Origin: Desulfosporosinus sp. FKB | GTDB taxonomy: Bacteria > Bacillota > Desulfitobacteriia > Desulfitobacteriales > Desulfitobacteriaceae | Reading direction: 5' to 3' | Assembly: GCF_002196705.1 (NCBI RefSeq) | Contig: NZ_NADJ01000040.1 | Coordinates: 558,001 to 622,000, forward strand | DNA: 64,000 nt | Part shown: piece after piece, positions 1 through 64,000 of the stretch | Numbering within the stretch: the first letter of the stretch is position 1 | Layout of the letters: the number at the start of each line of letters is the position of its first letter | Position numbers and translations under genes: made by a program | Notes under the pieces: model-generated | What the model was told of the DNA's origin: nothing | What the model saw: only the letters and a program-made list of their open reading frames with translations | The model's database searches: none

Positions 1-1813
1 GGACCGGCCTCGTAGTCTTCTAAGTTCATGAGCACAAAGCGGGAAGCATTCCAGATCTTATTGCAGAAATTCCGGGTTGCCTCCAATCGTTCCGGATGAA
101 AGCGCAGATCATTGCCCGGAGTATTGCCGGTAATTAGCATAAAGCGCAGAGTATCGGCTCCATACTGTTCAATAACTTCAATCGGGTCAACACCGTTGCC
201 CAGGGATTTGCTCATTTTCCGGCCTTTAGAATCGAGAACCAAGCCGTGAATCATTACTTTCGGGAAGGGCACTTCTTTCTTGAACTCCATAGCCATAAAG
301 ATCATCCGCGCCACCCAGAAAAAGATAATATCCCTGCCGGTTACCAACACCGACGTCGGATAAAACTGCTTCAGTTCCGGTGTTTTTTCCGGCCAGCCCA
401 TGGTGGAAAATGGCCACAGTCCTGAGGAAAACCAGGTATCCAAAACATCAGGATCTTGCTTGAGATGAACTCCTCCGCAAGAAGGACAGCTTGTGGGATC
501 TTCCTTCGCACAGATCTCCTGACCGCAATCGTCGCAATACCAAACCGGAATGCGGTGTCCCCACCACAGTTGACGGGAAATACACCAATCACGAATATTT
601 TCCATCCACCCGAGATAGATCTTATCAAAACGATCCGGCACAAATCCTAAACGTCCGTCCTTAATGACCTCAATGGCCGGCTTAGCCAAAGGCTCCATTT
701 TCACAAACCATTGTTTGCTGACCATTGGCTCGATAACCGTGGCACAGCGATAACATTCACCGACTGCATGAGCATGAGCATCGATTTTAACTAAGACGCC
801 TAAGGCCTTGAGATCCTCGACGATCACTTTGCGGGCTTCAAAACGGTCTAACCCTAGATATTTCCCGGCGTGCTCATTCATTTTGGCTTCTTTGTCCATC
901 ACGGCAATTTGAGGCAGCTGATGGCGCAGACCAATTTCAAAATCGTTGGGGTCGTGGGCCGGGGTTATTTTCACGGCACCAGTACCAAACTCCCGATCCA
1001 CATACTCATCGGCAATAATCGGGATTTCTCGTCCCACCAAGGGTAAGATCAAGGTTTTGCCGATTAAATGCTGATAACGCTCATCCTCTGGGTGAACAGC
1101 CACTGCTGTATCTCCCAGCATCGTCTCCGGCCTTGTCGTGGCAACAATTAAGGTTTCATCACTATCTTTTACAGGATAGCGCAAATGATACAAGTTTCCT
1201 TCGCTGTCCACATGTTCAACTTCAATATCCGAAATCGTGGTGTGGCATTTCGGGCACCAATTGACGATATAATTTCCCCGGTAAATCAGCCCTTTTTGAT
1301 ACAAGGTTACAAAGGCCTCTCGAACCGCCCGGGAACAGCCTTCGTCCATGGTGAACCGTTCCCGCTCCCAGTCACAGGAAGCACCTAAACGGCGCAGTTG
1401 CTGGGTAATCCGCCCGCCGTACTGATTTTTCCATTCCCACACCCGGTCTAAAAATTTCTCACGTCCAAGTTCCTGCCGGCTCGTCCCTTCTTTGACGAGC
1501 TGAGCTTCCACTTTGGCCTGCGTAGCAATCCCGGCATGATCCGTCCCGGGCAGCCAAAGGGTATTAAAACCGCGCATGCGCTTATACCTTGTTAAGATGT
1601 CCTGGATCGTTCCATCCATAGCATGACCCAGGTGCAGAGCGCCTGTAACGTTCGGCGGCGGCATGACAATACTAAAAGGGTTTTTCTTCTCATCAACCTC
1701 CGAGTGAAAGAATCCGTTTTCCTCCCAAAATTGATACCATTTCCCCTCAACTTGACTTGAATCATAGGCCTTAGCCATTTCTATCTTTTCCGGATTTTTA
1801 TTAAGAATTTCAT
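1..1813 (-). CDS. valS: Valine--tRNA ligase (5' part, truncated by window edge)
   Basis: Charges tRNA-Val with valine in the cytoplasm. I translated it by hand from ATG at 1813; about 604 residues are visible and the frame is open to base 1, so the C-terminal part (anticodon-binding domain and coiled-coil tail) lies outside the window. Visible class I synthetase signatures are [14 protein letters not shown] (HIGH motif) near residue 50 and KMSKSLGN near the end of the visible part, with the editing-domain stretch [13 protein letters not shown] between them. The start is preceded by AGGAAGGAG at suitable spacing; an internal ATG (MAKAYD) is a weaker alternative. A T-box leader and a strong promoter lie directly upstream, so expression should respond to uncharged tRNA-Val. 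Family assignment is secure. Confidence 0.97.
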
Positions 1814-1850
1814 CCATAATGTGCCAAACTCCTTCCTGCATTGTTGAATT

Positions 1851-2113
1851 AAAAAAGCTTTTCATCCTGATAAAGGACGAAAAGCGATCGTGGTACCACC
1901 TTAATTTAGTGAAACAACCTTAAAGGCATTGTCGGTTTCACACTCATTGTTTTGTCTAACGGGTTTTCCGTCAGAGAGTACTCCATTCCCCTCTGCCCCT
2001 CCTGTGCGACCCAAGCGCTTCTCCGTAAAGACCTCTCAGCTCATAGTCTTTTTCTCTGGACGGTATCCTGATGCTATTCCTCACAATCATCGAGTTTAAC
2101 CAATATTTGATTT
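1851..2113 (-). promoter_or_regulatory. T-box riboswitch leader of valS
   Basis: Untranslated leader between the valS promoter and valS. Read on the minus strand it contains the T-box core AAGGTGGTACCACG (near 1889-1902), followed by a terminator hairpin with 11-bp arms (1857-1867 and 1875-1885) and a U-run (1851-1856). A basal Stem I helix pairs CCGTC-AGAGA (near 2053-2063) with TCTCTGACGG (near 1967-1978). The triplet just inside that helix on the 3' side is GTA (1979-1981), a valine codon, so it is my candidate specifier. Known mechanism: uncharged tRNA stabilises the antiterminator and permits valS transcription. T-box identity is clear; the specifier call is less certain. Confidence 0.93.
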
Positions 2114-2119
2114 GAATAC

Positions 2120-2148
2120 ATTATACTCAGCCGAATGACTATTGTCAA
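2120..2148 (-). promoter_or_regulatory. Sigma-A type promoter of valS
   Basis: On the minus strand a consensus TTGACA (-35, 2143-2148) and consensus TATAAT (-10, 2120-2125) are separated by exactly 17 bp. It lies a few bases beyond the stop of the upstream flavoprotein gene and just before the T-box leader, so it is the obvious valS promoter. Confidence 0.9.
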
Positions 2149-2151
2149 AAT

Positions 2152-3579
2152 TTATAAATCTTGAAATGTATAAGCGGGTTTTACGCCGGTGACTTTCGCC
2201 GTCCATTCGTCCAAGGCAACCAAATCATTAAGACCAAGCTCAGCCAACGCTGTTTTTCCCAAAGCCCGTACACCCTCCTCCATTTCCTTGGTCATCGACT
2301 TGAAAACATTGGCGACGCTTTGGCTGGCCAAATTAATATCCAGGCGGTCTTTATAAGGAGAATTATACCAAACCAATTGAGTTAAGGGTTCCCAAGGGAG
2401 AACCTTATGAACCTGGCGATGGACTAAGGCAAATAAAGGCACCGTTCCCAAATAAACAGCGTCGGCTCCCAGGGTTAGGGCCTTCAAACATTCTCCGCTG
2501 GTAGCATACCCGCCGGCAACCACTAAACTCACCTCTTTGCGTGCTCCCTGTTCCACTAAAAATCGTTCCGCACGCACCAAGCCTAGCAAGCTGGGGATTC
2601 CTAAATCGTCGCAAATCATGGGGGAAGCACCGGAAGCTCCCCCCTGTGCTCCATCGACAACGATTACATCAAAACCAGCCTCTAAAGCCACTGCTAAATC
2701 CCTTTCAATTGCCCCTGTCGCCATAATCTTTAAAGCAATGGGTTTTCCCCCCGCCTGAGTCCTCAGATTCTCCACGTACTTAATCCAATCCCAAGGACTT
2801 TGGATCCCCGGAATAACTGCAGATGTAACGATCGATTCCACCGGCGAAATTCCCATCAGTTTTTGGGCTTTGCCTTTCACAACACACGGATCAACGGTGA
2901 AAGGGCCCATACGTGCCCCTTGGCCCATTTGAACTTCAAGCATATCTGCAGCCGCAATGGCCTCCGGTGAATGTCCCCAGGGACTTCTGCTGATTTGCCA
3001 GATAAACTTTTCTGACTCTTGCCGTTCTTCCGGCAAATAGGGACCCTCGCCGGAATTAGTGGCCGTCTGAAGCTGCTTGGAGGCCTTTGCCAAGGCCCTC
3101 TTGGCTTGTTCACTAAGACCGATACCATAACCCATGCCGCTGATCATCAGTGGGATTTCGATGGTTAAAGGTTTTTGAGCCTTCGGTCCAAGAGTGACCT
3201 TCATATCGACAGGAACGTTGCCCTCTTTAGGCAGCCGGGCCATCTGGCCGGGGACAAACATTAACGTATCAAAATGAGGCAGGCGTTTAGGGGACCCCAG
3301 AGGCCGCTCAATAAGACCGCCTTTTTCGGCCCGTAAGCTGATTTCCACTATGGTCTGGACTGAAGTTCGGCGAACGGCACTCCAGAGTTCCATTAGATTC
3401 TCGTGATACTTATCTTGAAGCAGCCTATCGATTACCAGGCCAAAAAGCCGCTGCACGATGGTGCGAAAAAACCGTTTTCCTATAAAAAACATCAGCACCA
3501 GGAGCAAAACTCCCGCCAGGAACGCTCCCAAGGCTGAAAGGGCAATAATCAGCAGAGCAGTCTGCAGCAACAACGACAA
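2152..3579 (-). CDS. FMN-binding glutamate synthase (GltB-like) domain protein, membrane anchored
   Basis: 475 residues. An N-terminal hydrophobic segment (residues about 5-35, LLLQTALLIIALSALGAFLAG) precedes the alpha/beta-barrel FMN-binding synthase domain of the GltB/archaeal-type family. Recognisable stretches are PLMISGMGYG, TNSGEGPYLPEER, GQGARMG, VDGAQGGASGASP and a phosphate-binding VVAGGYATSGECLKAL. There is no glutaminase domain and no obvious 3Fe-4S cysteine cluster, so it is not a complete glutamate synthase; the substrate is unknown. The longest frame starts with TTG at 3579, only 1-2 bases after GGGGG; a downstream TTG at 3573 has better spacing, so the exact start is open. It stands alone, convergent with nothing, and is followed at once by the valS promoter. 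Confidence 0.85.
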   Translation of the reverse strand: MSLLLQTALLIIALSALGAFLAGVLLLVLMFFIGKRFFRTIVQRLFGLVIDRLLQDKYHENLMELWSAVRRTSVQTIVEISLRAEKGGLIERPLGSPKRLPHFDTLMFVPGQMARLPKEGNVPVDMKVTLGPKAQKPLTIEIPLMISGMGYGIGLSEQAKRALAKASKQLQTATNSGEGPYLPEERQESEKFIWQISRSPWGHSPEAIAAADMLEVQMGQGARMGPFTVDPCVVKGKAQKLMGISPVESIVTSAVIPGIQSPWDWIKYVENLRTQAGGKPIALKIMATGAIERDLAVALEAGFDVIVVDGAQGGASGASPMICDDLGIPSLLGLVRAERFLVEQGARKEVSLVVAGGYATSGECLKALTLGADAVYLGTVPLFALVHRQVHKVLPWEPLTQLVWYNSPYKDRLDINLASQSVANVFKSMTKEMEEGVRALGKTALAELGLNDLVALDEWTAKVTGVKPAYTFQDL

Positions 3580-3740
3580 TCCCCCATCTTTGCAAATATG
3601 TTACTATCTTAGAGTAGTCTGCACCACAAGTTAAAGAATATTCGCTGAGTCCCCTGGCTTTCGTGGGGAAACGCAGTCATAGATTTTGCCGTACAACAAA
3701 TGCTATCGCGCTGAAGGATGGATTCTACCCCGAAGCAAGG

Positions 3741-3785
3741 TAGGGGAACCACTCCCACCTGTTGAAGCGGGAGTCTTACGATTGG
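3741..3785 (+). repeat. IS200/IS605-like element end fragment
   Basis: The segment GGGAACCACTCCCACCTG..GAAGCGGGAGTCTTACGATTGG recurs in shortened or variant form near 15659, 30244, 43021 (inverted) and 44461. It contains a hairpin GGGA..TCCC and resembles the right-end/guide-RNA scaffold regions next to tnpB genes, but no transposase frame is attached. It lies in a 388-base gap (3580-3967) with no gene; the upstream part (3640-3740) may be a degraded body of the same element. The family assignment is inference. Confidence 0.45.
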
Positions 3786-3967
3786 ATAAAAAAGAGGCGG
3801 ACATTATTTCCACCCCTTGACGTTATAAATTGATTTACTTATTTCAGTATTTACTTTTAAGCATTTACTTATTTTACTTATTTGAATTTATTTCATAAAT
3901 AGTATTTTCATCGAAATAATTCAATTATCCATTTATCCCACATATTTAGCTTCTTTATTACTTCGAG
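3786..3967. other. AT-rich intergenic stretch, no gene seen
   Basis: Strongly AT-rich sequence with repeated ATTTACTTATTT-like words. No coding frame, strong hairpin or promoter that I can support. Confidence 0.5.
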
Positions 3968-4501
3968 TTATTTTTGGCCCCACTTGCCATGGAAAACAAT
4001 CTCCTCCATGGCTTTGCGGGGGCGCGGGCGGCGTTCTTCTGCAGCATATCCCAGGGGAGTCATAGCCAGCACACGAACATTCTCAGGAATCTGCAAAGCT
4101 TCCCGAACCTTCTCCTCAGTAAATAAGCCTTGCCAACACGTTCCCAGCTCTTGTTCCGTCGCTGCTAAGACCAGATGCTCCATAGCAAGGCCTGCATCAA
4201 GCATCATAAAGTCCTTGCCTTCCCAGATTTCTGATTCCTTAGGCACTGCACAAAGTACTATAACGATGGGAGCCCCCGTTAACGCCTTTCGCCCGGGATT
4301 TGACTCTCCCATACAGTCGGCCAGGGCTGCTCTTCCTGCTGCCTCTTCCACAACAATAAAGCGCCAGCACTGCATGTTCTTCCAGGAAGGTGCCAGGCGA
4401 GCTGCTTCCAGAACGTACTCCAATTTTTCCTTTTCCACAGGCGTATCTTTATAAGTACGCAAGCTCCTGCGGGTCTGAGCTAATTCAAGAAAATTCATCA
4501 T
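3968..4501 (-). CDS. Nitroreductase family protein
   Basis: About 177 residues from ATG at 4501. Opens MNFLELAQTRRSLRTYKD, the typical nitroreductase N-terminus with the Arg-rich FMN-contact segment, followed by LEAARLAPSWKNMQCWRFIVVEE and the C-terminal LGYAAEERRPRPRK motif (usually GYP). Members are FMN flavoproteins that reduce nitro compounds or other electrophiles with NAD(P)H; the physiological substrate here cannot be told. AGGAGA lies 6 bases before ATG 4501 and 9 before ATG 4498, so the longer in-frame extension to 4552 is unlikely. Monocistronic by spacing. Confidence 0.9.
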   Translation of the reverse strand: MMNFLELAQTRRSLRTYKDTPVEKEKLEYVLEAARLAPSWKNMQCWRFIVVEEAAGRAALADCMGESNPGRKALTGAPIVIVLCAVPKESEIWEGKDFMMLDAGLAMEHLVLAATEQELGTCWQGLFTEEKVREALQIPENVRVLAMTPLGYAAEERRPRPRKAMEEIVFHGKWGQK

Positions 4502-4632
4502 TAATAGTCTCCTTTTCTGCTGCTTACACTCTAATGATTGTATTATTCTCAATTTCGAGTTCTTCTTTCAGAATTCTCTTTAATATTTAAGATTCCTTCC
4601 CCCCGCAAGGTCCTTTGGTAAATTTAATTTTC

Positions 4633-5538
4633 TCATTCCCACCACGGCTTTTCGTCCTTCGTAATATGAAAATTATCTTTCGTATTATAATGATCACCTT
4701 TTACAGGATCAGCCTTCCCCTTCTTTTCATCCTCTAGCTCCCTATCCCAAGGCCATTCAATCTGCGAATCAGGGCGCGAATCAAATGTTGAATTCAGTGA
4801 ATCTATTTCGAAATTTGAAGCAGATGTTGAGTCTGATTTAATATCTGATTCAAGATCCAACATTGAATTATCCAACATTAAATCCAAATTCGAATCGGGT
4901 TTAGAATTTAACAAAAAATTAGAACCAGACCTGGAACTAGAATCAGAATAAGAATTTAACTTAGAATTAGACGTTGTACTTAAACCAGAATTAAAATCCT
5001 CTTGATCCAAGTCTGTAGACCAATCATCAGTGTCAGGACCGCTGCCGGCAGCCGAAGATCCCTCTCGGCTATGCAGATCATCGTTCATATCCCAATCAAG
5101 ATCGCTGCCCGTCGGTTTTTCACTGCCATATCCGGCATAATACGGCCTATAGTTGGTATTAGCTTTTCCTCCGCCCCAAGAACTTCTAACGCTTCCCTTC
5201 GAACCTCCTGCTCCAAAAGCCCCTGCAATGATGCCTAAAATTGCTCCTTCCCCCAAAATCTGAATAAAACCCCAGACCCGAATCGGAAGAAACAAAGCCA
5301 ACAACAGAGTCCCAACAGTTACATAGCCTAAGCCTGTGATCCCGCCCATTATCCATTCTCCGCTTTCCCGCGACGTACGATACCCGCCTATCAGGCAGCT
5401 TGCCAAAAGTCCAATATCTACCAGATTGGAAACGCTCAGTCCTCCTAACCCCATGGTTCCCCACAGCATTCCGGCAACAAGGGTTAATAGGGTAACCAGC
5501 AAAGCCGTTGTAATCCCCCTCAAAACGCATGAAAGCAT
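4633..5538 (-). CDS. TIGR04086-like membrane protein with Ser/Asp/Asn-rich tail
   Basis: 301 residues. Residues 1-115 hold about four membrane segments in an arrangement resembling the TIGR04086/YrzE family of Firmicute membrane proteins (glycine-rich hairpins such as GTMGLGGLSVSNL and GIIAGAFGAGG). The rest, from about residue 120, is a hydrophilic low-complexity region rich in Ser, Asp and Asn, with many repeated NSxxDSN-like words and a final charged segment ending EKPWWE. Usual family members are only about 120 residues, so the tail is an addition. ATG 5538 is preceded by AGGAGG. Function unknown. Family assignment is moderate because it rests on the membrane half only. Confidence 0.7.
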   Translation of the reverse strand: MLSCVLRGITTALLVTLLTLVAGMLWGTMGLGGLSVSNLVDIGLLASCLIGGYRTSRESGEWIMGGITGLGYVTVGTLLLALFLPIRVWGFIQILGEGAILGIIAGAFGAGGSKGSVRSSWGGGKANTNYRPYYAGYGSEKPTGSDLDWDMNDDLHSREGSSAAGSGPDTDDWSTDLDQEDFNSGLSTTSNSKLNSYSDSSSRSGSNFLLNSKPDSNLDLMLDNSMLDLESDIKSDSTSASNFEIDSLNSTFDSRPDSQIEWPWDRELEDEKKGKADPVKGDHYNTKDNFHITKDEKPWWE

Positions 5539-5708
5539 GAATAAACTCCTCCTAACATTATGAATTTTTCAGCCTTGAAACACTCTTATCTATCTATAAC
5601 TACGCCGAACCCGTCCCATACATTCCATCTATCTCCATAATTATCCATTACCACGCACCCTGTCTGGCGAATATAGTGTATTATGCCGTAGCAAAAGGAG
5701 GAGTCCTT

Positions 5709-6452
5709 ATGGATTATGCACGCTATGTTGTGCGAGCAGGGGATACCATTTATAAAATCTCTAAAGCATACTCAGTTGAAATGTCCGAGATTATTCAGCT
5801 CAATCATTTAAAACATCCCGATCGTATTTATGCCGGTCAAATACTATTGCTTCCAATTACAAAAACTCTAGAACCAGTACCGGGAGAAATACCTGAGCCA
5901 AATTTTACATATGCCATTTGGCTCTACGATGCTTATGCGGGTACAGATTCGGAACTAACCGCTATTACCACATATCTTTACCAGGCCGTATTGCTTGATC
6001 GTCCGGAATTTGACGCCTTATTAAGGCCCATCGCTTATGATGAACTCCGCCATTTGGAAAAGCTAGCCCTTGCTTTACGCCATCTTGGTGTCGATCCCAG
6101 GTACGGGGCCTTGAGCAGCGGTCACTGGGTTGACTGGCGCTCCCGTTTTATCAACTATACTAGTGAGCTTTGTGCGCTCCTTGACGCAAATATTGAAGAC
6201 GAAGCCAAAGCCCATCGTCTCTATCTTGAACTGGCCAAAAAGATCCCCATCCCGGAAATTCAGGAAATTTTAACGGAAATAGCATGCGATGAAGAGCGAC
6301 ATTATTATCTGTTCTGCCAAGCAAAGGAACAATTCTGCAGCAATTGTGCCTGCCCGCCACCGCCCCCTTGCTCTCCCGATCCCGCTTATACCCCCTCTGA
6401 GGATCCTGATCCGCCAGAACAATCGGGACCCCCTGATGGAGCCCGAGGCTAA
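5709..6452 (+). CDS. LysM domain-ferritin-like fusion protein
   Basis: 247 residues from ATG 5709, preceded by AAAAGGAGGAG. Residues 1-50 form a LysM peptidoglycan/chitin-binding domain (YVVRAGDTIYKISKAYSVEMSEIIQLN..IYAGQILLLP). Residues about 65-215 form a ferritin-like four-helix region with two E-R-H type iron-ligand motifs (YDELRHLEKLA and CDEERHYYLF) and further acidic helix residues. The tail is Pro/Cys-rich (CACPPPPPCSP). There is no signal peptide, which for LysM proteins in sporeformers is compatible with a spore-coat or mother-cell role (inference). It is divergent from its left neighbour and precedes a terminator. Domain calls are good; the function is not known. Confidence 0.82.
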   Translation: MDYARYVVRAGDTIYKISKAYSVEMSEIIQLNHLKHPDRIYAGQILLLPITKTLEPVPGEIPEPNFTYAIWLYDAYAGTDSELTAITTYLYQAVLLDRPEFDALLRPIAYDELRHLEKLALALRHLGVDPRYGALSSGHWVDWRSRFINYTSELCALLDANIEDEAKAHRLYLELAKKIPIPEIQEILTEIACDEERHYYLFCQAKEQFCSNCACPPPPPCSPDPAYTPSEDPDPPEQSGPPDGARG

Positions 6453-6529
6453 CTTTTTCTTTTCAGTTCAGGTAAGTTCCGCTATACTATAATTGCGTGA
6501 TTATCAGGCAAGACAATCTGTAACAGCAG

Positions 6530-6567
6530 AAAGGCCGTTGCGTCTCAATACGCCGCGGCCTTTTCAC
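6530..6567 (+). terminator. Rho-independent terminator after LysM-ferritin gene
   Basis: Hairpin AAAGGCCGTTGCG / CGCCGCGGCCTTT followed by TTCACTTT on the plus strand. It lies between the LysM-ferritin gene and the transporter gene. Confidence 0.75.
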
Positions 6568-6596
6568 TTTAAAGCATGTAAAGGGGCTGAACCGAC

Positions 6597-7475
6597 TTGA
6601 AAATAACTCGTACTCAAGGGGCTGATTTTTCGCTACTGCTCGTGGCTTTCGTTTGGGGCTTGACCTTTGTCGTCGTTAAATGGGCTATCGCCGATCTGCC
6701 GCCCTTTCCCTTTCTCGCAATACGTTTTTTTCTCGCCTTCATCAGCTTGCTGCCTTTCCTCTGGCTGCAAAGAGCTCATATCTCCAAAAAAAACATCCTC
6801 AAAGGAATGGCCGTCGGCGTCTTTCTTGCTTCCGGCTACATCTGGCAAACCATCGGCCTGCAATACACATCTGTCTCCAATGCCGGTTTTATAACCGGAC
6901 TTTCCGTCGTCATAGTCCCTACCTTAGTCACCATAACAACAAAGAAAATTCCTCGTCCCAGTTTGATCCTGGGAGTCTTAAGTGCTTTAGTCGGCTTAGC
7001 ATTGCTCTCCCTGGGAGACCGTTTACAGTTTAACAAAGGGGACCTCATGGTTCTGATCTGCGCCGTCAGCTTTGCCCTGCACATATTCTTGGTCGGACGT
7101 TTTGCTCCCGATACCAACGCAACCGTACTCGCCGCTTTTCAAATCCTTACAGTCAGCGTTTTAAGCGGCTTTTTCTCCCTGATTTTACCCCAACCCCCAC
7201 TGCATTTCACAATGGCAGCCTGGTCAGGACTGCTCATAACTGCCATTCCAGCCACTTCCCTTGCCTTTTTCGTCCAATCGAAAATGCAACAATTCACAAC
7301 CTCCACCCATACGGCTATCATCTTCTCGATGGAACCCGTCTTTGCCGGCCTAGCGGCCTATTTCCTGGCGGGAGAAGTACTCACCCTTAAAGGCTTAATC
7401 GGGGCAGGATTGGTTCTGGCAGGCATGATTATCGCCGAATTCAGCGGTTCGGAAAGCGCAGCACCGTCAAAATAA
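6597..7475 (+). CDS. EamA/DMT family transporter
   Basis: 292 residues, about ten hydrophobic segments in two homologous EamA halves (residues about 10-140 and 150-285). Typical features are the N-terminal LLLVAFVWGLTFVVVKWAI and the second-half EPVFAGLAAYFLAGEVLTLKGLIGAGLVLAGM. These inner-membrane drug/metabolite transporters export small metabolites or amino acids; the substrate cannot be predicted. The start is TTG 6597 with an AAAGGGG sequence upstream. Its 3' end overlaps the converging calcium/sodium antiporter gene by 35 bases. Confidence 0.92.
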   Translation: MKITRTQGADFSLLLVAFVWGLTFVVVKWAIADLPPFPFLAIRFFLAFISLLPFLWLQRAHISKKNILKGMAVGVFLASGYIWQTIGLQYTSVSNAGFITGLSVVIVPTLVTITTKKIPRPSLILGVLSALVGLALLSLGDRLQFNKGDLMVLICAVSFALHIFLVGRFAPDTNATVLAAFQILTVSVLSGFFSLILPQPPLHFTMAAWSGLLITAIPATSLAFFVQSKMQQFTTSTHTAIIFSMEPVFAGLAAYFLAGEVLTLKGLIGAGLVLAGMIIAEFSGSESAAPSK

Positions 7476-8424
7476 ACATCAGATAAAAGACTCCTCCCAT
7501 GAGAAGACCCGTAGGATGAATCGCTCCTTTACGGCGAAGCGAAAAAACCGGAATCATCGCTGAGCCAACCGCCAGAAAAGCACTCCAAAGAGCTAACGTA
7601 TCTAATTTCCAGGAGGTCAAAGCAATGCCAATAGCAGGAATAACGGAACTTTGAAAAACCATCGCTCCTGTTAAATTCCCTATAGCCAAGGTATCCTTGC
7701 CGCGCATAATCCAAAGGACACTGTTAAACTTCTCCGGCAGCTCCGTCGCCACAGGAGTTATAATCAAGGAAAGTACAAAAACCGGAATCCCCAAATCGGC
7801 TGCAATAGGCTGAACAGCATTGACAAAACCATGGGCCCCAAAGACAATAGCAACCAAAGCCATGGTGATCTGCAGCAGAATAGCCGTCATCTTAGGATCA
7901 TCCGCTTTGCGCGCCATGTAAAGAGAGGCCAATTTTTCCGCCTTATGCCCGCCCCGATTGGAACGCAAGGTTAAAACAACGTAAATCACATAGGCTAAAA
8001 CCAAAGACCCGGCAGCAATAGTTTTGTAATTCTGGTTTCCTAAAAAGGACGCTAAAATAGCAATTGTAAATACGAAAAGAAAAAATTGCAGATCACGCTG
8101 AACAACCTTAGTATCAAGCTTTAAGGGATCATTGCTCCGGCGAAATAAAAGAGCAGCCAGTCCGGTTATAAAAAACGCCAACGTTGAGAGCATAAAAGGC
8201 GCCCCAAGAATCGCCCCAATCCCAATATCCGATCCCTCAGTTCCTTCCCGAAAACCAAGGAAAGCAATAATCGGAACAACCGTCTCCGGCAAAGCCGTCC
8301 CCACAGCCGCCAAAAGACTCCCCACAGCCCCCGCCCCAAGCTTCAGCTTTTGTCCCAGCCACTCAATACTATTCGTAAAGGCTTCCGCGCCAACAAGAAT
8401 TATCCCTAAGCTTACTACGAGCAT
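7441..8424 (-). CDS. Calcium/sodium:cation antiporter family membrane protein
   Basis: About 327 residues with ten or so membrane helices in two halves. The two alpha-repeat signatures are visible: GSLLAAVGTALPETVVP in the first half and SLIITPVATELPEKFNS plus GNLTGAMVFQSSVIP in the second. These are the ion-binding motifs of the CaCA superfamily (YrbG-like), so exchange of Na+/H+ for Ca2+ or a related ion is expected. ATG 8424 is preceded by GAGGGA at good distance; the frame can be extended to a TTG at 8439 after GGGGGAG, so either start is possible. Converges with the DMT gene and overlaps its end. Confidence 0.88.
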   Translation of the reverse strand: MLVVSLGIILVGAEAFTNSIEWLGQKLKLGAGAVGSLLAAVGTALPETVVPIIAFLGFREGTEGSDIGIGAILGAPFMLSTLAFFITGLAALLFRRSNDPLKLDTKVVQRDLQFFLFVFTIAILASFLGNQNYKTIAAGSLVLAYVIYVVLTLRSNRGGHKAEKLASLYMARKADDPKMTAILLQITMALVAIVFGAHGFVNAVQPIAADLGIPVFVLSLIITPVATELPEKFNSVLWIMRGKDTLAIGNLTGAMVFQSSVIPAIGIALTSWKLDTLALWSAFLAVGSAMIPVFSLRRKGAIHPTGLLMGGVFYLMFILTVLRFPNR

Positions 8425-8539
8425 TATGACATCCCTCAAGCCCCTCTCCCCCCTTCATCCCCGCTTAAACCCCTGAGACATTCCTTACTGTAACTATACG
8501 AGGTTGCCTATACATTTATAACGAGAACTTTCAAGCATA

Positions 8540-8576
8540 AACAAGAAAAGCTCAATTGAAGTTGAGCCTTTTTTAT
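8540..8576. terminator. Hairpin with T-runs on both sides
   Basis: AAAAGCTCAA..TTGAGCCTTTTTT: a 6-8 bp stem with a T-run on the plus strand and GCTTTTCTT on the minus strand. It could end transcription of the parA-like gene (minus). A related, imperfect hairpin recurs in the repeat array at 9998-10040 and 10261-10310. Confidence 0.6.
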
Positions 8577-8596
8577 TGCCAAAAGCATGTCCCAAA

Positions 8597-8653
8597 AGTG
8601 TCAAAGGGACGGTCCTCTTAACACGCCTTAACGTGTCAAAAGGACCGTCCCCC
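8597..8653. repeat. REP-like nested palindrome (GGGACGGTCC / GGACCGTCCC)
   Basis: Outer arms GGGACGGTCC and GGACCGTCCC enclose inner arms TTAACACG and CGTGTCAA, with GTGTCAAA repeated in direct orientation at each half. The half-sequence GTGTCAAAAGGACCGTCCC recurs at 9927-9947 and 10209-10228. The palindrome type resembles the REP sequences known to accompany REP-associated tyrosine transposases; no such transposase is in the window (inference). Confidence 0.6.
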
Positions 8654-8775
8654 CCGACTCACACACAAACAGTATTACAGACAAACTTCACATGAATGTG
8701 CCGACTCTCCCTGACTTGATAGCAAAATTCAATATGATGACACAAGCCAGACGTCTTTACATGAGAACAGCAGCC
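8654..8775 (+). repeat. Diverged outlying copy of the repeat unit beside parA
   Basis: Shares in the same order the words CAGTA(T/C)TACAGAC, CACATGAA(A)TGTGCCG and TGA(C)ACAAGCC(A/C)GACGTC(T/C)TTAC(A/G)TGAGA with the three units at 9715-10480. The parA-like gene therefore lies between this copy and the main array. Confidence 0.6.
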
Positions 8776-8780
8776 TTCAC

Positions 8781-9590
8781 TCAAGCTATGGAAAATACCT
8801 CTTTTACAAAAGAAAGATACTCCGGAGCATTTTTGATGTTAGGCAAACCGTTACTTTGAGCTATTCCATGCCGAATAGCCCGTTTGATCACAGTGTCAAA
8901 AACCTTTATATCCGAGTTTTCAGCAAAAGATTTCCGTAAATTTTGCAGCATTACATTATGAAGGTTTGTATAATCCTGAACCATTGTTGGTAATACCCCT
9001 AAAATATTTATCTTCGCACCTTGTGCCCGGATACGCTTGACAAGGTTAATCGTGTCATAGACGCCATCAATAGCTAAACCCTCCGGAAGTGCAGGGATGA
9101 TGATATCCGTAGATGCTAACAGGGAATTCATCGTTTGCAGATCATTACTCGGTGAAGTATCAATTAAAATATAATCATAGAGAGCTTTTATCTGACCAAT
9201 TGCATTTTTCAAAAGATAATTAGGAGCAGGAAATCGCTTGTCATTAGAATGCGCCATCACAATCGGAGTTAGATCATTCAAAAAAGTGTTTGATAAGTAC
9301 AAATCCACACCAAAGGCATTTTGCTTGATTTCACTCATTTTTGCTTTACCAATTAAAACATCATAAATGGTTTTCTTTATATTAATTTTCTTAATCCCGA
9401 AGGAAAATGCGATGTGCCCTTGAGCGTCCATGTCAATAATAGCCGTCTTATATCCGAGACTAACCAACCCTACGGCCATGTTTGTAACAGTAGCCGTCTT
9501 GCCAACTCCACCTTTTTGTGATGCAACGGCAATGATACGTGCAGTTTTTATCGCTTTCATAGATTTTCCTGATCTTCTATCCCTATTCAT
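8781..9590 (-). CDS. Orphan ParA/MinD-type partition ATPase
   Basis: About 269 residues from ATG 9590. The deviant Walker A KGGVGKTATVTNMAVG, the A' motif MDAQGHIAFSFG and the Walker B-like YILIDTSPSNDLQTMN place it in the ParA/Soj group, which binds DNA or membrane as an ATP dimer. AAAGGGG lies 10 bases before ATG 9590; the frame stays open upstream to 9689 but that part looks like AT-rich leader. No parB or recognisable partner is adjacent, unlike chromosomal soj-spo0J. Instead it is flanked by long direct repeats, and a small palindrome sits in its promoter region. It may be a remnant of an integrated replicon or partition a repeat-bearing DNA (inference). Confidence 0.85.
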   Translation of the reverse strand: MNRDRRSGKSMKAIKTARIIAVASQKGGVGKTATVTNMAVGLVSLGYKTAIIDMDAQGHIAFSFGIKKINIKKTIYDVLIGKAKMSEIKQNAFGVDLYLSNTFLNDLTPIVMAHSNDKRFPAPNYLLKNAIGQIKALYDYILIDTSPSNDLQTMNSLLASTDIIIPALPEGLAIDGVYDTINLVKRIRAQGAKINILGVLPTMVQDYTNLHNVMLQNLRKSFAENSDIKVFDTVIKRAIRHGIAQSNGLPNIKNAPEYLSFVKEVFSIA

Positions 9591-9619
9591 GCCACACATC
9601 CCCTTTAACAGTTGTATAC

Positions 9620-9634
9620 TGGTATATTTTACCA
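9620..9634. promoter_or_regulatory. Candidate operator palindrome upstream of parA-like gene
   Basis: TGGTATATTTTACCA has perfect 5-bp arms (TGGTA/TACCA) and lies 30 bases before the chosen start, in a very AT-rich promoter-like stretch. Autoregulation is common for ParA operons, but this assignment is inference. Confidence 0.35.
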
Positions 9635-9714
9635 TATATAAGGTCGAGTGTATATACTTGTTACTTTTAGTTAAAGGGAAAACCTGCATTCAACAGATAA
9701 TCTTAAAACTGATA

Positions 9715-10480
9715 TGTATAAGACCGAACGACAATGTGTATAAGCCGAGCTTTTCTTATCGGCCTAGCTATAAACAAAACCAGTACATAGACGATAGCAC
9801 ATGAAATGTGCCGTCTTCCAAACGTCTCTACCGGACCCCATAGCAGGACGCAGTGTGACACAAGCCCGACGTCCTTACGTGAGAAAACGAGCAAACTCCG
9901 TGAAAGCGACCGCCCCCAGACAAAGCGTGTCAAAAGGACCGTCCCACCATCACATCCACCTCTCACACGCCTCCGTCACACACACAGCCACAAAAAAGAA
10001 AAGCCCAACTCCCACACAAGCTTGAAGCTGAACTCTTCTTATCAGACTGCCCACAACAAAAACAGTACTACAGACGATTGCACATGAAATGTGCCGTCTC
10101 CATAACGTCCCCCGCGACCCCATAGCAGGATGCACTGTGACACAAGCCCGACGTCCTTACGTGAGAAAACGAGCAAACTCCGTGAATGCGACCGCCCCCA
10201 GACAAAGCGTGTCAAAAGGACCGTCCCCTTAACACGCCACCGTCACAAGCACAGCCACAAAAAAGAAAAGCCCAACTCCCCTAAGATTGGAGCTGAACCT
10301 TTCTTTTCAGACTGACCAAAACAAAAACAGTACTACAGACGCATTGCACATGAAATGTGCCGTCTCCCAAACGTCCCCCGCGACCCCATAGCAGGACGCA
10401 GTGTGACACAAGCCCGACGTCTTTACGTGAGCAGACCAGCAAACTCCGCGAAAGCGACCGACCCCAGACGCGGGGCGGCG
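9715..10480 (+). repeat. Tandem array of three ~265-285 bp direct repeat units
   Basis: Three consecutive units share, in order, AACAAAAACAGTACTACAGACG, a perfect small hairpin GCACAT-GAA-ATGTGC, CGACCCCATAGCAGGA, GTGTGACACAAGCCCGACG, ACGAGCAAACTCCG and CCAGACAAAGCGTGTC plus GGACCGTCCC. The GCACAT hairpin lies near 9798, 10079 and 10345, giving periods of about 281 and 266. Between units there is an imperfect terminator-like hairpin (AAAAGCCCAACTCC..GGAGCTGAACCTTT). Short frames in the array have biased composition and no convincing start signals, so I see it as non-coding. Copies differ at scattered positions, so it is not an assembly artefact of identical copies. Confidence 0.85.
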
Positions 10481-10672
10481 CATAGGACGTGCGCCGCCGC
10501 CATAGCGCCATGGACGGCGCTTATGGCACGATAATCTCCAGTGGAGATTATCGCCGGAGGCGGGTTCTTCAAAAAATACTAATCGCCGTAGGATGAACCC
10601 CGCCCCCCAAAGCCAGTCGCTTGAACGGTAGTTTGCTCTGCGAACGTATGACTGGGGGCTGTGTCACACAAG
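10399..10672. repeat. Inverted-repeat element with internal stacked palindromes at the engB 3' end
   Basis: The last array unit begins TGTGACACAAGCCC..ACGTGAGCAGA..AGCAAACTCCG..AAGCGACC (10399-10460). The reverse complement of 10608-10672 reads TGTGACACAGCCCC..ACGTTCGCAGAGCAAACT..CGTTCAAGCGACTGG, so the two form inverted arms of roughly 55 bp. Between them lie at least four palindromes: GGCGGCGCA..TGCGCCGCC, AGCGCC..GGCGCT, GATAATCTCC/GGAGATTATC (10530-10552) and GGCGGGTTC..GAACCCCGCC. The terminal arm covers the last codons and stop of engB. Confidence 0.75.
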
Positions 10673-11254
10673 TCCCATCTCGGAGAGCGACTCATTCAGC
10701 TCCTCCACCCCAGCCCCCGTCTGCGCGGAAAAGGGCAGAATCATCGATGCATCATCAACCTCCAGAGCCTTGGCTATAACCGTCAAATGCTTAAGCCACT
10801 GTCCCCGGGAAATCTTATCCGCTTTTGTCGCAACAACCATCGTCGGGACCTGCCTCAGCCGCAGCCATTGATGCATTTCAACATCCTCGCGGCTGGGTGC
10901 ATGCCGGATATCGACAATTTGAATCACAGCGCGCAGAGCCTCCCGCTTTTTGAAATAGGTTCCCATCATAGAGCCCCATTGGGCATTAACCGACTTGGCC
11001 ACTTTGGCATACCCATAACCGGGCAAATCCACGAGGAACCAAGCATCATTGACACGGTAAAAGTTGAGAGTCTGAGTCTTCCCCGGCGTGTTCCCCGTTC
11101 GCGCCAAATTTCGCCGGCCTAAAAAGCGATTGATTAAGGAGGACTTGCCGACATTAGACCGCCCGGCCATGGCGATTTCGGGCAAACCTCCTGTTGGATA
11201 CTGTTCATATTTAACTGCTGATGCCACATATTCGGCTTTGCGAATAACAATCAA
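10664..11254 (-). CDS. engB: Ribosome biogenesis GTPase YsxC/EngB
   Basis: 196 residues, the usual family length. The G1 P-loop GRSNVGKSSLINRFLG, the switch region GKTQTLNFYRV, the G3 motif DLPGYGYAKV and the G4 motif TKADK are all present. It assists late assembly of the 50S subunit as a cytoplasmic GTPase. It lies 25 bases downstream of lon and is the last gene of the transcribed series tig-clpX-lonB-lon-engB. This order (lon followed by ysxC) is well known in Firmicutes. The stop codon falls in the terminal arm of the inverted-repeat element described separately. Confidence 0.97.
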   Translation of the reverse strand: MIVIRKAEYVASAVKYEQYPTGGLPEIAMAGRSNVGKSSLINRFLGRRNLARTGNTPGKTQTLNFYRVNDAWFLVDLPGYGYAKVAKSVNAQWGSMMGTYFKKREALRAVIQIVDIRHAPSREDVEMHQWLRLRQVPTMVVATKADKISRGQWLKHLTVIAKALEVDDASMILPFSAQTGAGVEELNESLSEMGLV

Positions 11255-11278
11255 AACCTCATCGTCCCTTTAAAAAAA

Positions 11279-13699
11279 TTAAGACACTACCGGGCGCTCT
11301 CCTGGTCCGCTATCGCCCACAGGCACTCCCTTACCTCCATAAACAGTATGTCTCGAGTCATTATTGTTAACCTCATCGGATTGTGCTAAAGGAAGCAGCG
11401 CCAGTTTCAGAACTTCTTCGATGCGGCTGACAAAGTGGAATTCCAAAAGTTTGCGAACCTTCTCCGGAACTTCTTCCATGTCCTTACGGTTCTCCTCAGG
11501 AAGCAAGACCACTTTTATACCGGCCCGATGGGCGGCCAGAACTTTCTCTTTCACTCCGCCGATGGGCAAAACATTGCCTCTGAGGGTTATTTCCCCGGTC
11601 ATCGCCAAATCGGCACGAACGGCACGTTTGGAAAGAGCAGAAGCCATTGCAGTAGCCATCGTAATACCGGCTGACGGACCATCTTTGGGGACAGCGCCTT
11701 CCGGCACGTGAATATGAAGATCGGTATGCTCATAGAAATCCTGTTCAATCCCTAACTCTAAAGCATAGGCCCTGATAAAGGTCCAGGCCGCTTGAGCAGA
11801 CTCCTTCATGACATCTCCCAGTTTTCCAGTCAGGGTTAAATTCCCCTTACCGGGCAACGGAGTTACTTCAATAGTCAGCACAACTCCGCCGACTTCAGTA
11901 AAGGCCAGTCCCGTTACTGCCCCGATCTCAGGAGCTTTAGCCGCTACTTGGAAATGATAACGGGGTGCCCCTAAGGCATTCTCGATATCCTCAGGAGTCA
12001 AAGCATGGGGTTCCCAGTCTTCCTTCACCACACGAACGGCAATCTTCCGGCAGACATTAGCAATTTGTCGCTCTAAATTACGTACTCCGGACTCCCGGGT
12101 ATAGTTCTGAATAAGTTTTAGCAGTATTTCCTCGTCCATGGTGAACACTTCATCCTTAACTCCGTGAACTTTCATTTGTTTAGGCACGAGGTAACGCTTA
12201 GCGATATTAACCTTTTCGTCCTCGGTATATCCGCTTATTGAAATAACTTCCATACGATCCAAAAGGGGGCGCGGGATCGTATCTAAGTTGTTCGCCGTTA
12301 AAACGAAAAAGGTCTGTGACAAATCAAAAGGAACTTCCAGATAATGATCTGTAAAATTGGCATTTTGCTCTGGATCCAGCACTTCAAGAAGCGCGGATGC
12401 CGGATCACCACGAAAATCTGAAGACATCTTATCAATTTCATCCAAAAGGAAGACGGAATTGCGTGTCCCTGCTGTGCGAATCCCCTGAATAATTCGTCCC
12501 GGCAAAGCTCCGATATAAGTACGGCGATGTCCCCTGATCTCGGCTTCATCCCTTAATCCGCCCAGGGACATACGGACAAACTTACGATCTAATGACCTGG
12601 CAATAGATTTCGCCAGGGATGTCTTGCCGACTCCGGGAGGCCCCACTAAACAGAGAATCGGGCTTTTCATTTTGGGCGTCAGTTTGCGAATCGCCAAGAA
12701 CTCTAAAATACGTTCTTTGACTTTCTCCAAGCCATAGTGATCTTCGTTAAGTATACCCTCAGCCTTAGCCAAGTCTATTTTATCCCTGGTGGTTTTGGTC
12801 CAGGGAAGTACCAGGAGCCAATCCAAATATGTGCGCACAACCGTACCTTCTGCCGAAGAAGGAGGCATTTTTTCCAAACGTTCAATTTCCTTTAATGCCT
12901 TTTGCTCAACTTCTTTAGGGCATTTGGCTTTGGCCACCTTTTCGCGGTATTCATCAGCTTCAACTTGACGCTCATCCTTATCGCCTAACTCTTTCTGGAT
13001 CGCCTTAATCTGCTCGCGCAAATAATATTCCTTTTGAGCTTTGTCCATCTGTTTACGGACTCGTAAACCAATGCGGCGTTCCAATTCCATAATCTCAATC
13101 TCACGCATGATAAGCTCTGTCAAACGTTCAATACGCTCGTCAATTTCTAAAGCTTCTAAGATCGTTTGCTTGTCAGGAACTTTGAGATTAAGATGCGAAG
13201 CGATTATATCCGTTAGCTGCCCCGGCTCCTCCACTGCTAAAACAGTTCCCAGGGTTTCAACAGGTACACGTTTACTGAGTTTGGCATATTCCTCAAATTG
13301 ATGGGTCATTCCCCGAACTAAGGTTTCAGTTTCGGTGGACATAGCTTTCTTCTTCTCAGTTAATTCCTCAACTCGAACTTTAAAATAAGGCTCCTCTTGA
13401 AGAAATTCGAGCACATGACCTCGAGCGATCCCCTCAACTAAAACACGCATGGTGCCCCCTGGAAGTTTAAGGAGCTGTTTAATTTCCGCAACCGTCCCCA
13501 TGGTGTACAAATCAGCCGTCGTAGGAGAATCAATTTCCGTCTCTTTTTGAGAGGTTAAGAGAATAATCCGATCTCCCAGCATAGCTTCTTCAATAGCTGC
13601 CATAGAACGCTCTCTACCGACGTCAAGGTGAATAACCATATATGGAAAGACTAGAATTCCACGCAGCGGGAGTAATGGTAATTCACGCTCTTTGCTCAT
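11279..13699 (-). CDS. lon: ATP-dependent protease Lon
   Basis: 806 residues, full length. An N-terminal substrate-binding LON domain ([27 protein letters not shown]) is followed by a coiled-coil region, an AAA+ ATPase with Walker [14 protein letters not shown] and Walker [11 protein letters not shown], and a C-terminal protease domain with the Ser in [14 protein letters not shown] and the Lys in [14 protein letters not shown] (Ser-Lys dyad). It degrades misfolded and regulatory proteins in the cytoplasm. A strong GGGGGG ribosome-binding sequence precedes ATG 13699. It follows lonB by about 70 bases and precedes engB by 24. An hrcA/CIRCE-type operator is not visible before it. Confidence 0.98.
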
Positions 13700-13772
13700 T
13701 AATATCCCCCCCTAATAGATCTATAGAAAAAGACACACTAAAGCTAGTGTGCCAAACTTATCATTAACTATT

Positions 13773-15518
13773 CTAACATGTTTTGCCTCGTTCAGGCAAA
13801 TTTACTGCGGCATTATTAACCACTTTATTTACCGCAAAATCTAAACAGCTTAATACTTCTTCAAGGGGCGGACGCATTTCTGTTTTCTCCAGCTTAATCT
13901 CCGAACGAAGGGCAAGTTTCAAAACTTCAGAAAGCTCCTCAACCGGAATTATCTCAATTTCGCCTTCATATTCGGCAAAACGTTCCTGCCAATTTTCCTT
14001 GGGAATTAAAACCCGTTTGCATCCCGCCTGTCTGGCCGCTTCAATCTTGGCCGTAACCCCGCCGATGGGTTTTACTCTTCCCCGAATGGACAGTTCCCCT
14101 GTCATCGCCAGGTAGTTATCCACGTTTTGCTGCAGAATTGCGGAAGCCGTTGCCGTGGCAATGGCAATCCCTGCAGAAGGCCCGTCTATAGGGGCGCCGC
14201 CGGGAAAGTTGACATGGAGGTCATAGTTGCCGGGCTGAATCCCCAATTGTCGTCTTAAAACCGTAAGAACGTTTTCGACCGAACTGCGTGCCATGCTTTT
14301 ACGCCTAATCTTTTTCCCGGCATTTCCTTGTTCCTCTTCCTCAACAATACCTGTGACCAGAAGAGTTCCTGTGCCGGGAGCAACAGGCAGTGCCGTTACT
14401 TCAAGTTCTAAGAGAGCACCCATATTAGGTCCATAAACGGCAAGGCCGTTAACAACACCAACGCCGGCTTCTGTGGGAACTTTCCTCTCAGGACGGGGAG
14501 TATATTGTCCTGTCGTTACCACCCATTCCACGATTTCTACGTCAACTTGCTTCAGACAGTCTGTTAATGCGACCCCTGCAGCTAATTGGACCATATTGAC
14601 CGCTTCTCGTCCGTTGGACGCATACTGTTTGATAACTTCAATAGCCTCGGGAGTAAACAATATATCCATTTTCGCTGCAGCTACGCGAGCAATCTCGGAG
14701 ATTTCATCAGGAAGCAAACCGCGAAAATAAACCTCCATACAGCGAGAGCGTATGGCCGGCGGGATTTCCTCCGGGCTGCGGGTAGTAGCCCCAACAAGAC
14801 GAAAATCTGCCGGAAGGCCATTCTGGAAGATATCATGAATATGCTGAGGAATATTTGGGTCCTCTGAACTATAATAGGCGCTTTCCAGGATTACTTTACG
14901 ATCTTCCAGAACTTTCAAGAGCTTATTGATCTGAATTGGATGAAGCTCGCCAATCTCATCAATAAATAAAATGCCTCCATGAGCTTTGGTCACAGCACCC
15001 TGTTTCGGTTGAGGGATTCCGGCCAAACCCATAGCTCCAGCCCCTTGGTAAATAGGGTCATGAACTGAACCAATCAAAGGATCAGCTATCCCCCGTTCGT
15101 CAAAGCGTGCTGTCGCCCCGTCAATCTCAGTGAAGCAAGCATTTTCATTAAACGGAGACAGGGGGTTTTTCTTAGCCTCTTCTAAAATCAGGCGCGCCGC
15201 CGCAGTTTTTCCGACGCCCGGAGCTCCATAAATCAAGACATGCTGCGGATTAGGACCGCAAAGAGCCGCTCTCAAGGCCTTGATTCCTTCTTTTTGCCCG
15301 ATGATCTCGTCAAAATGTGCAGGGCGAGTTTTTTCAGCCAAAGGCGTTGTTAAGGCAATTTTGCGCATCTTCTGCAGTTTTTCAAGTTCTTTACGTGATT
15401 CGCGTTCAACGGAGATTTTATTCCCCTGTTGTGACTTGAGCATTCCCCAAAAATACAGCCCGATGACAACAGCGAAAACCAACTGAACGACCATGACTAT
15501 TCCGCTCAGTCCACTCAT
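13773..15518 (-). CDS. lonB: ATP-dependent protease LonB
   Basis: 581 residues from ATG 15518. It opens MSGLSGIVMVVQLVFAVVIGLYFW, the membrane-proximal hydrophobic segment known in Bacillus LonB, then an AAA+ module (GAPGVGKTAAARLILEEAK; Walker B ILFIDEIGELHP) and a Lon-type protease domain (GAPIDGPSAGIAIATAT with catalytic Ser; GGVTAKIEAARQAG with Lys). GAGAGGG lies 9 bases before ATG 15518; the frame extends to 15581 but the extra 21 residues are unlike known LonB starts. In Bacillus LonB is active in the forespore, so a sporulation role is plausible (family knowledge). It lies between clpX and lon. Confidence 0.96.
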   Translation of the reverse strand: MSGLSGIVMVVQLVFAVVIGLYFWGMLKSQQGNKISVERESRKELEKLQKMRKIALTTPLAEKTRPAHFDEIIGQKEGIKALRAALCGPNPQHVLIYGAPGVGKTAAARLILEEAKKNPLSPFNENACFTEIDGATARFDERGIADPLIGSVHDPIYQGAGAMGLAGIPQPKQGAVTKAHGGILFIDEIGELHPIQINKLLKVLEDRKVILESAYYSSEDPNIPQHIHDIFQNGLPADFRLVGATTRSPEEIPPAIRSRCMEVYFRGLLPDEISEIARVAAAKMDILFTPEAIEVIKQYASNGREAVNMVQLAAGVALTDCLKQVDVEIVEWVVTTGQYTPRPERKVPTEAGVGVVNGLAVYGPNMGALLELEVTALPVAPGTGTLLVTGIVEEEEQGNAGKKIRRKSMARSSVENVLTVLRRQLGIQPGNYDLHVNFPGGAPIDGPSAGIAIATATASAILQQNVDNYLAMTGELSIRGRVKPIGGVTAKIEAARQAGCKRVLIPKENWQERFAEYEGEIEIIPVEELSEVLKLALRSEIKLEKTEMRPPLEEVLSCLDFAVNKVVNNAAVNLPERGKTC

Positions 15519-15655
15519 ATACTCATTCCCTCTCAGTTTTTTCTCACTGATAGTATTGCCAGCAGGCTGAAATTCAAACATTTTCTTTCACAAAGTCCGC
15601 AAAATAAATAACCTATTCAACTAAAGCCAAACACTGGTGCATCGGTGACGAAAGA

Positions 15656-15687
15656 AGGTATGGGAACCACTCCCACTTGTTCTCATA
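15656..15687 (+). repeat. Short IS200/IS605-like end fragment
   Basis: TATGGGAACCACTCCCACTTGT matches the fragments at 3741 and 30244 almost exactly but stops after the hairpin; GCATCGGTGACG precedes it. It lies between clpX and lonB, just beyond the clpX terminator. Confidence 0.45.
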
Positions 15688-15691
15688 AAAA

Positions 15692-15730
15692 GGCTGCAAT
15701 AAAACTGGAATAACCAGTTTTATTGCAGCC
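15692..15730 (-). terminator. Strong terminator after clpX
   Basis: A perfect 17-bp stem (15692-15708 with 15714-15730), loop of five, followed on the minus strand by TTTTTATGAG. It should end most tig-clpX transcription before lonB. Confidence 0.88.
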
Positions 15731-15791
15731 TCAACGTTCTTAAAGAATATTAATCTGTTATAGCTCGATTAGCTTGTTCAAGCTTTGAATA

Positions 15792-17057
15792 TTAGGCAGA
15801 TTCTTCTTTCTTACCTTTTTTTACCTTGTCTGCCATAACGAGCACCGGCTCTTCCTTCTTCTGAACCACTTCCTGGGTAACGACGCACTTCGTAACATCT
15901 GTGCGTGAAGGAAGATCATACATGACGTTAAGCATAAGCTCTTCCACAATGGCTCTCAAGCCCCGAGCTCCGGTATTGCGTCGTATCGCCTCACTGGCAA
16001 TGGATGTAAGAGCTGAGTCTTTAAATTCCAGCGTAACACCATCTAATTCCATCAGTTTTTGATACTGTTTAACCAAAGCATTTTTCGGTTCTGTCAGAAT
16101 TCGAACCAAGGCGGGTTCATCTAAAGCTTCCAACGTTACGATGACCGGAAGACGTCCCACAAATTCGGGAATAAGACCGTACTTTTGCAGGTCAGCTGGT
16201 AAAATTTGTTTAAGGACTTCCCCAATTTTCATATCCTTTTTATTTTTGATATTAGCCCCAAAACCCATGGTTTTTTCGCCGGCACGGTTTTGAATAATCT
16301 TTTCGATGCCATCAAAAGCTCCGCCCACAATAAACAAGATATTTGTCGTGTCTAACTGGATAAATTCCTGGTGGGGATGCTTGCGCCCGCCTTGCGGAGG
16401 AACACTGGCAACAGTTCCCTCAAGGATCTTGAGCAACGCCTGCTGAACACCTTCGCCGGATACATCTCTGGTAATGGAAGGATTTTCAGACTTACGGGCA
16501 ATTTTATCGATTTCATCAATATAGACAATACCTTTTTCAGCTTTTTCGACGTCGTAATCAGCTGCTTGAATTAATTTCAAGAGAATATTTTCGACGTCCT
16601 CACCTACATAACCGGCTTCTGTAAGCGAGGTGGCATCGGCGATAGCAAAGGGAACATTAAGAACCTTAGCTAGAGTCGAGGCCAGCAAAGTTTTTCCCGA
16701 ACCCGTTGGGCCAAGCATAATAATATTGGACTTCTGTAGTTCTACATCATCAATTTTCATGCCAAGATTAATACGCTTATAATGATTATATACCGCTACG
16801 GAAAGTGCCTTTTTCGCTTCTTCTTGACCAATAACATATTGATCAATAATAGCCCGGATTTCCTTAGGCTTTAAGATCTCACCAATTTCAACGCCGAGGT
16901 CGTCTGTGAGTTCTTCCTCAATAATTTCATTGCAAAGTTCAATACATTCATCGCAAATATAAACACCCGGGCCGGCAACCAGTTTCTTGACTTGTTCCTG
17001 AGTTTTACCGCAAAATGAACACTTCAGTTGATTTTTGTCGTCGGTGTACTTTGCCAT
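15792..17057 (-). CDS. clpX: ATP-dependent Clp protease ATP-binding subunit ClpX
   Basis: 421 residues. An N-terminal zinc-binding domain (CSFCG at 13-17 and CDECIELC at 35-42) is followed by an AAA+ module with Walker A GPTGSGKT (116-123), Walker [10 protein letters not shown] and the sensor/C-terminal region EFVGRLPV. ClpX unfolds substrates and feeds them to ClpP. The ClpP-docking tripeptide is MGF (264-266) where most orthologues have IGF, so docking is probably kept. The gene directly follows tig with only 39 bases between; the clpP gene that normally sits there is missing from this locus. ATG 17057 is preceded by GAGGTGAGAGG. Confidence 0.98.
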
Positions 17058-17096
17058 CCTCTCACCTCTATACCTCAGAATTTCCCTCTAAGGCGC

Positions 17097-18380
17097 TTAG
17101 GCATTCTGTTCCACTAAGAAGTTGACAGTTTTTTCCTGAATCAAACTTTGCTTATAGAACTCCATCTGTCCACGCTCTAGAAGGGATTGTTTGAGCGACG
17201 CAGGGTCTTGTTTAAAACGCTCCCCAAGACTTTTTAGTCCCTCATTTACTTCGTCTTCCGTAACCGTAATTCCTTCTGTTTTTGCAACAGCTTCTAAAAC
17301 TAAATCTCTTTTAACGCTTTCTACGGCTTGAGGGCGTAATCGTTCACGCATAATTTCTTCGGAAGAATTCGTAAATTGATAATACTGATCCATGTTCATT
17401 CCCTGCTGAATAAGGCTCGTGTTTAATTCCTCGAACATCTCATCAATTCGTTGGTTAAACATTACTTCTGGAATTTCAACGCTGGCATTGTCAACTACTT
17501 TGGAAATAATCGCTTTAAGGTGATCATCTTTAACTTTTGATTCAGCGATCTTCATTAATTTATTCCGCAAATCGTTTTTCAATTCATCCAGAGTATCAAA
17601 TTCACTAACATCTTTTGCAAATTCATCATCTAAAGGCGAAAGCTCTTTACGCTGGATTTTATTGACATGACATTTAAAAACAGCATTTTGCCCTGCTAGC
17701 TCTGCACTATGATATTCATCTGGGAAGGTAACGTTGACATCAAGATCCTGACCGATCTCTGCACCAATAAGGCCTTCTTCAAAACCGGGAATAAACGTTC
17801 CCGAACCAATCACGAGTTCATAATTCTCAGCTTTGCCGCCGGCAAAAGGCTCGTCACCTTTGAAGCCCTCAAAGTTAAGGGTGACAATATCTCCCTCTTC
17901 AATTTTACCATCTTCTATTGGCAAGAGTCTAGCATGCTGCTGCTGTCTGCCCTTTAATTCTTCCATAATTTCTTCTTCAGTAACGCCGGCAACATCTTGT
18001 TCAACACTTAACCCTTTATATTCACCCAAAATAACTTCCGGGCGTACAACAACTTTGGCTTTAAAGATCAGTTCCTTGCCTTCTTCGATTTGAACCAATT
18101 CCACATCAGGCCGGTCAACAGGGTTAATTCCGCTTTCCTCAACAGCTTGAGCATAAGCTGGTCCAATAACATGATCGAGGGCTTCATCATAGAGAGCTGC
18201 TTTGCCCACTTGAAGTTCTATCATCCGGCGAGGAGCTTTTCCTTTACGGAACCCAGGAACATTCACCTTTTTAGCCAAATTTTTGGCGGCTTGGTTGACA
18301 GCATTCGTAAATTTTTCTGCCTCAACTGTGACTTGCAAAGCCACTACATTTTTTTCCACGTTTTCTACAGAGACTGACAT
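17097..18380 (-). CDS. tig: Trigger factor (ribosome-associated chaperone)
   Basis: 427 residues, full family length. The N-terminal ribosome-binding domain carries the signature VPGFRKGKAPRRMIE; the middle FKBP-type prolyl isomerase domain is seen as GDIVTLNFEGFKGDEPFAGG..ELVIGSGTFIPGFEEGLIG; the C-terminal helical chaperone domain completes it. It binds nascent chains at the ribosome exit. AAGGGGGAGAAC lies just before ATG 18380. It is the first gene of the transcribed series with clpX. A GC-rich palindrome (18533-18557) lies upstream. Confidence 0.98.
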   Translation of the reverse strand: MSVSVENVEKNVVALQVTVEAEKFTNAVNQAAKNLAKKVNVPGFRKGKAPRRMIELQVGKAALYDEALDHVIGPAYAQAVEESGINPVDRPDVELVQIEEGKELIFKAKVVVRPEVILGEYKGLSVEQDVAGVTEEEIMEELKGRQQQHARLLPIEDGKIEEGDIVTLNFEGFKGDEPFAGGKAENYELVIGSGTFIPGFEEGLIGAEIGQDLDVNVTFPDEYHSAELAGQNAVFKCHVNKIQRKELSPLDDEFAKDVSEFDTLDELKNDLRNKLMKIAESKVKDDHLKAIISKVVDNASVEIPEVMFNQRIDEMFEELNTSLIQQGMNMDQYYQFTNSSEEIMRERLRPQAVESVKRDLVLEAVAKTEGITVTEDEVNEGLKSLGERFKQDPASLKQSLLERGQMEFYKQSLIQEKTVNFLVEQNA

Positions 18381-18532
18381 ATGTTCTCCCCCTTAAAACA
18401 CTAATTACTCTATGTGCAAGGCAAGTTGGGATACTAGGATAGTCTTACCTTTTTTTCAAGACTACAAACCCCGCTTAAGCCAAATACATCCAAAAAAAGT
18501 TTTGTTTCAGCTATTATAGCTTAAATCCGCCT

Positions 18533-18557
18533 AAGGGGGAACATATCGTTCCCCCTT
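18533..18557. other. Perfect 10-bp palindrome between deacetylase and tig
   Basis: AAGGGGGAAC and GTTCCCCCTT pair perfectly with a 5-base loop. The T-run is weak on either strand, so it may be the terminator of the deacetylase gene (minus) or a protein-binding site; I cannot decide. Confidence 0.5.
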
Positions 18558-18667
18558 TAACACAAAGTTCCCGTTAAATGTTCAAATATTGATTCTAAAA
18601 AATTCACTAGCCAATTATACCAGACTTGGGCCTTGTAATCAAATATTCGATCTCCGGTAAATCCAAG

Positions 18668-19957
18668 TCAGGAATTTAGGTCATGAACTATTTTTTTAGC
18701 GGATTTGAGATCCTCAGCGGCATAAGAAAGTAACTTTTCGCGGCTAATCCAAACCAACTTCGTTTTATGGCCTAAACGTTCATTTTGGCGCTCTTTGCCT
18801 GCCGGATGATAGATACGCATAATCATCATCTGCAGAAGGGCTATACCCTTGCTCTTCCACGTATCCGGCAAATCCTGAACCGTAAAGCCAAACCCCTTAA
18901 CCCCTCGATAGAGCAACGTCTCACCCACAAACACTTTAATGTCGGCATATCTGGGATTATCCGCGATATACCGGGCTAAGTCCGGCATTGATATCCGAGC
19001 TTTACGCAAGGCCTTAAGAGCCGTTTTCTGCATATCCCGGCCTTTCGCCTGAAGCCGAATATTATCCATATGAATTTCCGCTGCCGGATCTCCTTTCTGC
19101 GCTAATAACCGTCCGTCTTCAGAATAAAGTTCCGGTCCATCATAAATTGTTTTTTCCAAACGGAAAATATTAGTATCGTCAACCCGGTCTACATGATGTG
19201 TTTTAGCGTAATAGTGTTCCCATTTTTCCCAGACTCTGAAGGTCAGCCGTTGACCAAAGGACCAGTCCGGAAAGTCCAGGGGTACAAAAGGTAATTTCAT
19301 GTCGCGGGGAATTCGTTCTGCTAATAAATCCAAGGCCGCCAGAGTATTTTCCGGAGCTCCGCTTTCTCCGCCGCTGTCATGCATCACGACGATTGAACCT
19401 TCATTAACCCTTTTCATAATTCGGGCCGCGATGTCTTCAGGTGAGCGCCGAACCTCCCAATCGTGACCCTCCACGTTCCACAACACTGCCCTCATATGAT
19501 GTCGTTTGAGCCACAGCCAGGTCACAAGACTAAAAGTTCCCCATGGCGGACGCATCCAAGTTATCTTTTGACCGAGGATTTGCTCCAAGATACGAACACT
19601 GTCCGTCCATTCCTGGTTGGTTTTCCGAGGGGAGGTGAACCAGGCATAACGATGGCTGAAAGAATGAACACCAATTTGGTGTCCTTCCCCAACCATCTGC
19701 TGAATCAATTCCGGATATTTAGCGGCCTTTTCGCCAATCACGAAGAAGGTTGCGGAGATCTTATGGCGTTTTAGCACTTCCAACAAACGGGGAGTAAGCA
19801 TCGGATCCGGACCATCATCAAAGGTAAGAGCGACTCCCGGGCTGAATTGTCGTCTCCAGCTCCCGATTCCCCAACGATGGAGAAACAAGTCAGGAATGAT
19901 TGTATAGATCGCCGCACCTATTAAAATAAGACCAAGCACCAAAGTTCCCCAAACCAT
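18668..19957 (-). CDS. Polysaccharide deacetylase (NodB) family protein with YkoP-like C-terminal domain
   Basis: 429 residues. An N-terminal membrane anchor (residues about 1-20, MVWGTLVLGLILIGAAIYTI) precedes a NodB homology domain: motif 1 TFDDGPDP (catalytic Asp pair), motif 2 HSFSHRYAW (metal-binding His), motif 3 MRPPWGTFS and motif 5 IVVMHDSGG. Such carbohydrate esterases (CE4) remove N-acetyl groups from peptidoglycan or other glycans outside the membrane. The C-terminal half (from about 240, GQRLTFRVWEKWEHYYAKTHHVDRVDD) resembles the YkoP domain of Bacillus. Alone between tig and the glycosyltransferase gene. The NodB call is secure; substrate unknown. Confidence 0.9.
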   Translation of the reverse strand: MVWGTLVLGLILIGAAIYTIIPDLFLHRWGIGSWRRQFSPGVALTFDDGPDPMLTPRLLEVLKRHKISATFFVIGEKAAKYPELIQQMVGEGHQIGVHSFSHRYAWFTSPRKTNQEWTDSVRILEQILGQKITWMRPPWGTFSLVTWLWLKRHHMRAVLWNVEGHDWEVRRSPEDIAARIMKRVNEGSIVVMHDSGGESGAPENTLAALDLLAERIPRDMKLPFVPLDFPDWSFGQRLTFRVWEKWEHYYAKTHHVDRVDDTNIFRLEKTIYDGPELYSEDGRLLAQKGDPAAEIHMDNIRLQAKGRDMQKTALKALRKARISMPDLARYIADNPRYADIKVFVGETLLYRGVKGFGFTVQDLPDTWKSKGIALLQMMIMRIYHPAGKERQNERLGHKTKLVWISREKLLSYAAEDLKSAKKIVHDLNS

Positions 19958-19988
19958 GATCTATCTCCCTACCATTAAGCTTAACTAG

Positions 19989-20055
19989 TGAACTCGCTTA
20001 CGCTAAAGCTGAACATCGGGGCTTCAGATACAATAATGTCCAGTGGACATTATTG
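19989..20055. repeat. IS200/IS605-like end hairpin plus ATAATGTCC palindrome
   Basis: GTGAACTCGCTTACGCTAAAGC..GAACATCGGGGCTTC (19989-20025) matches the elements at 43050-43088 (inverted) and 44436-44465. Directly after it, CAATAATGTCC / GGACATTATTG (20031-20055, 11-bp arms, loop AGT) matches the palindrome at 10530-10552 in layout and in its downstream words. Both lie immediately downstream of the glycosyltransferase gene. Confidence 0.55.
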
Positions 20056-20101
20056 CCGAGCCGCCTTTCCCAATTGGAATACTTAGCGGCGAAGGAGGAC
20101 T

Positions 20102-21253
20102 CTAGCCGATCCTTTGAGCACTCCGCCGCTCTTCCACAAGCCGCAGAATTCCTTCCACGGCACGCTCTGCAGCGCGGCCAGGAACTGCTTGAGCCGCAGC
20201 CCGGCGCATTTGCTCTACAGCCTCAGGATGCTGCAGAAGGCTAAAAATTATCTTCTCTAACCCTTCTTCATTATCTGCCGCTCGGCCGGCCCCGATTTTC
20301 TCCAAATAGCAGGCGTTCTCTTCTTCCTGACCGGGAATAGGTTTGAAAATTACCAGCGGCAGCCGTTTGGTCAAAGCTTCCGAAACTGTAAGCCCGCCTG
20401 CCTTAGTAATAATGATATCCGCCGCACTCATTAACTCCTCAACATTGTTAACGAAACCAAAACGCACCAGCGGATTCTTACAGTCCTCAACTAAAGAATC
20501 CAAAGCCTTGTATAATTTTTCGTCCTGCCCGCAAACTACGATAGTCTGAAGAGGTATTGCGGCTTCGGAAAGAATTTTGCAAATCCATTTGGCACCGCCT
20601 AAAACTCCGTAGGCTCCACCCATTACTAAGACCGTTGGCAGCTCTGGATTCATTGTTAGCTTCTGCAAGATCATCCGACGGTCTAATTCAAATTCAAACT
20701 TAGGACTTACCGGAATTCCGGAGATATGAATTGTTTGGGGATTTATTCCCCGAGCCACTAACCCTTTATAAACGTCTTCACAGCCTACGATGTAATGATC
20801 AACCCCCGGGTGAATCCATTGGCTATGTACCGCATAATCCGTAACAACAGTCACCAAAGGAACATTTAAAACTCCGCGGAGCCTCTGTTGAGCCAAAACA
20901 CCTGCAACTGTCGGATAAGTACAAATTACAAGGTCAGGCTGCAGCACCTGAATAAATCTCACGAATTCGCGGCGTCCCAAGCCATTTAAAAAGCGCTGAA
21001 ATAACGAATCCGGGGGAATCTTAGACGTCCGATAGTAAAACTTGCCCCACAATCTGGGGGTATGTTTAATAAGTTCAATATAAGTATTTTTAACAACTGA
21101 ATTAAATGTCTTACTTAAAAAAGCTCCAAAGTCCAGGTGGGTAATTTTGACGTTCGGGTCCTTAGCACGCAGGGCTTCAATAATCGCCTCTGCGGCACGA
21201 ACATGCCCAGCGCCAAAGGACGCCGAAAAAATCAGCACATTTAAGTGTTCCAC
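20102..21253 (-). CDS. MGDG synthase-like diacylglycerol glycosyltransferase (UgtP family)
   Basis: About 383 residues. The N-terminus LNVLIFSASFGAGHVRAAEAIIEAL is the glycine-rich acceptor/donor loop of the MGDG synthase group of GT28 enzymes, and the C-terminal Rossmann half has VLVMGGAYGVLGG, VVCGQDEKLY and the UDP-sugar site ADIIITKAGGLTVSEAL. These peripheral membrane enzymes glycosylate diacylglycerol to make glycolipids or lipoteichoic acid anchors. Start chosen at GTG 21253 because GAGGAGG ends 7 bases before it; the in-frame TTG at 21259 is too close. Neighbouring envelope genes fit a role in cell-envelope lipids. Confidence 0.9.
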   Translation of the reverse strand: MEHLNVLIFSASFGAGHVRAAEAIIEALRAKDPNVKITHLDFGAFLSKTFNSVVKNTYIELIKHTPRLWGKFYYRTSKIPPDSLFQRFLNGLGRREFVRFIQVLQPDLVICTYPTVAGVLAQQRLRGVLNVPLVTVVTDYAVHSQWIHPGVDHYIVGCEDVYKGLVARGINPQTIHISGIPVSPKFEFELDRRMILQKLTMNPELPTVLVMGGAYGVLGGAKWICKILSEAAIPLQTIVVCGQDEKLYKALDSLVEDCKNPLVRFGFVNNVEELMSAADIIITKAGGLTVSEALTKRLPLVIFKPIPGQEEENACYLEKIGAGRAADNEEGLEKIIFSLLQHPEAVEQMRRAAAQAVPGRAAERAVEGILRLVEERRSAQRIG

Positions 21254-21489
21254 GAACAAACCTCCTCATTTTTGACTGTATGTTTGTTAGATTTGTTACA
21301 GGAAGAATAACCCTCTCAAAAAACTCTGTTCTTTGACCATTATACCGTGAAACTGGCAATTCACCAAATTATGGTGGAAACGCTGAAAAGGAATGGCTGT
21401 GCAAAAGGGATAACAGGCAAAATTTGCGGGAACTATACCTTTTGCAAGGAATCGTTAATGGTCAAATTGTCCAAGAAGGAGTATTGAAA

Positions 21490-22182
21490 ATGATCATTGT
21501 TGTACTTAGGACTCTGATATTATATGCCTTAGTTATTATAGCCCTTCGTATAATGGGGAAAAGGGAAATAGGTCAGCTGCAGCCTTTTGAACTGGTCGTT
21601 ATTATCATGATTTCGGAGTTGGCTGCCATTCCAAGTGAAAATATCGGTGTCCCTCTCCTTAGCGGTATCATTCCCATTTTAGTTCTGCTTCTAACAGGCA
21701 TCACCCTCGCCTGGATTTCTTTAAAAAGCGAACGAGCCAGGACTATTATCTGCGGCACACCAAGTGTCCTTATCGAACGGGGAAAAATCTTAGAAGATGA
21801 ATTAAAAAAGAATCGTTATAGCCTTACTGATTTACTTGAAGAACTGCGCATTAAAAATGTACCCAACATCTCCGAAGTCGAATTTGCAGTTTTAGAGACA
21901 AACGGACAACTAAGCGTTTTTCCCAAATCTCAAAATCGGCCTACAATTCCCAAGGATTTTATGCTGAAAACTCAATATGAAGGACTGCCCTTAACAATGA
22001 TCATGGACGGAGTTTTAAATCAGAAAAATCTGCAGCAAAGCAATAAAGATCTCAACTGGCTAATGACTGAACTAAAGAAACGAAAGATTGACCGTGTAGA
22101 GGACGTCCTTTTGGCCTCTTTGGATAGTTCGGATACACTCTTTGTTCAAGTTAAAAGCAGCTTTAACATTAATAACAAGTAA
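21490..22182 (+). CDS. DUF421 (YetF-like) membrane protein
   Basis: 230 residues from ATG 21490, preceded by AAGGAG at good spacing. Three N-terminal membrane helices include the conserved ALRIMGKREIGQLQPFELVVIIMISELA, followed by a cytoplasmic two-part DUF421 domain with LIERGKILEDELKKNRYSLTDLLEELR and VEFAVLETNGQLSVFPK. YetF/DUF421 proteins are widespread in sporeformers; the biochemical role is not established. It is followed 49 bases later by a DUF4363 gene, a pairing seen elsewhere in Firmicutes, so the two probably form an operon. Confidence 0.92.
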   Translation: MIIVVLRTLILYALVIIALRIMGKREIGQLQPFELVVIIMISELAAIPSENIGVPLLSGIIPILVLLLTGITLAWISLKSERARTIICGTPSVLIERGKILEDELKKNRYSLTDLLEELRIKNVPNISEVEFAVLETNGQLSVFPKSQNRPTIPKDFMLKTQYEGLPLTMIMDGVLNQKNLQQSNKDLNWLMTELKKRKIDRVEDVLLASLDSSDTLFVQVKSSFNINNK

Positions 22183-22231
22183 ATAGAACCAAAAACCAAA
22201 TCATTAAGAAAAAATATCGAGGTGAAACTTT

Positions 22232-22612
22232 TTGCGCACCCATCTAACGATCGTCATTATCGTTATCCTCTTACTCGGAGGGTCTTTGGTGTCTTATCAA
22301 TATATTCAAAGAACAACCCAAAGTCTTGGCACTCAAATCTCGACCGTCGAACAATCAATATCCGGCCAACAATGGGATATAGCTCAAAGAAAGTTAAAGG
22401 AAACTCAACAACGCTGGGATGAAAATAAAATCTGGTGGACCATCCTGCTCGATCATCAAGAAATCGACAAAATTGAACTCAGCCTATCTCGCCTTGACAA
22501 ATATGTAGAAACCCAAAACCTTCCCCTTTCTCTTGGTGAAGCTTCTACCTTAGAACTCTTGATCAATCATATTTCAGAAACTGAGAAATTTACACTTGAA
22601 AACATTTTATAG
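22232..22612 (+). CDS. DUF4363 family protein
   Basis: 126 residues from TTG 22232 with GAGGTGAAA upstream. One N-terminal membrane segment (residues 5-22, LTIVIIVILLLGGSLVSYQY) precedes an extracytoplasmic helical domain with WDIAQRKLKETQQRWDENKIWWTILLDHQEIDKIELSLSRL, in line with the DUF4363 family. Function unknown; probably cotranscribed with the upstream DUF421 gene. Confidence 0.82.
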   Translation: MRTHLTIVIIVILLLGGSLVSYQYIQRTTQSLGTQISTVEQSISGQQWDIAQRKLKETQQRWDENKIWWTILLDHQEIDKIELSLSRLDKYVETQNLPLSLGEASTLELLINHISETEKFTLENIL

Positions 22613-22929
22613 AATTCTTTTGCCATTTGCCTATTATTCAATTACAAACTAACACACTATACTATTCCGTTTTTCACGTTACTATTCATTTACATACTAT
22701 TCATTGGTATATCAATATAATTCCACATACATTTTGACCCTCATAATTCTTCAAACTGCTATAAGAGTTTCAAAATGGTTTGAATTTGTTCATGTACAGT
22801 TAAAAATGCTATGGCTATAGCCTGTACTGTATCAATTTTAACACTTATGCGCTCCTCTAATATCTTCTATAATTTCGACTAACTGCCTATTTGGACATTT
22901 CGACATTAGTGTTATAAATAGCCATGTCG
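22613..22929. other. AT-rich intergenic region, no gene seen
   Basis: Over 300 bases of AT-rich sequence with words such as ACTATTC and CATAC repeated around 22640-22720. I see no coding frame or strong terminator. A promoter for the lipoprotein gene lies at its right end. Confidence 0.5.
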
Positions 22930-22930
22930 T

Positions 22931-22962
22931 TTGACATCATATGAAAAAATATATTAGAATTT
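22931..22962 (+). promoter_or_regulatory. Candidate promoter of small lipoprotein gene
   Basis: TTGACA followed by 17 bases and TTAGAAT in an AT-rich stretch, about 40 bases before the lipoprotein start. The -35 box is part of a small palindrome, ATGTC-GTTT-GACAT, which may be an operator. Confidence 0.45.
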
Positions 22963-22993
22963 AACAGGATTATAATTACTGAGGTGAGATAGC

Positions 22994-23413
22994 GTGAAAA
23001 AAGCATTCTATTGTTTAATGGTATTATTGATCTTAACAACCGTAGTTTCATGTGGCACCAAAAATCCTACAACAACAACAAATAATGCTGCAAACACTTC
23101 TTCAAATTCCAGCAGCGCCATAACCTATACAGAAGATTTTTCATACCTCCCCGCCTACAACGGTGTCAAGTCATCAGTCTCCCATAAACCTGCCAGCACG
23201 GCACAGCCCCTCGGCGAAGCAACATATGTTATCCAAAATGTAAAAGATACCCAAGTATTTAACGATTATGAAGCCCTCTTAAAGAAGGATGGCTGGACAA
23301 TTACTCAAGAAAAAAAAGTCATTAGTTTTTCAGCGAAAAAGCAAGACCATGTCGCCAATATTTCTCTTTCCATCTTTGGCAGCGGAGTGATTCTCACAGT
23401 TCAGTCAAAGTGA
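22994..23413 (+). CDS. Small lipoprotein of unknown function
   Basis: 139 residues. The signal peptide MKKAFYCLMVLLILTTVVSC ends in a lipobox (VVSC, Cys about 20), then a Thr/Asn/Ser-rich spacer (TTTTNNAANTSSNSSS) and a compact C-terminal domain with YVIQNVKDTQVFNDYEALLKKDGWTIT..KKQDHVANISLSIFGSGVILTVQSK. The latter looks like a small alpha/beta fold of the kind found in many Firmicute lipoproteins, but I do not recognise the family. GAGGTGAGA precedes the GTG start at 22994. Monocistronic, with a strong terminator after it. Confidence 0.8.
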   Translation: MKKAFYCLMVLLILTTVVSCGTKNPTTTTNNAANTSSNSSSAITYTEDFSYLPAYNGVKSSVSHKPASTAQPLGEATYVIQNVKDTQVFNDYEALLKKDGWTITQEKKVISFSAKKQDHVANISLSIFGSGVILTVQSK

Positions 23414-23428
23414 GTGAAAAGTTTCAAC

Positions 23429-23479
23429 CATCAATAACAAAGGAGTCTCGATTATCGAGGCTCCTTCGTTATTGATGGC
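23429..23479 (+). terminator. Long terminator hairpin after lipoprotein gene
   Basis: CCATCAATAACAAAGGAG pairs with CTCCTTCGTTATTGATGG with an inner TCTCGATTATCGAGG; a near-perfect stem of about 23 bp, followed by CCACTTTTATA. Possibly bidirectional. Confidence 0.8.
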
Positions 23480-23632
23480 CACTTTTATATAGCCACGATT
23501 TTTCTTTCCAAACTTGCATTTATCGTCACATTTCGTGCTTTAGTCCTACTTTACTCATGACTTAGGGCAGATACACCTATTAGGCTTTTTCTTGTAAACT
23601 GTTACAAAATAGCCGAAAAGGAGTTACCTCAT

Positions 23633-23794
23633 ATGTATGCTAAAGCAAAAAAGCCAGGCACTTTGCAAACAGCACAATTAATATGCGAAAAAGAAAGCTC
23701 TTCTCTTGTAAGTGATTGCTTAACTCGATTAATGACACCGGAAGATTGGGAAAAATACGGACCCTTAAATATAAGGAAACTAAAAAAAAAATAA
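23633..23794 (+). CDS. Small hypothetical protein, 53 residues
   Basis: A short frame from ATG 23633 to TAA 23794, preceded by AAAAGGAG at 9 bases. The product MYAKAKKPGTLQTAQLICEK.. is soluble, mixed in charge, contains LTRLMTPEDWEKYGPLN and ends in lysines. It has two cysteines and no membrane segment. It is closed by a terminator-like hairpin (23819-23862). The ribosome-binding sequence, natural amino-acid mix and the terminator argue for a real gene; I do not recognise the family. Confidence 0.5.
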   Translation: MYAKAKKPGTLQTAQLICEKESSSLVSDCLTRLMTPEDWEKYGPLNIRKLKKK

Positions 23795-23818
23795 TAAATC
23801 TTAAACCCATCTTCAAAT

Positions 23819-23862
23819 GCAGCAGCCCATTTGTCCAAGTAGGACGAATGAGCTGCTGCTTC
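23819..23862 (+). terminator. Terminator-like hairpin
   Basis: GCAGCAGC-CCATTTGTCC pairs imperfectly with GGACGAATG-A-GCTGCTGC, followed by TTCGTTTC. It directly follows the 53-residue frame. Confidence 0.55.
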
Positions 23863-24003
23863 GTTTCACAGGAACTGTAAGTGTTCAAATAAGGCTTATG
23901 ACGTAATGGCCTCTCCGTTCCCAAACAATACCTAAAACCATCTTTAGACCAAACACCTCGAATGTTCAACTAATGTCTCCGGCTGCGCTTCTAAAATAGC
24001 AGT

Positions 24004-24030
24004 AAAGAGAGGGCGTTATGCCCTCTCTTT
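24004..24030. terminator. Perfect 11-bp hairpin downstream of CWB2 protein gene
   Basis: AAAGAGAGGGC-GTTAT-GCCCTCTCTTT. It sits 83 bases beyond the stop of the minus-strand CWB2 gene, and T-rich bases follow on the plus strand, so it may serve either side. Confidence 0.6.
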
Positions 24031-24112
24031 CTCTGCCGTCATATTCATTACAATGGTTAACTGATAGAAAACTCAGCTTTATTTTATAATAAAGAATTTA
24101 ACCAGAAAATCC

Positions 24113-26098
24113 TTATAGACTTAAAGTCGCAGTTGTTGTAACATTGCTGGTTGAGTCAACACCGGATATTGTAACATTAGTAAGTGATTCAGGATTAATA
24201 TTAGAGAAAAAACTTAATGTGATTAAACCACGCTTGGCTGTAATTGTTCCCACATTTGATGTAAATTGAATATTATTGGCCAGCGAAGTACTTGTAATAT
24301 CAGCGCCGTACTGATCATACACGGTATATGTTGCATAACCCACCCTTTGACTACCGTAAGGTAAGGGGATTCCCAATTTCGTTGAGTTAATTGTAATTTT
24401 ACTGACCTTTTGATCTGAATATTGACTTGAGCTTTGATTTCCAGACGTTGAATTATTAGCAGGAGCTGTATAACTTGAAGAGCTCGAAGCGCTTGTGCTG
24501 GAAGAAGTATCAAGGCTCACAACTCTGCCGGTGATTAAGTCTACAAGAGTAATAATCGGTTTATCCGTATTTGAAGAAGAGGTGTATGTTATCGTACCGA
24601 TGCCTTTGCTTGGATCTAAGGTAATTGATGAGCTTACAGAGGTAACGGCTGATAACTGAGCAGCCGGAACGGTTGACGTAATATCTTTCCCGGTTTCATC
24701 GAGCACCAGGTACTTAAAGGTTGCAGTAGTTGCCCCAACTTTTGAGAAATTGCTCAAACCAAGAATTCTATTGTTTCCAATTATGGAATCTCCATTTGAA
24801 GTTGTATTGGTCGAAGAAGAATTATAGCTCACAAGTCTGCCGGTGTTTAGGTCCACAAGGGTAATAATAATCGGCTTATCCACATCGGAAGAAGAGTTAT
24901 ACGTTATCGTACCGATACCTTTACTTGGATCTAAGATAATCGATGATTTTAGAGAAGCAACAGCAGATAATTGTGTTGCTGGAACGGTTGAGGTAATGTC
25001 TTTCCCGGTTTGATCAAGTACTTGGTACTTAAAGGTTGCAGTAGTCGTCCCAACTTTAGTAAAATCACTTAACTTAAGAGTCTCTTGATTTGATGTATTT
25101 CCATTTGCAGAATTGGACGAATTCAGATTAGTAATTACAGATTCAGGAATAATCCCTGTTCCGCCAAATACATAAACCTTACTGGCATTGGTAAACCTTT
25201 GCTGATAATAGCTTCTCGTAGTTGCCGGTGAATCAGTATTAATAAGGACTATAGGTTCAGATAGGTTAGCACAGAAGGCTGTTCCTGTTAACGCATCGGC
25301 AAAACCTTCACCTGTGGCTAAACAGATACTGTCCGCCTTGAAATCAGTATTAAACAATTGATTGACGGCTATATTTCTGGCATATTTATCAGCCCCGGAG
25401 ATCCGTTCGGCATTGGGGAACTGTTGGGCTACTTGATCGCTAATGATATCCGAATCCCCGACAATATAGGTTTTACTGATATTAAGCGTTGAAATGTAAT
25501 TCTTAACGACGTCAGGTATGGCATCATGTGGTACAAGAATAATTGGACTTTGCTTTATGGCAGCAATGGAGCCCACGGATAACGCATCGGGATAGTCCTC
25601 GCCGGTGACAACAAACAATGTTGAAGGATCTGAAGTAACTTGCTGGGCAACTTGAATCGCTGTCGCGTACCGATCAATTCCGTAAACTCTTGTTGTCTCA
25701 AGTCCCATTGTTTGAAGTTCAGATTCAACTTCTTGAGAAATTACTGCTGTTCCGCCAATAATTACTACGTTTTTCACTTGCAGGTCTAACAGGGTTTGTT
25801 TCGTAGCAGATGGCAAACTGCTAGTCGTCGTTAATAAGATAGGAGCATCATATTTCTTGGCTAAGGGGGCAGCAGACAGCGCATCAGGATAGTCTCCGCC
25901 GAAAGCCAAGATAGCATAATTAGACTGAGACCAGCCCGAACTGGCAATCTGGGCCGCTGTTTCATAACGATCAATACCTGCCAAGCGAGTAATCGTAGGC
26001 GATGAATTTGCTAATGTTGCTGCAGGAAAAACTAAACTGATAAGGGTAATCAGACTTAAGATTATACATAACCTTGAGTTTCTTATCCGAAGAGACAT
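24113..26098 (-). CDS. Surface protein with three CWB2 repeats and two Ig-like repeats
   Basis: 661 residues. A signal peptide (residues 1-30, CIILSLITLISLVFPAATLANS) is followed by three cell-wall-binding type 2 repeats (about 36-330), each opening with a R-x-x-G-x-D-x-Y-x-T-A-type motif (RLAGIDRYETA, RVYGIDRYATA, RISGADKYARN) and containing VVIIGGTAVIS-like strands. Then two copies of a ~90-residue module (LSDFTKVGTTTATFKYQVLDQTGKDI and LSNFSKVGATTATFKYLVLDETGKDI), a Ser-rich linker and a final Ig-like domain. CWB2 modules anchor proteins to secondary wall polymers, as in clostridial S-layer proteins (family knowledge). No partner is adjacent; two other CWB2 proteins are in this window. Confidence 0.92.
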   Translation of the reverse strand: MSLRIRNSRLCIILSLITLISLVFPAATLANSSPTITRLAGIDRYETAAQIASSGWSQSNYAILAFGGDYPDALSAAPLAKKYDAPILLTTTSSLPSATKQTLLDLQVKNVVIIGGTAVISQEVESELQTMGLETTRVYGIDRYATAIQVAQQVTSDPSTLFVVTGEDYPDALSVGSIAAIKQSPIILVPHDAIPDVVKNYISTLNISKTYIVGDSDIISDQVAQQFPNAERISGADKYARNIAVNQLFNTDFKADSICLATGEGFADALTGTAFCANLSEPIVLINTDSPATTRSYYQQRFTNASKVYVFGGTGIIPESVITNLNSSNSANGNTSNQETLKLSDFTKVGTTTATFKYQVLDQTGKDITSTVPATQLSAVASLKSSIILDPSKGIGTITYNSSSDVDKPIIITLVDLNTGRLVSYNSSSTNTTSNGDSIIGNNRILGLSNFSKVGATTATFKYLVLDETGKDITSTVPAAQLSAVTSVSSSITLDPSKGIGTITYTSSSNTDKPIITLVDLITGRVVSLDTSSSTSASSSSSYTAPANNSTSGNQSSSQYSDQKVSKITINSTKLGIPLPYGSQRVGYATYTVYDQYGADITSTSLANNIQFTSNVGTITAKRGLITLSFFSNINPESLTNVTISGVDSTSNVTTTATLSL

Positions 26099-26393
26099 AA
26101 TGATAATTCACTTCTTTCATATTTAATCAGATAAAGTATAATACTTTGCACCGCAATTTTTTTGTCACAAAATGTAATATTTTGTCCTTAATAAAAATTT
26201 AATATTTTAGATTTCATAATCCTCACATTTTCCTTAAGTCCATTCAAATATTATGCTCATTCCCTAACCCTCCAGAATCGTATTCCCTGATTGTGAAATA
26301 ATCAAACGTAACCATTTACGGACATGCTGAATACGATGTATCAAAACCTTCTCGATCTCGTCTTATGTTATCTAAAAAGAGGAGGTGGAACGA

Positions 26394-26495
26394 ATGTTTA
26401 TTTTCGGATTAATTGGTGCAGCTTTAGCCTTGATTATAGGTTTGGTGTTAGTTATTCTTCATGTAATCTTCGGCGGCATAGTGGCAGACGCTTAA
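26394..26495 (+). CDS. 33-residue hydrophobic peptide
   Basis: ATG 26394 follows the strong ribosome-binding sequence GAGGAGGTGG. The 33-residue product, MFIFGLIGAALALIIGLVLV.., is almost a single transmembrane helix with a short C-terminus ending VADA. A small hairpin (26502-26524, AGTCTAGGTTT/AAACCTAGGCT) follows. It could be a small membrane regulator or a type I toxin-like peptide; neither can be shown. Confidence rests on the very good ribosome-binding site. Confidence 0.6.
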   Translation: MFIFGLIGAALALIIGLVLVILHVIFGGIVADA

Positions 26496-26627
26496 TTCAA
26501 TAGTCTAGGTTTCAAACCTAGGCTTTACATAGATTCTTGAATGCCTTATTCTTCCCCATCATCCAATTCAGTCTCTCAAGGCTCTGATATATTAAGTGTA
26601 TGATGTGATGAGAGGCTGTGAGGAATT

Positions 26628-26861
26628 TTGGAGAACCAAGAGTTTCAAAAGTCAGTTCTGACTCACTTTGAAAAATTAACAGAGCGACTTGGTAATATTG
26701 AGGAATTTCTTAAGCAACACCACGAAGATACGGAGAAAATTGCTGTGCAAGTAGAGCAAATAGCGACTACCCAGGAAAAAATGCAACACGATATGAATTA
26801 TTTACTTAGGAAGACTGCGGATCACAATGATGCTCTCATACTTCTAAAAAAAGCTAAATAA
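26628..26861 (+). CDS. Small coiled-coil protein
   Basis: 77 residues from TTG 26628 with GTGAGGAATT upstream. The sequence is entirely helical and charged with heptad-like spacing (FEKLTERLGNIEEFLKQHHEDTEKIAVQVEQIATTQEKMQHDMNYLLRK). There is no membrane segment or signal peptide. It is of the type found in many Firmicute and phage-related small coiled-coil proteins; no specific family recognised. Followed by a terminator at 26956. Confidence 0.68.
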   Translation: MENQEFQKSVLTHFEKLTERLGNIEEFLKQHHEDTEKIAVQVEQIATTQEKMQHDMNYLLRKTADHNDALILLKKAK

Positions 26862-26955
26862 ATAGAAATAGTTGAGGAATGACTCGTATATTTCTGATAC
26901 GATGCGTAAGCGTTTAATGCGTAAGCGTTTAAAATGATAAAATACCCCAACTAAT

Positions 26956-26984
26956 GAGGAGGATGCCATCCCGCATCCTCCTTT
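26956..26984 (+). terminator. Terminator after coiled-coil gene
   Basis: GAGGAGGATGC-CATCCC-GCATCCTCCTTT followed by GGCATATTTA. An 11-bp stem. Just before it (26903-26934) the words GCGTAAGCGTTTAA are repeated twice. Otherwise the gap 26862-27209 holds nothing I can name. Confidence 0.75.
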
Positions 26985-27209
26985 GGCATATTTAACATTG
27001 GGTCTATGCCACTCCGAGCATCCTTTTAGATCAATTAAATGATATCAGGAAGTCCATTATCTCTTGTGCCAGAACTAGGATACATGAAAAAGTATTAGTC
27101 TAAAAGTCCTTACTTTTTAGGCCAATTTCCTGAATTATTGAATTAGTCTAGATTAGCTAAATTTAAATCGTTATAATTTAATAAAATTCAACTTGGGAGA
27201 TGGTCATCA

Positions 27210-28055
27210 ATGAAAAAGCATTATTTTCTTACATTCGCCTTATCCATATCACTTACTTCTCTCCCCCTTATCACTCCTCTAGCCCTGGCTGAAGATAGCG
27301 TTCCGGCGAGTACAAACACGGATATAACTGCAACAACAAGTGTAGATACCACAACTGATTCCTCATCAACTGAATGGTTAACACCACTTATCGATAAACT
27401 TCAAACCATATTAGGAACCGATTCTCCAGTTACTCCTGACTCGCAAACGGATCAAACTTCGGAAAATACATCTGAAACTAGTACTTTAACTGAAGTTGGG
27501 GATACCGGAGAAACGCAAGTACCTACGGATGAATACTCCAAGAAACTAAAGGAAGCTCAAGACTTTTTAGAAGGACTTTCCGCAGAGGACTCGGACACAA
27601 TGCAAAAACTAGAGCTTGCCGTTAATAATAATCACGCGCAAAATATTAAAGTATTAGGAAATCTATTAGATAAACTACCCACCCAGGCCTCTGAAAGACT
27701 GGCTTTTAATATTGTTCGGTCTATGGAAAAGAGCGTTAATAGAACAGAAAAGACTGATCAGCAAACCCAAGAAGTGACAACTACAACAAATGAAGTTACA
27801 ACTACAGCAAATAGTGTTGAAGACGATTCCTTAAGCGAAACAGAAACGAGCAGCTTAACCGAGGAAGAACAGACTGCCCTAGATTCGCTTGATCAAACCT
27901 TTGGAATAGATGAAGCTACCTCCGGAACCGCAGATACGACACCCCAATTAAATGCCGCAGCGAAGGTACACGCTGAGCAAAAACAAGGCGGACACAATGA
28001 AAGAGCCGGTGGTGGAGAAAAACATCAGCATTCCAATAGATCGAAAGGGCATTAA
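27210..28055 (+). CDS. Secreted DUF5667-like protein, copy A
   Basis: 281 residues. A signal peptide (MKKHYFLTFALSISLTSLPLITPLALA) is followed by a Thr/Ser-rich region, a helical core at about 110-175 (EYSKKLKEAQDFLEG..ELAVNNNHAQNIKVLGNLLDKLPTQASERLAFNIVRSMEKSV) resembling DUF5667, then an acidic Thr-rich linker and a His/Gly-rich tail (GGHNERAGGGEKHQHSNRSKGH). The core closely parallels that of the 30384-31487 protein (NNIAVLSSLLDKLPPQAAQRLALNIVETMEKDV), so the two are paralogues. GGGAGATGG precedes the ATG. The histidine-rich end could bind metal (inference). Ended by a strong terminator. Confidence 0.82.
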   Translation: MKKHYFLTFALSISLTSLPLITPLALAEDSVPASTNTDITATTSVDTTTDSSSTEWLTPLIDKLQTILGTDSPVTPDSQTDQTSENTSETSTLTEVGDTGETQVPTDEYSKKLKEAQDFLEGLSAEDSDTMQKLELAVNNNHAQNIKVLGNLLDKLPTQASERLAFNIVRSMEKSVNRTEKTDQQTQEVTTTTNEVTTTANSVEDDSLSETETSSLTEEEQTALDSLDQTFGIDEATSGTADTTPQLNAAAKVHAEQKQGGHNERAGGGEKHQHSNRSKGH

Positions 28056-28089
28056 AAAATCAACATTCCCAAAATCACCAGGAATACAT

Positions 28090-28137
28090 AATAGAGAGTC
28101 TTTCATCCAGAGGAATGATTGACTCTCTATTTTTTTG
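28090..28137 (+). terminator. Terminator after DUF5667 copy A
   Basis: AATAGAGAGTC pairs with GACTCTCTATT around a 20-base loop, followed by a run of seven T on the plus strand. Confidence 0.82.
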
Positions 28138-28207
28138 CTTGTTAATGAAATCGGATCCAGCATTAATACTTGTAAATCTATGATATTCACAAAATCCTCA
28201 CAAATTT

Positions 28208-28261
28208 TTCAGCAAACATTCAGCGAACGTTCAGCGTACATTTTGAAATCATGCCTATACT
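28208..28261 (+). promoter_or_regulatory. Three 11-bp-phased TTCAGC repeats before a -10 box
   Basis: TTCAGC occurs at 28208, 28219 and 28230, exactly 11 bp apart, as TTCAGCAAACA-TTCAGCGAACG-TTCAGCGTACA. A TATACT (-10) follows at 28256-28261, about 40 bases before the start of the secreted repeat protein. The third repeat overlaps the expected -35 position. This is the layout of direct-repeat boxes bound by OmpR/PhoB-type response regulators at activated promoters (family knowledge); the cognate regulator is not in the window. Confidence 0.65.
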
Positions 28262-28301
28262 TAGATAAACTATAAAAATTGATTTCAAGGAGTGTTTGAC
28301 T

Positions 28302-29258
28302 ATGAAATTCACCAAAACAACCAAAATTGCTCTTGCCTCAGCAGTCATTACTTTGTTATCCTCCACTGCAGTTTTTGCAGGAACTTTGAGTCAATCATCG
28401 ACGCAAACGCAAATACCGCAAATGTCTCACTCAAGAGGTCTTGATGGAGGATTGAAAAGTCGATTAGACAACTTAGTGGCTTCGGGAACCTTAACCTCTG
28501 ACCAAGAAACGGCAATTAACGATGCTCTAAAAGCATCCATGCCTCAACGTGTCAATCCATTAGATAGCCTGGTAAGCGCAGGAACCATTACACAAGCCCA
28601 AGAAACGGCAATCGAAACTGCTATGCAAACAGCTCGCCAAAATGGTACCAAAACAGATATGAAAACCGTTCTTGACAGCCTAGTCACAGCAGGAACCATT
28701 ACCGCCGACCAGGAAACCGCAATTACAAACGCTATGCCACAACATAACGAACAAGGCGACAAGGGAAAAGATCATAAAAATCCATTCGATAGTCTAGTCA
28801 CTGCTGGTACTATTACACAAGCTCAAGAAACTGCAATCGAAACTGCTATGCAAACAGCCCGACAAAGTGGCACAAAAACAGATCTGAAAACCGTCCTTGA
28901 CAGCTTAGTCACAGCGGGAACTATTACCACTGACCAAGAAACCGCAATTACGAACGCTATGCCACAACGTTCTAACCCATTAGACAGCCTAGTTACCGCA
29001 GGAACCATTACATCAGCCCAAGAAACGGCAATCGAAACTGCTATGCAAACAGCCCACCAAAATGGTACCAAAACAGATATGAAAACCGTTCTTGACAGCT
29101 TAGTCACAGCGGGAACCATTACCGCGGATCAAGAGACAGCGATTGCAGATGCTATGCCTCAACATAAAGAGAACTCTGATTTAAAAACAGCTTTAGATAA
29201 CCTAGTTACAGCCGGGACGATTACTCAAGCTCAAGAAGATGCTATCTTAACAAAATAG
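28302..29258 (+). CDS. Secreted protein with eight LDSLVTAGTIT-type repeats
   Basis: 318 residues from ATG 28302 (AAGGAG 9 bases upstream). A signal peptide (KIALASAVITLLSSTAVFAG) is followed by eight copies of a ~20-residue motif, LDSLV(T/S)AGTIT(Q/A/S)(A/D)QETAI(E/T)xAM, the first and last more diverged. Copies alternate between a QAQETAIETAMQTA form with a NGTKTDMKTV linker and a DQETAITNAMPQ form, so the real duplication unit is about 65-70 residues. Each motif should form a short helix-turn-helix-like pair. DNA identity between units is high, indicating recent duplication. Function unknown; the promoter carries a response-regulator-like box. Confidence 0.88.
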   Translation: MKFTKTTKIALASAVITLLSSTAVFAGTLSQSSTQTQIPQMSHSRGLDGGLKSRLDNLVASGTLTSDQETAINDALKASMPQRVNPLDSLVSAGTITQAQETAIETAMQTARQNGTKTDMKTVLDSLVTAGTITADQETAITNAMPQHNEQGDKGKDHKNPFDSLVTAGTITQAQETAIETAMQTARQSGTKTDLKTVLDSLVTAGTITTDQETAITNAMPQRSNPLDSLVTAGTITSAQETAIETAMQTAHQNGTKTDMKTVLDSLVTAGTITADQETAIADAMPQHKENSDLKTALDNLVTAGTITQAQEDAILTK

Positions 29259-29274
29259 ACAGTAAACAGCAAAA

Positions 29275-29320
29275 ATCCTCCTTTTAGCCGTCTAAACTCA
29301 AACGGTTAAGAGGGGGATTC
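29275..29320 (+). terminator. Terminator after repeat protein
   Basis: AATCCTCC..GCCGT pairs imperfectly with AACGGT..GGGGGATT, followed by CTACTTTTTCT. Confidence 0.65.
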
Positions 29321-29421
29321 TACTTTTTCTAATCAACGAAATCTCAATCAGTACTCCACTGGATTCTCAAAAACAGCTTCACTGGATTACTAAAATCAAC
29401 TCTCTGTGTAAGGCATAGAAA

Positions 29422-29453
29422 AAGCCCCAGGCCGAGCTGGGGCTTAGTTTTCT
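29422..29453 (+). terminator. Terminator-like hairpin, plus strand
   Basis: AAGCCCCAG-GCCGAG-CTGGGGCTT followed by AGTTTTCTT. No gene on the plus strand directly precedes it besides the repeat protein already terminated, so it may end a small RNA from 29330-29420 (inference). Confidence 0.65.
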
Positions 29454-29513
29454 TGCGTATAATTTAAAAAGGGCCATCAACATGGTGGGAACAGAGAAAT
29501 TAGTAGCTGCGAT

Positions 29514-29539
29514 GAAGGCTTAAAGGCCTTCTTTTTTTA
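29514..29539 (+). terminator. Second terminator-like hairpin, plus strand
   Basis: GAAGGC and GCCTTC with a short loop, followed by seven T. Again no clear gene precedes it; a 13-codon frame from 29482 (MVGTEKLVAAMKA) overlaps it and may or may not be translated. Confidence 0.6.
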
Positions 29540-29587
29540 TGTGTTTGGTTAAAAATGGGGTTCAAGAGCCTCTATAAAAACAGTTAA

Positions 29588-29611
29588 ACCCGCATGAATA
29601 GCGGGCTTTTA
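29588..29611 (-). terminator. Terminator of tRNA-Leu
   Basis: Read on the minus strand, AGCCCGC..GCGGGTTT followed by AACTGTTTTT lies directly downstream of the tRNA. Confidence 0.65.
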
Positions 29612-29620
29612 GACAAATTA

Positions 29621-29703
29621 TGGTGCGGGAGACAGGACTTGAACCTGCACGGTTGCCCGCTGGAACCTAAATCCAGTGCGTCTGCCAGTTCCGCCACTCC
29701 CGC
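29621..29703 (-). tRNA. tRNA-Leu (anticodon UAG)
   Basis: On the minus strand the acceptor arms GCGGGAG/CTCCCGC pair fully, the T-loop GGTTCAAGTCC is present, the anticodon stem-loop CTGGA-TTTAGGT-TCCAG gives UAG, a long variable arm typical of tRNA-Leu follows, and CCA is encoded (29621-29623). Confidence 0.97.
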
Positions 29704-29844
29704 ATGTTGAAATCACGTAGCAGAAAATATAATATCATATATCTTACAAAAAGACAAGGGATAGAATATCAATGAAAATTATTTACCTTAACCTTATTTT
29801 ATCATTTACCATAACTTGCCTAGCTGAGCTTATCTATTACACTA

Positions 29845-30141
29845 TTACCCCATGCTCCGTAATAGCCAAAAATATTCGGATAGTAAAATGATCAGATCAA
29901 TTCCTATCAAAAACAGCAAATTCTTCAGCCAATTCTCCGGATAGTTCCAAAAATACAAAATAAGATTGATTACGACAAGGACGGCTGAACTAATACCCCA
30001 ACGCCAATACAAGCTTGAGTCTTTGGAAAAAAGATGAATAAACCAAATGATGGGCAAAAAAAGAAAGACACCCAAAAAGGTAATCATATTGTATCCAATT
30101 TGACGACGCAGATCATCAGGGGTAGGTTTAGCTTTGCCCAA
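29845..30141 (-). CDS. Small membrane protein, unknown function
   Basis: 98 residues from TTG 30141, preceded by AAGGAGAGAA. It has about three hydrophobic segments (MITFLGVFLFLPIIWFIHLF, WGISSAVLVVINLILYFW and LLFLIGIDLIILLSEYFW) with a charged N-terminus GKAKPTPDDLRRQIGYN. The pattern suggests a small integral membrane protein; no family recognised. The ribosome-binding sequence and coherent hydrophobicity support a real gene. An isolated gene on the minus strand. Confidence 0.68.
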   Translation of the reverse strand: MGKAKPTPDDLRRQIGYNMITFLGVFLFLPIIWFIHLFSKDSSLYWRWGISSAVLVVINLILYFWNYPENWLKNLLFLIGIDLIILLSEYFWLLRSMG

Positions 30142-30243
30142 AATCTTCTCTCCTTATCTTATCCGAATATGATCTGATTATTACTTGAGTATCAGTATAC
30201 CATGATTTATCAAATCCGAGTAAATCGAAGAAGTGAAGCAAGA

Positions 30244-30288
30244 TATGGGAACCACTCCCACTTGTAGAAGCGAGAATCTTACGATTGG
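30244..30288 (+). repeat. IS200/IS605-like element end fragment
   Basis: TATGGGAACCACTCCCACTTGT..GAAGCGAGAATCTTACGATTGG, nearly the same as 3741-3785. GAAGCAAG-like bases precede both. No transposase frame nearby. Confidence 0.5.
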
Positions 30289-30298
30289 CACACATAGA

Positions 30299-30337
30299 AA
30301 CTCCCGCACACCACTGCCGGTGCGGGAGTTCTTTTTT
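30299..30337. terminator. Strong hairpin with T-run
   Basis: AACTCCCGCAC pairs with GTGCGGGAGTT, followed on the plus strand by CTTTTTT; on the minus strand by TCTATG. It lies downstream of the minus-strand DUF5667 gene, so it may be a bidirectional terminator. Confidence 0.7.
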
Positions 30338-30383
30338 CAGCTATTGTTCCCTTGCCTTCTCAGAGGATTCAGCTACCCCATCT

Positions 30384-31487
30384 CTAATCTCTTTGATGGT
30401 TTTCTCTGCCGCCTCTCTTACTCTTGGCCATACTTCCATGCTCGGAATTTGTTGATCCTTTTACAGAAGGATGAACAGAATTGGAACTAGCCTTAAGGCC
30501 AGACATCGTGGTTCCTTGAGTCATCGGAGTTTGCTGAGCAGACGTAACTTGCTGAGCCCCGGAATTATCCTCGTCCTGGTCCTGATCATCCAGGTTAAGC
30601 TTTACATTTTGCTTCAGGGACTTCTTAAAGTTTTCTAAAGCGACTTTAGCATCCTTTTCTAATTGCTTATTATTATTTGTTGTCGGTTGAGTATTTGTTG
30701 GACTCGAGTTTGCTGTCACTGAGCCGGAATCAGCCACAGATCCTGAGGTTGATGCAGAAGTACCGGAAGCGACCGTCGTACTTGAAGTCGTACTCGCGGT
30801 GGAATCCGTTCCTTCAGCCTGCAACTTGGTTACATCCTTTTCCATAGTTTCAACAATATTCAAGGCTAATCTTTGGGCGGCTTGAGGGGGAAGCTTATCC
30901 AATAAACTGCTCAACACCGCAATATTATTTGAATTCACATTTGCGAGGGCTATGGAGAGAGCTTTAGCCGTTTCGCTGTTTGGATCTTTTGCTTGGTTAA
31001 TAAAATTTTGAGCCTGGCTGATCTTGTCTGAGTATTGAGATAGACTGGCTTCAGCAGCTTCAGGATCTCCTTGCTGCATAAGGTTTTTAGCTTCGGCTAA
31101 ATTTGCTAAAGCATGGTGCTCATTAATAGAAGCCTTATTAACAGGGTCAGACGTCAACATCAGCTGAATTTTACCTAATAAATCTGTGAACCAATTTTCG
31201 GCTGTCACGGTATTGCCATTGCCATCAACAACAGTCGCCGGAGATACCGTAACAGGCACTGTCGGGTCTAGAGGAGGCGCAGCTGTAGTTGTACCTGTAG
31301 TTGTAGCTGTGGTTGAAGCTGAAGTTGTTGGAGTTGTTGGAGTTGTTGTAGTTGCGGTTGTATCGGTTGCCGAAGAGGCAGAAGAAACGGTATCAGCGAG
31401 TGTTAGAGCGGAACCAATAGGCAGGGTAAGTAAGGTAAAGGTTGCGGCGATAGCTATTCTTCTTTTCATGTGTTGCATTTTGTTCAT
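30384..31487 (-). CDS. Secreted DUF5667-like protein, copy B
   Basis: 367 residues. A signal peptide (RRIAIAATFTLLTLPIGSALTLADT) leads into a Thr-rich low-complexity stretch (TDTTATTTTPTTPTTSASTT), then a helical core at about 115-215 including HHALANLAEAKNLMQQGDPEAAEASLSQYSDKISQAQNFINQAKD and NNIAVLSSLLDKLPPQAAQRLALNIVETMEKDV, a Ser/Thr/Gly linker, a charged helix and a basic tail (SKRGGRENHQRD). The core is paralogous to that of the protein at 27210-28055 but the linkers differ. Such DUF5667 proteins are exported, and their role is unknown. AGGGGACT lies upstream of the start. Confidence 0.82.
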   Translation of the reverse strand: MNKMQHMKRRIAIAATFTLLTLPIGSALTLADTVSSASSATDTTATTTTPTTPTTSASTTATTTGTTTAAPPLDPTVPVTVSPATVVDGNGNTVTAENWFTDLLGKIQLMLTSDPVNKASINEHHALANLAEAKNLMQQGDPEAAEASLSQYSDKISQAQNFINQAKDPNSETAKALSIALANVNSNNIAVLSSLLDKLPPQAAQRLALNIVETMEKDVTKLQAEGTDSTASTTSSTTVASGTSASTSGSVADSGSVTANSSPTNTQPTTNNNKQLEKDAKVALENFKKSLKQNVKLNLDDQDQDEDNSGAQQVTSAQQTPMTQGTTMSGLKASSNSVHPSVKGSTNSEHGSMAKSKRGGRENHQRD

Positions 31488-31641
31488 TAATTATCATAGT
31501 CCCCTTTTTTTGAGCTTTAGTACGTACTATTATTTCTTACGAATATAAAGGACGTTTTAAGGGGGCATGAAAATTATTTTTATTTTAAGGGCAATCCTCA
31601 GTGAGCTTTTATCAGGGGAACATCAGCTACAGCAAAACCCT

Positions 31642-32286
31642 TTAGAATACCGTTTTTCTTTTGTTGAGAAAATAACTGGTTCCCCAGAATAGTGCCAGGG
31701 CAGCAAATCCCAAAACCAGCCACAGCCAGGTCGCCCGCGCAATACCCAAAAAAACAAGAGCTGTGCCTATATAATAAGGAATCATGGACACTGCAGCGGT
31801 CCAGAGATATGTCCATAGCTGCATCGAGGGCATGGCACCTGCTATGTAATTAACGGCAAAAGCAGGGATAGGCAGCAGCCGGGCCACTAATAAACCCATT
31901 GACCCTTTGCCTTTGACCCAATTATCGACGGTATTGAACCGTTCCGGCGAAATAAGTTTTTTCATCAGGGTTTGCCCGTAATAACGCACAAGAATGAAAA
32001 TAACCAAGGAACTAAATGTAGAACCGACCCAGGCAAAGAATACCCCTTCATACACTCCAAAGACTTTCAGAAACATAATAACCAGCCCTTCTGAGGGTAT
32101 GGGCGTCATGCAGATCGCTGTCATCAGTAAAATAGCAAAAGCAACTCCCCAAATGCCCCAGGCTTGAATAACGTCAGAAATCCGGTTCTGACGATCATAG
32201 TAGAAAAAGGCCACTAACAAGATAATAAAAGCCACAGTAATAAGAGCGGTCAGGCCATACTTTCCCAGCTTGTTTTGATCTCCCAT
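31642..32286 (-). CDS. TVP38/TMEM64 (SNARE-associated, DedA-like) membrane protein
   Basis: About 214 residues from ATG 32286 (AGAGG six bases upstream); the in-frame extension to 32343 is basic and unlike the family start. Several membrane helices enclose the TVP38 signature: MTPIPSEGLVIMFLKVFGVYEGVFFAWVGSTFSSLVIFILVRYYG and later LLVARLLPIPAFAVNYIAGAMPSMQLWTYLWTAAVSMIPYYIGTALVFLG. DedA/TVP38 proteins contribute to lipid and envelope homeostasis, some as lipid-carrier flippases (family knowledge). The specific role is unknown. It lies between DUF5667 copy B and the YhgE genes. Confidence 0.92.
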   Translation of the reverse strand: MGDQNKLGKYGLTALITVAFIILLVAFFYYDRQNRISDVIQAWGIWGVAFAILLMTAICMTPIPSEGLVIMFLKVFGVYEGVFFAWVGSTFSSLVIFILVRYYGQTLMKKLISPERFNTVDNWVKGKGSMGLLVARLLPIPAFAVNYIAGAMPSMQLWTYLWTAAVSMIPYYIGTALVFLGIARATWLWLVLGFAALALFWGTSYFLNKRKTVF

Positions 32287-32404
32287 CGTTAGCCTCTCAG
32301 TCCTCCTCTTTTTATCCCCTCGTGAGAAATTACTTGAAAACACTGATCGTTCCTTTGTCTTAAAACAATGAAGCCTAATTCTCGTTTAGTAATGTTCCCA
32401 AAAC

Positions 32405-34567
32405 TTATAACCCGGATTCCTTAAATTTACGCTCCATCAGTTCCGTCAGCCTGTGAAAAGGCTTCTTTAAAATCCCCAGGCAGAGAAATACCAGGCTAAA
32501 GATCAGCAGAGCAGCTGCATAGTTCATCACTTTGCCCCATAACGGACCTGCAATCGCTTCTCTAAATCCTCCGATTGCATAAGTAAAAGGCCAGAGAGGC
32601 TGCAGGATTCCGAAGATTCTTGGGTTTGTTTGAATAGGATAAATTCCCCCGGAGCCTGCAATCTGAAAAACCATGATGACCACGGCAATTGCCTTCCCAA
32701 CATTACCGAAGATTGATACCAAGGTAAAGATTATACTGGTAAAGCAAATCCCCGAAAGCAAAGCAAAGCCCAGCATCAGGGGCAAATTTGCCGGACTGAC
32801 TCCTAAGATGAATTTGTCACCTAAGGTTACGATGACCGCTTGCACAAGAGAAATGGTCATAAATAAGAGCATTTTGCCATAATGTCTTTGGATCAGCGTC
32901 AATGTTCTTTTGTCATTATCCCCATAAGCAGTATGTTCAACACTCAATAATGATGAGGACAACAGACCTCCCACCCAAATAGCCAAGACAGTGTAAAACG
33001 GAGTTAAGCCTACCCCGAAAGTCTTCATGTTGTAAATATCAACTTCTTTGACATCGATGGGCGAGGAGAGAAAGCCGGCAGCTTGAGCAGGGTTCATTTT
33101 CATCAAATTGATCATAGTATTAAGGTTATTTTCGTTTAAGTCCTTCAGCTTAGCCTGTAATTGATTTAATTCGTCCTGAAGATTCGCAAGTTGATTGTTT
33201 AAATCATTAGCCTCCTGTACAGATATCTCACTGCCCGCTATGCCATAATTGGCTAAAGCATTTAACTGAGGCACAATAACCTTTGTGGATTCCAGGATCG
33301 TATTAATATTATCTAAGCCGCTCGTTAAATTATCCGAGAGATTGTTAAAAACCTTTAGTCCCGCAGAATAAAAATTATTAGTTATTGGAACAAGATTATT
33401 TGCGATCTCCTGGTTTAGAGCAGCAGCTTGATCAATGGCTGAATTTAGAGACGCTTGGGAGACGCCGTTGCTAAGAAGTGTTTTAAGTGCGTTTACTTTG
33501 GTTTTCTCATCACTGACTAATCCCTTCAAATCCTTAAGCATGCTTATCAATTGGCTTATGGAGCTGTTGGGATAATTTTTATTGATGGATTCTAAGCTGT
33601 TAATATCGGCATCGATTAAATTAGCGGCCGAATTAAGTGGGCTTGACAGTTCATCGATAATAGTTGCCAGATTGCCAGCATCTGAAGTCGCGGCCATTTG
33701 CTTCAGGGTCGACAACAACTGCTGATTTTGCTGATTAATGGCTTCCAGCTGAATCAAATCGTTATTAATCTCTGTAGCTGTGTTGTTAATCGCTTGCTTT
33801 GTGGAGAGCACCAGAGATTTATTGGCTTCGGAGGCACTTTGTAAATTGTTAATTTGAGCCGTAATTTGAGGCAGATTTGTTTTAACAGTTTTTAAATAAC
33901 CCTGTAACGCTTCAGAGTTAGTATTTGCCTTAGCGATAAATCCTCGAATCGCTTCCAGATCACTGCCGGCCTGAGTCAATGTATCTTTTATCTGCAGAAT
34001 TTTGGCCTTGTTGGTCTGAATATTTCCTGCCACGGGATTTAAGGTTTCTAAGACTTCCTTCGTAACTGTCGCCAGAAAATTACTCTTAATATTATCGGCT
34101 AATTCCTGTGTTGCCGCATTAGAAATTTTGGAGGCGATAGCATTCAGTTTTTCATTAACCCTATAGATAATATCGGGTTTGGGGGCAGTTACACTTGTCA
34201 GGCTTACTAACTTTTGCGAAAAATCACTGGGAATCTCTATGAGAGCGTAGTAGTATCCCTCATTGAGCCCATAGTTTGCCTGCCAGGAATCAAGGATAAT
34301 CCAGTGGATCGATTGATTCTTTTTTAGTTCCGTAATAATCTGATTTCCCACGTTAATTTCCCGGCCATTAAAGGATGCGCCTTCATCATTGTTCGTTACC
34401 GCTATAGGAAGATTGCCCGTGTTGGCATAAGGGTTCCAACTGGCCCGGATATTTATCCAGGCGTATAACGAAGGCAAAATGCATAAGCCTATAATGATTA
34501 AAATTGCTGCTTTGCTCGTAATAATGCTCTTTAAATCTTGCCTAAAGACTCCGAATACCTTTTTCAT
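32405..34567 (-). CDS. YhgE/Pip family ABC-2-like membrane protein, copy 1
   Basis: 720 residues. The N-terminal helix and conserved YAWINIRASWNPYANTGNLPIAVTNNDEG mark the YhgE/Pip N-terminal domain. A long extracytoplasmic coiled-coil region (about 180-500; many NINNL/QLEAINQQ-like heptads) follows, then five to six membrane helices in an ABC-2-like domain (FGVGLTPFYTVLAIWVGGLLSSSLL..GGIYPIQTNPRIFGILQPLWPFTYAIGGFREAIAGP). YhgE/Pip proteins are membrane proteins used as phage receptors and are related to EsaA of type VII secretion (family knowledge). No WXG100 protein is seen nearby. It directly follows a paralogue on the same strand (30-base gap), so the pair is an operon. Confidence 0.93.
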   Translation of the reverse strand: MKKVFGVFRQDLKSIITSKAAILIIIGLCILPSLYAWINIRASWNPYANTGNLPIAVTNNDEGASFNGREINVGNQIITELKKNQSIHWIILDSWQANYGLNEGYYYALIEIPSDFSQKLVSLTSVTAPKPDIIYRVNEKLNAIASKISNAATQELADNIKSNFLATVTKEVLETLNPVAGNIQTNKAKILQIKDTLTQAGSDLEAIRGFIAKANTNSEALQGYLKTVKTNLPQITAQINNLQSASEANKSLVLSTKQAINNTATEINNDLIQLEAINQQNQQLLSTLKQMAATSDAGNLATIIDELSSPLNSAANLIDADINSLESINKNYPNSSISQLISMLKDLKGLVSDEKTKVNALKTLLSNGVSQASLNSAIDQAAALNQEIANNLVPITNNFYSAGLKVFNNLSDNLTSGLDNINTILESTKVIVPQLNALANYGIAGSEISVQEANDLNNQLANLQDELNQLQAKLKDLNENNLNTMINLMKMNPAQAAGFLSSPIDVKEVDIYNMKTFGVGLTPFYTVLAIWVGGLLSSSLLSVEHTAYGDNDKRTLTLIQRHYGKMLLFMTISLVQAVIVTLGDKFILGVSPANLPLMLGFALLSGICFTSIIFTLVSIFGNVGKAIAVVIMVFQIAGSGGIYPIQTNPRIFGILQPLWPFTYAIGGFREAIAGPLWGKVMNYAAALLIFSLVFLCLGILKKPFHRLTELMERKFKESGL

Positions 34568-34597
34568 GCCCGCTCCTAACTATTACGAAATTCAAAC

Positions 34598-36757
34598 TTA
34601 CTCTCCGATTCCCGACAACTTAAAATTCGTTTCGAACTTACGAACGCGCTCGTCTAACACCTTTTTAAGGAAGAAGCCCAGCAGGAGGAATATAACCGCA
34701 ATGAGGATCAGCATGAAAAAATCCAAAGCAACACTGCTAATTAACGGGCCGGCCATGGCCTCCCGGAAAAGGGCAATAGCATAGGTAAAGGGAAATGTCG
34801 GCTGGAGTATTCTCAGGATTAAAGGGTCAACCTGGATAGGATACGTTCCCCCGCTTCCCGCTAATTGCACGATCATATAAATAATGGCTAAAGCTTTGCC
34901 AAGATTACCCAATAGAGAGACTAAAGTATAGGTGATAATGACAAAGGTTAATGATGATACTAGAGCAGCTACAATCATCAGAGGTGTACTGACCGAATAC
35001 ACGCCTAACAATAGCTTATCTCCCAGGGAAACAATGAGTCCCTGCACAAGGGCTAACGTTATAAAGGTTAACATTTTGCCAAAGTATTTCTCACGGATCG
35101 ACAAGGTCTCAATTCCTGCAAAATAGGCAGCTTCCGTCTTGAGCAAGGACGTTAAGATAAGTGTCCCCACCCAAAGGGCTAAAACCGTATAAACGGGAGC
35201 CATAGCAGAGCCATAGTTTGGCACTCCATATATAGACTCCTCCCGCAAATTAAAGGGTGAAGCAATGTAACTTCCCATTAATTCAGGATTACTCTGGAGT
35301 ATGGTTATAATTTGCGCTAAGTCATTATTGCTGACCATCTGAAGTTTATCGCTCAAAATGGCAATGATACCTTGATACTCTAATAACCTGCTTCTTAAAT
35401 CGCCGGATACTTTGGCGGCCAATTGACTGCCTTGAATTGCTGTTCCCATAAGATTATTGATTTGAGCTTGAAGTCCTTGAGCCGATGTTATGAGATTCGA
35501 AGCATCGTTGGCAGCATTGATCAGGTTATCCGCGATAGCGTTTAAATCCTTTCGGGCGCTGGCATTATAGGAATTTGCAGCCTTAATAATTTGTGAGTTA
35601 AGATTTGTTGTTGTATCGTTTAATTGCTGCCAGAGTGTTTGATTGATTGTATTGGCCTGATTGAATTGCTGCTGTAAAGAATTTAATTGATTGGTTTCGG
35701 CTGTCAATGAGTTTTTAATGCTTTGCAACGAAGCAATTAGATTAGCCAGGTTTGCACTGGGGCTAAAATCATTAAATTTCTGCAAGTAAGTAATAATAGT
35801 GCCTATTTGGCTATTAAGGGCCTCCAGCTCCAGGTTTATCTGCCCTATGGCGGAATTTATCTGAGATGTTGACGCATTGGCTGCTGAGGAATTCACGCTT
35901 TGCAGCAAATCATGGATTCTGTTCACTGAAGCTTGAGCATTATTCAAACCTGTGTCGATCGTATCAAAAGATTGGTTTAAAGTAAGCTGAGTCGTTTTAA
36001 GCATTGCCGAATTGTTGTCGTTAATTTGCGCAAGACCGCTTAATTGATTATCCACCCCCGGCATGGCAGCCTGGATTTCTGTCAACAATGAGCTTAAATT
36101 ACCTGACCGTCTGTTGATGTCCTGAAGCAGCGGTAAGATTACACCCATGTTCCGATTAACCTGGATTATTTCATCCTTCCATTGAATTATTTTGCTTTTA
36201 TTCGCTTCTGCATCTGCGCCTACTTTATTAAACAAGGTGAAAATACTGGCGTTTACGGTAGATATAAAGTTGGTTGAAATCTGATCCACCAGTGAACTTT
36301 TGGCTGCCTCCGTTATTTTGCCGGCAACGGGATTGGCCTTCGTATCCACCTTATAAATTATTTCTGGTTTCTTCGTAGTATCCGTTAGAAAACTAACAAA
36401 ACTGGCCGAAAAATTGCCGGGGATCTCGATAACTGCAAAATAGGTCCCGTCAACGACCCCCAAATTGGCTTCAGTGTCAGACACGAATTTCCAGCCCATC
36501 TGTTTGTTGGTCTTTAGTGTAGTTACAATGGTATTGCCTATATTAATCGCTTTTCCTTGATATGTAACACCTTGGTCCTGATTCACTACCGCCACCGGAA
36601 TTGTGCCGGTGTTTTCATAGGGATCCCAACAAGCCAGTATATTAACCCATGCATATAGGGAGGGTAAGATGCATAATCCAGCAATGATTATTAAGGCCAT
36701 GGGATTTGCTTTTATCCGTTTCAGGTCATTGCCATATAGTTTTAAGATATTCTTCAA
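34598..36757 (-). CDS. YhgE/Pip family ABC-2-like membrane protein, copy 2
   Basis: 719 residues, same architecture as its downstream neighbour: N-terminal helix and YAWVNILACWDPYENTGTIPVAVVNQDQG, an extended coiled-coil region (about 170-490), and a C-terminal multi-helix domain ending GGTYPIQVDPLILRILQPTFPFTYAIALFREAMAGP. The two share the termini clearly but the coiled-coil parts are diverged, so the duplication is old. Transcribed first of the pair. The gene starts at ATG 36757 with AAGGAG upstream. Confidence 0.93.
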   Translation of the reverse strand: MKNILKLYGNDLKRIKANPMALIIIAGLCILPSLYAWVNILACWDPYENTGTIPVAVVNQDQGVTYQGKAINIGNTIVTTLKTNKQMGWKFVSDTEANLGVVDGTYFAVIEIPGNFSASFVSFLTDTTKKPEIIYKVDTKANPVAGKITEAAKSSLVDQISTNFISTVNASIFTLFNKVGADAEANKSKIIQWKDEIIQVNRNMGVILPLLQDINRRSGNLSSLLTEIQAAMPGVDNQLSGLAQINDNNSAMLKTTQLTLNQSFDTIDTGLNNAQASVNRIHDLLQSVNSSAANASTSQINSAIGQINLELEALNSQIGTIITYLQKFNDFSPSANLANLIASLQSIKNSLTAETNQLNSLQQQFNQANTINQTLWQQLNDTTTNLNSQIIKAANSYNASARKDLNAIADNLINAANDASNLITSAQGLQAQINNLMGTAIQGSQLAAKVSGDLRSRLLEYQGIIAILSDKLQMVSNNDLAQIITILQSNPELMGSYIASPFNLREESIYGVPNYGSAMAPVYTVLALWVGTLILTSLLKTEAAYFAGIETLSIREKYFGKMLTFITLALVQGLIVSLGDKLLLGVYSVSTPLMIVAALVSSLTFVIITYTLVSLLGNLGKALAIIYMIVQLAGSGGTYPIQVDPLILRILQPTFPFTYAIALFREAMAGPLISSVALDFFMLILIAVIFLLLGFFLKKVLDERVRKFETNFKLSGIGE

Positions 36758-37236
36758 AGGATCGACTCTCCTTTTTAGAATTATTTGCTCTTGTGAACAG
36801 TATTTCCCTAACTAATATCGCTTATCAAAAAAACAGTCTGCATGTAAAATCAGCGAATATTTCCAAGTTTCTCCGTAATTATATCTTGAGATGAATAACT
36901 TTTCCAGATCAAGGAGCAACTTGGCCAGTTCTCAAAGGCACTGAACTTATTAACCTCTGCCGAAGGCGGAGGTTAACGGTGGTTATCGGAGATTTGCAAC
37001 ACTAATACTAGAGGAACGTACTTAACGCAAGTCGAACTCTTTGATAAGGGGCTTCTCGCCGCAAAAAAATAACAGCAAACCTTCCCATGATTTCCTAGAA
37101 AACCGAGAAGGTTTGCTGTAATAATAATTATCAGATATACAGTGAATAGTTTAGAATTAAGCTCTCGTAAAAAAAAGTGTATAGCCGTATGCGATTGATC
37201 ATTCTATCCGCCCATTACAATTGCTTGCTTTTCCAA
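36758..37236. other. Intergenic region with two hairpins, no gene seen
   Basis: Holds a palindrome at 36950-36976 (TTAACCTC..GCC-GAA-GGC..GAGGTTAA) and a hairpin at 37072-37119 (ACAGCAAACCTTC / GAAGGTTTGCTGT) followed on the minus strand by TTATTTTTTTG, a typical terminator. What it ends is unclear because the next minus-strand unit upstream is the tRNA group, which has its own terminator. Confidence 0.55.
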
Positions 37237-37266
37237 ACAATAAAAAAAGCCAAGAACAATTCTTGA
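37237..37266 (-). terminator. Terminator of the His-Arg-Pro tRNA group
   Basis: On the minus strand GTCAAGAA-TTG-TTCTTGGC is followed by TTTTTTTA, 18 bases after tRNA-His. Confidence 0.7.
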
Positions 37267-37283
37267 CTCAGATTTTCCTGATA

Positions 37284-37360
37284 TGGGGTGGGTGATGGGT
37301 TTCGAACCCACGAATGCCGGAGCCACAACCCGGTGCGTTAACCGCTTCGCCACACCCACC
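37284..37360 (-). tRNA. tRNA-His (anticodon GUG)
   Basis: Acceptor arms GTGGGTG/CACCCAC with the extra 5' G opposite a C discriminator typical for tRNA-His; anticodon loop TTGTGGC gives GUG; T-loop GGTTCGAAACC; CCA encoded at 37284-37286. Confidence 0.97.
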
Positions 37361-37379
37361 ATAGTGCAGTGAACTTAAT

Positions 37380-37456
37380 TGGTGCGCCTGGAGAGACTCG
37401 AACCCCCGACAACCTGCTTAGAAGGCAGATGCTCTATCCAACTGAGCTACAGGCGC
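37380..37456 (-). tRNA. tRNA-Arg (anticodon UCU)
   Basis: Acceptor arms GCGCCTG/CAGGCGC; anticodon loop CTTCTAA gives UCU; D-arm TAGCTCAGTTGGATAGAGCA; T-loop GGTTCGAGTCT; CCA encoded at 37380-37382. Confidence 0.97.
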
Positions 37457-37517
37457 AGTTTTAGAGATTACGATTGTCAACCCAGGTTACTCCTAAACCT
37501 AAACAAGTTGGGAATAA

Positions 37518-37595
37518 TGGTCGGGGCAGAGGGATTTGAACCCCCGGCCTCCTGCTCCCAAGGCAGGCGCGCTAGCCAAGCTGCGCTATGCCCCG
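37518..37595 (-). tRNA. tRNA-Pro (anticodon UGG)
   Basis: Acceptor arms CGGGGCA/TGCCCCG; anticodon loop CTTGGGA gives UGG; T-loop GGTTCAAATCC; CCA encoded at 37518-37520. First gene of the three-tRNA group on the minus strand. Confidence 0.97.
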
Positions 37596-37714
37596 ATTGG
37601 TGACTTGATTAGTATAGCTCATCTCCAAGTATTCGTCAAGAATTTATGCTCAATATTTTAAAGTTTTTCACCGATTTTTCAATGACTCGAATTTTGCTGG
37701 TTCATAATGGGGAG

Positions 37715-38308
37715 CTAGCCTTTGAGGGCCTGCAAGATGGGAATCGCTTTACGGAAGGCCCTCGCTCTGTGACTCAAATCATTCTTCTCAGCCAAGGTTA
37801 ATTCTGCTAGCGTTCTTCCCAATTCCGGAACCAAAAACAACGGGTCATAACCGAAACCATCCGTCCCCCGCCGCTGCCTGAGGATTTTCCCTTCAACGGT
37901 TCCCTCCGTAAGATATTCTTTCCCCTTGGGAGCCGCAATAACCAGGGCACAGCGAAAACGGGCCGTTCTCTTATCATCAGGGATCCTTGCCAAAAGGTCC
38001 AAGAGCTTGTCATTGTTGCGTTCATCGTCTTTAGGCTCTCCGGCAAAGCGGGCAGAAAAGACTCCGGGAGCACCGTTGAGAGCGTCTACCTCTAAGCCCG
38101 AATCATCGGCCAAAGCAATGAGGCCAGTTCTTTGAACGGCTGCTCTTGCTTTTAGGGCCGCGTTCTCAGCAAAGGTTTCTCCGTTTTCTTCAACCTCTTC
38201 CCAATCCGGAAGATCCCGTAAGGAAACTACTTCAATCTCTTCATCAGCAAGCAAATCCTGCAGTTCTCTTACTTTACCTTGATTTTGGGTAGCTAATAGT
38301 ATCTTCAT
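37715..38308 (-). CDS. rdgB: XTP/dITP diphosphatase (RdgB/HAM1 family)
   Basis: 197 residues, normal length. N-terminal [18 protein letters not shown] holds the nucleotide-binding TxNxxKxxE pattern, then [27 protein letters not shown] and the C-terminal [15 protein letters not shown] and [11 protein letters not shown]. It hydrolyses non-canonical purine nucleoside triphosphates (ITP, XTP) to keep them out of nucleic acids. It overlaps the end of rph by the four bases ATGA, so translation is probably coupled. The rph-rdgB pair is common in Firmicutes. Confidence 0.97.
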
Positions 38309-39030
38309 GAATTCGTCTCTATTGCTGTCTTCTGGACTTCCATGAGGGAGCGAATCCCTTTTTCCGCTAATTGCAGAAATACATCCAAATCCGTACGATC
38401 AAAGGGAACTTCTTCTGCAGTTCCTTGAATTTCTACGAATTTCCCTGCTCCTGTCATAACCACATTCATATCTACTTCTGCTTTTGAATCTTCCTCATAG
38501 TCTAAATCCAGGACTTGAACTCCCAGAACCTTGCCGACGGAAACTGCCGCCAAGGTATCCATAATAGGATTTGTTTTGATAAGTTTCTTGTCAAGCAAAT
38601 ACTGTATGGCATCCAACAAGGCTACATAAGCTCCAGTGATGGACGCTGTCCTTGTACCGCCGTCAGCTTGCAGAACGTCACAATCCAGCCATATCGTCCG
38701 TTCACCTAATTTTTTTAAGTCAACAACGGATCGCAAAGCACGGCCGATTAAACGCTGGATTTCCATAGTGCGGCCTGTGAGCTTTCCTTTAGTCGCCTCG
38801 CGCTGAGTTCGAGTTTGGGTGGCCCTGGGAATCATGGCATATTCGGCAGTTACCCAGCCTTTTCCCGACCCTTTTTGGAAGGGAGGAACCTTTTCTTCTA
38901 CACTCGCCGTACATAAAACCCGTGTCCCGCCAACTTCGATAAGGACCGACCCTTCCGGCGCTTTTGTAAATTGTCTTGTAATTTTAACAGGGCGCAGCCC
39001 ATCTGCGGCCCGACCATATGAACGCTGCAT
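38305..39030 (-). CDS. rph: Ribonuclease PH
   Basis: 241 residues. The RNase PH fold shows [84 protein letters not shown] and the C-terminal [13 protein letters not shown]. It is a phosphate-dependent exonuclease that trims the 3' ends of tRNA precursors. Its position directly upstream of rdgB is the usual one, and the tRNA group lies just beyond rdgB. Confidence 0.98.
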
Positions 39031-39117
39031 TATTAACCTAACCTTTCTTAACCTATAACTTGTTAGTTTAGTTTACCAGATCACTTCAATAAATGCCAAT
39101 AATACACAAATAATTTG

Positions 39118-40053
39118 TTACTTGCCGTCTGGATTTTGATTTCTGCCGGCAAACAAATCAATCGAACGAGTAATCATCGCCGCTTCGCCAACAATCCCCG
39201 CAATGGTATAAAGCCGGGCAATAGGATCAAAGCGGAATTCTTTAAGGAGGTGAAAGCCTTTAATGTCACTGGTCCTGCGAATGTGGATGCGCGGACCGGT
39301 ACAGGGATACTTCATTTCGCCCACTCGGATGTGCTCATCATCGGCAAAACAAATCGCCAGATCTGCTTTGATCAAATCCAAGACACGCTCTTCCACTAAG
39401 TCTAAATCAATGTCAGGTTTCTCCGGAAGTTCCAAAACAAAGCCATGCTTAATATCACTATGCACTTCGGGCCTTTCCAAGCCCATTTCTTCTAAAATCA
39501 TGGATGTCAGATCTTCGGCACTATGAGCCATGCGCCGAAATTTGATAGACTCAAAAACAATATCTGCAATACTTTGCGGCTCAGGTCCAAATACCGTCGG
39601 ACGTGTCACTATGACTTCTTCTCCGACACCGATTAAAACTTCGGCATTTGCTCCCAAGTGGGGATACACAAGATCAAAATGCTCAACAACAACTCTATGC
39701 CCTTTAGAAATGGCTTTCTGAATTGCCTCTGCAATTTGCCAGGGCTGGGTGAAGGCTGACTCAAACCGGACATCCAAATGGTAGGTATGACATCGAAAAT
39801 GGTTACGCTCCGCATCTTCCATTAAGGGCAGCGGCCGGATATTAATACCGTCATCATCATTGGTCAATTCCAGACCGGGAAACATTCCCCGAATGAGCAG
39901 CGACTTACCGGCACCCGCATCTCCAACAAAGCCAATTAACTTATCTTCTGGGCTTAAATAACGCTGCTGTATATTTGTTCCCAAAAACAACAACCGCTTT
40001 CTCCCTCGCGGGGCAAAATATACGGCTTGCATCAAATGTTCATGGACAAACAT
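39118..40053 (-). CDS. P-loop protein with alanyl-tRNA synthetase 'second additional domain' features
   Basis: 311 residues. A P-loop GFVGDAGAGKSLLIRGMF lies at about 39-56, later comes HRVVVEHFDLVYPHLG, and the C-terminal half carries SDIKHGFVLELPEKPDIDLDLVEERVLDLI and RIHIRRTSDIKGFHLLKEFRFDPIARLYTIAGIVGEAAMITR. I recognise this as the clostridial protein family annotated as alanine-tRNA synthetase second additional domain-containing; the biochemical role is unknown. It is a stand-alone protein, not fused to AlaRS. The start at ATG 40053 follows a moderate purine-rich stretch. Lies between rph and a membrane acyltransferase-like gene on the same strand. Confidence 0.72.
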   Translation of the reverse strand: MFVHEHLMQAVYFAPRGRKRLLFLGTNIQQRYLSPEDKLIGFVGDAGAGKSLLIRGMFPGLELTNDDDGINIRPLPLMEDAERNHFRCHTYHLDVRFESAFTQPWQIAEAIQKAISKGHRVVVEHFDLVYPHLGANAEVLIGVGEEVIVTRPTVFGPEPQSIADIVFESIKFRRMAHSAEDLTSMILEEMGLERPEVHSDIKHGFVLELPEKPDIDLDLVEERVLDLIKADLAICFADDEHIRVGEMKYPCTGPRIHIRRTSDIKGFHLLKEFRFDPIARLYTIAGIVGEAAMITRSIDLFAGRNQNPDGK

Positions 40054-40117
40054 CGTTTCAATACCTACTCCCTTCTATGATCAGGTTTAAACCAAACTCC
40101 GGTACTTCATCATTATC

Positions 40118-40861
40118 TTATAAATGGTTGCTTATGTATAGGAGCAGCAAAAGAATCGGTTGATGAATTAAATAGATCCCTAAGGAATTCCGACTTAACC
40201 ATTGTATCCATCCCGGAAGACGCCAATTAATTCTCGGCCAGCTCCAGACAAGAACGTTTTGCGAAGATCTGCCGCTTCCGGCTCCTTCGGAATAAAAATG
40301 CCGGTAAATAAGTATGCCGATGATAGTTACCGCTAAATTAGGGAACAGCGGGTAATAGTCAATGGTGCTGAATCCCCAGTACATCAGACCCAAAGGGAGG
40401 AAGAAACTTGTTTGGACCACCAGTGTATTGAACCAAAACCCTAAGCAAGCAATCAAAGCGGCTATGACCCAAAGGAGACGCGAGGACAATCTCCTGAAGA
40501 GAGGAGACAAAATCATGGCTGTCCCTAGAAAATGTAAAATTCCGAAGCGGACATACTCCTCTTTCATAACCAGATACGTCACTAACGTAACAACCATTCC
40601 GTAAAACAGAACATTTAACCCCCGGCGAACCGGGGAACTACTTAAACCGCTGGACAACCCGGATAAGAGAATAAAGAGCAGCGCCGACGTCTTCCCGAGG
40701 ATAAACCAGAAAGGCGCTTGATAATCGACAGCCGCTCCGGCAAACTCATGCAGGTCATAAACCGTGTGAAAAATCACCATAAATACGATAGCGACAGCTC
40801 TTAAAAAATCGATTTCCTGAAATCGCTGGGATGACCTCCGGAGGGGCTTCCTTTCTCCCAT
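40118..40861 (-). CDS. Heparan-alpha-glucosaminide N-acetyltransferase-like (DUF1624) membrane protein
   Basis: 247 residues with about seven membrane segments. It begins RFQEIDFLRAVAIVFMVIFHTVYDLHEF, the conserved opening of this acyltransferase group with the membrane-embedded His, followed by LLFILLSGLSSGLS and GILHFLGTAMILSPLF. Family members move acyl groups across or at the membrane; the acceptor here is unknown. It starts 2 bases after the stop of the O-methyltransferase gene, so the two are cotranscribed. Confidence 0.85.
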   Translation of the reverse strand: MGERKPLRRSSQRFQEIDFLRAVAIVFMVIFHTVYDLHEFAGAAVDYQAPFWFILGKTSALLFILLSGLSSGLSSSPVRRGLNVLFYGMVVTLVTYLVMKEEYVRFGILHFLGTAMILSPLFRRLSSRLLWVIAALIACLGFWFNTLVVQTSFFLPLGLMYWGFSTIDYYPLFPNLAVTIIGILIYRHFYSEGAGSGRSSQNVLVWSWPRINWRLPGWIQWLSRNSLGIYLIHQPILLLLLYISNHL

Positions 40862-40863
40862 AA

Positions 40864-41517
40864 TTATCTCCCTTTTTCAGCTTTCCTGCTGACAGATACG
40901 CCGTCCCCAAAAGGCAGAACCGTAGTCACATAGTCAGGATTAGCGCAAAGTTCCCGCAGAAATTTCCTCAATCCCCCGACCATGCGCTCATATTTCGGTG
41001 CAAAATTACTTTCCGGTACTACCCAGCCCCGAAAAAGAACATTGTCAACAACCAGGATTCCGCCTGGGATGATTAAATCATCGATCAGCTTTAAGTAATC
41101 CAAATATTCTCCCTTAGCCGCATCAATAAAAACAAAGTCATACCCTGAAGTCAAGCCGGGCAGAATCTTACGGGCATCGCCTTCCAGAGCTGTGATAGTT
41201 TCCAGAAGCCCCGCACGCTGAAAATAGCCTTTAGCTCTTGACAAGCGGTCCTTATTCATGTCGATGGTCGTAACATGACCTCCGCTCTTCTCCACCCCGC
41301 GGGCCAGCCAGATCGTGGAATAACCAATGGCAGTGCCAATTTCCAAAACTGACTGGGCCTTATTCATGGCGGCCAACAAACTGAGAAAATTCCCCACTGT
41401 CGGTGTCACCACAGGTATAGTTTCCTGGAGAGCTTGTTCTTCCATCTCCCGCAGCAAAGGGTCCCTTTCACCCAACAAAGTTTCAAGGTAACGTTCCATT
41501 TCAAAAGGGTAAAACAC
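40864..41517 (-). CDS. SAM-dependent O-methyltransferase (TrmR/COG4122 family)
   Basis: 217 residues. Motif I VLEIGTAIGYSTIWLARGVEKSGG, acidic loop TTIDMNKDRLSRAKGYFQRAG, motif DFVFIDAAKGEYLDYLKLIDDLIIPGGILVVDNVLFRGWV (metal-binding DAAK and DN). The family includes caffeoyl-CoA-type methyltransferases and the Bacillus tRNA 5-hydroxyuridine methyltransferase TrmR, and a tRNA role is a reasonable guess given the Firmicute context (inference). The longest frame starts at GTG 41517 with AAAGGCG upstream; ATG 41499 is an alternative. Confidence 0.88.
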   Translation of the reverse strand: MFYPFEMERYLETLLGERDPLLREMEEQALQETIPVVTPTVGNFLSLLAAMNKAQSVLEIGTAIGYSTIWLARGVEKSGGHVTTIDMNKDRLSRAKGYFQRAGLLETITALEGDARKILPGLTSGYDFVFIDAAKGEYLDYLKLIDDLIIPGGILVVDNVLFRGWVVPESNFAPKYERMVGGLRKFLRELCANPDYVTTVLPFGDGVSVSRKAEKGR

Positions 41518-41721
41518 GGTGATCGCGCCTTTCTCTATTCAATAGTTCCACTTTACCACAAATCCGACCTGAAATAAAAAATAAGTATGTGCTTTCTATA
41601 AATTGTTTGATCACCGAACAAACAGCTACAGCAAGACACATACTATCAATATATAGTCATCATGAAGACAAGCAATTTGAGCAATCAAAATGCTTTGTCT
41701 TAACGACAGAAGAGCTGACTC

Positions 41722-43002
41722 CTAAGTGATTGTCCGCTGCTGATCAGGCCGAGTACCGTTCGGGGCAAATCCCTGCAGCACTCTTTTGGCTAAAACAATC
41801 AATTCCCCATCAACACTAGTGCCTGCACCTCGCTGAATAATATCGAGGGCTTCAGTTGTTGACATGGCAGGCCGATAGGGACGATCCTCAGTCAAAGCAG
41901 CAAACATATCTGCAATCGTCATAAGACGGGAGCCAACATCAATTTCTTTGTCCTTAAGTGCAAAGGGATAACCTTTGCCGTCAAGACGTTCGTGGTGATG
42001 AGCAGCCCATTCGACCATCCTCGTCGGGAAACCGGCCTCAGTCAACAAACGATGGGTATAATAAGTGTGAGTTCGGATGACGTCTACTTCCGAGGCATCC
42101 AAGGGTCCTTGCTTGTCTAAGATCTTTTTGGGAATTGAGAGCTTGCCCAAATCGTGCAGCAAACCAGCTACATAGATTTCGTGACGTTGTTGTTCACTCC
42201 AACCCAGGCCTTCAGCTAAACGTTCCACAACCTCTGCAACTGATCGTGAGTGGCGAGCTGTAAAACTGCTTTTTTGGTCGATGAGATCTGCAAACGTCGC
42301 TGCCAGCTCGTCAGTGAATCCCGTAGTTTCTAATTCTCTAGTCAAGGGAACATGCCAATTCCCAAACAAGAGTCCTAAAACAATTTGCAGCAAATCCGGC
42401 TGCTCGATATCCAGCCAAAAGGCTTCTTTGACGGCTAATTGTTCAAAGGCTGCCGCCGGTTCAGAGAAAAACAAAACTTCCTTTTCCCTGGAAATCCAGT
42501 TTAATAGTTCATCCCGTTCTTTACGAGTATGCTGACGGCGAGACAGACGCAAATCCACCTGATCCGCTAAGGATAAAATCCTGGCCATCAGCGGGACTTC
42601 AGCAGCAGGAACACCTAAGGCGCTCCGGGCTGAACGCGGCGTTTCATGGTGATACTTTATCGCAGGGGCCAGAATTGCTCCCGAAGGAAACCGCTCGACG
42701 ATCGCTGAACCGACCAGACAGTGTTTACTAAGAAGCTTTGGGTTGCCATAGTGGGTCCTAAAGGAACCCATGGCCCCAATATCATGGAGCAGCCCGGCTA
42801 CCGTTAAATGCACTAATTCCTTTTTATGAAGTCCCAAACTGCGCCCCAGACGCATGGCAATATAAGCTACCCGTTCGCCGTGCTGCTGCCCGACTGCGAA
42901 CTTAAATCCTCGTTCAACCTCTTCATCAACTAACCCGAGGTCAAGAGCTCGAGAAAAACTCCACATTCTCCGAATGTAAAAAGCATCCTCAGGCAAAGTC
43001 AT
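41722..43002 (-). CDS. Tandem HD / HD-GYP phosphohydrolase
   Basis: About 426 residues from ATG 43002 (GGTGGAG just upstream). The N-terminal HD domain has HGERVAYIAMRLG, LLHDIGAMG and KYHHETPRS; the C-terminal HD-GYP domain has HSRSVAEVVERLA, AGLLHDLGKLSIP, the hallmark HHERLDGKGYP, and ADMFAALTEDRPYR. HD-GYP enzymes degrade cyclic di-GMP or related nucleotides. No sensor domain is present, so input may come from a partner; the next upstream gene on the strand is a globin-coupled chemoreceptor. An IS-like fragment lies between the two. Confidence 0.93.
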   Translation of the reverse strand: MTLPEDAFYIRRMWSFSRALDLGLVDEEVERGFKFAVGQQHGERVAYIAMRLGRSLGLHKKELVHLTVAGLLHDIGAMGSFRTHYGNPKLLSKHCLVGSAIVERFPSGAILAPAIKYHHETPRSARSALGVPAAEVPLMARILSLADQVDLRLSRRQHTRKERDELLNWISREKEVLFFSEPAAAFEQLAVKEAFWLDIEQPDLLQIVLGLLFGNWHVPLTRELETTGFTDELAATFADLIDQKSSFTARHSRSVAEVVERLAEGLGWSEQQRHEIYVAGLLHDLGKLSIPKKILDKQGPLDASEVDVIRTHTYYTHRLLTEAGFPTRMVEWAAHHHERLDGKGYPFALKDKEIDVGSRLMTIADMFAALTEDRPYRPAMSTTEALDIIQRGAGTSVDGELIVLAKRVLQGFAPNGTRPDQQRTIT

Positions 43003-43020
43003 TATCTCCACCAACTTTAT

Positions 43021-43088
43021 CCAATCATAAGGCTTTCACTTCTCTAAGTGAGAAGCCCCGATGTTCAGCTTTAGCTGAACGAGTTCAC
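43021..43088 (-). repeat. IS200/IS605-like small element overlapping receptor stop codon
   Basis: On the minus strand: GTGAACTCGTTCAGCTAAAGC, hairpin GTTCAGC-TAAA-GCTGAAC, ATCGGGGCTTCTCAC, then GAAGTGAAAGCCTTATGATTGG. Both parts match other fragments in the window (44436-44465 and 3741-3785), making this the most complete short version, about 68 bp. Its first four bases supply the stop codon of the chemoreceptor gene. Confidence 0.6.
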
Positions 43089-44338
43089 TCCCTCATGCCC
43101 ATTTGCGCCAGCGACGTGGCCGAATTAGCGACATCTTCTGAGGCTGCTCCAATTTGCCCTGCCGTCGTGGCTAAGGCATCAATCTGCTGGGCAATTCCCT
43201 GAACTTGTTGAATACTGGAATTGATTGCTGACATAATATCACCGAAGCGATTGACGACTTCTCCTGCCTCTACTGCTGCGTTTTTCATAGCATCTGTCGT
43301 TTCCTCAATGGACTGGTTAACGGCTATGGTATTTTCTTTGCTCTGGGTGATAAGGGCACTAATTTCCCGAACCGATTGTTCTGAATTTGTGGCCAGTTTC
43401 TTAACCTCTTCAGCAACAACACCGAAGCCCCGGCCGCTGTCCCCAGCCCTTGCCGCTTCAATAGCCGCGTTTAAGGCTAAAAGGTTAGTTTGCGAAGCAA
43501 TTTCCCGAATGACATCGGTAACCGAAGCAATGCGGGCTGAACTTTGATCCAACTGGTTCATTTTTTCCTGCATATCAGAAGCCATATCTGCCAAACGCAA
43601 AATGGTTTCGGAAATCATTTGAATTTTACTCGCACCTTCTTGAGCTAAAGCATCGACTTTCCTCGAAAATTCCGCCGCTTCTGAAGCATTATTAGAAATA
43701 CGCGCCGTCGCTTCGTTCATTTCAGCCGCAGATGCAGCCGTTTCCTCCGAAGTTGCCGCTAAAGCCTGACTCGCTTCATTGACTCTTCGCTGCAAACTGT
43801 CAATCTCAAAGAGCGCTTTTTCCAATTCAGCCTTCTTATCAATTTCAGTCATATAGGATTGAATATAACTTGCCATAACAACCTGCTGGTCAAAACTCAA
43901 AATTCGTTGAAAAGCTAAAGCTGAGCGTAACGCCACATCGGTTTTTTTCTTAAAATGCTTATAGATCAAGGGAATAATTTCATCACATAAGATCTGATTG
44001 GCGCTTAGATAATAAAAAGGCGGTAAATTGATGCGATTATGTACTTCTCCGATCGTCACGCGCCACTGCATAAATTGTTCATTAATCGTCTCCGGGCAAA
44101 TTGAGAGCAAATATTTCTTCATGGTAATTTTAAGCTTATCTACCGATGAAAATTGATCAATAATTGCTTTTAAACCCGGAATCGTCGTAACATGGGCATA
44201 AAAGTTGGTCACGATTTGATCGGCATTCTTCTCGATAATCGCCCGTACCTCTTTAAGAAGGCTTAACTGCTCGGAATCGATCTTCAACAGCTGAGTAGAT
44301 TCTGTCAGCTCAAATTGATGTAATTGTATCAATGTCAT
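43085..44338 (-). CDS. Globin-coupled (HemAT-like) methyl-accepting chemotaxis protein
   Basis: 417 residues, no membrane segment. Residues about 10-170 form a protoglobin/globin-sensor domain with the proximal histidine candidate in [17 protein letters not shown] (His about 100). Residues about 190-415 are the signalling domain with the hairpin tip [39 protein letters not shown]. HemAT-type proteins sense oxygen or other gases through haem and signal to CheA in the cytoplasm. The C-terminus stops abruptly after SLAQMGMRE where homologues normally continue to a final helix ending in a Phe/Lys-rich segment; the stop is provided by the inserted repeat element. Probably still functional. Confidence 0.93.
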
Positions 44339-44435
44339 GCACCCTTTCTTAAGTTAATTACCCTTTTCCTTACTAAGTCTTAATGAACTATCTGATTGAA
44401 TAATTTCTTTGGTAATCATTTAAAGCCATGAGCAA

Positions 44436-44480
44436 TGAACTCGTTCAGCTAAAGCTGAACATCGGTGCCACTCCCACCTG
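44436..44480 (+). repeat. IS200/IS605-like end fragment, second copy beside the chemoreceptor
   Basis: TGAACTCGTTCAGCTAAAGC..GAACATCGGTGCCACTCCCACCTG joins the palindromic part of the 43021-43088 element to the CCACTCCCACCTG part of the 3741 fragment. It lies upstream of the chemoreceptor gene, in opposite orientation to the copy at its 3' end. Confidence 0.55.
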
Positions 44481-44547
44481 AATTCTATTAATAGTCGACA
44501 AAATCCTGCTTTTACTATTAAAATCCAATGAGAATTTTCCCAAAATG

Positions 44548-44576
44548 AAAAGAGAGCCCGCTTTTGAGCTCTCTTT
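44548..44576. terminator. Terminator hairpin downstream of zinc-ribbon gene
   Basis: AAAAGAGAGC..GCTCTCTTT. Lies about 90 bases beyond the stop of the minus-strand zinc-ribbon gene; on the minus strand CATTTTGGG follows. The rest of the gap 44339-44665 holds only the repeat fragment. Confidence 0.6.
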
Positions 44577-44665
44577 CCTTAAGCTGATTCTGTTGTCATG
44601 TACTTATGTTAAGCCTTAGTAAGTAAAAACCTCTTGCTATGCTTTAATTAATCTTCAAATTTAAG

Positions 44666-44878
44666 TCATCCGGCTCGGCGAACGGCGCGATGAGATATAA
44701 CATGAGTGATAGGTTCATGGTCAGGGATCAGTGGTTCAACCGATCCGTCAGACATAACCTCATAAATTCTAACCTCTCCACCTCCCTTAGTCCACTCGTG
44801 ACAACACTCGCTGCAATAATAACGTTCACGGCCAATTCTGCCTACTTCACGCGCTCCACAAAAAGGGCAATAATCCAT
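44666..44878 (-). CDS. Small zinc-ribbon protein
   Basis: 70 residues from ATG 44878 (GGAG 8 bases upstream). MDYCPFCGAREVGRIGRERYYCSECCHEW shows two CxxC pairs at about 4-7 and 22-25, a typical treble-clef/zinc-ribbon, followed by a strand-rich segment VRIYEVMSDGSVEPLIP and a basic end HRAVRRAG. Of unknown role; such proteins may bind nucleic acid or modulate partners. Lies upstream of an IS-like fragment and downstream of the fumarase genes. Confidence 0.75.
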   Translation of the reverse strand: MDYCPFCGAREVGRIGRERYYCSECCHEWTKGGGEVRIYEVMSDGSVEPLIPDHEPITHVISHRAVRRAG

Positions 44879-44980
44879 AGTTAGCACTCCTATCAAGGAT
44901 TTCCAATAATATCTTATTATATCTTAAAATCCTTAATTGTACTTTAAGAAATTGTGAAGCTTTTGTGACCAATTCTGAGC

Positions 44981-45538
44981 TTAAACCGTTCTATACTGGG
45001 CTTTCCCGCTCTCATACAGATTCGTTCCTTCTTGATCAATAATCACAATTGCCGGGAAATCTTTGACAACCAATCGTCGAACTGCTTCCGGTCCCAGTTC
45101 AGGATAGGCAATCACTTCTGCCGAAACAATGCGTTTGGCAATGAGTGCGCCAGCCCCGCCGATAGCTCCAAAATAAACGGCACCATGCTCTTTCATAGCT
45201 TCTATGACCTCAGGACTGCGCAGCCCTTTACCTATCATTCCTGTTAAACCTTGAGCAATTAACTTGGGGGAATAGGCATCCATCCGTCCGCTTGTCGTTG
45301 GTCCTGCTGATCCAATCACTTGCCCTTCCTTAGCTGGAGTCGGCCCCACGAAATAAATGACTTGGTCTTTCATAGCAAACGGCAATTCAAGCCCTTGCTC
45401 CAAGGCTTCCACCATTTTCTTGTGAGCAGCATCTCGTCCCGTATAAATAACACCACTTAATAAAACATTATCTCCGGCTTTTAACGTCTTGAGTTTTTCT
45501 TGCGTAAGAGGGGTTTCGATGCGTTTTACATCACTCAT
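44981..45538 (-). CDS. Class I fumarate hydratase (or mesaconase), beta subunit
   Basis: 185 residues, the C-terminal-type subunit of two-subunit class I hydratases. Signatures: LTQEKLKTLKAGDNVLLSGVIYTGRDAAHKKM, IYFVGPTPAKEGQVIGSAGPTTSGRMD and MIGKGLRS. The start overlaps the end of the alpha subunit gene by ATGA. It would form the swivelling half of the active site. Substrate could be fumarate/malate or mesaconate/citramalate; the glutamate mutase-methylaspartase operon 7 kb upstream makes the latter worth considering (inference). Confidence 0.93.
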   Translation of the reverse strand: MSDVKRIETPLTQEKLKTLKAGDNVLLSGVIYTGRDAAHKKMVEALEQGLELPFAMKDQVIYFVGPTPAKEGQVIGSAGPTTSGRMDAYSPKLIAQGLTGMIGKGLRSPEVIEAMKEHGAVYFGAIGGAGALIAKRIVSAEVIAYPELGPEAVRRLVVKDFPAIVIIDQEGTNLYESGKAQYRTV

Positions 45539-46395
45539 TGACTTTCCCTCCCTTGTAAGGTGATTTCCTTATGACGTGTCGCATGACAGCCAATGTTTAC
45601 GGCCACAGGCATTCCGGCGATATGCGTGGGATATACTTCTAAGTTGACAGCCAGCGCTGTCGTCACTCCGCCAAATCCTTGGGGTCCAATGCCCAAGCGA
45701 TTGATACGCTCTAATAATTCTTTTTCAATCTTCGCCAAACGTTCATCTTGGTTATGGATTCCAACTTCACGAAGCAAGGACTTCTTAGCCAAGAAGGTAG
45801 CCTTTTCCATAGTTCCTCCGACACCCACACCGACGATAATCGGAGGGCAAGGATTTCCGCCGGCTCGGTCAACAGTATCGACAACAAAATCCATCGCGCC
45901 CTGCAAACCTTCTGAAGGCTTACACATTTTCAGGCCGCCCATATTCTCACTCCCAAATCCTTTGGGGGCAACAATAAGGCGCAAAGCATCACCGGGTACA
46001 ATATCGTAATGAATGATCGCCGGAGTATTATCTCCAGTATTGACTCTATCAAAAGGATCTTTGACAACCGATTTGCGCAGGAACCCCTGCTCGTATCCCT
46101 GTCGTACTCCTTCATTAAGCGCATCCGTCAGGCTGCCGCCTGCTATGTGCAAATCCTGACCGATTTCCACAAAAAGCACTGCCATCCCGGTATCCTGGCA
46201 CATAGGGACTTGCTCTTTGTGAGCAATATCGGCATTTTCTATAAGACGCTCCAAGACCTCCTGACCCAAGGGCGAAGATTCCCTTTTAAGGGCTGACTGA
46301 AAGCCTGTCATAATGTCCGAACTCAAATTATAGTTTGCTTCCATACAGAGGGTTCGGATAGCTGAAATAATTTCATCCACGTGGATTTCTTTCAT
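45535..46395 (-). CDS. Class I fumarate hydratase (or mesaconase), alpha subunit
   Basis: 286 residues. It binds the [4Fe-4S] cluster; candidate ligands lie in VPMCQDTGMAVLF, GGNPCPPIIVGVGVGG and NIGCHATRHKEI, and a further Cys in GLKMCKPSEG. Subunit length and order are those of the two-subunit enzymes of anaerobes. AGGAGGTCAGGC precedes ATG 46395. The cluster makes the enzyme oxygen-sensitive, which fits an anaerobe. The hydration of fumarate to malate is the default call; the mesaconate reaction is an alternative known for some class I enzymes. Confidence 0.94.
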   Translation of the reverse strand: MKEIHVDEIISAIRTLCMEANYNLSSDIMTGFQSALKRESSPLGQEVLERLIENADIAHKEQVPMCQDTGMAVLFVEIGQDLHIAGGSLTDALNEGVRQGYEQGFLRKSVVKDPFDRVNTGDNTPAIIHYDIVPGDALRLIVAPKGFGSENMGGLKMCKPSEGLQGAMDFVVDTVDRAGGNPCPPIIVGVGVGGTMEKATFLAKKSLLREVGIHNQDERLAKIEKELLERINRLGIGPQGFGGVTTALAVNLEVYPTHIAGMPVAVNIGCHATRHKEITLQGRESQ

Positions 46396-46429
46396 TTAGA
46401 TGCCTGACCTCCTTTAATGTCTATTTATT

Positions 46430-49400
46430 TTAACTCGATGTCGTCGCTGAAGCAACGGGCGAAAACTGACTAGTAGCAGAACCGTTAACTGCCTGGATTT
46501 TATAATAATAGGTTGTATTGGCCCACAGACCGTTATTAGAATAACTATTTGTTGTTACTGTGGCAATATGGGTAAACGTACCCGAAGAGGATGTTGAGCC
46601 GAAGATATAATAACTTATCGCACCGCTTACGGCATCCCAACTAAGGTCTATTTGACCTGAGCTTACAGCGGATGCCGTAGCGAGTCTTGGTGCAGATACG
46701 GTTGTGGATACATTTGTTGCGTTTGCACCATTAATGCTGGTTAAAACGCTGTCCGGCACAACAACTGTTCCGCCGAAGACAACTTCTTTTTGAATACTGC
46801 CGGAGATGCTTCCCAGGTAATCAAGAGTTGACTGCTCCACTGGATTGCTTACCAAAAAGACCGGGGAGTTTGTCAGAGAAGCCAAAACCGAACCGGCTAG
46901 AGCATCACCATAGTTTTCACCTGTCGATATATAGCAGGTGCTAAAATCCAATTTGTCAGCAAATGCTTTAATAACACTGATATTTGTATCATACCTATCT
47001 TGACCGCTAAGTCTTGTCGGAGAGGGAAGCTGATTAAGAACACTATCACTGATAACCCCTGTGCCCCCTACAACATAAGTACTTTGTATCCCCTGCAAAT
47101 AGGTTTTCACACTTTGAGAGAGAGTATTCTTCGATGTAAGCAGAATAGGGATTCCCTTCATAGCCGCGATGGGGGCTATAGACAAAGCATCCGGGAAGGT
47201 TTCGCCGCTTGCGACGACTGCTTGACTCGTTGGCTTCATTGCCTGTGCGATTTTTACCGACGTTTCGTAACTGTCGTTTCCCGCAATTCTCGTAACTTGA
47301 ATTCCCATATCTTTAATGCTTTGCTCAACTGCCGCAGAAATAACGCCAACTCCACCTACGATAAAAACACTTTTTACTTTCATACTCGTAAGCTGGGCCT
47401 TAGTTTGTTCATTTAACGTATCCTTAGTCGTCAGCAATAAGGGTGCATTATACTCTGCAGCCAAAGGGCCGCTGCATAAAGCATCAGAAAACGTTTCCCC
47501 GCTGACAACAACAGCATAGTAAGAGGTTTTCCCTTCTTCTTTGGCGACCTCTGCGGCAGTCCCGTACATATCTTCCCCGGCCAGTCGTTGGGAGGGAATT
47601 TGTGAGGGATTCGTCGGTGCAGTGCTGCCCGACCCGGTAGTCACCGCCGAGACGATGGCCGAAAAGGGGCTTGATCCTAAACTGCCCACCGCCTGAATCT
47701 TATAATAATAGGTTGTATTCGAAGTTAGATTGGAATCCGTATAATTCAAGGTGGAAACCGTAGCAATATTTGTATAGGTGTCCGAAAGGGAGGATGCCCG
47801 GTACACATAATAGGAAGTTGCATTACTGACGGAATCCCAGGTCAAATAGATCTGACTGGTACTTAAGGCCGTCGCTGTAGGGTTGGCAGGAGCCGGCAAG
47901 GCACTATTGGTAAGCATTGTTGTGGCAGGGACGATGGCCGAGTCGGCACTGGGACCGTTGCTTCCTACCGCAACCACCTTGTAAGTATAGGTGGTGTTCG
48001 CTGCCAAGCCGGAATCAGTAAGGCTTGTACTCGTTGCCATCCCTATATTGGTATACGTCAGCGAAGGCGAAATAGCCCTGTAGACATTATAATAGGTGGC
48101 ATTGGGAACGGCACTCCAAGTCAAGTATATTTGACTGGTGCTTTGGGCAGTAGCCGTTACATTGGTCGGCGTCGGCAAGGCGCCATAAGAATATGTCGTT
48201 GTTACATTGACAATGGCCGAATCCGGGCTGGTAGCCGAACTGCCGACAGCTACGACCTTATAATAATAAGTCGTAAATGCCGAAACTGTGGTATCAGTAT
48301 AAGTCGTTGTCGTCGGTACGCCAACAATGGTGTATGTTCCGGTAAGAGAGGTGGACCTGAAAACCGAATAATACGTTGCATTAGTTACAGGTGCCCAATT
48401 CAAATAGACTTGAGTGCTCGCTGCAGCCGTCGCTGTCAGACTTGCAGGTGCAGCTAAACCGCCGCTGGCGACGGTTGTCGCATTAACAATAACAGAATCC
48501 GAACTTGGTCCCGCATTACCAACAGCCACTACTTTATAATAATAGGTTGTATTGGCCGATACGGTGGAATCATTATAATAGGCCGTTGTCGGCGAACCAA
48601 CAATAGCGTAAGTTCCATAAGGAGATGTTGACCTGTAGACATAATAAAAATTCGCACTCACAGCGCTCCAGGTCAGATAGACTTGAGTGCTGCTGACAAC
48701 CGTAGCGCTTAGATTACCGGGAGCCGCCGGGACTGTGTTAGAGACTGTCGTTGTCGCGTAAACTACGGGAGAATCTGCACTTGTCCCATAGCTGTTTCCA
48801 GCCTGAACTTTATAATAATAAGCTACGTTCGGAGTTAAGCCGGAATCAGTGTAGTAAGGGGTACTGGGTACAGCAATCGTGGAAAATGGTCCTGACGGCG
48901 AGTTAGACCTGTAAATATAATAGTTGGTTGCATAACTAACCGGATTCCAGGTCAGGCTGATTTGAGTTGTACTGGGGGCTGTAGCGATAAGGTTTGTCGG
49001 GGCTGCAGGAACGCCAGTTGAATTCATCGGTGTCGCAGAAACAACGGCAGAATATCCGCTTACAGCACCACCGCTTACAGCCTGAATCCTGTAATAATAC
49101 GTAATATTCATCGACAAACCGGTATCCGTAAAACCTGTAGTACTGGGCTGAGCAACAAGAGTATATGTACCTGAGTTCGCTGTTGTCCTGTAAACATAAT
49201 AGTAGGATGCACCACTCACAGCACTCCAAGTCAAATAAATCTGACTTGTGCTCGCTGCCGTAGCCGTTAAATTTGTCGGAGCGGACAACGTGCTGCTTGA
49301 AGTTAGAGTAACCGCACAAACTACGCTGGAATATGCGCCTCCTCCAACGATATTGGCGGCCTGAACTTTATAATAATAGGCGGTACCCGGAGACAAACCA

Positions 49401-49660
49401 GTATCTGTATAATTCGGAGATGTTGTCGTACCGACAATCGAGTAATTCCCGGAGGAAGAGGTTCCCCGGTAAACATAATAGGCTGTCGTACTGCCTACCG
49501 AACTCCAGGTTAAGGAAATTTGACTGCTGCTAAGGGTGGTAGCAGTAAGACCTGTCGGCGCTGGGGGAGTCGTTAAAGCCAAGGCTTTTTGGGGAAAGAA
49601 TAACGTAGTGATTAATAAACACAACACTAACGCCACAAACTTGAAATTACGTTGTTTCAT
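46430..49660 (-). CDS. Large surface protein with FN3 domains and CWB2 repeats
   Basis: 1076 residues. A signal peptide (FKFVALVLCLLITTLFFPQKALA) is followed by seven fibronectin type III domains of about 92 residues (each APTNLTAT..STSQIYLTWSAV..YYVYR..TYYYKVQAVG), then three CWB2 repeats (about 710-985; RLAGEDMYGTA, RIAGNDSYETS, RLSGQDRYDTN) and one last FN3 domain. The FN3 units are highly similar to each other, suggesting recent expansion. Likely exported and bound to the wall by the CWB2 modules, with FN3 domains reaching outward or binding carbohydrate/protein. 35 bases separate it from the fumarase alpha gene downstream. Confidence 0.94.
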   Translation of the reverse strand: MKQRNFKFVALVLCLLITTLFFPQKALALTTPPAPTGLTATTLSSSQISLTWSSVGSTTAYYVYRGTSSSGNYSIVGTTTSPNYTDTGLSPGTAYYYKVQAANIVGGGAYSSVVCAVTLTSSSTLSAPTNLTATAASTSQIYLTWSAVSGASYYYVYRTTANSGTYTLVAQPSTTGFTDTGLSMNITYYYRIQAVSGGAVSGYSAVVSATPMNSTGVPAAPTNLIATAPSTTQISLTWNPVSYATNYYIYRSNSPSGPFSTIAVPSTPYYTDSGLTPNVAYYYKVQAGNSYGTSADSPVVYATTTVSNTVPAAPGNLSATVVSSTQVYLTWSAVSANFYYVYRSTSPYGTYAIVGSPTTAYYNDSTVSANTTYYYKVVAVGNAGPSSDSVIVNATTVASGGLAAPASLTATAAASTQVYLNWAPVTNATYYSVFRSTSLTGTYTIVGVPTTTTYTDTTVSAFTTYYYKVVAVGSSATSPDSAIVNVTTTYSYGALPTPTNVTATAQSTSQIYLTWSAVPNATYYNVYRAISPSLTYTNIGMATSTSLTDSGLAANTTYTYKVVAVGSNGPSADSAIVPATTMLTNSALPAPANPTATALSTSQIYLTWDSVSNATSYYVYRASSLSDTYTNIATVSTLNYTDSNLTSNTTYYYKIQAVGSLGSSPFSAIVSAVTTGSGSTAPTNPSQIPSQRLAGEDMYGTAAEVAKEEGKTSYYAVVVSGETFSDALCSGPLAAEYNAPLLLTTKDTLNEQTKAQLTSMKVKSVFIVGGVGVISAAVEQSIKDMGIQVTRIAGNDSYETSVKIAQAMKPTSQAVVASGETFPDALSIAPIAAMKGIPILLTSKNTLSQSVKTYLQGIQSTYVVGGTGVISDSVLNQLPSPTRLSGQDRYDTNISVIKAFADKLDFSTCYISTGENYGDALAGSVLASLTNSPVFLVSNPVEQSTLDYLGSISGSIQKEVVFGGTVVVPDSVLTSINGANATNVSTTVSAPRLATASAVSSGQIDLSWDAVSGAISYYIFGSTSSSGTFTHIATVTTNSYSNNGLWANTTYYYKIQAVNGSATSQFSPVASATTSS

Positions 49661-49886
49661 CAGTTAACCCTCCTGAGCTGCTTTTACCTCAATTTCTTTT
49701 GCCTCAGTGTACAAAGACATTTAATACCTTTTTTCATTATTTATCTCGCTGAACATTTCGAGATTGTTATTTTCTTATTAATCGTTGCATAATGTGTATT
49801 ATTCTTGTTTCAAGCCCTATAATCCTTCTTGTCAAGACAAACATTTTCAGAAATCGATACAAGCCATCTCTGTTTTGTCTTACTCA

Positions 49887-50681
49887 TTAATCACTCGCCT
49901 CGCTGCCCTTAATACAACATCCTATGGCCCCATTATATTGAGGTTCTTGGGGAATAATAACCCGCTTCCCTGTACCTTCCTGCAGAAGCCTTGTCACCGC
50001 CTGATTATGGGCAACGCCCCCGGTAAAGACTAAAACCTCCCCCTCAAAAGAACGCAAAAGGGGCAGGATTCGCTTAACGATCGTGGCATTAACGCCCGCT
50101 GCCAGTTCTTTTATCGGATAGCCTTCAACGATCTTGCCAATAAGTTCGCTTTCTCCAAACACCGCACAGGTAGAATTCAGCTCCACAGGAGCATCTGCAT
50201 ACTGGCCAAGCTCCTCAAGAGACAAATCCAAGATATTAGCCATGTTTTCCAAATAACGCCCTGAGGAGGCCGCACACTTATCATTCGTCAAAAAGTCAAT
50301 CATTTTACCTCGGCGAACTTGAATGATTTTGCTGTCCTGCCCCCCTAAATCAACGAGCGTGAAATCCTTAAGCCCGGTTTGGTGAACAGCACCCAGAACA
50401 TGAGCTTTTAATTCCGGAATCGCTTCTCCTCCGGCAAGCTCTAAGGTATTTCGGCCATAGCCGGTCGATACAAGACTGTCAACTTCAGGCAAACCCAAGG
50501 CTTCAAAATTCACGACCAGTTTCCCATCGTGCTTACGTCCATATTCTCGATAAAAACGGATAGTATCTAACCTTTCCAGCCGCTTAATCTCTAAGGAATC
50601 AGATTCCGTTGGGGATTGCATGAGGGCGATCTTAACACTTCGACTTCCTAAATCAATACCACAAATCGTTTGCATAGACAT
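49887..50681 (-). CDS. Acyl-CoA dehydratase activase (BadF/BadG/HgdC family)
   Basis: 264 residues from ATG 50681 (GAGG 5 bases upstream). An actin-like ATPase: phosphate-1 loop CGIDLGSRSVKIALM, STGYGRNTLE, phosphate-2 loop LVDLGGQDSKIIQV, and two cysteines in TNDKCAASSGRYLE and NSTCAVFGESELIGKI that bind one [4Fe-4S] between the subunits of the dimer. It transfers an electron, driven by ATP, to a 2-hydroxyacyl-CoA dehydratase or related double-cubane protein. The partner is the next gene upstream on the same strand (50952-51965), 270 bases away. The frame extends to 50759 without a good start. Confidence 0.93.
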   Translation of the reverse strand: MSMQTICGIDLGSRSVKIALMQSPTESDSLEIKRLERLDTIRFYREYGRKHDGKLVVNFEALGLPEVDSLVSTGYGRNTLELAGGEAIPELKAHVLGAVHQTGLKDFTLVDLGGQDSKIIQVRRGKMIDFLTNDKCAASSGRYLENMANILDLSLEELGQYADAPVELNSTCAVFGESELIGKIVEGYPIKELAAGVNATIVKRILPLLRSFEGEVLVFTGGVAHNQAVTRLLQEGTGKRVIIPQEPQYNGAIGCCIKGSEASD

Positions 50682-50951
50682 TTTAACCTCACGAGGCAAG
50701 AAGTCTCCCACCGCTTTAGGCAGGGGATGAATTGCCGCCTTTCTTCTTGATATTCTCATTCATAGAGCACTAAAATATAGTAAAACATAGTTGCCAAACC
50801 TTATAAAGGAATATAAAAAGCTTTGCGTACATCCTGATTCTTAGGGCTCATTTAACCTGAAAAACTACTATTGTTCGATGTAACACTTCACTGGCGAAAA
50901 ATCCAATGCCGCCTAACGCTCAAAATCCCTAACAAACAAGGACGACTTTCT

Positions 50952-51965
50952 CTATTCTTTCAGCATACTTAAAAATGACTCGATCCTCATTTTGCTCCGT
51001 GCGTCCAGCCCCGTTGGATTCTCGCCTTCCAGCGTTAAGATCGGGTAGTCCAATTTTTTACGAATAATCAAGTCCTCGATTTGACGGTAACAAAAGCTTT
51101 GCGTATAGTGGATAATTCCATCCAGCTGACGTCGTTCCCCTTCGCAACGAATGTCCTCAATCCTCTGAAAAACTTGATAAGGATAGGTGTAGCGCCGGTA
51201 TTGTTCAACGATATCCTCCGTTGGAAAAGGCATGGAAAATTGCCTTTGAACTTCATTAAAAACAACACGCGCCCCCTGCTCCTCGATAAAATCATACATC
51301 TCGGGAAAAATCGGAGGAACTCCGATAAAACCTAATCGTACTTCCCGTGCCTTTTTCCGACCTTGGGACAGATTCCTTTCCGCTAACGATTCTCTTTGGC
51401 GAGCCTCTTGGATAAACTCCTCCATCTCGCGGGCAAATCGTTCTGGATCACCGTTAAAATCCGAGCAGGAAACTTGATAAAGATGATTTTCGAACCCCCT
51501 TACCCGATTTTCTTCCCAAGTCAGCCGATCAATCTCCCAGGCCAAGGCCCGGACTTGGTCAAGCCGCCTTTTCTGCTCCTTTACACCCTCCCAGGTTGTT
51601 CCTAGAGCAGCTATAAGTTTGTCCATTTGCAGCCTAAGCATGTCAGGATCACCATCATAAGGAAACGCAAAAGGTATTATATCAATCCCCTCAACTTCCC
51701 ACGTCTCCATCAAAGCATGAGTATTGCTGCAATCTCCTTGAGTAACAGCTATAATACGTCGGATTTCAGGGTCCAGCAGAGCACTGGAATACAATCCCTT
51801 AATCCAACCGCAGACATTCCTGGGAAAACCAGCCAACTCAGCATCCTCAACACGCTTCATCGCATCTGAAGCAGTAATAAATATATTATTTAAATCAATC
51901 GGAGTTTCACCTGCCGCATAAATAACCTCAACCGGCACCGTCGTCGTTAAACCAATCTTACCCAT
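50952..51965 (-). CDS. 2-hydroxyacyl-CoA dehydratase-like (HgdB/YjiM family) iron-sulfur protein
   Basis: 337 residues. It begins MGKIGLTTTVPVEVIYAAGETPIDLNNIF, the HgdB/BcrC N-terminal motif. Cysteines at 52 (NVCGWIKG), 79 (QGDCSNTH) and 292 (SFCYRQIED) occupy the usual [4Fe-4S] ligand positions; others are at 167 and 274. Only one such subunit is encoded, unlike the two-subunit 2-hydroxyglutaryl-CoA dehydratase, so it may act as a homodimer as proposed for YjiM and the double-cubane cluster proteins (family knowledge). The adjacent activase supports an ATP-driven low-potential reduction. The substrate is unknown. ATG 51965 has AAGGAG upstream. Confidence 0.88.
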   Translation of the reverse strand: MGKIGLTTTVPVEVIYAAGETPIDLNNIFITASDAMKRVEDAELAGFPRNVCGWIKGLYSSALLDPEIRRIIAVTQGDCSNTHALMETWEVEGIDIIPFAFPYDGDPDMLRLQMDKLIAALGTTWEGVKEQKRRLDQVRALAWEIDRLTWEENRVRGFENHLYQVSCSDFNGDPERFAREMEEFIQEARQRESLAERNLSQGRKKAREVRLGFIGVPPIFPEMYDFIEEQGARVVFNEVQRQFSMPFPTEDIVEQYRRYTYPYQVFQRIEDIRCEGERRQLDGIIHYTQSFCYRQIEDLIIRKKLDYPILTLEGENPTGLDARSKMRIESFLSMLKE

Positions 51966-52289
51966 AAAGGCCCACTTCTCCTTGTCCTTGCATAGCTTAA
52001 ATTGCTTATACTCTTTATTGTAAAGGTTTCAGCCCGAAAAGTTAAGTCCGCGGCCCTTTTCATCATCTAACATCGCCGCAAAGCATCATCATAACCAGCG
52101 GTCCCCTCTCGCCGTCCATGGTTTCGGCGAACACACTGCAGGGGTATGCGTAATGAGACGCGGAGTGGCGATAAGCCGTCCGCCTACGTCATGGCCAGCA
52201 GTTGACATCGGACATCACCCATGGGTTTGGCACGAAAGTATCCAGCGAACATCTTCGCTCGAAGCGGCTATCTCCAAAGAATACTTATC
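51966..52289. other. Intergenic region, no gene seen
   Basis: GC-rich irregular sequence with short complementary stretches (TTTCGGCGAA near 52123, CATCACCCATGGGT near 52212). No coding frame that I can support; it leads into the structured repeat fragments. Confidence 0.45.
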
Positions 52290-52375
52290 CGCTGAAGAGC
52301 TCCCGCGCAAGCAAGTGAGTTGGCCTCGGAATACCAATGAGCGATATGGGCGCAGCTCCCCGACCCGAAGGATCT
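52290..52375 (+). repeat. Diverged partial copy A of structured repeat
   Basis: GCTCCCGCGCAAGCAAGTGAG..GGCCTCGGAAT..TGAGCGATATGGGCGCAGCTCCCCGACCCGAA matches the 3' half of copies B and C with about a quarter of the positions changed. The 5' half is not recognisable. Confidence 0.6.
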
Positions 52376-52422
52376 ATATTTATCCCTCGATGGCGCCATC
52401 AGGTCGACTTTAGCGTCGACTT

Positions 52423-52478
52423 AAAAAAGAGAAGACCAGACCCCTTACTATTAAATCAATAAGGAAATCCAGTCTTCA
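52423..52478 (-). terminator. Terminator of the glutamate mutase-methylaspartase operon
   Basis: On the minus strand GAAGACTGGATTTCCTTA pairs with TAAGGGGTCTGGTCTTC and is followed by TCTTTTTTAAG. It lies about 270 bases beyond the mal stop, downstream of repeat copy B. A small palindrome GTCGAC..GTCGAC (52403-52420) follows. Confidence 0.7.
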
Positions 52479-52515
52479 TCCTAAGATTGTTAACCCAAAA
52501 ACACTATAGACCTAA

Positions 52516-52710
52516 GAGGAAGGGAGCTTCACCCACAAGAGTGAACTCATTGCATGGAGAGGCGGTTAGGCTCACAAAGTTTGCGTAGGAGAGCGGAGCC
52601 GTGGTTCACATCAGGTATTACCCTGAGGTTCGGCAGAGCTCCCACGCAAACGAGTGAGCGAGCCTCGGAATGCTGAGTGAACGGTGTGGGCGAAGCTCCC
52701 TGACCCGAAC
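52516..52710 (+). repeat. Structured ~190-nt repeat, copy B
   Basis: Near-identical to 61693-61884. The ends GGGAGCTTC.CCCAC and GTGGGCGAAGCTCCC form inverted arms; nested inside are ACTCA/TGAGT, GGCTCAC/GTGAG.GAGCC and GTTTGCG/CGCAAAC, so the whole folds as one long, bulged hairpin with a loop domain around 52588-52650. No reading frame is conserved between the copies. It directly follows mal in transcription sense. Could be a non-autonomous mobile element or a structured RNA. Confidence 0.8.
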
Positions 52711-52747
52711 GGCTCAATTTCCGTACAACCCCATTTGCAAAGAAGAA

Positions 52748-53998
52748 CTAACGTGCCGACGCCTTCCTTCCTAACAGCGCCAACGTCCGATTCATCTCAT
52801 TATGCACGATCATATACCCCTCATCAACGCCCATCCCAGGCTTAGCCAGCATCTGATCCGGACGGCTTGCCAAAGCAACATGAACAGCCGTACGTCCGCC
52901 GGCATCAGTTTCGTTGCAAGACCCTCCGACATAGGCGCCTACGCCATACTTTTTGGCATAAATCACTGCTTCAATAGTATTTTGAATCCCGCCAAGATCC
53001 GGCGTTTTGATTTGTACCATATCCGCCGCTTGAGCATCCACAAACTCGACAATATCTTCATAGGTGTTGCACCACTCATCGGCGACGATTTCCACCTTCA
53101 CGCCACGCTCTTTCAAGGCCACCCGCAGGGCTTTCAGTTGGGCAATCTGTCCCTCAGTACTGCCGGCATCCATGGGGCCTTCAATTCGCAAATGCAGAGG
53201 GGCAGCCGCTTTTTCCAGTTTTGCAAAATACTCGGCCATTTTTTGCGTATCATCTTTGAAGGCAATCCCAATGGTTCCATAAACGTCAATATGCAAAACC
53301 GGCCGGTAATCATCTCCGCCAATGGTGAGAATACGATTTCTCAGCCAGATGACATAGTCTAAAAGCAGTTCCCCGTTAACACCAAGCTTTGTTTCAACGT
53401 TATTGATTAAAGCATGCGGCAATACTCCGGCACGCTTAATAATAGCCTTATCGGCATTATCATAGCGGTCATCACCTGTCTGGGCAAAAATCGGAACAGG
53501 TTCCAGAATCATAGGGAGATCATATTCTTCCAGAATAACTTCCGTCATGGTTTTCTTCTTAGCTTTGGCAACAGCATCAAGAATTGCTTGGCTGACTCCA
53601 TAGCGAATGGCCGTATGGTAACGGTCTCCGTTAGGGCGTTTGGAATTTTCCACTAAAGCTGCTAAGTGACGGAAAGAATCGAGTTCCTGACCCAAAAGCT
53701 TAGGTGCAATTTCCTCCATAATAATAGGGATAAATTCTTCCGCCAAAAAGAGAGGATCACGGCCGCCCGCTCCTGAATATTGAACGGCAGCACAATCTCC
53801 TGAAGCAACTTGACCATCTTCCAAAATCAACATCACGGAAATAGACTCCCCGCGCTGTCTAACAGCTTTAAATCCCGGGGTCATCGGTTCTCCGGTATAA
53901 GCGAAACCGTCATGGCCGGCCCCTGCTTTAATGGCCTGCTGATCATCAAAATAAAATCCTGTCAGTCCCGGCGAAGCAATTATGTCAACAATTTTCAT
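52748..53998 (-). CDS. mal: Methylaspartate ammonia-lyase (3-methylaspartase)
   Basis: 416 residues, the known family length. Enolase-superfamily enzyme converting (2S,3S)-3-methylaspartate to mesaconate and ammonia. Characteristic stretches: ASPGLTGFYFDDQQAIKAGAGHDGFAYTG at the start, PIFAQTGDDRYDNADKAIIKRAGVLPHALINNVETKLG with the catalytic-region His, VLHIDVYGTIG and LHLRIEGPMD with acidic metal ligands, and AADMVQIKTPDLGG with the catalytic Lys. It is the last gene of glmS-glmL-glmE-mal, 76 bases after glmE. AGGAACACTATC precedes ATG. Confidence 0.97.
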   Translation of the reverse strand: MKIVDIIASPGLTGFYFDDQQAIKAGAGHDGFAYTGEPMTPGFKAVRQRGESISVMLILEDGQVASGDCAAVQYSGAGGRDPLFLAEEFIPIIMEEIAPKLLGQELDSFRHLAALVENSKRPNGDRYHTAIRYGVSQAILDAVAKAKKKTMTEVILEEYDLPMILEPVPIFAQTGDDRYDNADKAIIKRAGVLPHALINNVETKLGVNGELLLDYVIWLRNRILTIGGDDYRPVLHIDVYGTIGIAFKDDTQKMAEYFAKLEKAAAPLHLRIEGPMDAGSTEGQIAQLKALRVALKERGVKVEIVADEWCNTYEDIVEFVDAQAADMVQIKTPDLGGIQNTIEAVIYAKKYGVGAYVGGSCNETDAGGRTAVHVALASRPDQMLAKPGMGVDEGYMIVHNEMNRTLALLGRKASAR

Positions 53999-54074
53999 GA
54001 TAGTGTTCCTCCCTCATTTTCTGCATTTTTATCAAGTTAACTTGTTCAGTTAGAGTATTCCGATCCCATTTGTC

Positions 54075-55526
54075 TTACCTTGGACGTCCGACGAGCATTC
54101 CTTTACCGATAGCATAAATATCATCGATGACCATCTGGAAGGAAGGATCCCGGCCCTCATCCCGTCCCCGTTGGGCAATGCGTTCACGGTGGAAATCCTT
54201 GATCGTCTCATCAAAGGGAAGGTTACCGAAATCCAGCATTCTTACGGCTCCCGTAGTATCCCGGGCCGGTAAAATTTTGCCGGCATTAAAACGGCTGGGA
54301 GCAAAAGGAACGTCGATAACACCTGCCTGGAACGCTCGAACGGTACCCACGGCCATGTCTCCTTCACCGAGACTTAAGACGCGATCCAAAATGGCCCTGG
54401 TTTCCGCTAAGATCATCTGTTCTTCTAAAGCCAGTTCCTCTGTCATCGGCAAGGTCTGGTCTTTTAACATGTTCAATACCTGTTTTGTAGCCCGGATTCC
54501 TGCCGCATTAGCTTCTTTGGTCGGAATGCCCAAAGCTTCGTGAGGTGTTTTAACAATAACCTTCGTCGCTTTGCCTAAGGCAGCCGTAGCAGCACCCCAA
54601 GAAATAACTCCGAAAGCCTTGGCTTCGTCTTGGGGGAATCCACCCATCCACTGGTGAAATACGGTGGTAATCATAGCCTTGGGATACCCAAGCTTCTCCA
54701 TATATTCTTCAGCAAGGACCGGCAGAGTATGCAAAGCGGCGACATCTTGAATTAGGTTGCCGCATTGACCATAACCCAAGGTCAAACTGCGAACTCCCTG
54801 AGCCACTGCCAGAATTCCTTCAATTACAGCCACAGCATGAGAAACTGCCGGAGGAACAAGTGTCCCGGTCAAGGGACCGAAGGGTTCGCGATTAATTTTT
54901 ACCCCTTGTTCTTCATACAAGCCAATAAGCCGGTCAACATATTGCCAATACTTAATCGTGCTCTCAATCGAAACATCTTTGGAGTAGGGTATATTATAAG
55001 AAATGCCTCCCCCTTCAAAATCCGTAAAACCTCCGGCGATGGTTATTTCGGCTAACAGCCGGGCATCCGGAGTCCCATGACGCACCTGAACAGGTACCTG
55101 AACGCTCTCAGCGACTTGCCGGCAAGCTGCAACTCCATGGTTTACCGCCGGAAAGCCATTCAACATCGAACGTCCGATTGTTCGGCTTTCTTCAATCCCG
55201 GATTGTGCTTCTGCATAGCGGTTCTGCCGCGTATAGGAGTCAATCGTCGTGGGCAGAAAATCTGCGCCTCCTTCATCCTGGAGGCAGCGCAGCAATTCAA
55301 TATGTTCCGTGATTAGTGCCACACCAGCACGCGGTTGAGCAAAGGTGATCCCTTTCTCTTTGCCTTCTGCCAGTTTCTCAGCAAAAATTTTGCTTTTGGG
55401 CAGTCCCTTATGGTAGGCAACTGCTTCTTCGAAATTGACGTCCTTACCGGTCTCCCATTGCCCTAAGACTTCCTGACGCTGACGCTGAAATTCTTCAGCA
55501 TCCATTTGCCGGACTGTTAATTCCAT
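54075..55526 (-). CDS. glmE: Glutamate mutase epsilon (catalytic) subunit
   Basis: 483 residues. GlmE forms the TIM-barrel half of the adenosylcobalamin-dependent mutase that rearranges L-glutamate to (2S,3S)-3-methylaspartate. Visible family stretches: [82 protein letters not shown] and [32 protein letters not shown] precedes ATG 55526. It lies 13 bases after glmL and before mal. Together with glmS it makes the active enzyme; glmL is the likely protecting or reactivating factor. Confidence 0.97.
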
Positions 55527-55538
55527 CGTTATACCCTC

Positions 55539-56918
55539 CTATAGTTCAACCACGTATTTTTTCATCATTCGAAGCGCAGCTTGGGGTGCAACTTCACGCA
55601 GCAAACCCATGGCCGCCAAGATATAATCTTTATCCAGATAGAATCTGGGTTTTTGAGGTTTCAGCAGAGTTGGTTCGGCAGAGTCAAAAAGGGAACCCTT
55701 GAGAATTTCCAAAGCATTCGGATGATGAAGCAAAACTCCTCCGGTCCCAATCACCACAGGCAGCGGTGTCAAATCTTTGCCGTGCTGAACATAGGTCGCT
55801 CCAAAAGGCGTATAAATCACTTCAATCGTTCCAACATGCCGATCGACAGCTAAACCAACGGCCATGCGGCCCATGGCTGCATCAAATTTAGCTTCCTCCT
55901 CGGTCTGAGGTATTCGCCAGGGGTTTTCTTTGAATAGCCGCAGCTGACTGGCTACTTGCTCATCCGTCCAACCCAAATAATCATACAAGCGCCGGCCTGA
56001 AGCTTCCACTAAAGCCTCTGAGCTGTAACGCATGCCCAGATCGCCTTCAACGGTTCGTTTGGCAAAAGGTTCCGGCAATCCTTTGAGGGTGACGCTCGGT
56101 TTACTCGGATCCCCTTTGGCGACTGAATGAACGTCTGTCGTAGCTCCCCCGACATCAACAATCATCAGTTCACCCAGTCCACGCTCTGATCCGGATCCTT
56201 CAGCCAACAATTCCGCCGCCGACAATACCGCCGCCGGGGTAGGCATCATAATCTGTTCTAAAAACTCTTCCGCCTTATCTAAACCTTTGGCGTGGACAAT
56301 ATGGCTGAGGAATATATCACGAATCGCCATACGGGCCGAATCAACTGCCAAAACTCCCAGATCAGGCATCACATTGTCCGCCACTATCACAGGTGCATGC
56401 CGTTGTCTGAGCAGGTCTGCAGCCTGAACCGCTGCGGCTTTGTTGCCGGCGACCACCACCGGCAGACTGATAGGCAGCGTGCTCAGCAGTTCGGCGTTTT
56501 TAAGCAATATCTCTTTATTTCCGCCGTCAGTACCTCCTGCCAACAGGAAAATATCCGGCTTGGCAGCAATGATCTTCTCCAGATCCCGGGCCGTTAACTC
56601 GTAGCTAAAGACTTCAAGCAATCTGGCCCCTGCTCCCAAAGCAGCTCTTCTGGCCGCTTCAGCGGTTAATTCTTTGACCAAGCCGCTGGCCATCATTTTC
56701 AAACCACCTGCCGCACTGCTGCAGGCAAGTTTACGGACAAAATTCCATCCTCCCGACGGCTCAGGTATCTGTGCCAGCGCCTTATTCAAACCATCCATAA
56801 TATTAGTTTCAATGGTCGTTCCGGCCCGGGCGGTACCAAGGATCTCTTCCGTATCAAGGTCAACAATCGTCACTTTCGTGTAAGTACTGCCAAAATCAAT
56901 GAGAAGGACTGCTTGCAA
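55539..56918 (-). CDS. glmL: Glutamate mutase-associated protein GlmL (MutL)
   Basis: 459 residues. An actin/Hsp70-like ATPase fold: VLLIDFGSTYTKVTIVDLDTEEILGTARAGTT, LLAGGTDGGNKEILLKNAELL, and MIVDVGGATTDVHSVAKGD, followed by VIGTGGVLLHHPNALEIL. GlmL is always encoded between glmS and glmE and is regarded as a reactivase or chaperone for the B12 enzyme (family knowledge). The start is TTG 56918 with GGGGG eight bases upstream. 14 bases separate it from glmS. Confidence 0.95.
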   Translation of the reverse strand: MQAVLLIDFGSTYTKVTIVDLDTEEILGTARAGTTIETNIMDGLNKALAQIPEPSGGWNFVRKLACSSAAGGLKMMASGLVKELTAEAARRAALGAGARLLEVFSYELTARDLEKIIAAKPDIFLLAGGTDGGNKEILLKNAELLSTLPISLPVVVAGNKAAAVQAADLLRQRHAPVIVADNVMPDLGVLAVDSARMAIRDIFLSHIVHAKGLDKAEEFLEQIMMPTPAAVLSAAELLAEGSGSERGLGELMIVDVGGATTDVHSVAKGDPSKPSVTLKGLPEPFAKRTVEGDLGMRYSSEALVEASGRRLYDYLGWTDEQVASQLRLFKENPWRIPQTEEEAKFDAAMGRMAVGLAVDRHVGTIEVIYTPFGATYVQHGKDLTPLPVVIGTGGVLLHHPNALEILKGSLFDSAEPTLLKPQKPRFYLDKDYILAAMGLLREVAPQAALRMMKKYVVEL

Positions 56919-56932
56919 GGCTCATTCCCCCT

Positions 56933-57352
56933 TTATTCTTCGCTTATCCCCAAATCTTCCCGCAAATCTTTAATGGGAACTTCAGGCATGGTACCCGGCG
57001 GGTAGACACGATTAAAGCCCATTGCCAAGAAGCGTTCTTTAACCGATTCAAAATCTTGTTTCCCCACAACCAGATTACCGCCGACATACATTAAAATGTC
57101 ACCAATTCCTTTTTCCTGACATTTCTCACGCAGTCCCCGGCAATCCATCTCACCATGGCCATATAATGATGAAACCATCAGGACATCGGCATTTGTTTCA
57201 ATGGCAGCATTAATGAACTCTTCCTGAGTTGCCAGCACTCCGATGTTAATGACTCTGAAACCTGCATGAGTAAAGGCATAATCCAGGATGCGGTTTCCGA
57301 CAGCATGAACATCTGAACCGATTACCCCTAATACCAAGGTCTTTTGTTTCAC
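56933..57352 (-). CDS. glmS: Glutamate mutase sigma (B12-binding) subunit
   Basis: 139 residues. Cobalamin-binding Rossmann domain with the base-off motif DVHAVG (D-x-H-x-x-G) in [25 protein letters not shown], then [18 protein letters not shown]-like segment ([12 protein letters not shown]) and the ribose-contact loop [13 protein letters not shown]. It carries the adenosylcobalamin cofactor for glmE. The start is GTG 57352 with GGGAGG upstream. First gene of the glm-mal operon; 161 bases of AT-rich promoter region separate it from murI. No cobalamin riboswitch is obvious in that short gap. Confidence 0.96.
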
Positions 57353-57513
57353 GATTAATTCCTCCCGGCTTTTTCAATTATGAAAACTAACTAAGAATTT
57401 GTCCTGGTATTTTTAACTTGGAAACGAAATGACTGGACCGACAATTGTAACAGGAATATACGGAATGTAAATTAAAAGGATGTTTATTTATAATGGGCTT
57501 AAGTTTGGGACAT

Positions 57514-58443
57514 CTAAATGTTCAAGGAGCCGTCCAAAAAATGGACTTGTTCAACGGATTCTATCGAGTCCTGCAGAAGTGTATTGCCAACTTGTCTGAA
57601 AAGTTCCGGGTCTCCGCTGACAAAATAACGGGCCCGCCATTGACTTTTACCTGAAGCATCAGACGTTGATGCTAATTCTAAGGAAGGATCGGATTTTGCT
57701 TCATCCCGCTGCTTCATCTGAGCCAGCAATTCTTTAAGTTCCTCTAACACGGCCAGAGCAGGGTCAACAATCAGAACATCCTCGCCTAAAATTTCTTTAA
57801 GAACCGGTTCCAAAAAGGGATAATGGGTACAGCCGAGAATCAAAGCATCAACCCCGGAGGATTGAAGAGGCGCCAGATAAGTCTTGGCAATTCCCCGAGC
57901 CTGCAAAGAATTGGCTAACCCAGCTTCGATCAGCGGAACGAAGAGGGGACAGCCCTGTGCTTTGACCAAGGAAATGGCCTGTTCTCCATGCTGCCAAGCC
58001 GAGCGCAGGTCAGCATTCTCCGGCACACTTCCTCGGGCCAGGGCGCGGCTGACCCCTAAGGAATAGGCCTTGCTGCGTACCGTTGTTTCCGTAGCAATCA
58101 GCCCGATTCGGCCTGCTATGGTTTTCTTCACGGCTAAGCGGGCACCGGGTTCAATCATTCCGATCATCGGAATATCAAATCTCTCCTGAAGCGTTGGAAG
58201 GGCGGTGGCAGAACTTGTATTGCAGGCAACGACGATGGCTTCTGCCCCTTGCCCGATCAAAAAGCTGACGCTTTCTTCCCCAAAACGTATAAGTTCCTCC
58301 TGGGAACGGTTTCCATAAGGCACTCGTGCCGTATCTCCAAAATAGACAATTCGCACATCAGGCAGCTGCTCCAGAATTTGTTTGGCCACAGTAAGTCCGC
58401 CAACTCCCGAATCGAATAAACCAATGACCCGTTGTTTGCTCAA
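57514..58443 (-). CDS. murI: Glutamate racemase
   Basis: 309 residues. Catalytic cysteines in EAIVVACNTSSATALP and LILGCTHYPFLEPVLKE; the N-terminal IGLFDSGVGGLTVAKQILEQLP and FGDTARVPYGNRS are the classical motif. It makes D-glutamate for peptidoglycan. It is about 40 residues longer than usual because of a low-complexity insert near 238-262 (KQRDEAKSDPSLELASTSDASGK) before a final SGDPELFRQVGNTLL segment. The TTG start overlaps the stop of the GntR gene (TTGA), so translation is coupled. Position between a GntR regulator and the glutamate mutase genes is notable. Confidence 0.96.
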   Translation of the reverse strand: MSKQRVIGLFDSGVGGLTVAKQILEQLPDVRIVYFGDTARVPYGNRSQEELIRFGEESVSFLIGQGAEAIVVACNTSSATALPTLQERFDIPMIGMIEPGARLAVKKTIAGRIGLIATETTVRSKAYSLGVSRALARGSVPENADLRSAWQHGEQAISLVKAQGCPLFVPLIEAGLANSLQARGIAKTYLAPLQSSGVDALILGCTHYPFLEPVLKEILGEDVLIVDPALAVLEELKELLAQMKQRDEAKSDPSLELASTSDASGKSQWRARYFVSGDPELFRQVGNTLLQDSIESVEQVHFLDGSLNI

Positions 58444-59393
58444 CGTTTACCCTCCTTTATTTCCAATAAAGCACCGCGCAGCAAATTTAAGCTCCCGGTA
58501 TCTGGTTCGAAGCGAAATTCTATACATTCCATATTATCCGGAAGAACTTTTTCAACCCGAAGGCGCAGCTTCGGCGCAAAAATTACTGCCCCGCAATCGG
58601 GCAGAGCCTCACGTAATCTTATGTCATCAGGTTGTATCAACGTCCGAAAGGCAGGATGAAGCCCCGCTTGATTTAGAGCGCTGATAACCTTATCCGCAAA
58701 ATGACTGCTCTCGCAAACTAAGGCCAAGTCCCGTCCTGCCGTCAATTTAGCGATCCGGACAATCGTTTCCAGCTTTGGCTGGAGTGAAACACCCAAAATA
58801 GGCAAGTGAAACTTCTCAAATAATCGTTTAACCTCTGACAAATGAGCTACTCCTGTGACGAGCATATCCATACTAGCTAAACGTTTTTGAACCGTGAGTG
58901 AATCCTGAAGTTCAGAGAGCAAAAAGGGCAGCAAACTGACACCAGGGCCAAGGTTCCAGCGCGCCTCGTTTAATTGCTCAGGGTTGCATTCAATGAAAGC
59001 GACTTTCACCCGTGACAGGAAATGCTTTTTCTCCATCCCCCGCACATGAACGAAAGAGACAAAGTCATCAATGCTGAAGCCTAAGCCAACAGCCTCTTCC
59101 ATGGCGACATCAATGATACGCAGGACCTTCTCTTTGCGTCCCTCCTGCTGCATGATCAGTAACGTATCGGCTACAAACGTCCCTTTTCCTTGAGCTGAAC
59201 TTAATACCCCTTCGCTTTCAAGCTCTTTGTAAGCTTGACTGACTGTGTTGCGGCTTACGGATAAACTCGCGGCCAGTTCCCGTTCAGTTGGCAATTTCAT
59301 ACCTGCAGCCCAAACGCCCTGAGTAATGTGACGTCTAATTTGTTCCTTGAGCTGTATGTAGTAGGGAACTCCGCTCTTACGATCGAGATCCAT
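58440..59393 (-). CDS. GntR family regulator with C-terminal sensor domain
   Basis: 317 residues. The N-terminal winged helix (residues 1-75) has GVPYYIQLKEQIRRHITQGVWAAGMKLPTERELAASLSVSRNTVSQAYKELESEGVLSSAQGKGTFV. The remaining 240 residues form an alpha/beta domain (LSRVKVAFIECNPEQLNEARWNL, MDMLVTGVAHLSEVKRLFEKF, GRDLALVCESSHFADKVI) resembling periplasmic-binding-protein type effector domains rather than a MocR aminotransferase. First gene of a probable operon with murI, perhaps controlling the glm-mal genes (inference). Two direct TTAGTCC words (59429 and 59452, 23 bp apart) lie in its promoter region and could be its site. Confidence 0.88.
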   Translation of the reverse strand: MDLDRKSGVPYYIQLKEQIRRHITQGVWAAGMKLPTERELAASLSVSRNTVSQAYKELESEGVLSSAQGKGTFVADTLLIMQQEGRKEKVLRIIDVAMEEAVGLGFSIDDFVSFVHVRGMEKKHFLSRVKVAFIECNPEQLNEARWNLGPGVSLLPFLLSELQDSLTVQKRLASMDMLVTGVAHLSEVKRLFEKFHLPILGVSLQPKLETIVRIAKLTAGRDLALVCESSHFADKVISALNQAGLHPAFRTLIQPDDIRLREALPDCGAVIFAPKLRLRVEKVLPDNMECIEFRFEPDTGSLNLLRGALLEIKEGKR

Positions 59394-59776
59394 TTACCCA
59401 CCTCTTAACCAAGTTTCAGCCCTTTGGCTTAGTCCTTATTGGCATGGTCAATTAGTCCAATTTTCTTACGCTATTATATTCGGCATTCCTCCAAGAATCC
59501 CTTCTCGTTTCCTAGTATTTTATGAAAATTAATTTATAATTCGCTTACCATTAAAAAGGAGTGGAAAATATAAACTGAACAATGAACAATTATTGATTCA
59601 CTGCTGTAAGGCTACTGTATCGGAAGTTTCAGAGACTAAACCGTGAGGGGGATGGCTAATTGCCTATCCCCCCAGTTTTTATCCGATCAATTTTTCCCGT
59701 TAAGTTGTTTGGAATAACAAATCTTCTCCTATAGCATAGCTAAATTGTGAAGTGTTTAAGATTGACAAACCAAATA
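59394..59776. other. Intergenic region with one terminator
   Basis: Contains the putative GntR promoter region and, at about 59650-59690, a terminator GGGGGATGGC..GCCTATCCCCC followed by AGTTTTT on the plus strand. A possible ribosome-binding sequence AAAAAGGAGTGG at 59554 is followed only by stops and a 23-codon open stretch without a normal start. This may be a decayed small gene or an RNA ending at the terminator. Confidence 0.5.
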
Positions 59777-60775
59777 CTACATAAAGGTTATATTCGATAC
59801 GTACTTATTAAGGCTATATTCACTACAAATATCATGATTTTTTCGAAGATCGGAAAAATACTGTTGAATAGCTTCTTTAGATATAATGTTTGTACAGCGT
59901 TCGTTTTGATCGATTCCCGTTCTTGCATCTACCCAAGGTTTTTCGATATGAGTTAGCCTTTCGAGATATTTAGCATCATACTTACCATAAACAGACCACA
60001 CTAAATCAAGGACAGTAAGTTCATCTTTTTCAAACACGCCGGGATCGAAAGAAGAAACCTTTGGTATATTCGAAGAACCATATTCTTTAAAATAAATATA
60101 TAAATCAGGGATAACGGGTCCATGAACCCAGGCTTGAAAATCTTCTTCGAACAAGGATTTATGAAAGGTTAAGGACCACGCCTGGGCATAATATACCAAC
60201 TTTTGCAATTTTAGCGGTGTAATGGATTCCCCCGCTTCCGGTTCTATTTTATTAAGAAAATACTCCGCTACACTAACAAGCTTATTTTTGTGTGAACTCT
60301 TTTGTCCGTGATCGAGAAGTTCCATAAGTCTAGCATATAGTTTTCGTTTAGAAACAGGCGTGAGCGCACCTTTGTTTGTATGATATAAGTCAAGCATATT
60401 TTGGGAATTCATCAATTTACGAAGAGTCTCACTATACTCCCTTGTTGGCGTTAAACCATTAAGATATCTAATAATAGTCGTTTCTCCCCAACCCAATAAT
60501 GAGGAAAGCGGTTTTCGTCCTATGTTGTATTTGATTAGAAGATTTTCGATTTCATTAACTTGGATTAACCCTTTTAATTCCCTATATATCTTATTGGCAG
60601 ACTTCACATTTTCGTCACTTAATTCAGAAATATAAATTTCCTCTCCACAGTCATTACAATAAGCGATTTTCGCAAGATACGAGAAAACAACATCCTTTAT
60701 TTCAGTATCAATCATTAATTCTTTAATGCTATACTCAACATCAGCATCGCAGTGATAGCAATACTCTCTCATCAT
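59777..60775 (-). CDS. Panacea-domain antitoxin with zinc ribbon and HTH
   Basis: 332 residues from ATG 60775 (GGGAGG six bases upstream). Residues 1-45 form an MqsA/YgiT-like zinc ribbon (CYHCD..CNDCGEEI); about 75-125 an XRE-type helix-turn-helix (YNIGRKPLSSLLGWGETTIIRYLNGLTPTREYSETL); and 160-300 a Panacea/DUF4065 domain (VSVAEYFLNK..ITPLKLQKLVYYAQAWSLTF..DFQAWVHGPVIPDLYIYFKEYG). Panacea proteins act as antitoxin chaperones for many unrelated toxins (family knowledge). The upstream gene encodes a small MqsR-like protein, so the two are a probable toxin-antitoxin pair with toxin first, 100 bases apart. Confidence 0.88.
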   Translation of the reverse strand: MMREYCYHCDADVEYSIKELMIDTEIKDVVFSYLAKIAYCNDCGEEIYISELSDENVKSANKIYRELKGLIQVNEIENLLIKYNIGRKPLSSLLGWGETTIIRYLNGLTPTREYSETLRKLMNSQNMLDLYHTNKGALTPVSKRKLYARLMELLDHGQKSSHKNKLVSVAEYFLNKIEPEAGESITPLKLQKLVYYAQAWSLTFHKSLFEEDFQAWVHGPVIPDLYIYFKEYGSSNIPKVSSFDPGVFEKDELTVLDLVWSVYGKYDAKYLERLTHIEKPWVDARTGIDQNERCTNIISKEAIQQYFSDLRKNHDICSEYSLNKYVSNITFM

Positions 60776-60876
60776 CTTAAACCTCCCACTATCCAAAAAT
60801 TAATAACTCATATTAATCCCATAGCCCAAAATCGCTGAAAGATCAGCGACTCGCACCGATCACTTATATTGATATC

Positions 60877-61191
60877 TCAAAGGAAACTCGTTCGATGAAA
60901 CGATAAACAAACGACTCTTCCCTGTAATTTAAGTTTTATGTAAATTTCGGTTTCGTTGTTAATGAGCGGTGGTTTAAGAACCTTGCCGAAAAGCCATACC
61001 TCTCCTTTGCGATTAGGATCTCGATCTGTATCCGTATAAGAGTAATCTTTAAGCGTCAAAGTTAATAGTACTTCGCAAATAATATCATTAGTGAGTCCGT
61101 TCTCAATCATGAAATTACCCGTCTTATCCTCACTATTAGTTCTTTTTACAATATATAATCCTTTAGGGGACTCCCCTAAAATAGAAAACAC
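60877..61191 (-). CDS. Putative MqsR-like mRNA interferase toxin
   Basis: 104 residues from GTG 61191. The pattern MIENGLTNDIICEVLLTLTLKDYSYTDTDRDPNRKGEVWLFGKVLKPPLINNETEIYIKLKL..VVCLSFHRTSF follows the helix then beta-sheet order of MqsR-type RelE-fold toxins, ending in the typical V-(x)-SFH strand. Known members cleave mRNA. AGGAGGGG lies at 61243-61250, 50 bases upstream of GTG, and the frame stays open back to there (IRVAFESEVEGFLSR), so the protein may start earlier at a non-standard codon. It is directly upstream of the antitoxin. Assignment is by sequence pattern only. Confidence 0.65.
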   Translation of the reverse strand: MFSILGESPKGLYIVKRTNSEDKTGNFMIENGLTNDIICEVLLTLTLKDYSYTDTDRDPNRKGEVWLFGKVLKPPLINNETEIYIKLKLQGRVVCLSFHRTSFL

Positions 61192-61272
61192 CCTTGAAAG
61201 AAAGCCTTCGACTTCTGATTCAAAAGCTACTCTGATTGCAATCCCCTCCTATTAATCTTCTTCTATGATACC

Positions 61273-61322
61273 ATTATATAGTAATTGGGGAGGGCTGGCA
61301 ATAAAACAGTATCAATTGATAC
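61273..61322 (-). promoter_or_regulatory. Promoter and operator of the toxin-antitoxin genes
   Basis: On the minus strand TTGCCA (61296-61301), 17 bp, TATAAT (61273-61278). A perfect 14-bp palindrome GTATCAATTGATAC (61309-61322) overlaps the region upstream of the -35 box, and a further GGTATC half-site lies at 61267-61272 beyond the -10. This suits autoregulation by the HTH antitoxin (inference). Confidence 0.7.
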
Positions 61323-61530
61323 CATATTTTTATTTTACCAGAATCGTGTAGAATTATTCAACTGTCAATTTGTACAGGTATTTAGAGATATTACCTAAAG
61401 CTTTAAGTATCTTAATGTAATGTTTGACATCTCCGCTAATACCTATGACTATATCTTCGAAAGTTTTTCACTACTCTCAAATTCTCTGTTATACAAAAAT
61501 CACTGATTTCCATTAGGCACAAAAAATAAG

Positions 61531-61567
61531 GGCGGACCGATTCTTGATACAAAGAATCGGTCCGTCC
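61531..61567 (-). terminator. Strong terminator hairpin
   Basis: CGGACCGATTCTT pairs with AAGAATCGGTCCG (13 bp or more); on the minus strand TTATTTTTTGTG follows. It would end transcription coming from the CWB2 gene at 61956. The rest of 61192-61690 is the toxin-antitoxin promoter and AT-rich sequence without a gene. Confidence 0.75.
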
Positions 61568-61692
61568 AAATTTAGTATGATCAGCCGAATGTAAAGATAA
61601 CCTGATGCAGCAACCGGCATTAGACCACTCTAACATCCCTCAGCATCTGATGGCCCAAATAACTACATGACATACCCTGAAAAAAAGGCCAC

Positions 61693-61884
61693 AGAGGAAG
61701 GGAGCTTCGCCCACAAGAGTGAACTCATTGCATGGAGAGGCGGTAAGGCTCACAAAGTTTGCGTAGGAGAGCGGAGCCGTGGTTCAAATCAGGTACTACC
61801 CTGAGGTTCGGTGCAGCTCCCGCGCAAACGAGTGAGCGAGCCTCGGAATGCTGAGTGAACGGTGTGGGTGAAGCTGCCTGACCC
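61693..61884 (+). repeat. Structured ~190-nt repeat, copy C
   Basis: Differs from copy B (52516-52710) at only about ten positions over 190. Changes include GCTTCA/GCTTCG in the left arm and GGGC/GGGT in the right arm, and GGTTCAC/GGTTCAA in the loop domain. Same plus-strand orientation as copy B. It lies between the terminator at 61531 and the CWB2 gene, again downstream of a minus-strand gene. Confidence 0.8.
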
Positions 61885-61955
61885 AGAAGATCGCTTGTTA
61901 TCCTTCCGATACCGCCGCATTAGCCACATGGGTATCCAGTTGTACAAATCTCGGC

Positions 61956-63575
61956 CTAATGCGCCAACAAATCCTTAAGCTCCGATTCCAAATCCAACGA
62001 AACACTGCTGTTAGTTCCAACAACTGACGATTGCTTAATATAACCCACATTATATAACAGGAAGTAATTCAAACTCGAAGGAACAGTATATTGCGGAACC
62101 ATAGCAACAAACCCACCTTGTTTAGCAGCTAAAGCCGCTGTTACCAAAGCATCCGCCTTGGGATTTCCCGAGCTTACATCACCTTGGCGTACAAGTCCGG
62201 AAGCGAAATAGAGAGGGGTTTGAGGCTTCGAGGTGTTAAAAAGATTTTGGAAGATGATATTTTGCGTGTCATATTGATCATAGCCGCCCCAACGCTTAAC
62301 GTGATAGTTGGAGCCTAATTGATTCTGCACAGAATTTCCAATAACCGCCGTGCCTCCCAGCAAAACGACGTTACTTGCCTTAAGGTCTGCCAAAGCCTTG
62401 GCCGTGGAAGAGGGTACGGAATCCTTTTCCGTGAGCAGAATCGGGCTTCCTTGTTCAGCGGCAAAAGCGCTGATGGCGATTGCATCGGGAATCGCGGCAT
62501 AATTAGCGATATAAACGGTCTGGGTGGGATCAATCCCCACAGTCGCAGAGATCTGGGCCGCAGTATCATATGCCTGCTGGCCGGCAATTCGGGTGACGGT
62601 AAACTCACCGTTCAAACTGTCCTGGATCCCTTGGGAGACTGCAACAGTCCCGCCGACAATATAGATATTTTTTGCTCCCAGATTGCGAATCTCCGTTAAC
62701 GTGCGATCATCCAATTGAGAAGAACCAGTCATAAGAATCGGTGCATCAAGCTTTTTCGAAAGGGGTGCAGCGGCAAGAGCATCCGAAAATTGGTCGTCTC
62801 TGGTTAAAATGACATTTAGAGAACCGGAATTCCAGCCGCTTTGTGCCACACTGATGGCCAAGGAGACATTGTCCCCGGAATTCCCTCCAATACGGGAGCT
62901 TTGCGTGTAAGCCGGAAGAACCGGTATGGTACCGATAATATGCCCGGAATAGAGAATATTGACATTCCCGAATTGGGTCGGTGTCATATTGAAGGTAAAG
63001 GTTCCATCGCTAAGAGTTGTATAGGAGACTGAGGAAGCGCCGACTAATGAGCCGTCAATCGTTCCGGATTTACGCATCAAAGGATTACCGTTGGTATCCG
63101 TTACTTTGACCCTGATCGTATTATCCGTATTAATATACATAGGATCGGTGACGATAGTCTTGGCATCTAAAACTGTGATCGTTCCTGCGGCATAGGCTGT
63201 TCCTATGGCACCTTGACGAATCACTAACTGATAATCACCGGCTGTATCGAGCGTTACATTGCTAACTGTATAATCTCCGCTGTTTCCGGAGACTTGATAA
63301 ATTTTCGAAACTCCGCTTGAGTCTGTGATCGTTGCACTGGCAACTGAGCCGGAGAAAGGATTAGAGTTATTATCCCAAAGCTGAACATTAATGTCACCTG
63401 TTTCTCCGGCAATCAGTGTGGAATCAGCACTGGTCGCAAAACTGAGATATGCCAGCCAAGTACTGTAATCGTCGGTGGTACTTGCAGCAGATGCTATCCC
63501 CGGAATCATCCCGATCAGCAAAATCACAATGGCCAGTACACTCATCACCACTTGGGCCCGTTTACTTTTCCTCAC
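61956..63575 (-). CDS. CWB2 surface protein with Ig-like domain
   Basis: 539 residues from GTG 63575. The chosen start has AAGGGG nine bases upstream and yields a classical signal peptide (VRKSKRAQVVMSVLAIVILL..GIASA); the frame can be extended to ATG 63677, which overlaps the permease stop and adds another hydrophobic segment. After the signal come two Ig-like modules (about 35-220; LIAGETGDINVQLWDNNSNPFSG and TDPMYINTDNTIRVKVTDTNG), then three CWB2 repeats (RIGGNSGDNVSLAISVAQSGW, RIAGQQAYDTAAQISA, RWGGYDQYDTQNIIF). Likely wall-bound. It lies next to a MacB-like permease, possibly in one operon. Confidence 0.9.
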   Translation of the reverse strand: MRKSKRAQVVMSVLAIVILLIGMIPGIASAASTTDDYSTWLAYLSFATSADSTLIAGETGDINVQLWDNNSNPFSGSVASATITDSSGVSKIYQVSGNSGDYTVSNVTLDTAGDYQLVIRQGAIGTAYAAGTITVLDAKTIVTDPMYINTDNTIRVKVTDTNGNPLMRKSGTIDGSLVGASSVSYTTLSDGTFTFNMTPTQFGNVNILYSGHIIGTIPVLPAYTQSSRIGGNSGDNVSLAISVAQSGWNSGSLNVILTRDDQFSDALAAAPLSKKLDAPILMTGSSQLDDRTLTEIRNLGAKNIYIVGGTVAVSQGIQDSLNGEFTVTRIAGQQAYDTAAQISATVGIDPTQTVYIANYAAIPDAIAISAFAAEQGSPILLTEKDSVPSSTAKALADLKASNVVLLGGTAVIGNSVQNQLGSNYHVKRWGGYDQYDTQNIIFQNLFNTSKPQTPLYFASGLVRQGDVSSGNPKADALVTAALAAKQGGFVAMVPQYTVPSSLNYFLLYNVGYIKQSSVVGTNSSVSLDLESELKDLLAH

Positions 63576-63669
63576 GTATTTTTTCCCCTTTCCAACTTTC
63601 CGATAACTAAAAATTGCACAATCGAAGCAAATACCTGAAACAAGCAGCAAAACCAAAAGAATTGATAGA

Positions 63670-64000
63670 TTACTCATACCTTAAAGCGTCAATTGGATCC
63701 ATCGAAGCCGCTTTTCGAGCCGGAAAAACCCCGAAGATTATGCCGATGGCTGCAGAGAAACCGAAAGCGACCAACACAGACGTCGGGGAAATGCTGGTAC
63801 TCATTTTTAAGGCTTTCCCAGCCAGGGTTGATCCTCCAAAGCCGAGAACAATACCTATTCCGCCTCCCAGAATACTAAGTACGATGGCTTCAATGAGAAA
63901 TTGCATCATGATATCGAGACCTTTAGCCCCGATGGCTTTACGGATTCCAATCTCCCGCGTTCGTTCGGTAACCGAGACAAGCATGATATTCATGATGCCA
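63670..64000 (-). CDS. MacB/FtsX-like ABC transporter permease, C-terminal part
   Basis: The visible 110 residues run off the right edge. [45 protein letters not shown] and [24 protein letters not shown] are the classical C-terminal signature of MacB-type permeases: R-E-I-G-I-R-K-A-x-G coupling helix, three membrane helices and the terminal P-A-x-x-A-x-x-x-P-x-x-A-L-R-Y-E. These transporters drive mechanotransmission or peptide export with a partner ATPase, which should lie beyond base 64000. The CWB2 gene follows closely. Confidence 0.95.

Follow-up and report, generated by a model that had tools for sequence, protein, structure and literature searches.

The 64,000-nucleotide stretch of the Desulfosporosinus sp. 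FKB genome analyzed here (contig NZ_NADJ01000040.1, positions 558,001 to 622,000; hereafter referred to as the window) very probably carries an MqsR:PanA type II toxin-antitoxin (TA) module, located on an acquired island of approximately 2.1 kb and with a toxin output that is nil or very low. The combination of an MqsR toxin with a zinc-ribbon/HTH/Panacea antitoxin is known, and pairs of this kind from Bacillus fungorum and Lactobacillus rossiae were tested before (PMC10440598). The window pair is an added member of this published group, and our results support the initial annotation as right in kind, the TA system itself being already published. The features of the locus, in window coordinates, are:

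59543..61671, no strand: low-GC island with the whole module inside, missing from genomes G008 and G009
59777..60772, minus strand: PanA antitoxin CDS (331 aa from ATG 60772) with an MqsA-like zinc ribbon, HTH and Panacea
59933..60208, minus strand: Panacea (SocA/DUF4065) domain (PF13274 match)
60389..60556 (boundaries approximate), minus strand: HTH domain (TIGR03830 and PF15731 matches)
60569..60772, minus strand: zinc-binding domain with two CxxC pairs, C5/C8 and C39/C42 (TIGR03830)
60860..60901, minus strand: out-of-frame remnant of the conserved toxin tail, VSSNEFPLRYQYK
60877..61236, minus strand: MqsR-fold toxin ORF (119 aa, read from ATC at 61236)
61245..61250, minus strand: perfect Shine-Dalgarno sequence AGGAGG, 8 nt ahead of ATC 61236
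61273..61301, minus strand: sigma-70-type promoter TTGCCA-17-TATAAT (11/12, consensus match only)
61309..61322, no strand: candidate operator palindrome GTATCAATTGATAC, family-wide footprint

Both ORFs were found on the minus strand in the toxin-first order that had been claimed, with the small toxin ORF (60877–61236) located 5' of the 331-aa antitoxin ORF (59777–60772). The toxin matched PF15723 (MqsR) with 24 bits and an E-value of 5e-5, slightly below the cut-off of 26.2. A PDB comparison of its AlphaFold model (mean pLDDT 93) gave as first match the MqsR chain of the E. coli MqsR:MqsA structure (3HI2_D; probability 1.00, E-value 0.0026, TM-scores 0.51/0.64), other structural matches being well behind. 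The initial annotation had proposed an MqsR-like toxin and named a RelE/MqsR fold as the check, and structure prediction gave the MqsR fold. The motif YSYTD is present in a clade consisting of the window toxin and those of genomes G023 and G194, whereas most homologs have Y-x-R/K-G-P, which was counted against the module. Residue mapping by eye puts this segment close to a basic residue in the active site of E. coli MqsR. Tyrosine Y99, part of YIK, is found in every one of the 15 aligned homologs and is a candidate counterpart of the catalytic Y97 of B. fungorum MqsR, the substitution of which abolishes toxicity (PMC10440598). A comparison of the window toxin with the G023 copies revealed purifying selection (dN/dS 0.07–0.14), although with dS near saturation this value informs little on recent time; for the antitoxin, the same comparison gave a dN/dS of 0.09, again with dS near saturation.

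All three modules claimed for the antitoxin are present. The Panacea domain was recognized by PF13274 with 67.9 bits (cut-off 25.7; residues 191–282), and this protein is its sole match in the genome, while the zinc ribbon and HTH were recognized by the MqsA-type zinc-ribbon/HTH family TIGR03830 (55 bits, cut-off 61.8; residues 7–129) and by PF15731 MqsA (24.2 bits, cut-off 30; residues 37–115). The relatives begin at the residue aligned with 60772, and the in-frame ATG at 60775 is also a possible start. PADLOC matched neither the toxin nor the antitoxin protein, and a PDB sequence search returned nothing informative for either of them. The scores of PF15723, PF15731 and TIGR03830, all just under the curated cut-offs, were counted against the module and would suit an unrelated regulator with a small protein upstream, forming no TA pair; this is highly improbable, given that MqsR is the top fold match, that the pairing is kept across many families of the phylum and that a homologous architecture was tested in B. 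fungorum.

The B. fungorum PanA, partnered with MqsR(D2), likewise consists of a zinc-binding domain, an HTH and Panacea; its zinc-binding domain alone neutralizes MqsR while Panacea does not, and Panacea was proposed as a sensor (PMC10440598). This comparison covers the domain architecture as published. By analogy with these tested relatives, the zinc-binding domain of the window antitoxin is predicted to be the toxin-neutralizing part, which would keep the MqsR-like protein, a putative mRNA interferase, inactive, and Panacea would most likely sense a trigger rather than neutralize. The validated L. rossiae PanA was described as HTH-containing (PMC10440598). Other Panacea (PanA/SocA/DUF4065) antitoxins, for which 90 MqsR-like partners were catalogued earlier, share the C-terminal Panacea domain, but standalone PanA neutralizes via Panacea, unlike the zinc-ribbon mode expected here (PMC8832971). 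The E. coli MqsR:MqsA system (3HI2) has in common with the window the MqsR fold, the MqsA-type zinc ribbon and HTH, the toxin-first order and a promoter palindrome, whereas its MqsA is devoid of Panacea and its toxin is only approximately 15% identical in the structural alignment. The window operator sequence also differs from the E. coli operator.

To approximate the complex, a one-chain relative consisting of the toxin and a zinc ribbon (locus L064) was modelled; each domain was predicted with confidence, but the pTM of 0.58 is too low to define the interface between toxin and zinc ribbon. A PDB search with this model gave a Salmonella TA chain (7VD7_A) with a probability of 0.98 but an E-value of 0.07. 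The full-length alignment A4 was dropped as folding input, as its toxin rows were misaligned. Single long frames holding the toxin match were observed at L064 positions 433–2022 (G248; 529 aa), G198:C1:46589-46966 (496 aa) and L126 (G474; 498 aa), and these are possible natural TA fusions; the L064 frame also spans the antitoxin in full and contains an internal ATG preceded by a ribosome-binding site.

A single promoter would drive the toxin-first operon. The 14-bp palindrome reported at this promoter is present, but its position had to be corrected to 61309–61322, i.e. 7 nt upstream of the -35 element. It occurs at one place only in the 5.1-Mb genome and was absent from 100 shuffles of the window, with one mismatch allowed. 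The same 14-mer lies ahead of the toxin in G194 (L058) and in G195 (L106). Of 50 homologous upstream regions, 24 match the family pattern, [C/G]TATCA-NN-TGATA[C/G], in at least 11 of its 12 positions, compared with 0.04 expected from mononucleotide shuffles, a less stringent null than dinucleotide shuffles. As several of these loci are close relatives of one another, they do not amount to 50 independent tests, but relatedness falls far short of explaining the excess; some promoters, e.g. that of L058, have two sites. The palindrome, earlier offered as a pointer to autoregulation, thus appears to be a conserved family operator, and this conservation across promoters supports autoregulation more than the single palindrome did. 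As judged from this footprinting, the antitoxin HTH would be the operator-binding part and the operon would be repressed at 61309–61322.

A toxin profile search gave matches in 55 of 398 genomes sampled across the phylum. Among approximately 50 homologous toxin loci, a zinc-ribbon/HTH antitoxin is encoded downstream in all but one, in most cases with a full Panacea-type C-terminus; the sole exception is L109, where an antitoxin was not detected in the sequence examined. Three partner antitoxins (L062 in G370, L059 in G371 and L092 in G304) are composed of the zinc ribbon and HTH with a short C-terminus replacing Panacea. Within the order to which the window belongs, close toxin relatives were found in G023 only (two copies, 65% identical), and none was found in GTDB contigs, viral contigs, phages or plasmids.

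The island, approximately 2.1 kb long, carries both TA genes together with their promoter and terminator-like hairpins; its GC content is 0.357 (35.7%), compared with 0.465–0.491 in the flanking genes. In the close relatives G008 and G009, the genes on either side of the island are directly contiguous and the segment 59543–61671 is missing; the neighbouring GntR gene is 96% identical in G008. The simplest reading is a recent acquisition of the island. One island border is adjoined by an interspersed repeat (61683–61884, element within 61590–61940), which occurs at 14 genomic places including the window copy (74–100% identity) and twice in G008, has nearby copies at approximately 52298–52706 of the window and belongs to no Rfam family; an Rfam search over 58–64 kb and 61340–61960 gave no match. 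The same 64-kb stretch encodes large secreted proteins with cell-wall-binding domain 2-like repeats at 24113–26098, 46430–49660 and 61956–63677, the domain being Pfam-confirmed for the last of these only.

Both ends of the window toxin gene are anomalous, which distinguishes this copy from the B. fungorum and L. rossiae pairs. Its conserved N-terminus contains no ATG, GTG or TTG before GTG 61191. The latter, the start chosen by the ORF finder, was rejected, as it would remove most of helix 1 and has no well-placed Shine-Dalgarno sequence by inspection. The position aligned with the window ATC is ATG in both G023 copies, the nearest relatives. At the other end, the main frame terminates at HRTSFL and VSSNEFPLRYQYK goes on in another frame; in intact relatives the tail reads SFHPSEYDVRYPYAGD or SFHPAEYPLRYPYRG, and the motif SFH...YPY/F, kept in most homologs, is broken by this frame change. 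Activity of the window toxin copy cannot be assumed with such a start and tail, and the gene may be off or yield only trace amounts of protein, i.e. nothing if it is decaying, or very little if weak AUC initiation follows the strong Shine-Dalgarno sequence. The spacer between toxin and antitoxin holds, at 60829–60856, a hairpin with a perfect stem of 7 bp (TCGCTGA-TCTT-TCAGCGA) and TTTT behind it, which by eye was not seen in the G023 relatives.

Two anomalies within one short gene could point to an assembly or base-calling error at the start and/or tail of an otherwise normal gene, but this is improbable, as the assembly was reported as 100% complete with 2.5% contamination, and the adjoining antitoxin and flanking genes are clean. 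Roughly even chances are given to the toxin being a fresh pseudogene with a lost start and a frameshifted tail, the antitoxin surviving as an autorepressor or as a shield against incoming MqsR modules. The ATG in the nearest relatives and the persistence of the missing tail in another frame are consistent with decay, as is the toxin-antitoxin gap of 104 nt, compared with some 27 nt among the relatives. Stop codons or frameshifts also interrupt other toxins of the family (e.g. those of G347, G365, G212, G136, G423 and G470), several of which still have a long antitoxin frame downstream (L060/L075 in G347, L103 in G365, L107 in G212 and L119 in G470); as such breakage is recurrent, decay is the leading reading of the window copy. 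On the other hand, 118 core codons between the two anomalies are free of stops and frameshifts, the Shine-Dalgarno sequence is perfect and well spaced, and the tail is also missing or different in otherwise intact homologs (the G256 clade, G096 and G365, in which the L103 toxin has a stop ahead of the tail).

The other reading, which has less than an even chance, is that of a live toxin with a deliberately weak non-canonical start (AUC here, AUU or AUA elsewhere), limiting the toxin relative to the antitoxin. A heuristic start assignment for 44 toxins with an intact N-terminus gave 23 ATG, 9 GTG, 6 TTG and 6 with none of these, while for antitoxins it gave ATG in 40 of 49. Six species of two genera, belonging to another family than the window (G256, G466, G468, G469, G280 and G471; L114–L118 and L120), have intact toxins with AUU at the start position (AUA in G471) behind a conserved purine-rich site, and their dN/dS of 0.09–0.35, where dS was measurable, indicates purifying selection. 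Since these toxins are conserved in six species, weak AUC translation of the window toxin is kept as a reading. A canonical start is wholly missing in five of the six; G468 has in-frame upstream ATGs, which speak against a weak start but lack a Shine-Dalgarno sequence and are not common to the other five. The window and this clade are, however, far apart, so that coincidence is possible, and the C-tail frameshift of the window toxin points to decay.

Precedents for IF3-limited starts are the GTC of sigR and the ATT/ATC of infC; in the Streptomyces sigR-rsrA operon the GTC start, acting via IF3, keeps the sigR product below its downstream inhibitor (PMC5472188). The resemblance is an analogy only: in both cases an upstream gene with a non-canonical start precedes a downstream inhibitor, which is in excess in sigR-rsrA and would be here, but sigR-rsrA is not a TA system, its start is GTC and not ATC, and its regulation was shown experimentally. 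It is a rather doubtful extension that MqsR-PanA toxins were repeatedly placed under AUU, AUC or AUA behind good Shine-Dalgarno sequences, with IF3 fidelity setting the toxin:antitoxin ratio and the window as the AUC example.

What the window pair adds to the published MqsR:PanA group is a family-wide candidate operator, which makes autoregulation directly testable, a clean example of an island with its empty site, and the non-canonical-start lead. Restraint of toxin translation by non-canonical starts would be a control layer unreported for TA operons in the literature searched, a limited negative; if it operates, a drop in initiation fidelity could release the MqsR-PanA toxin.
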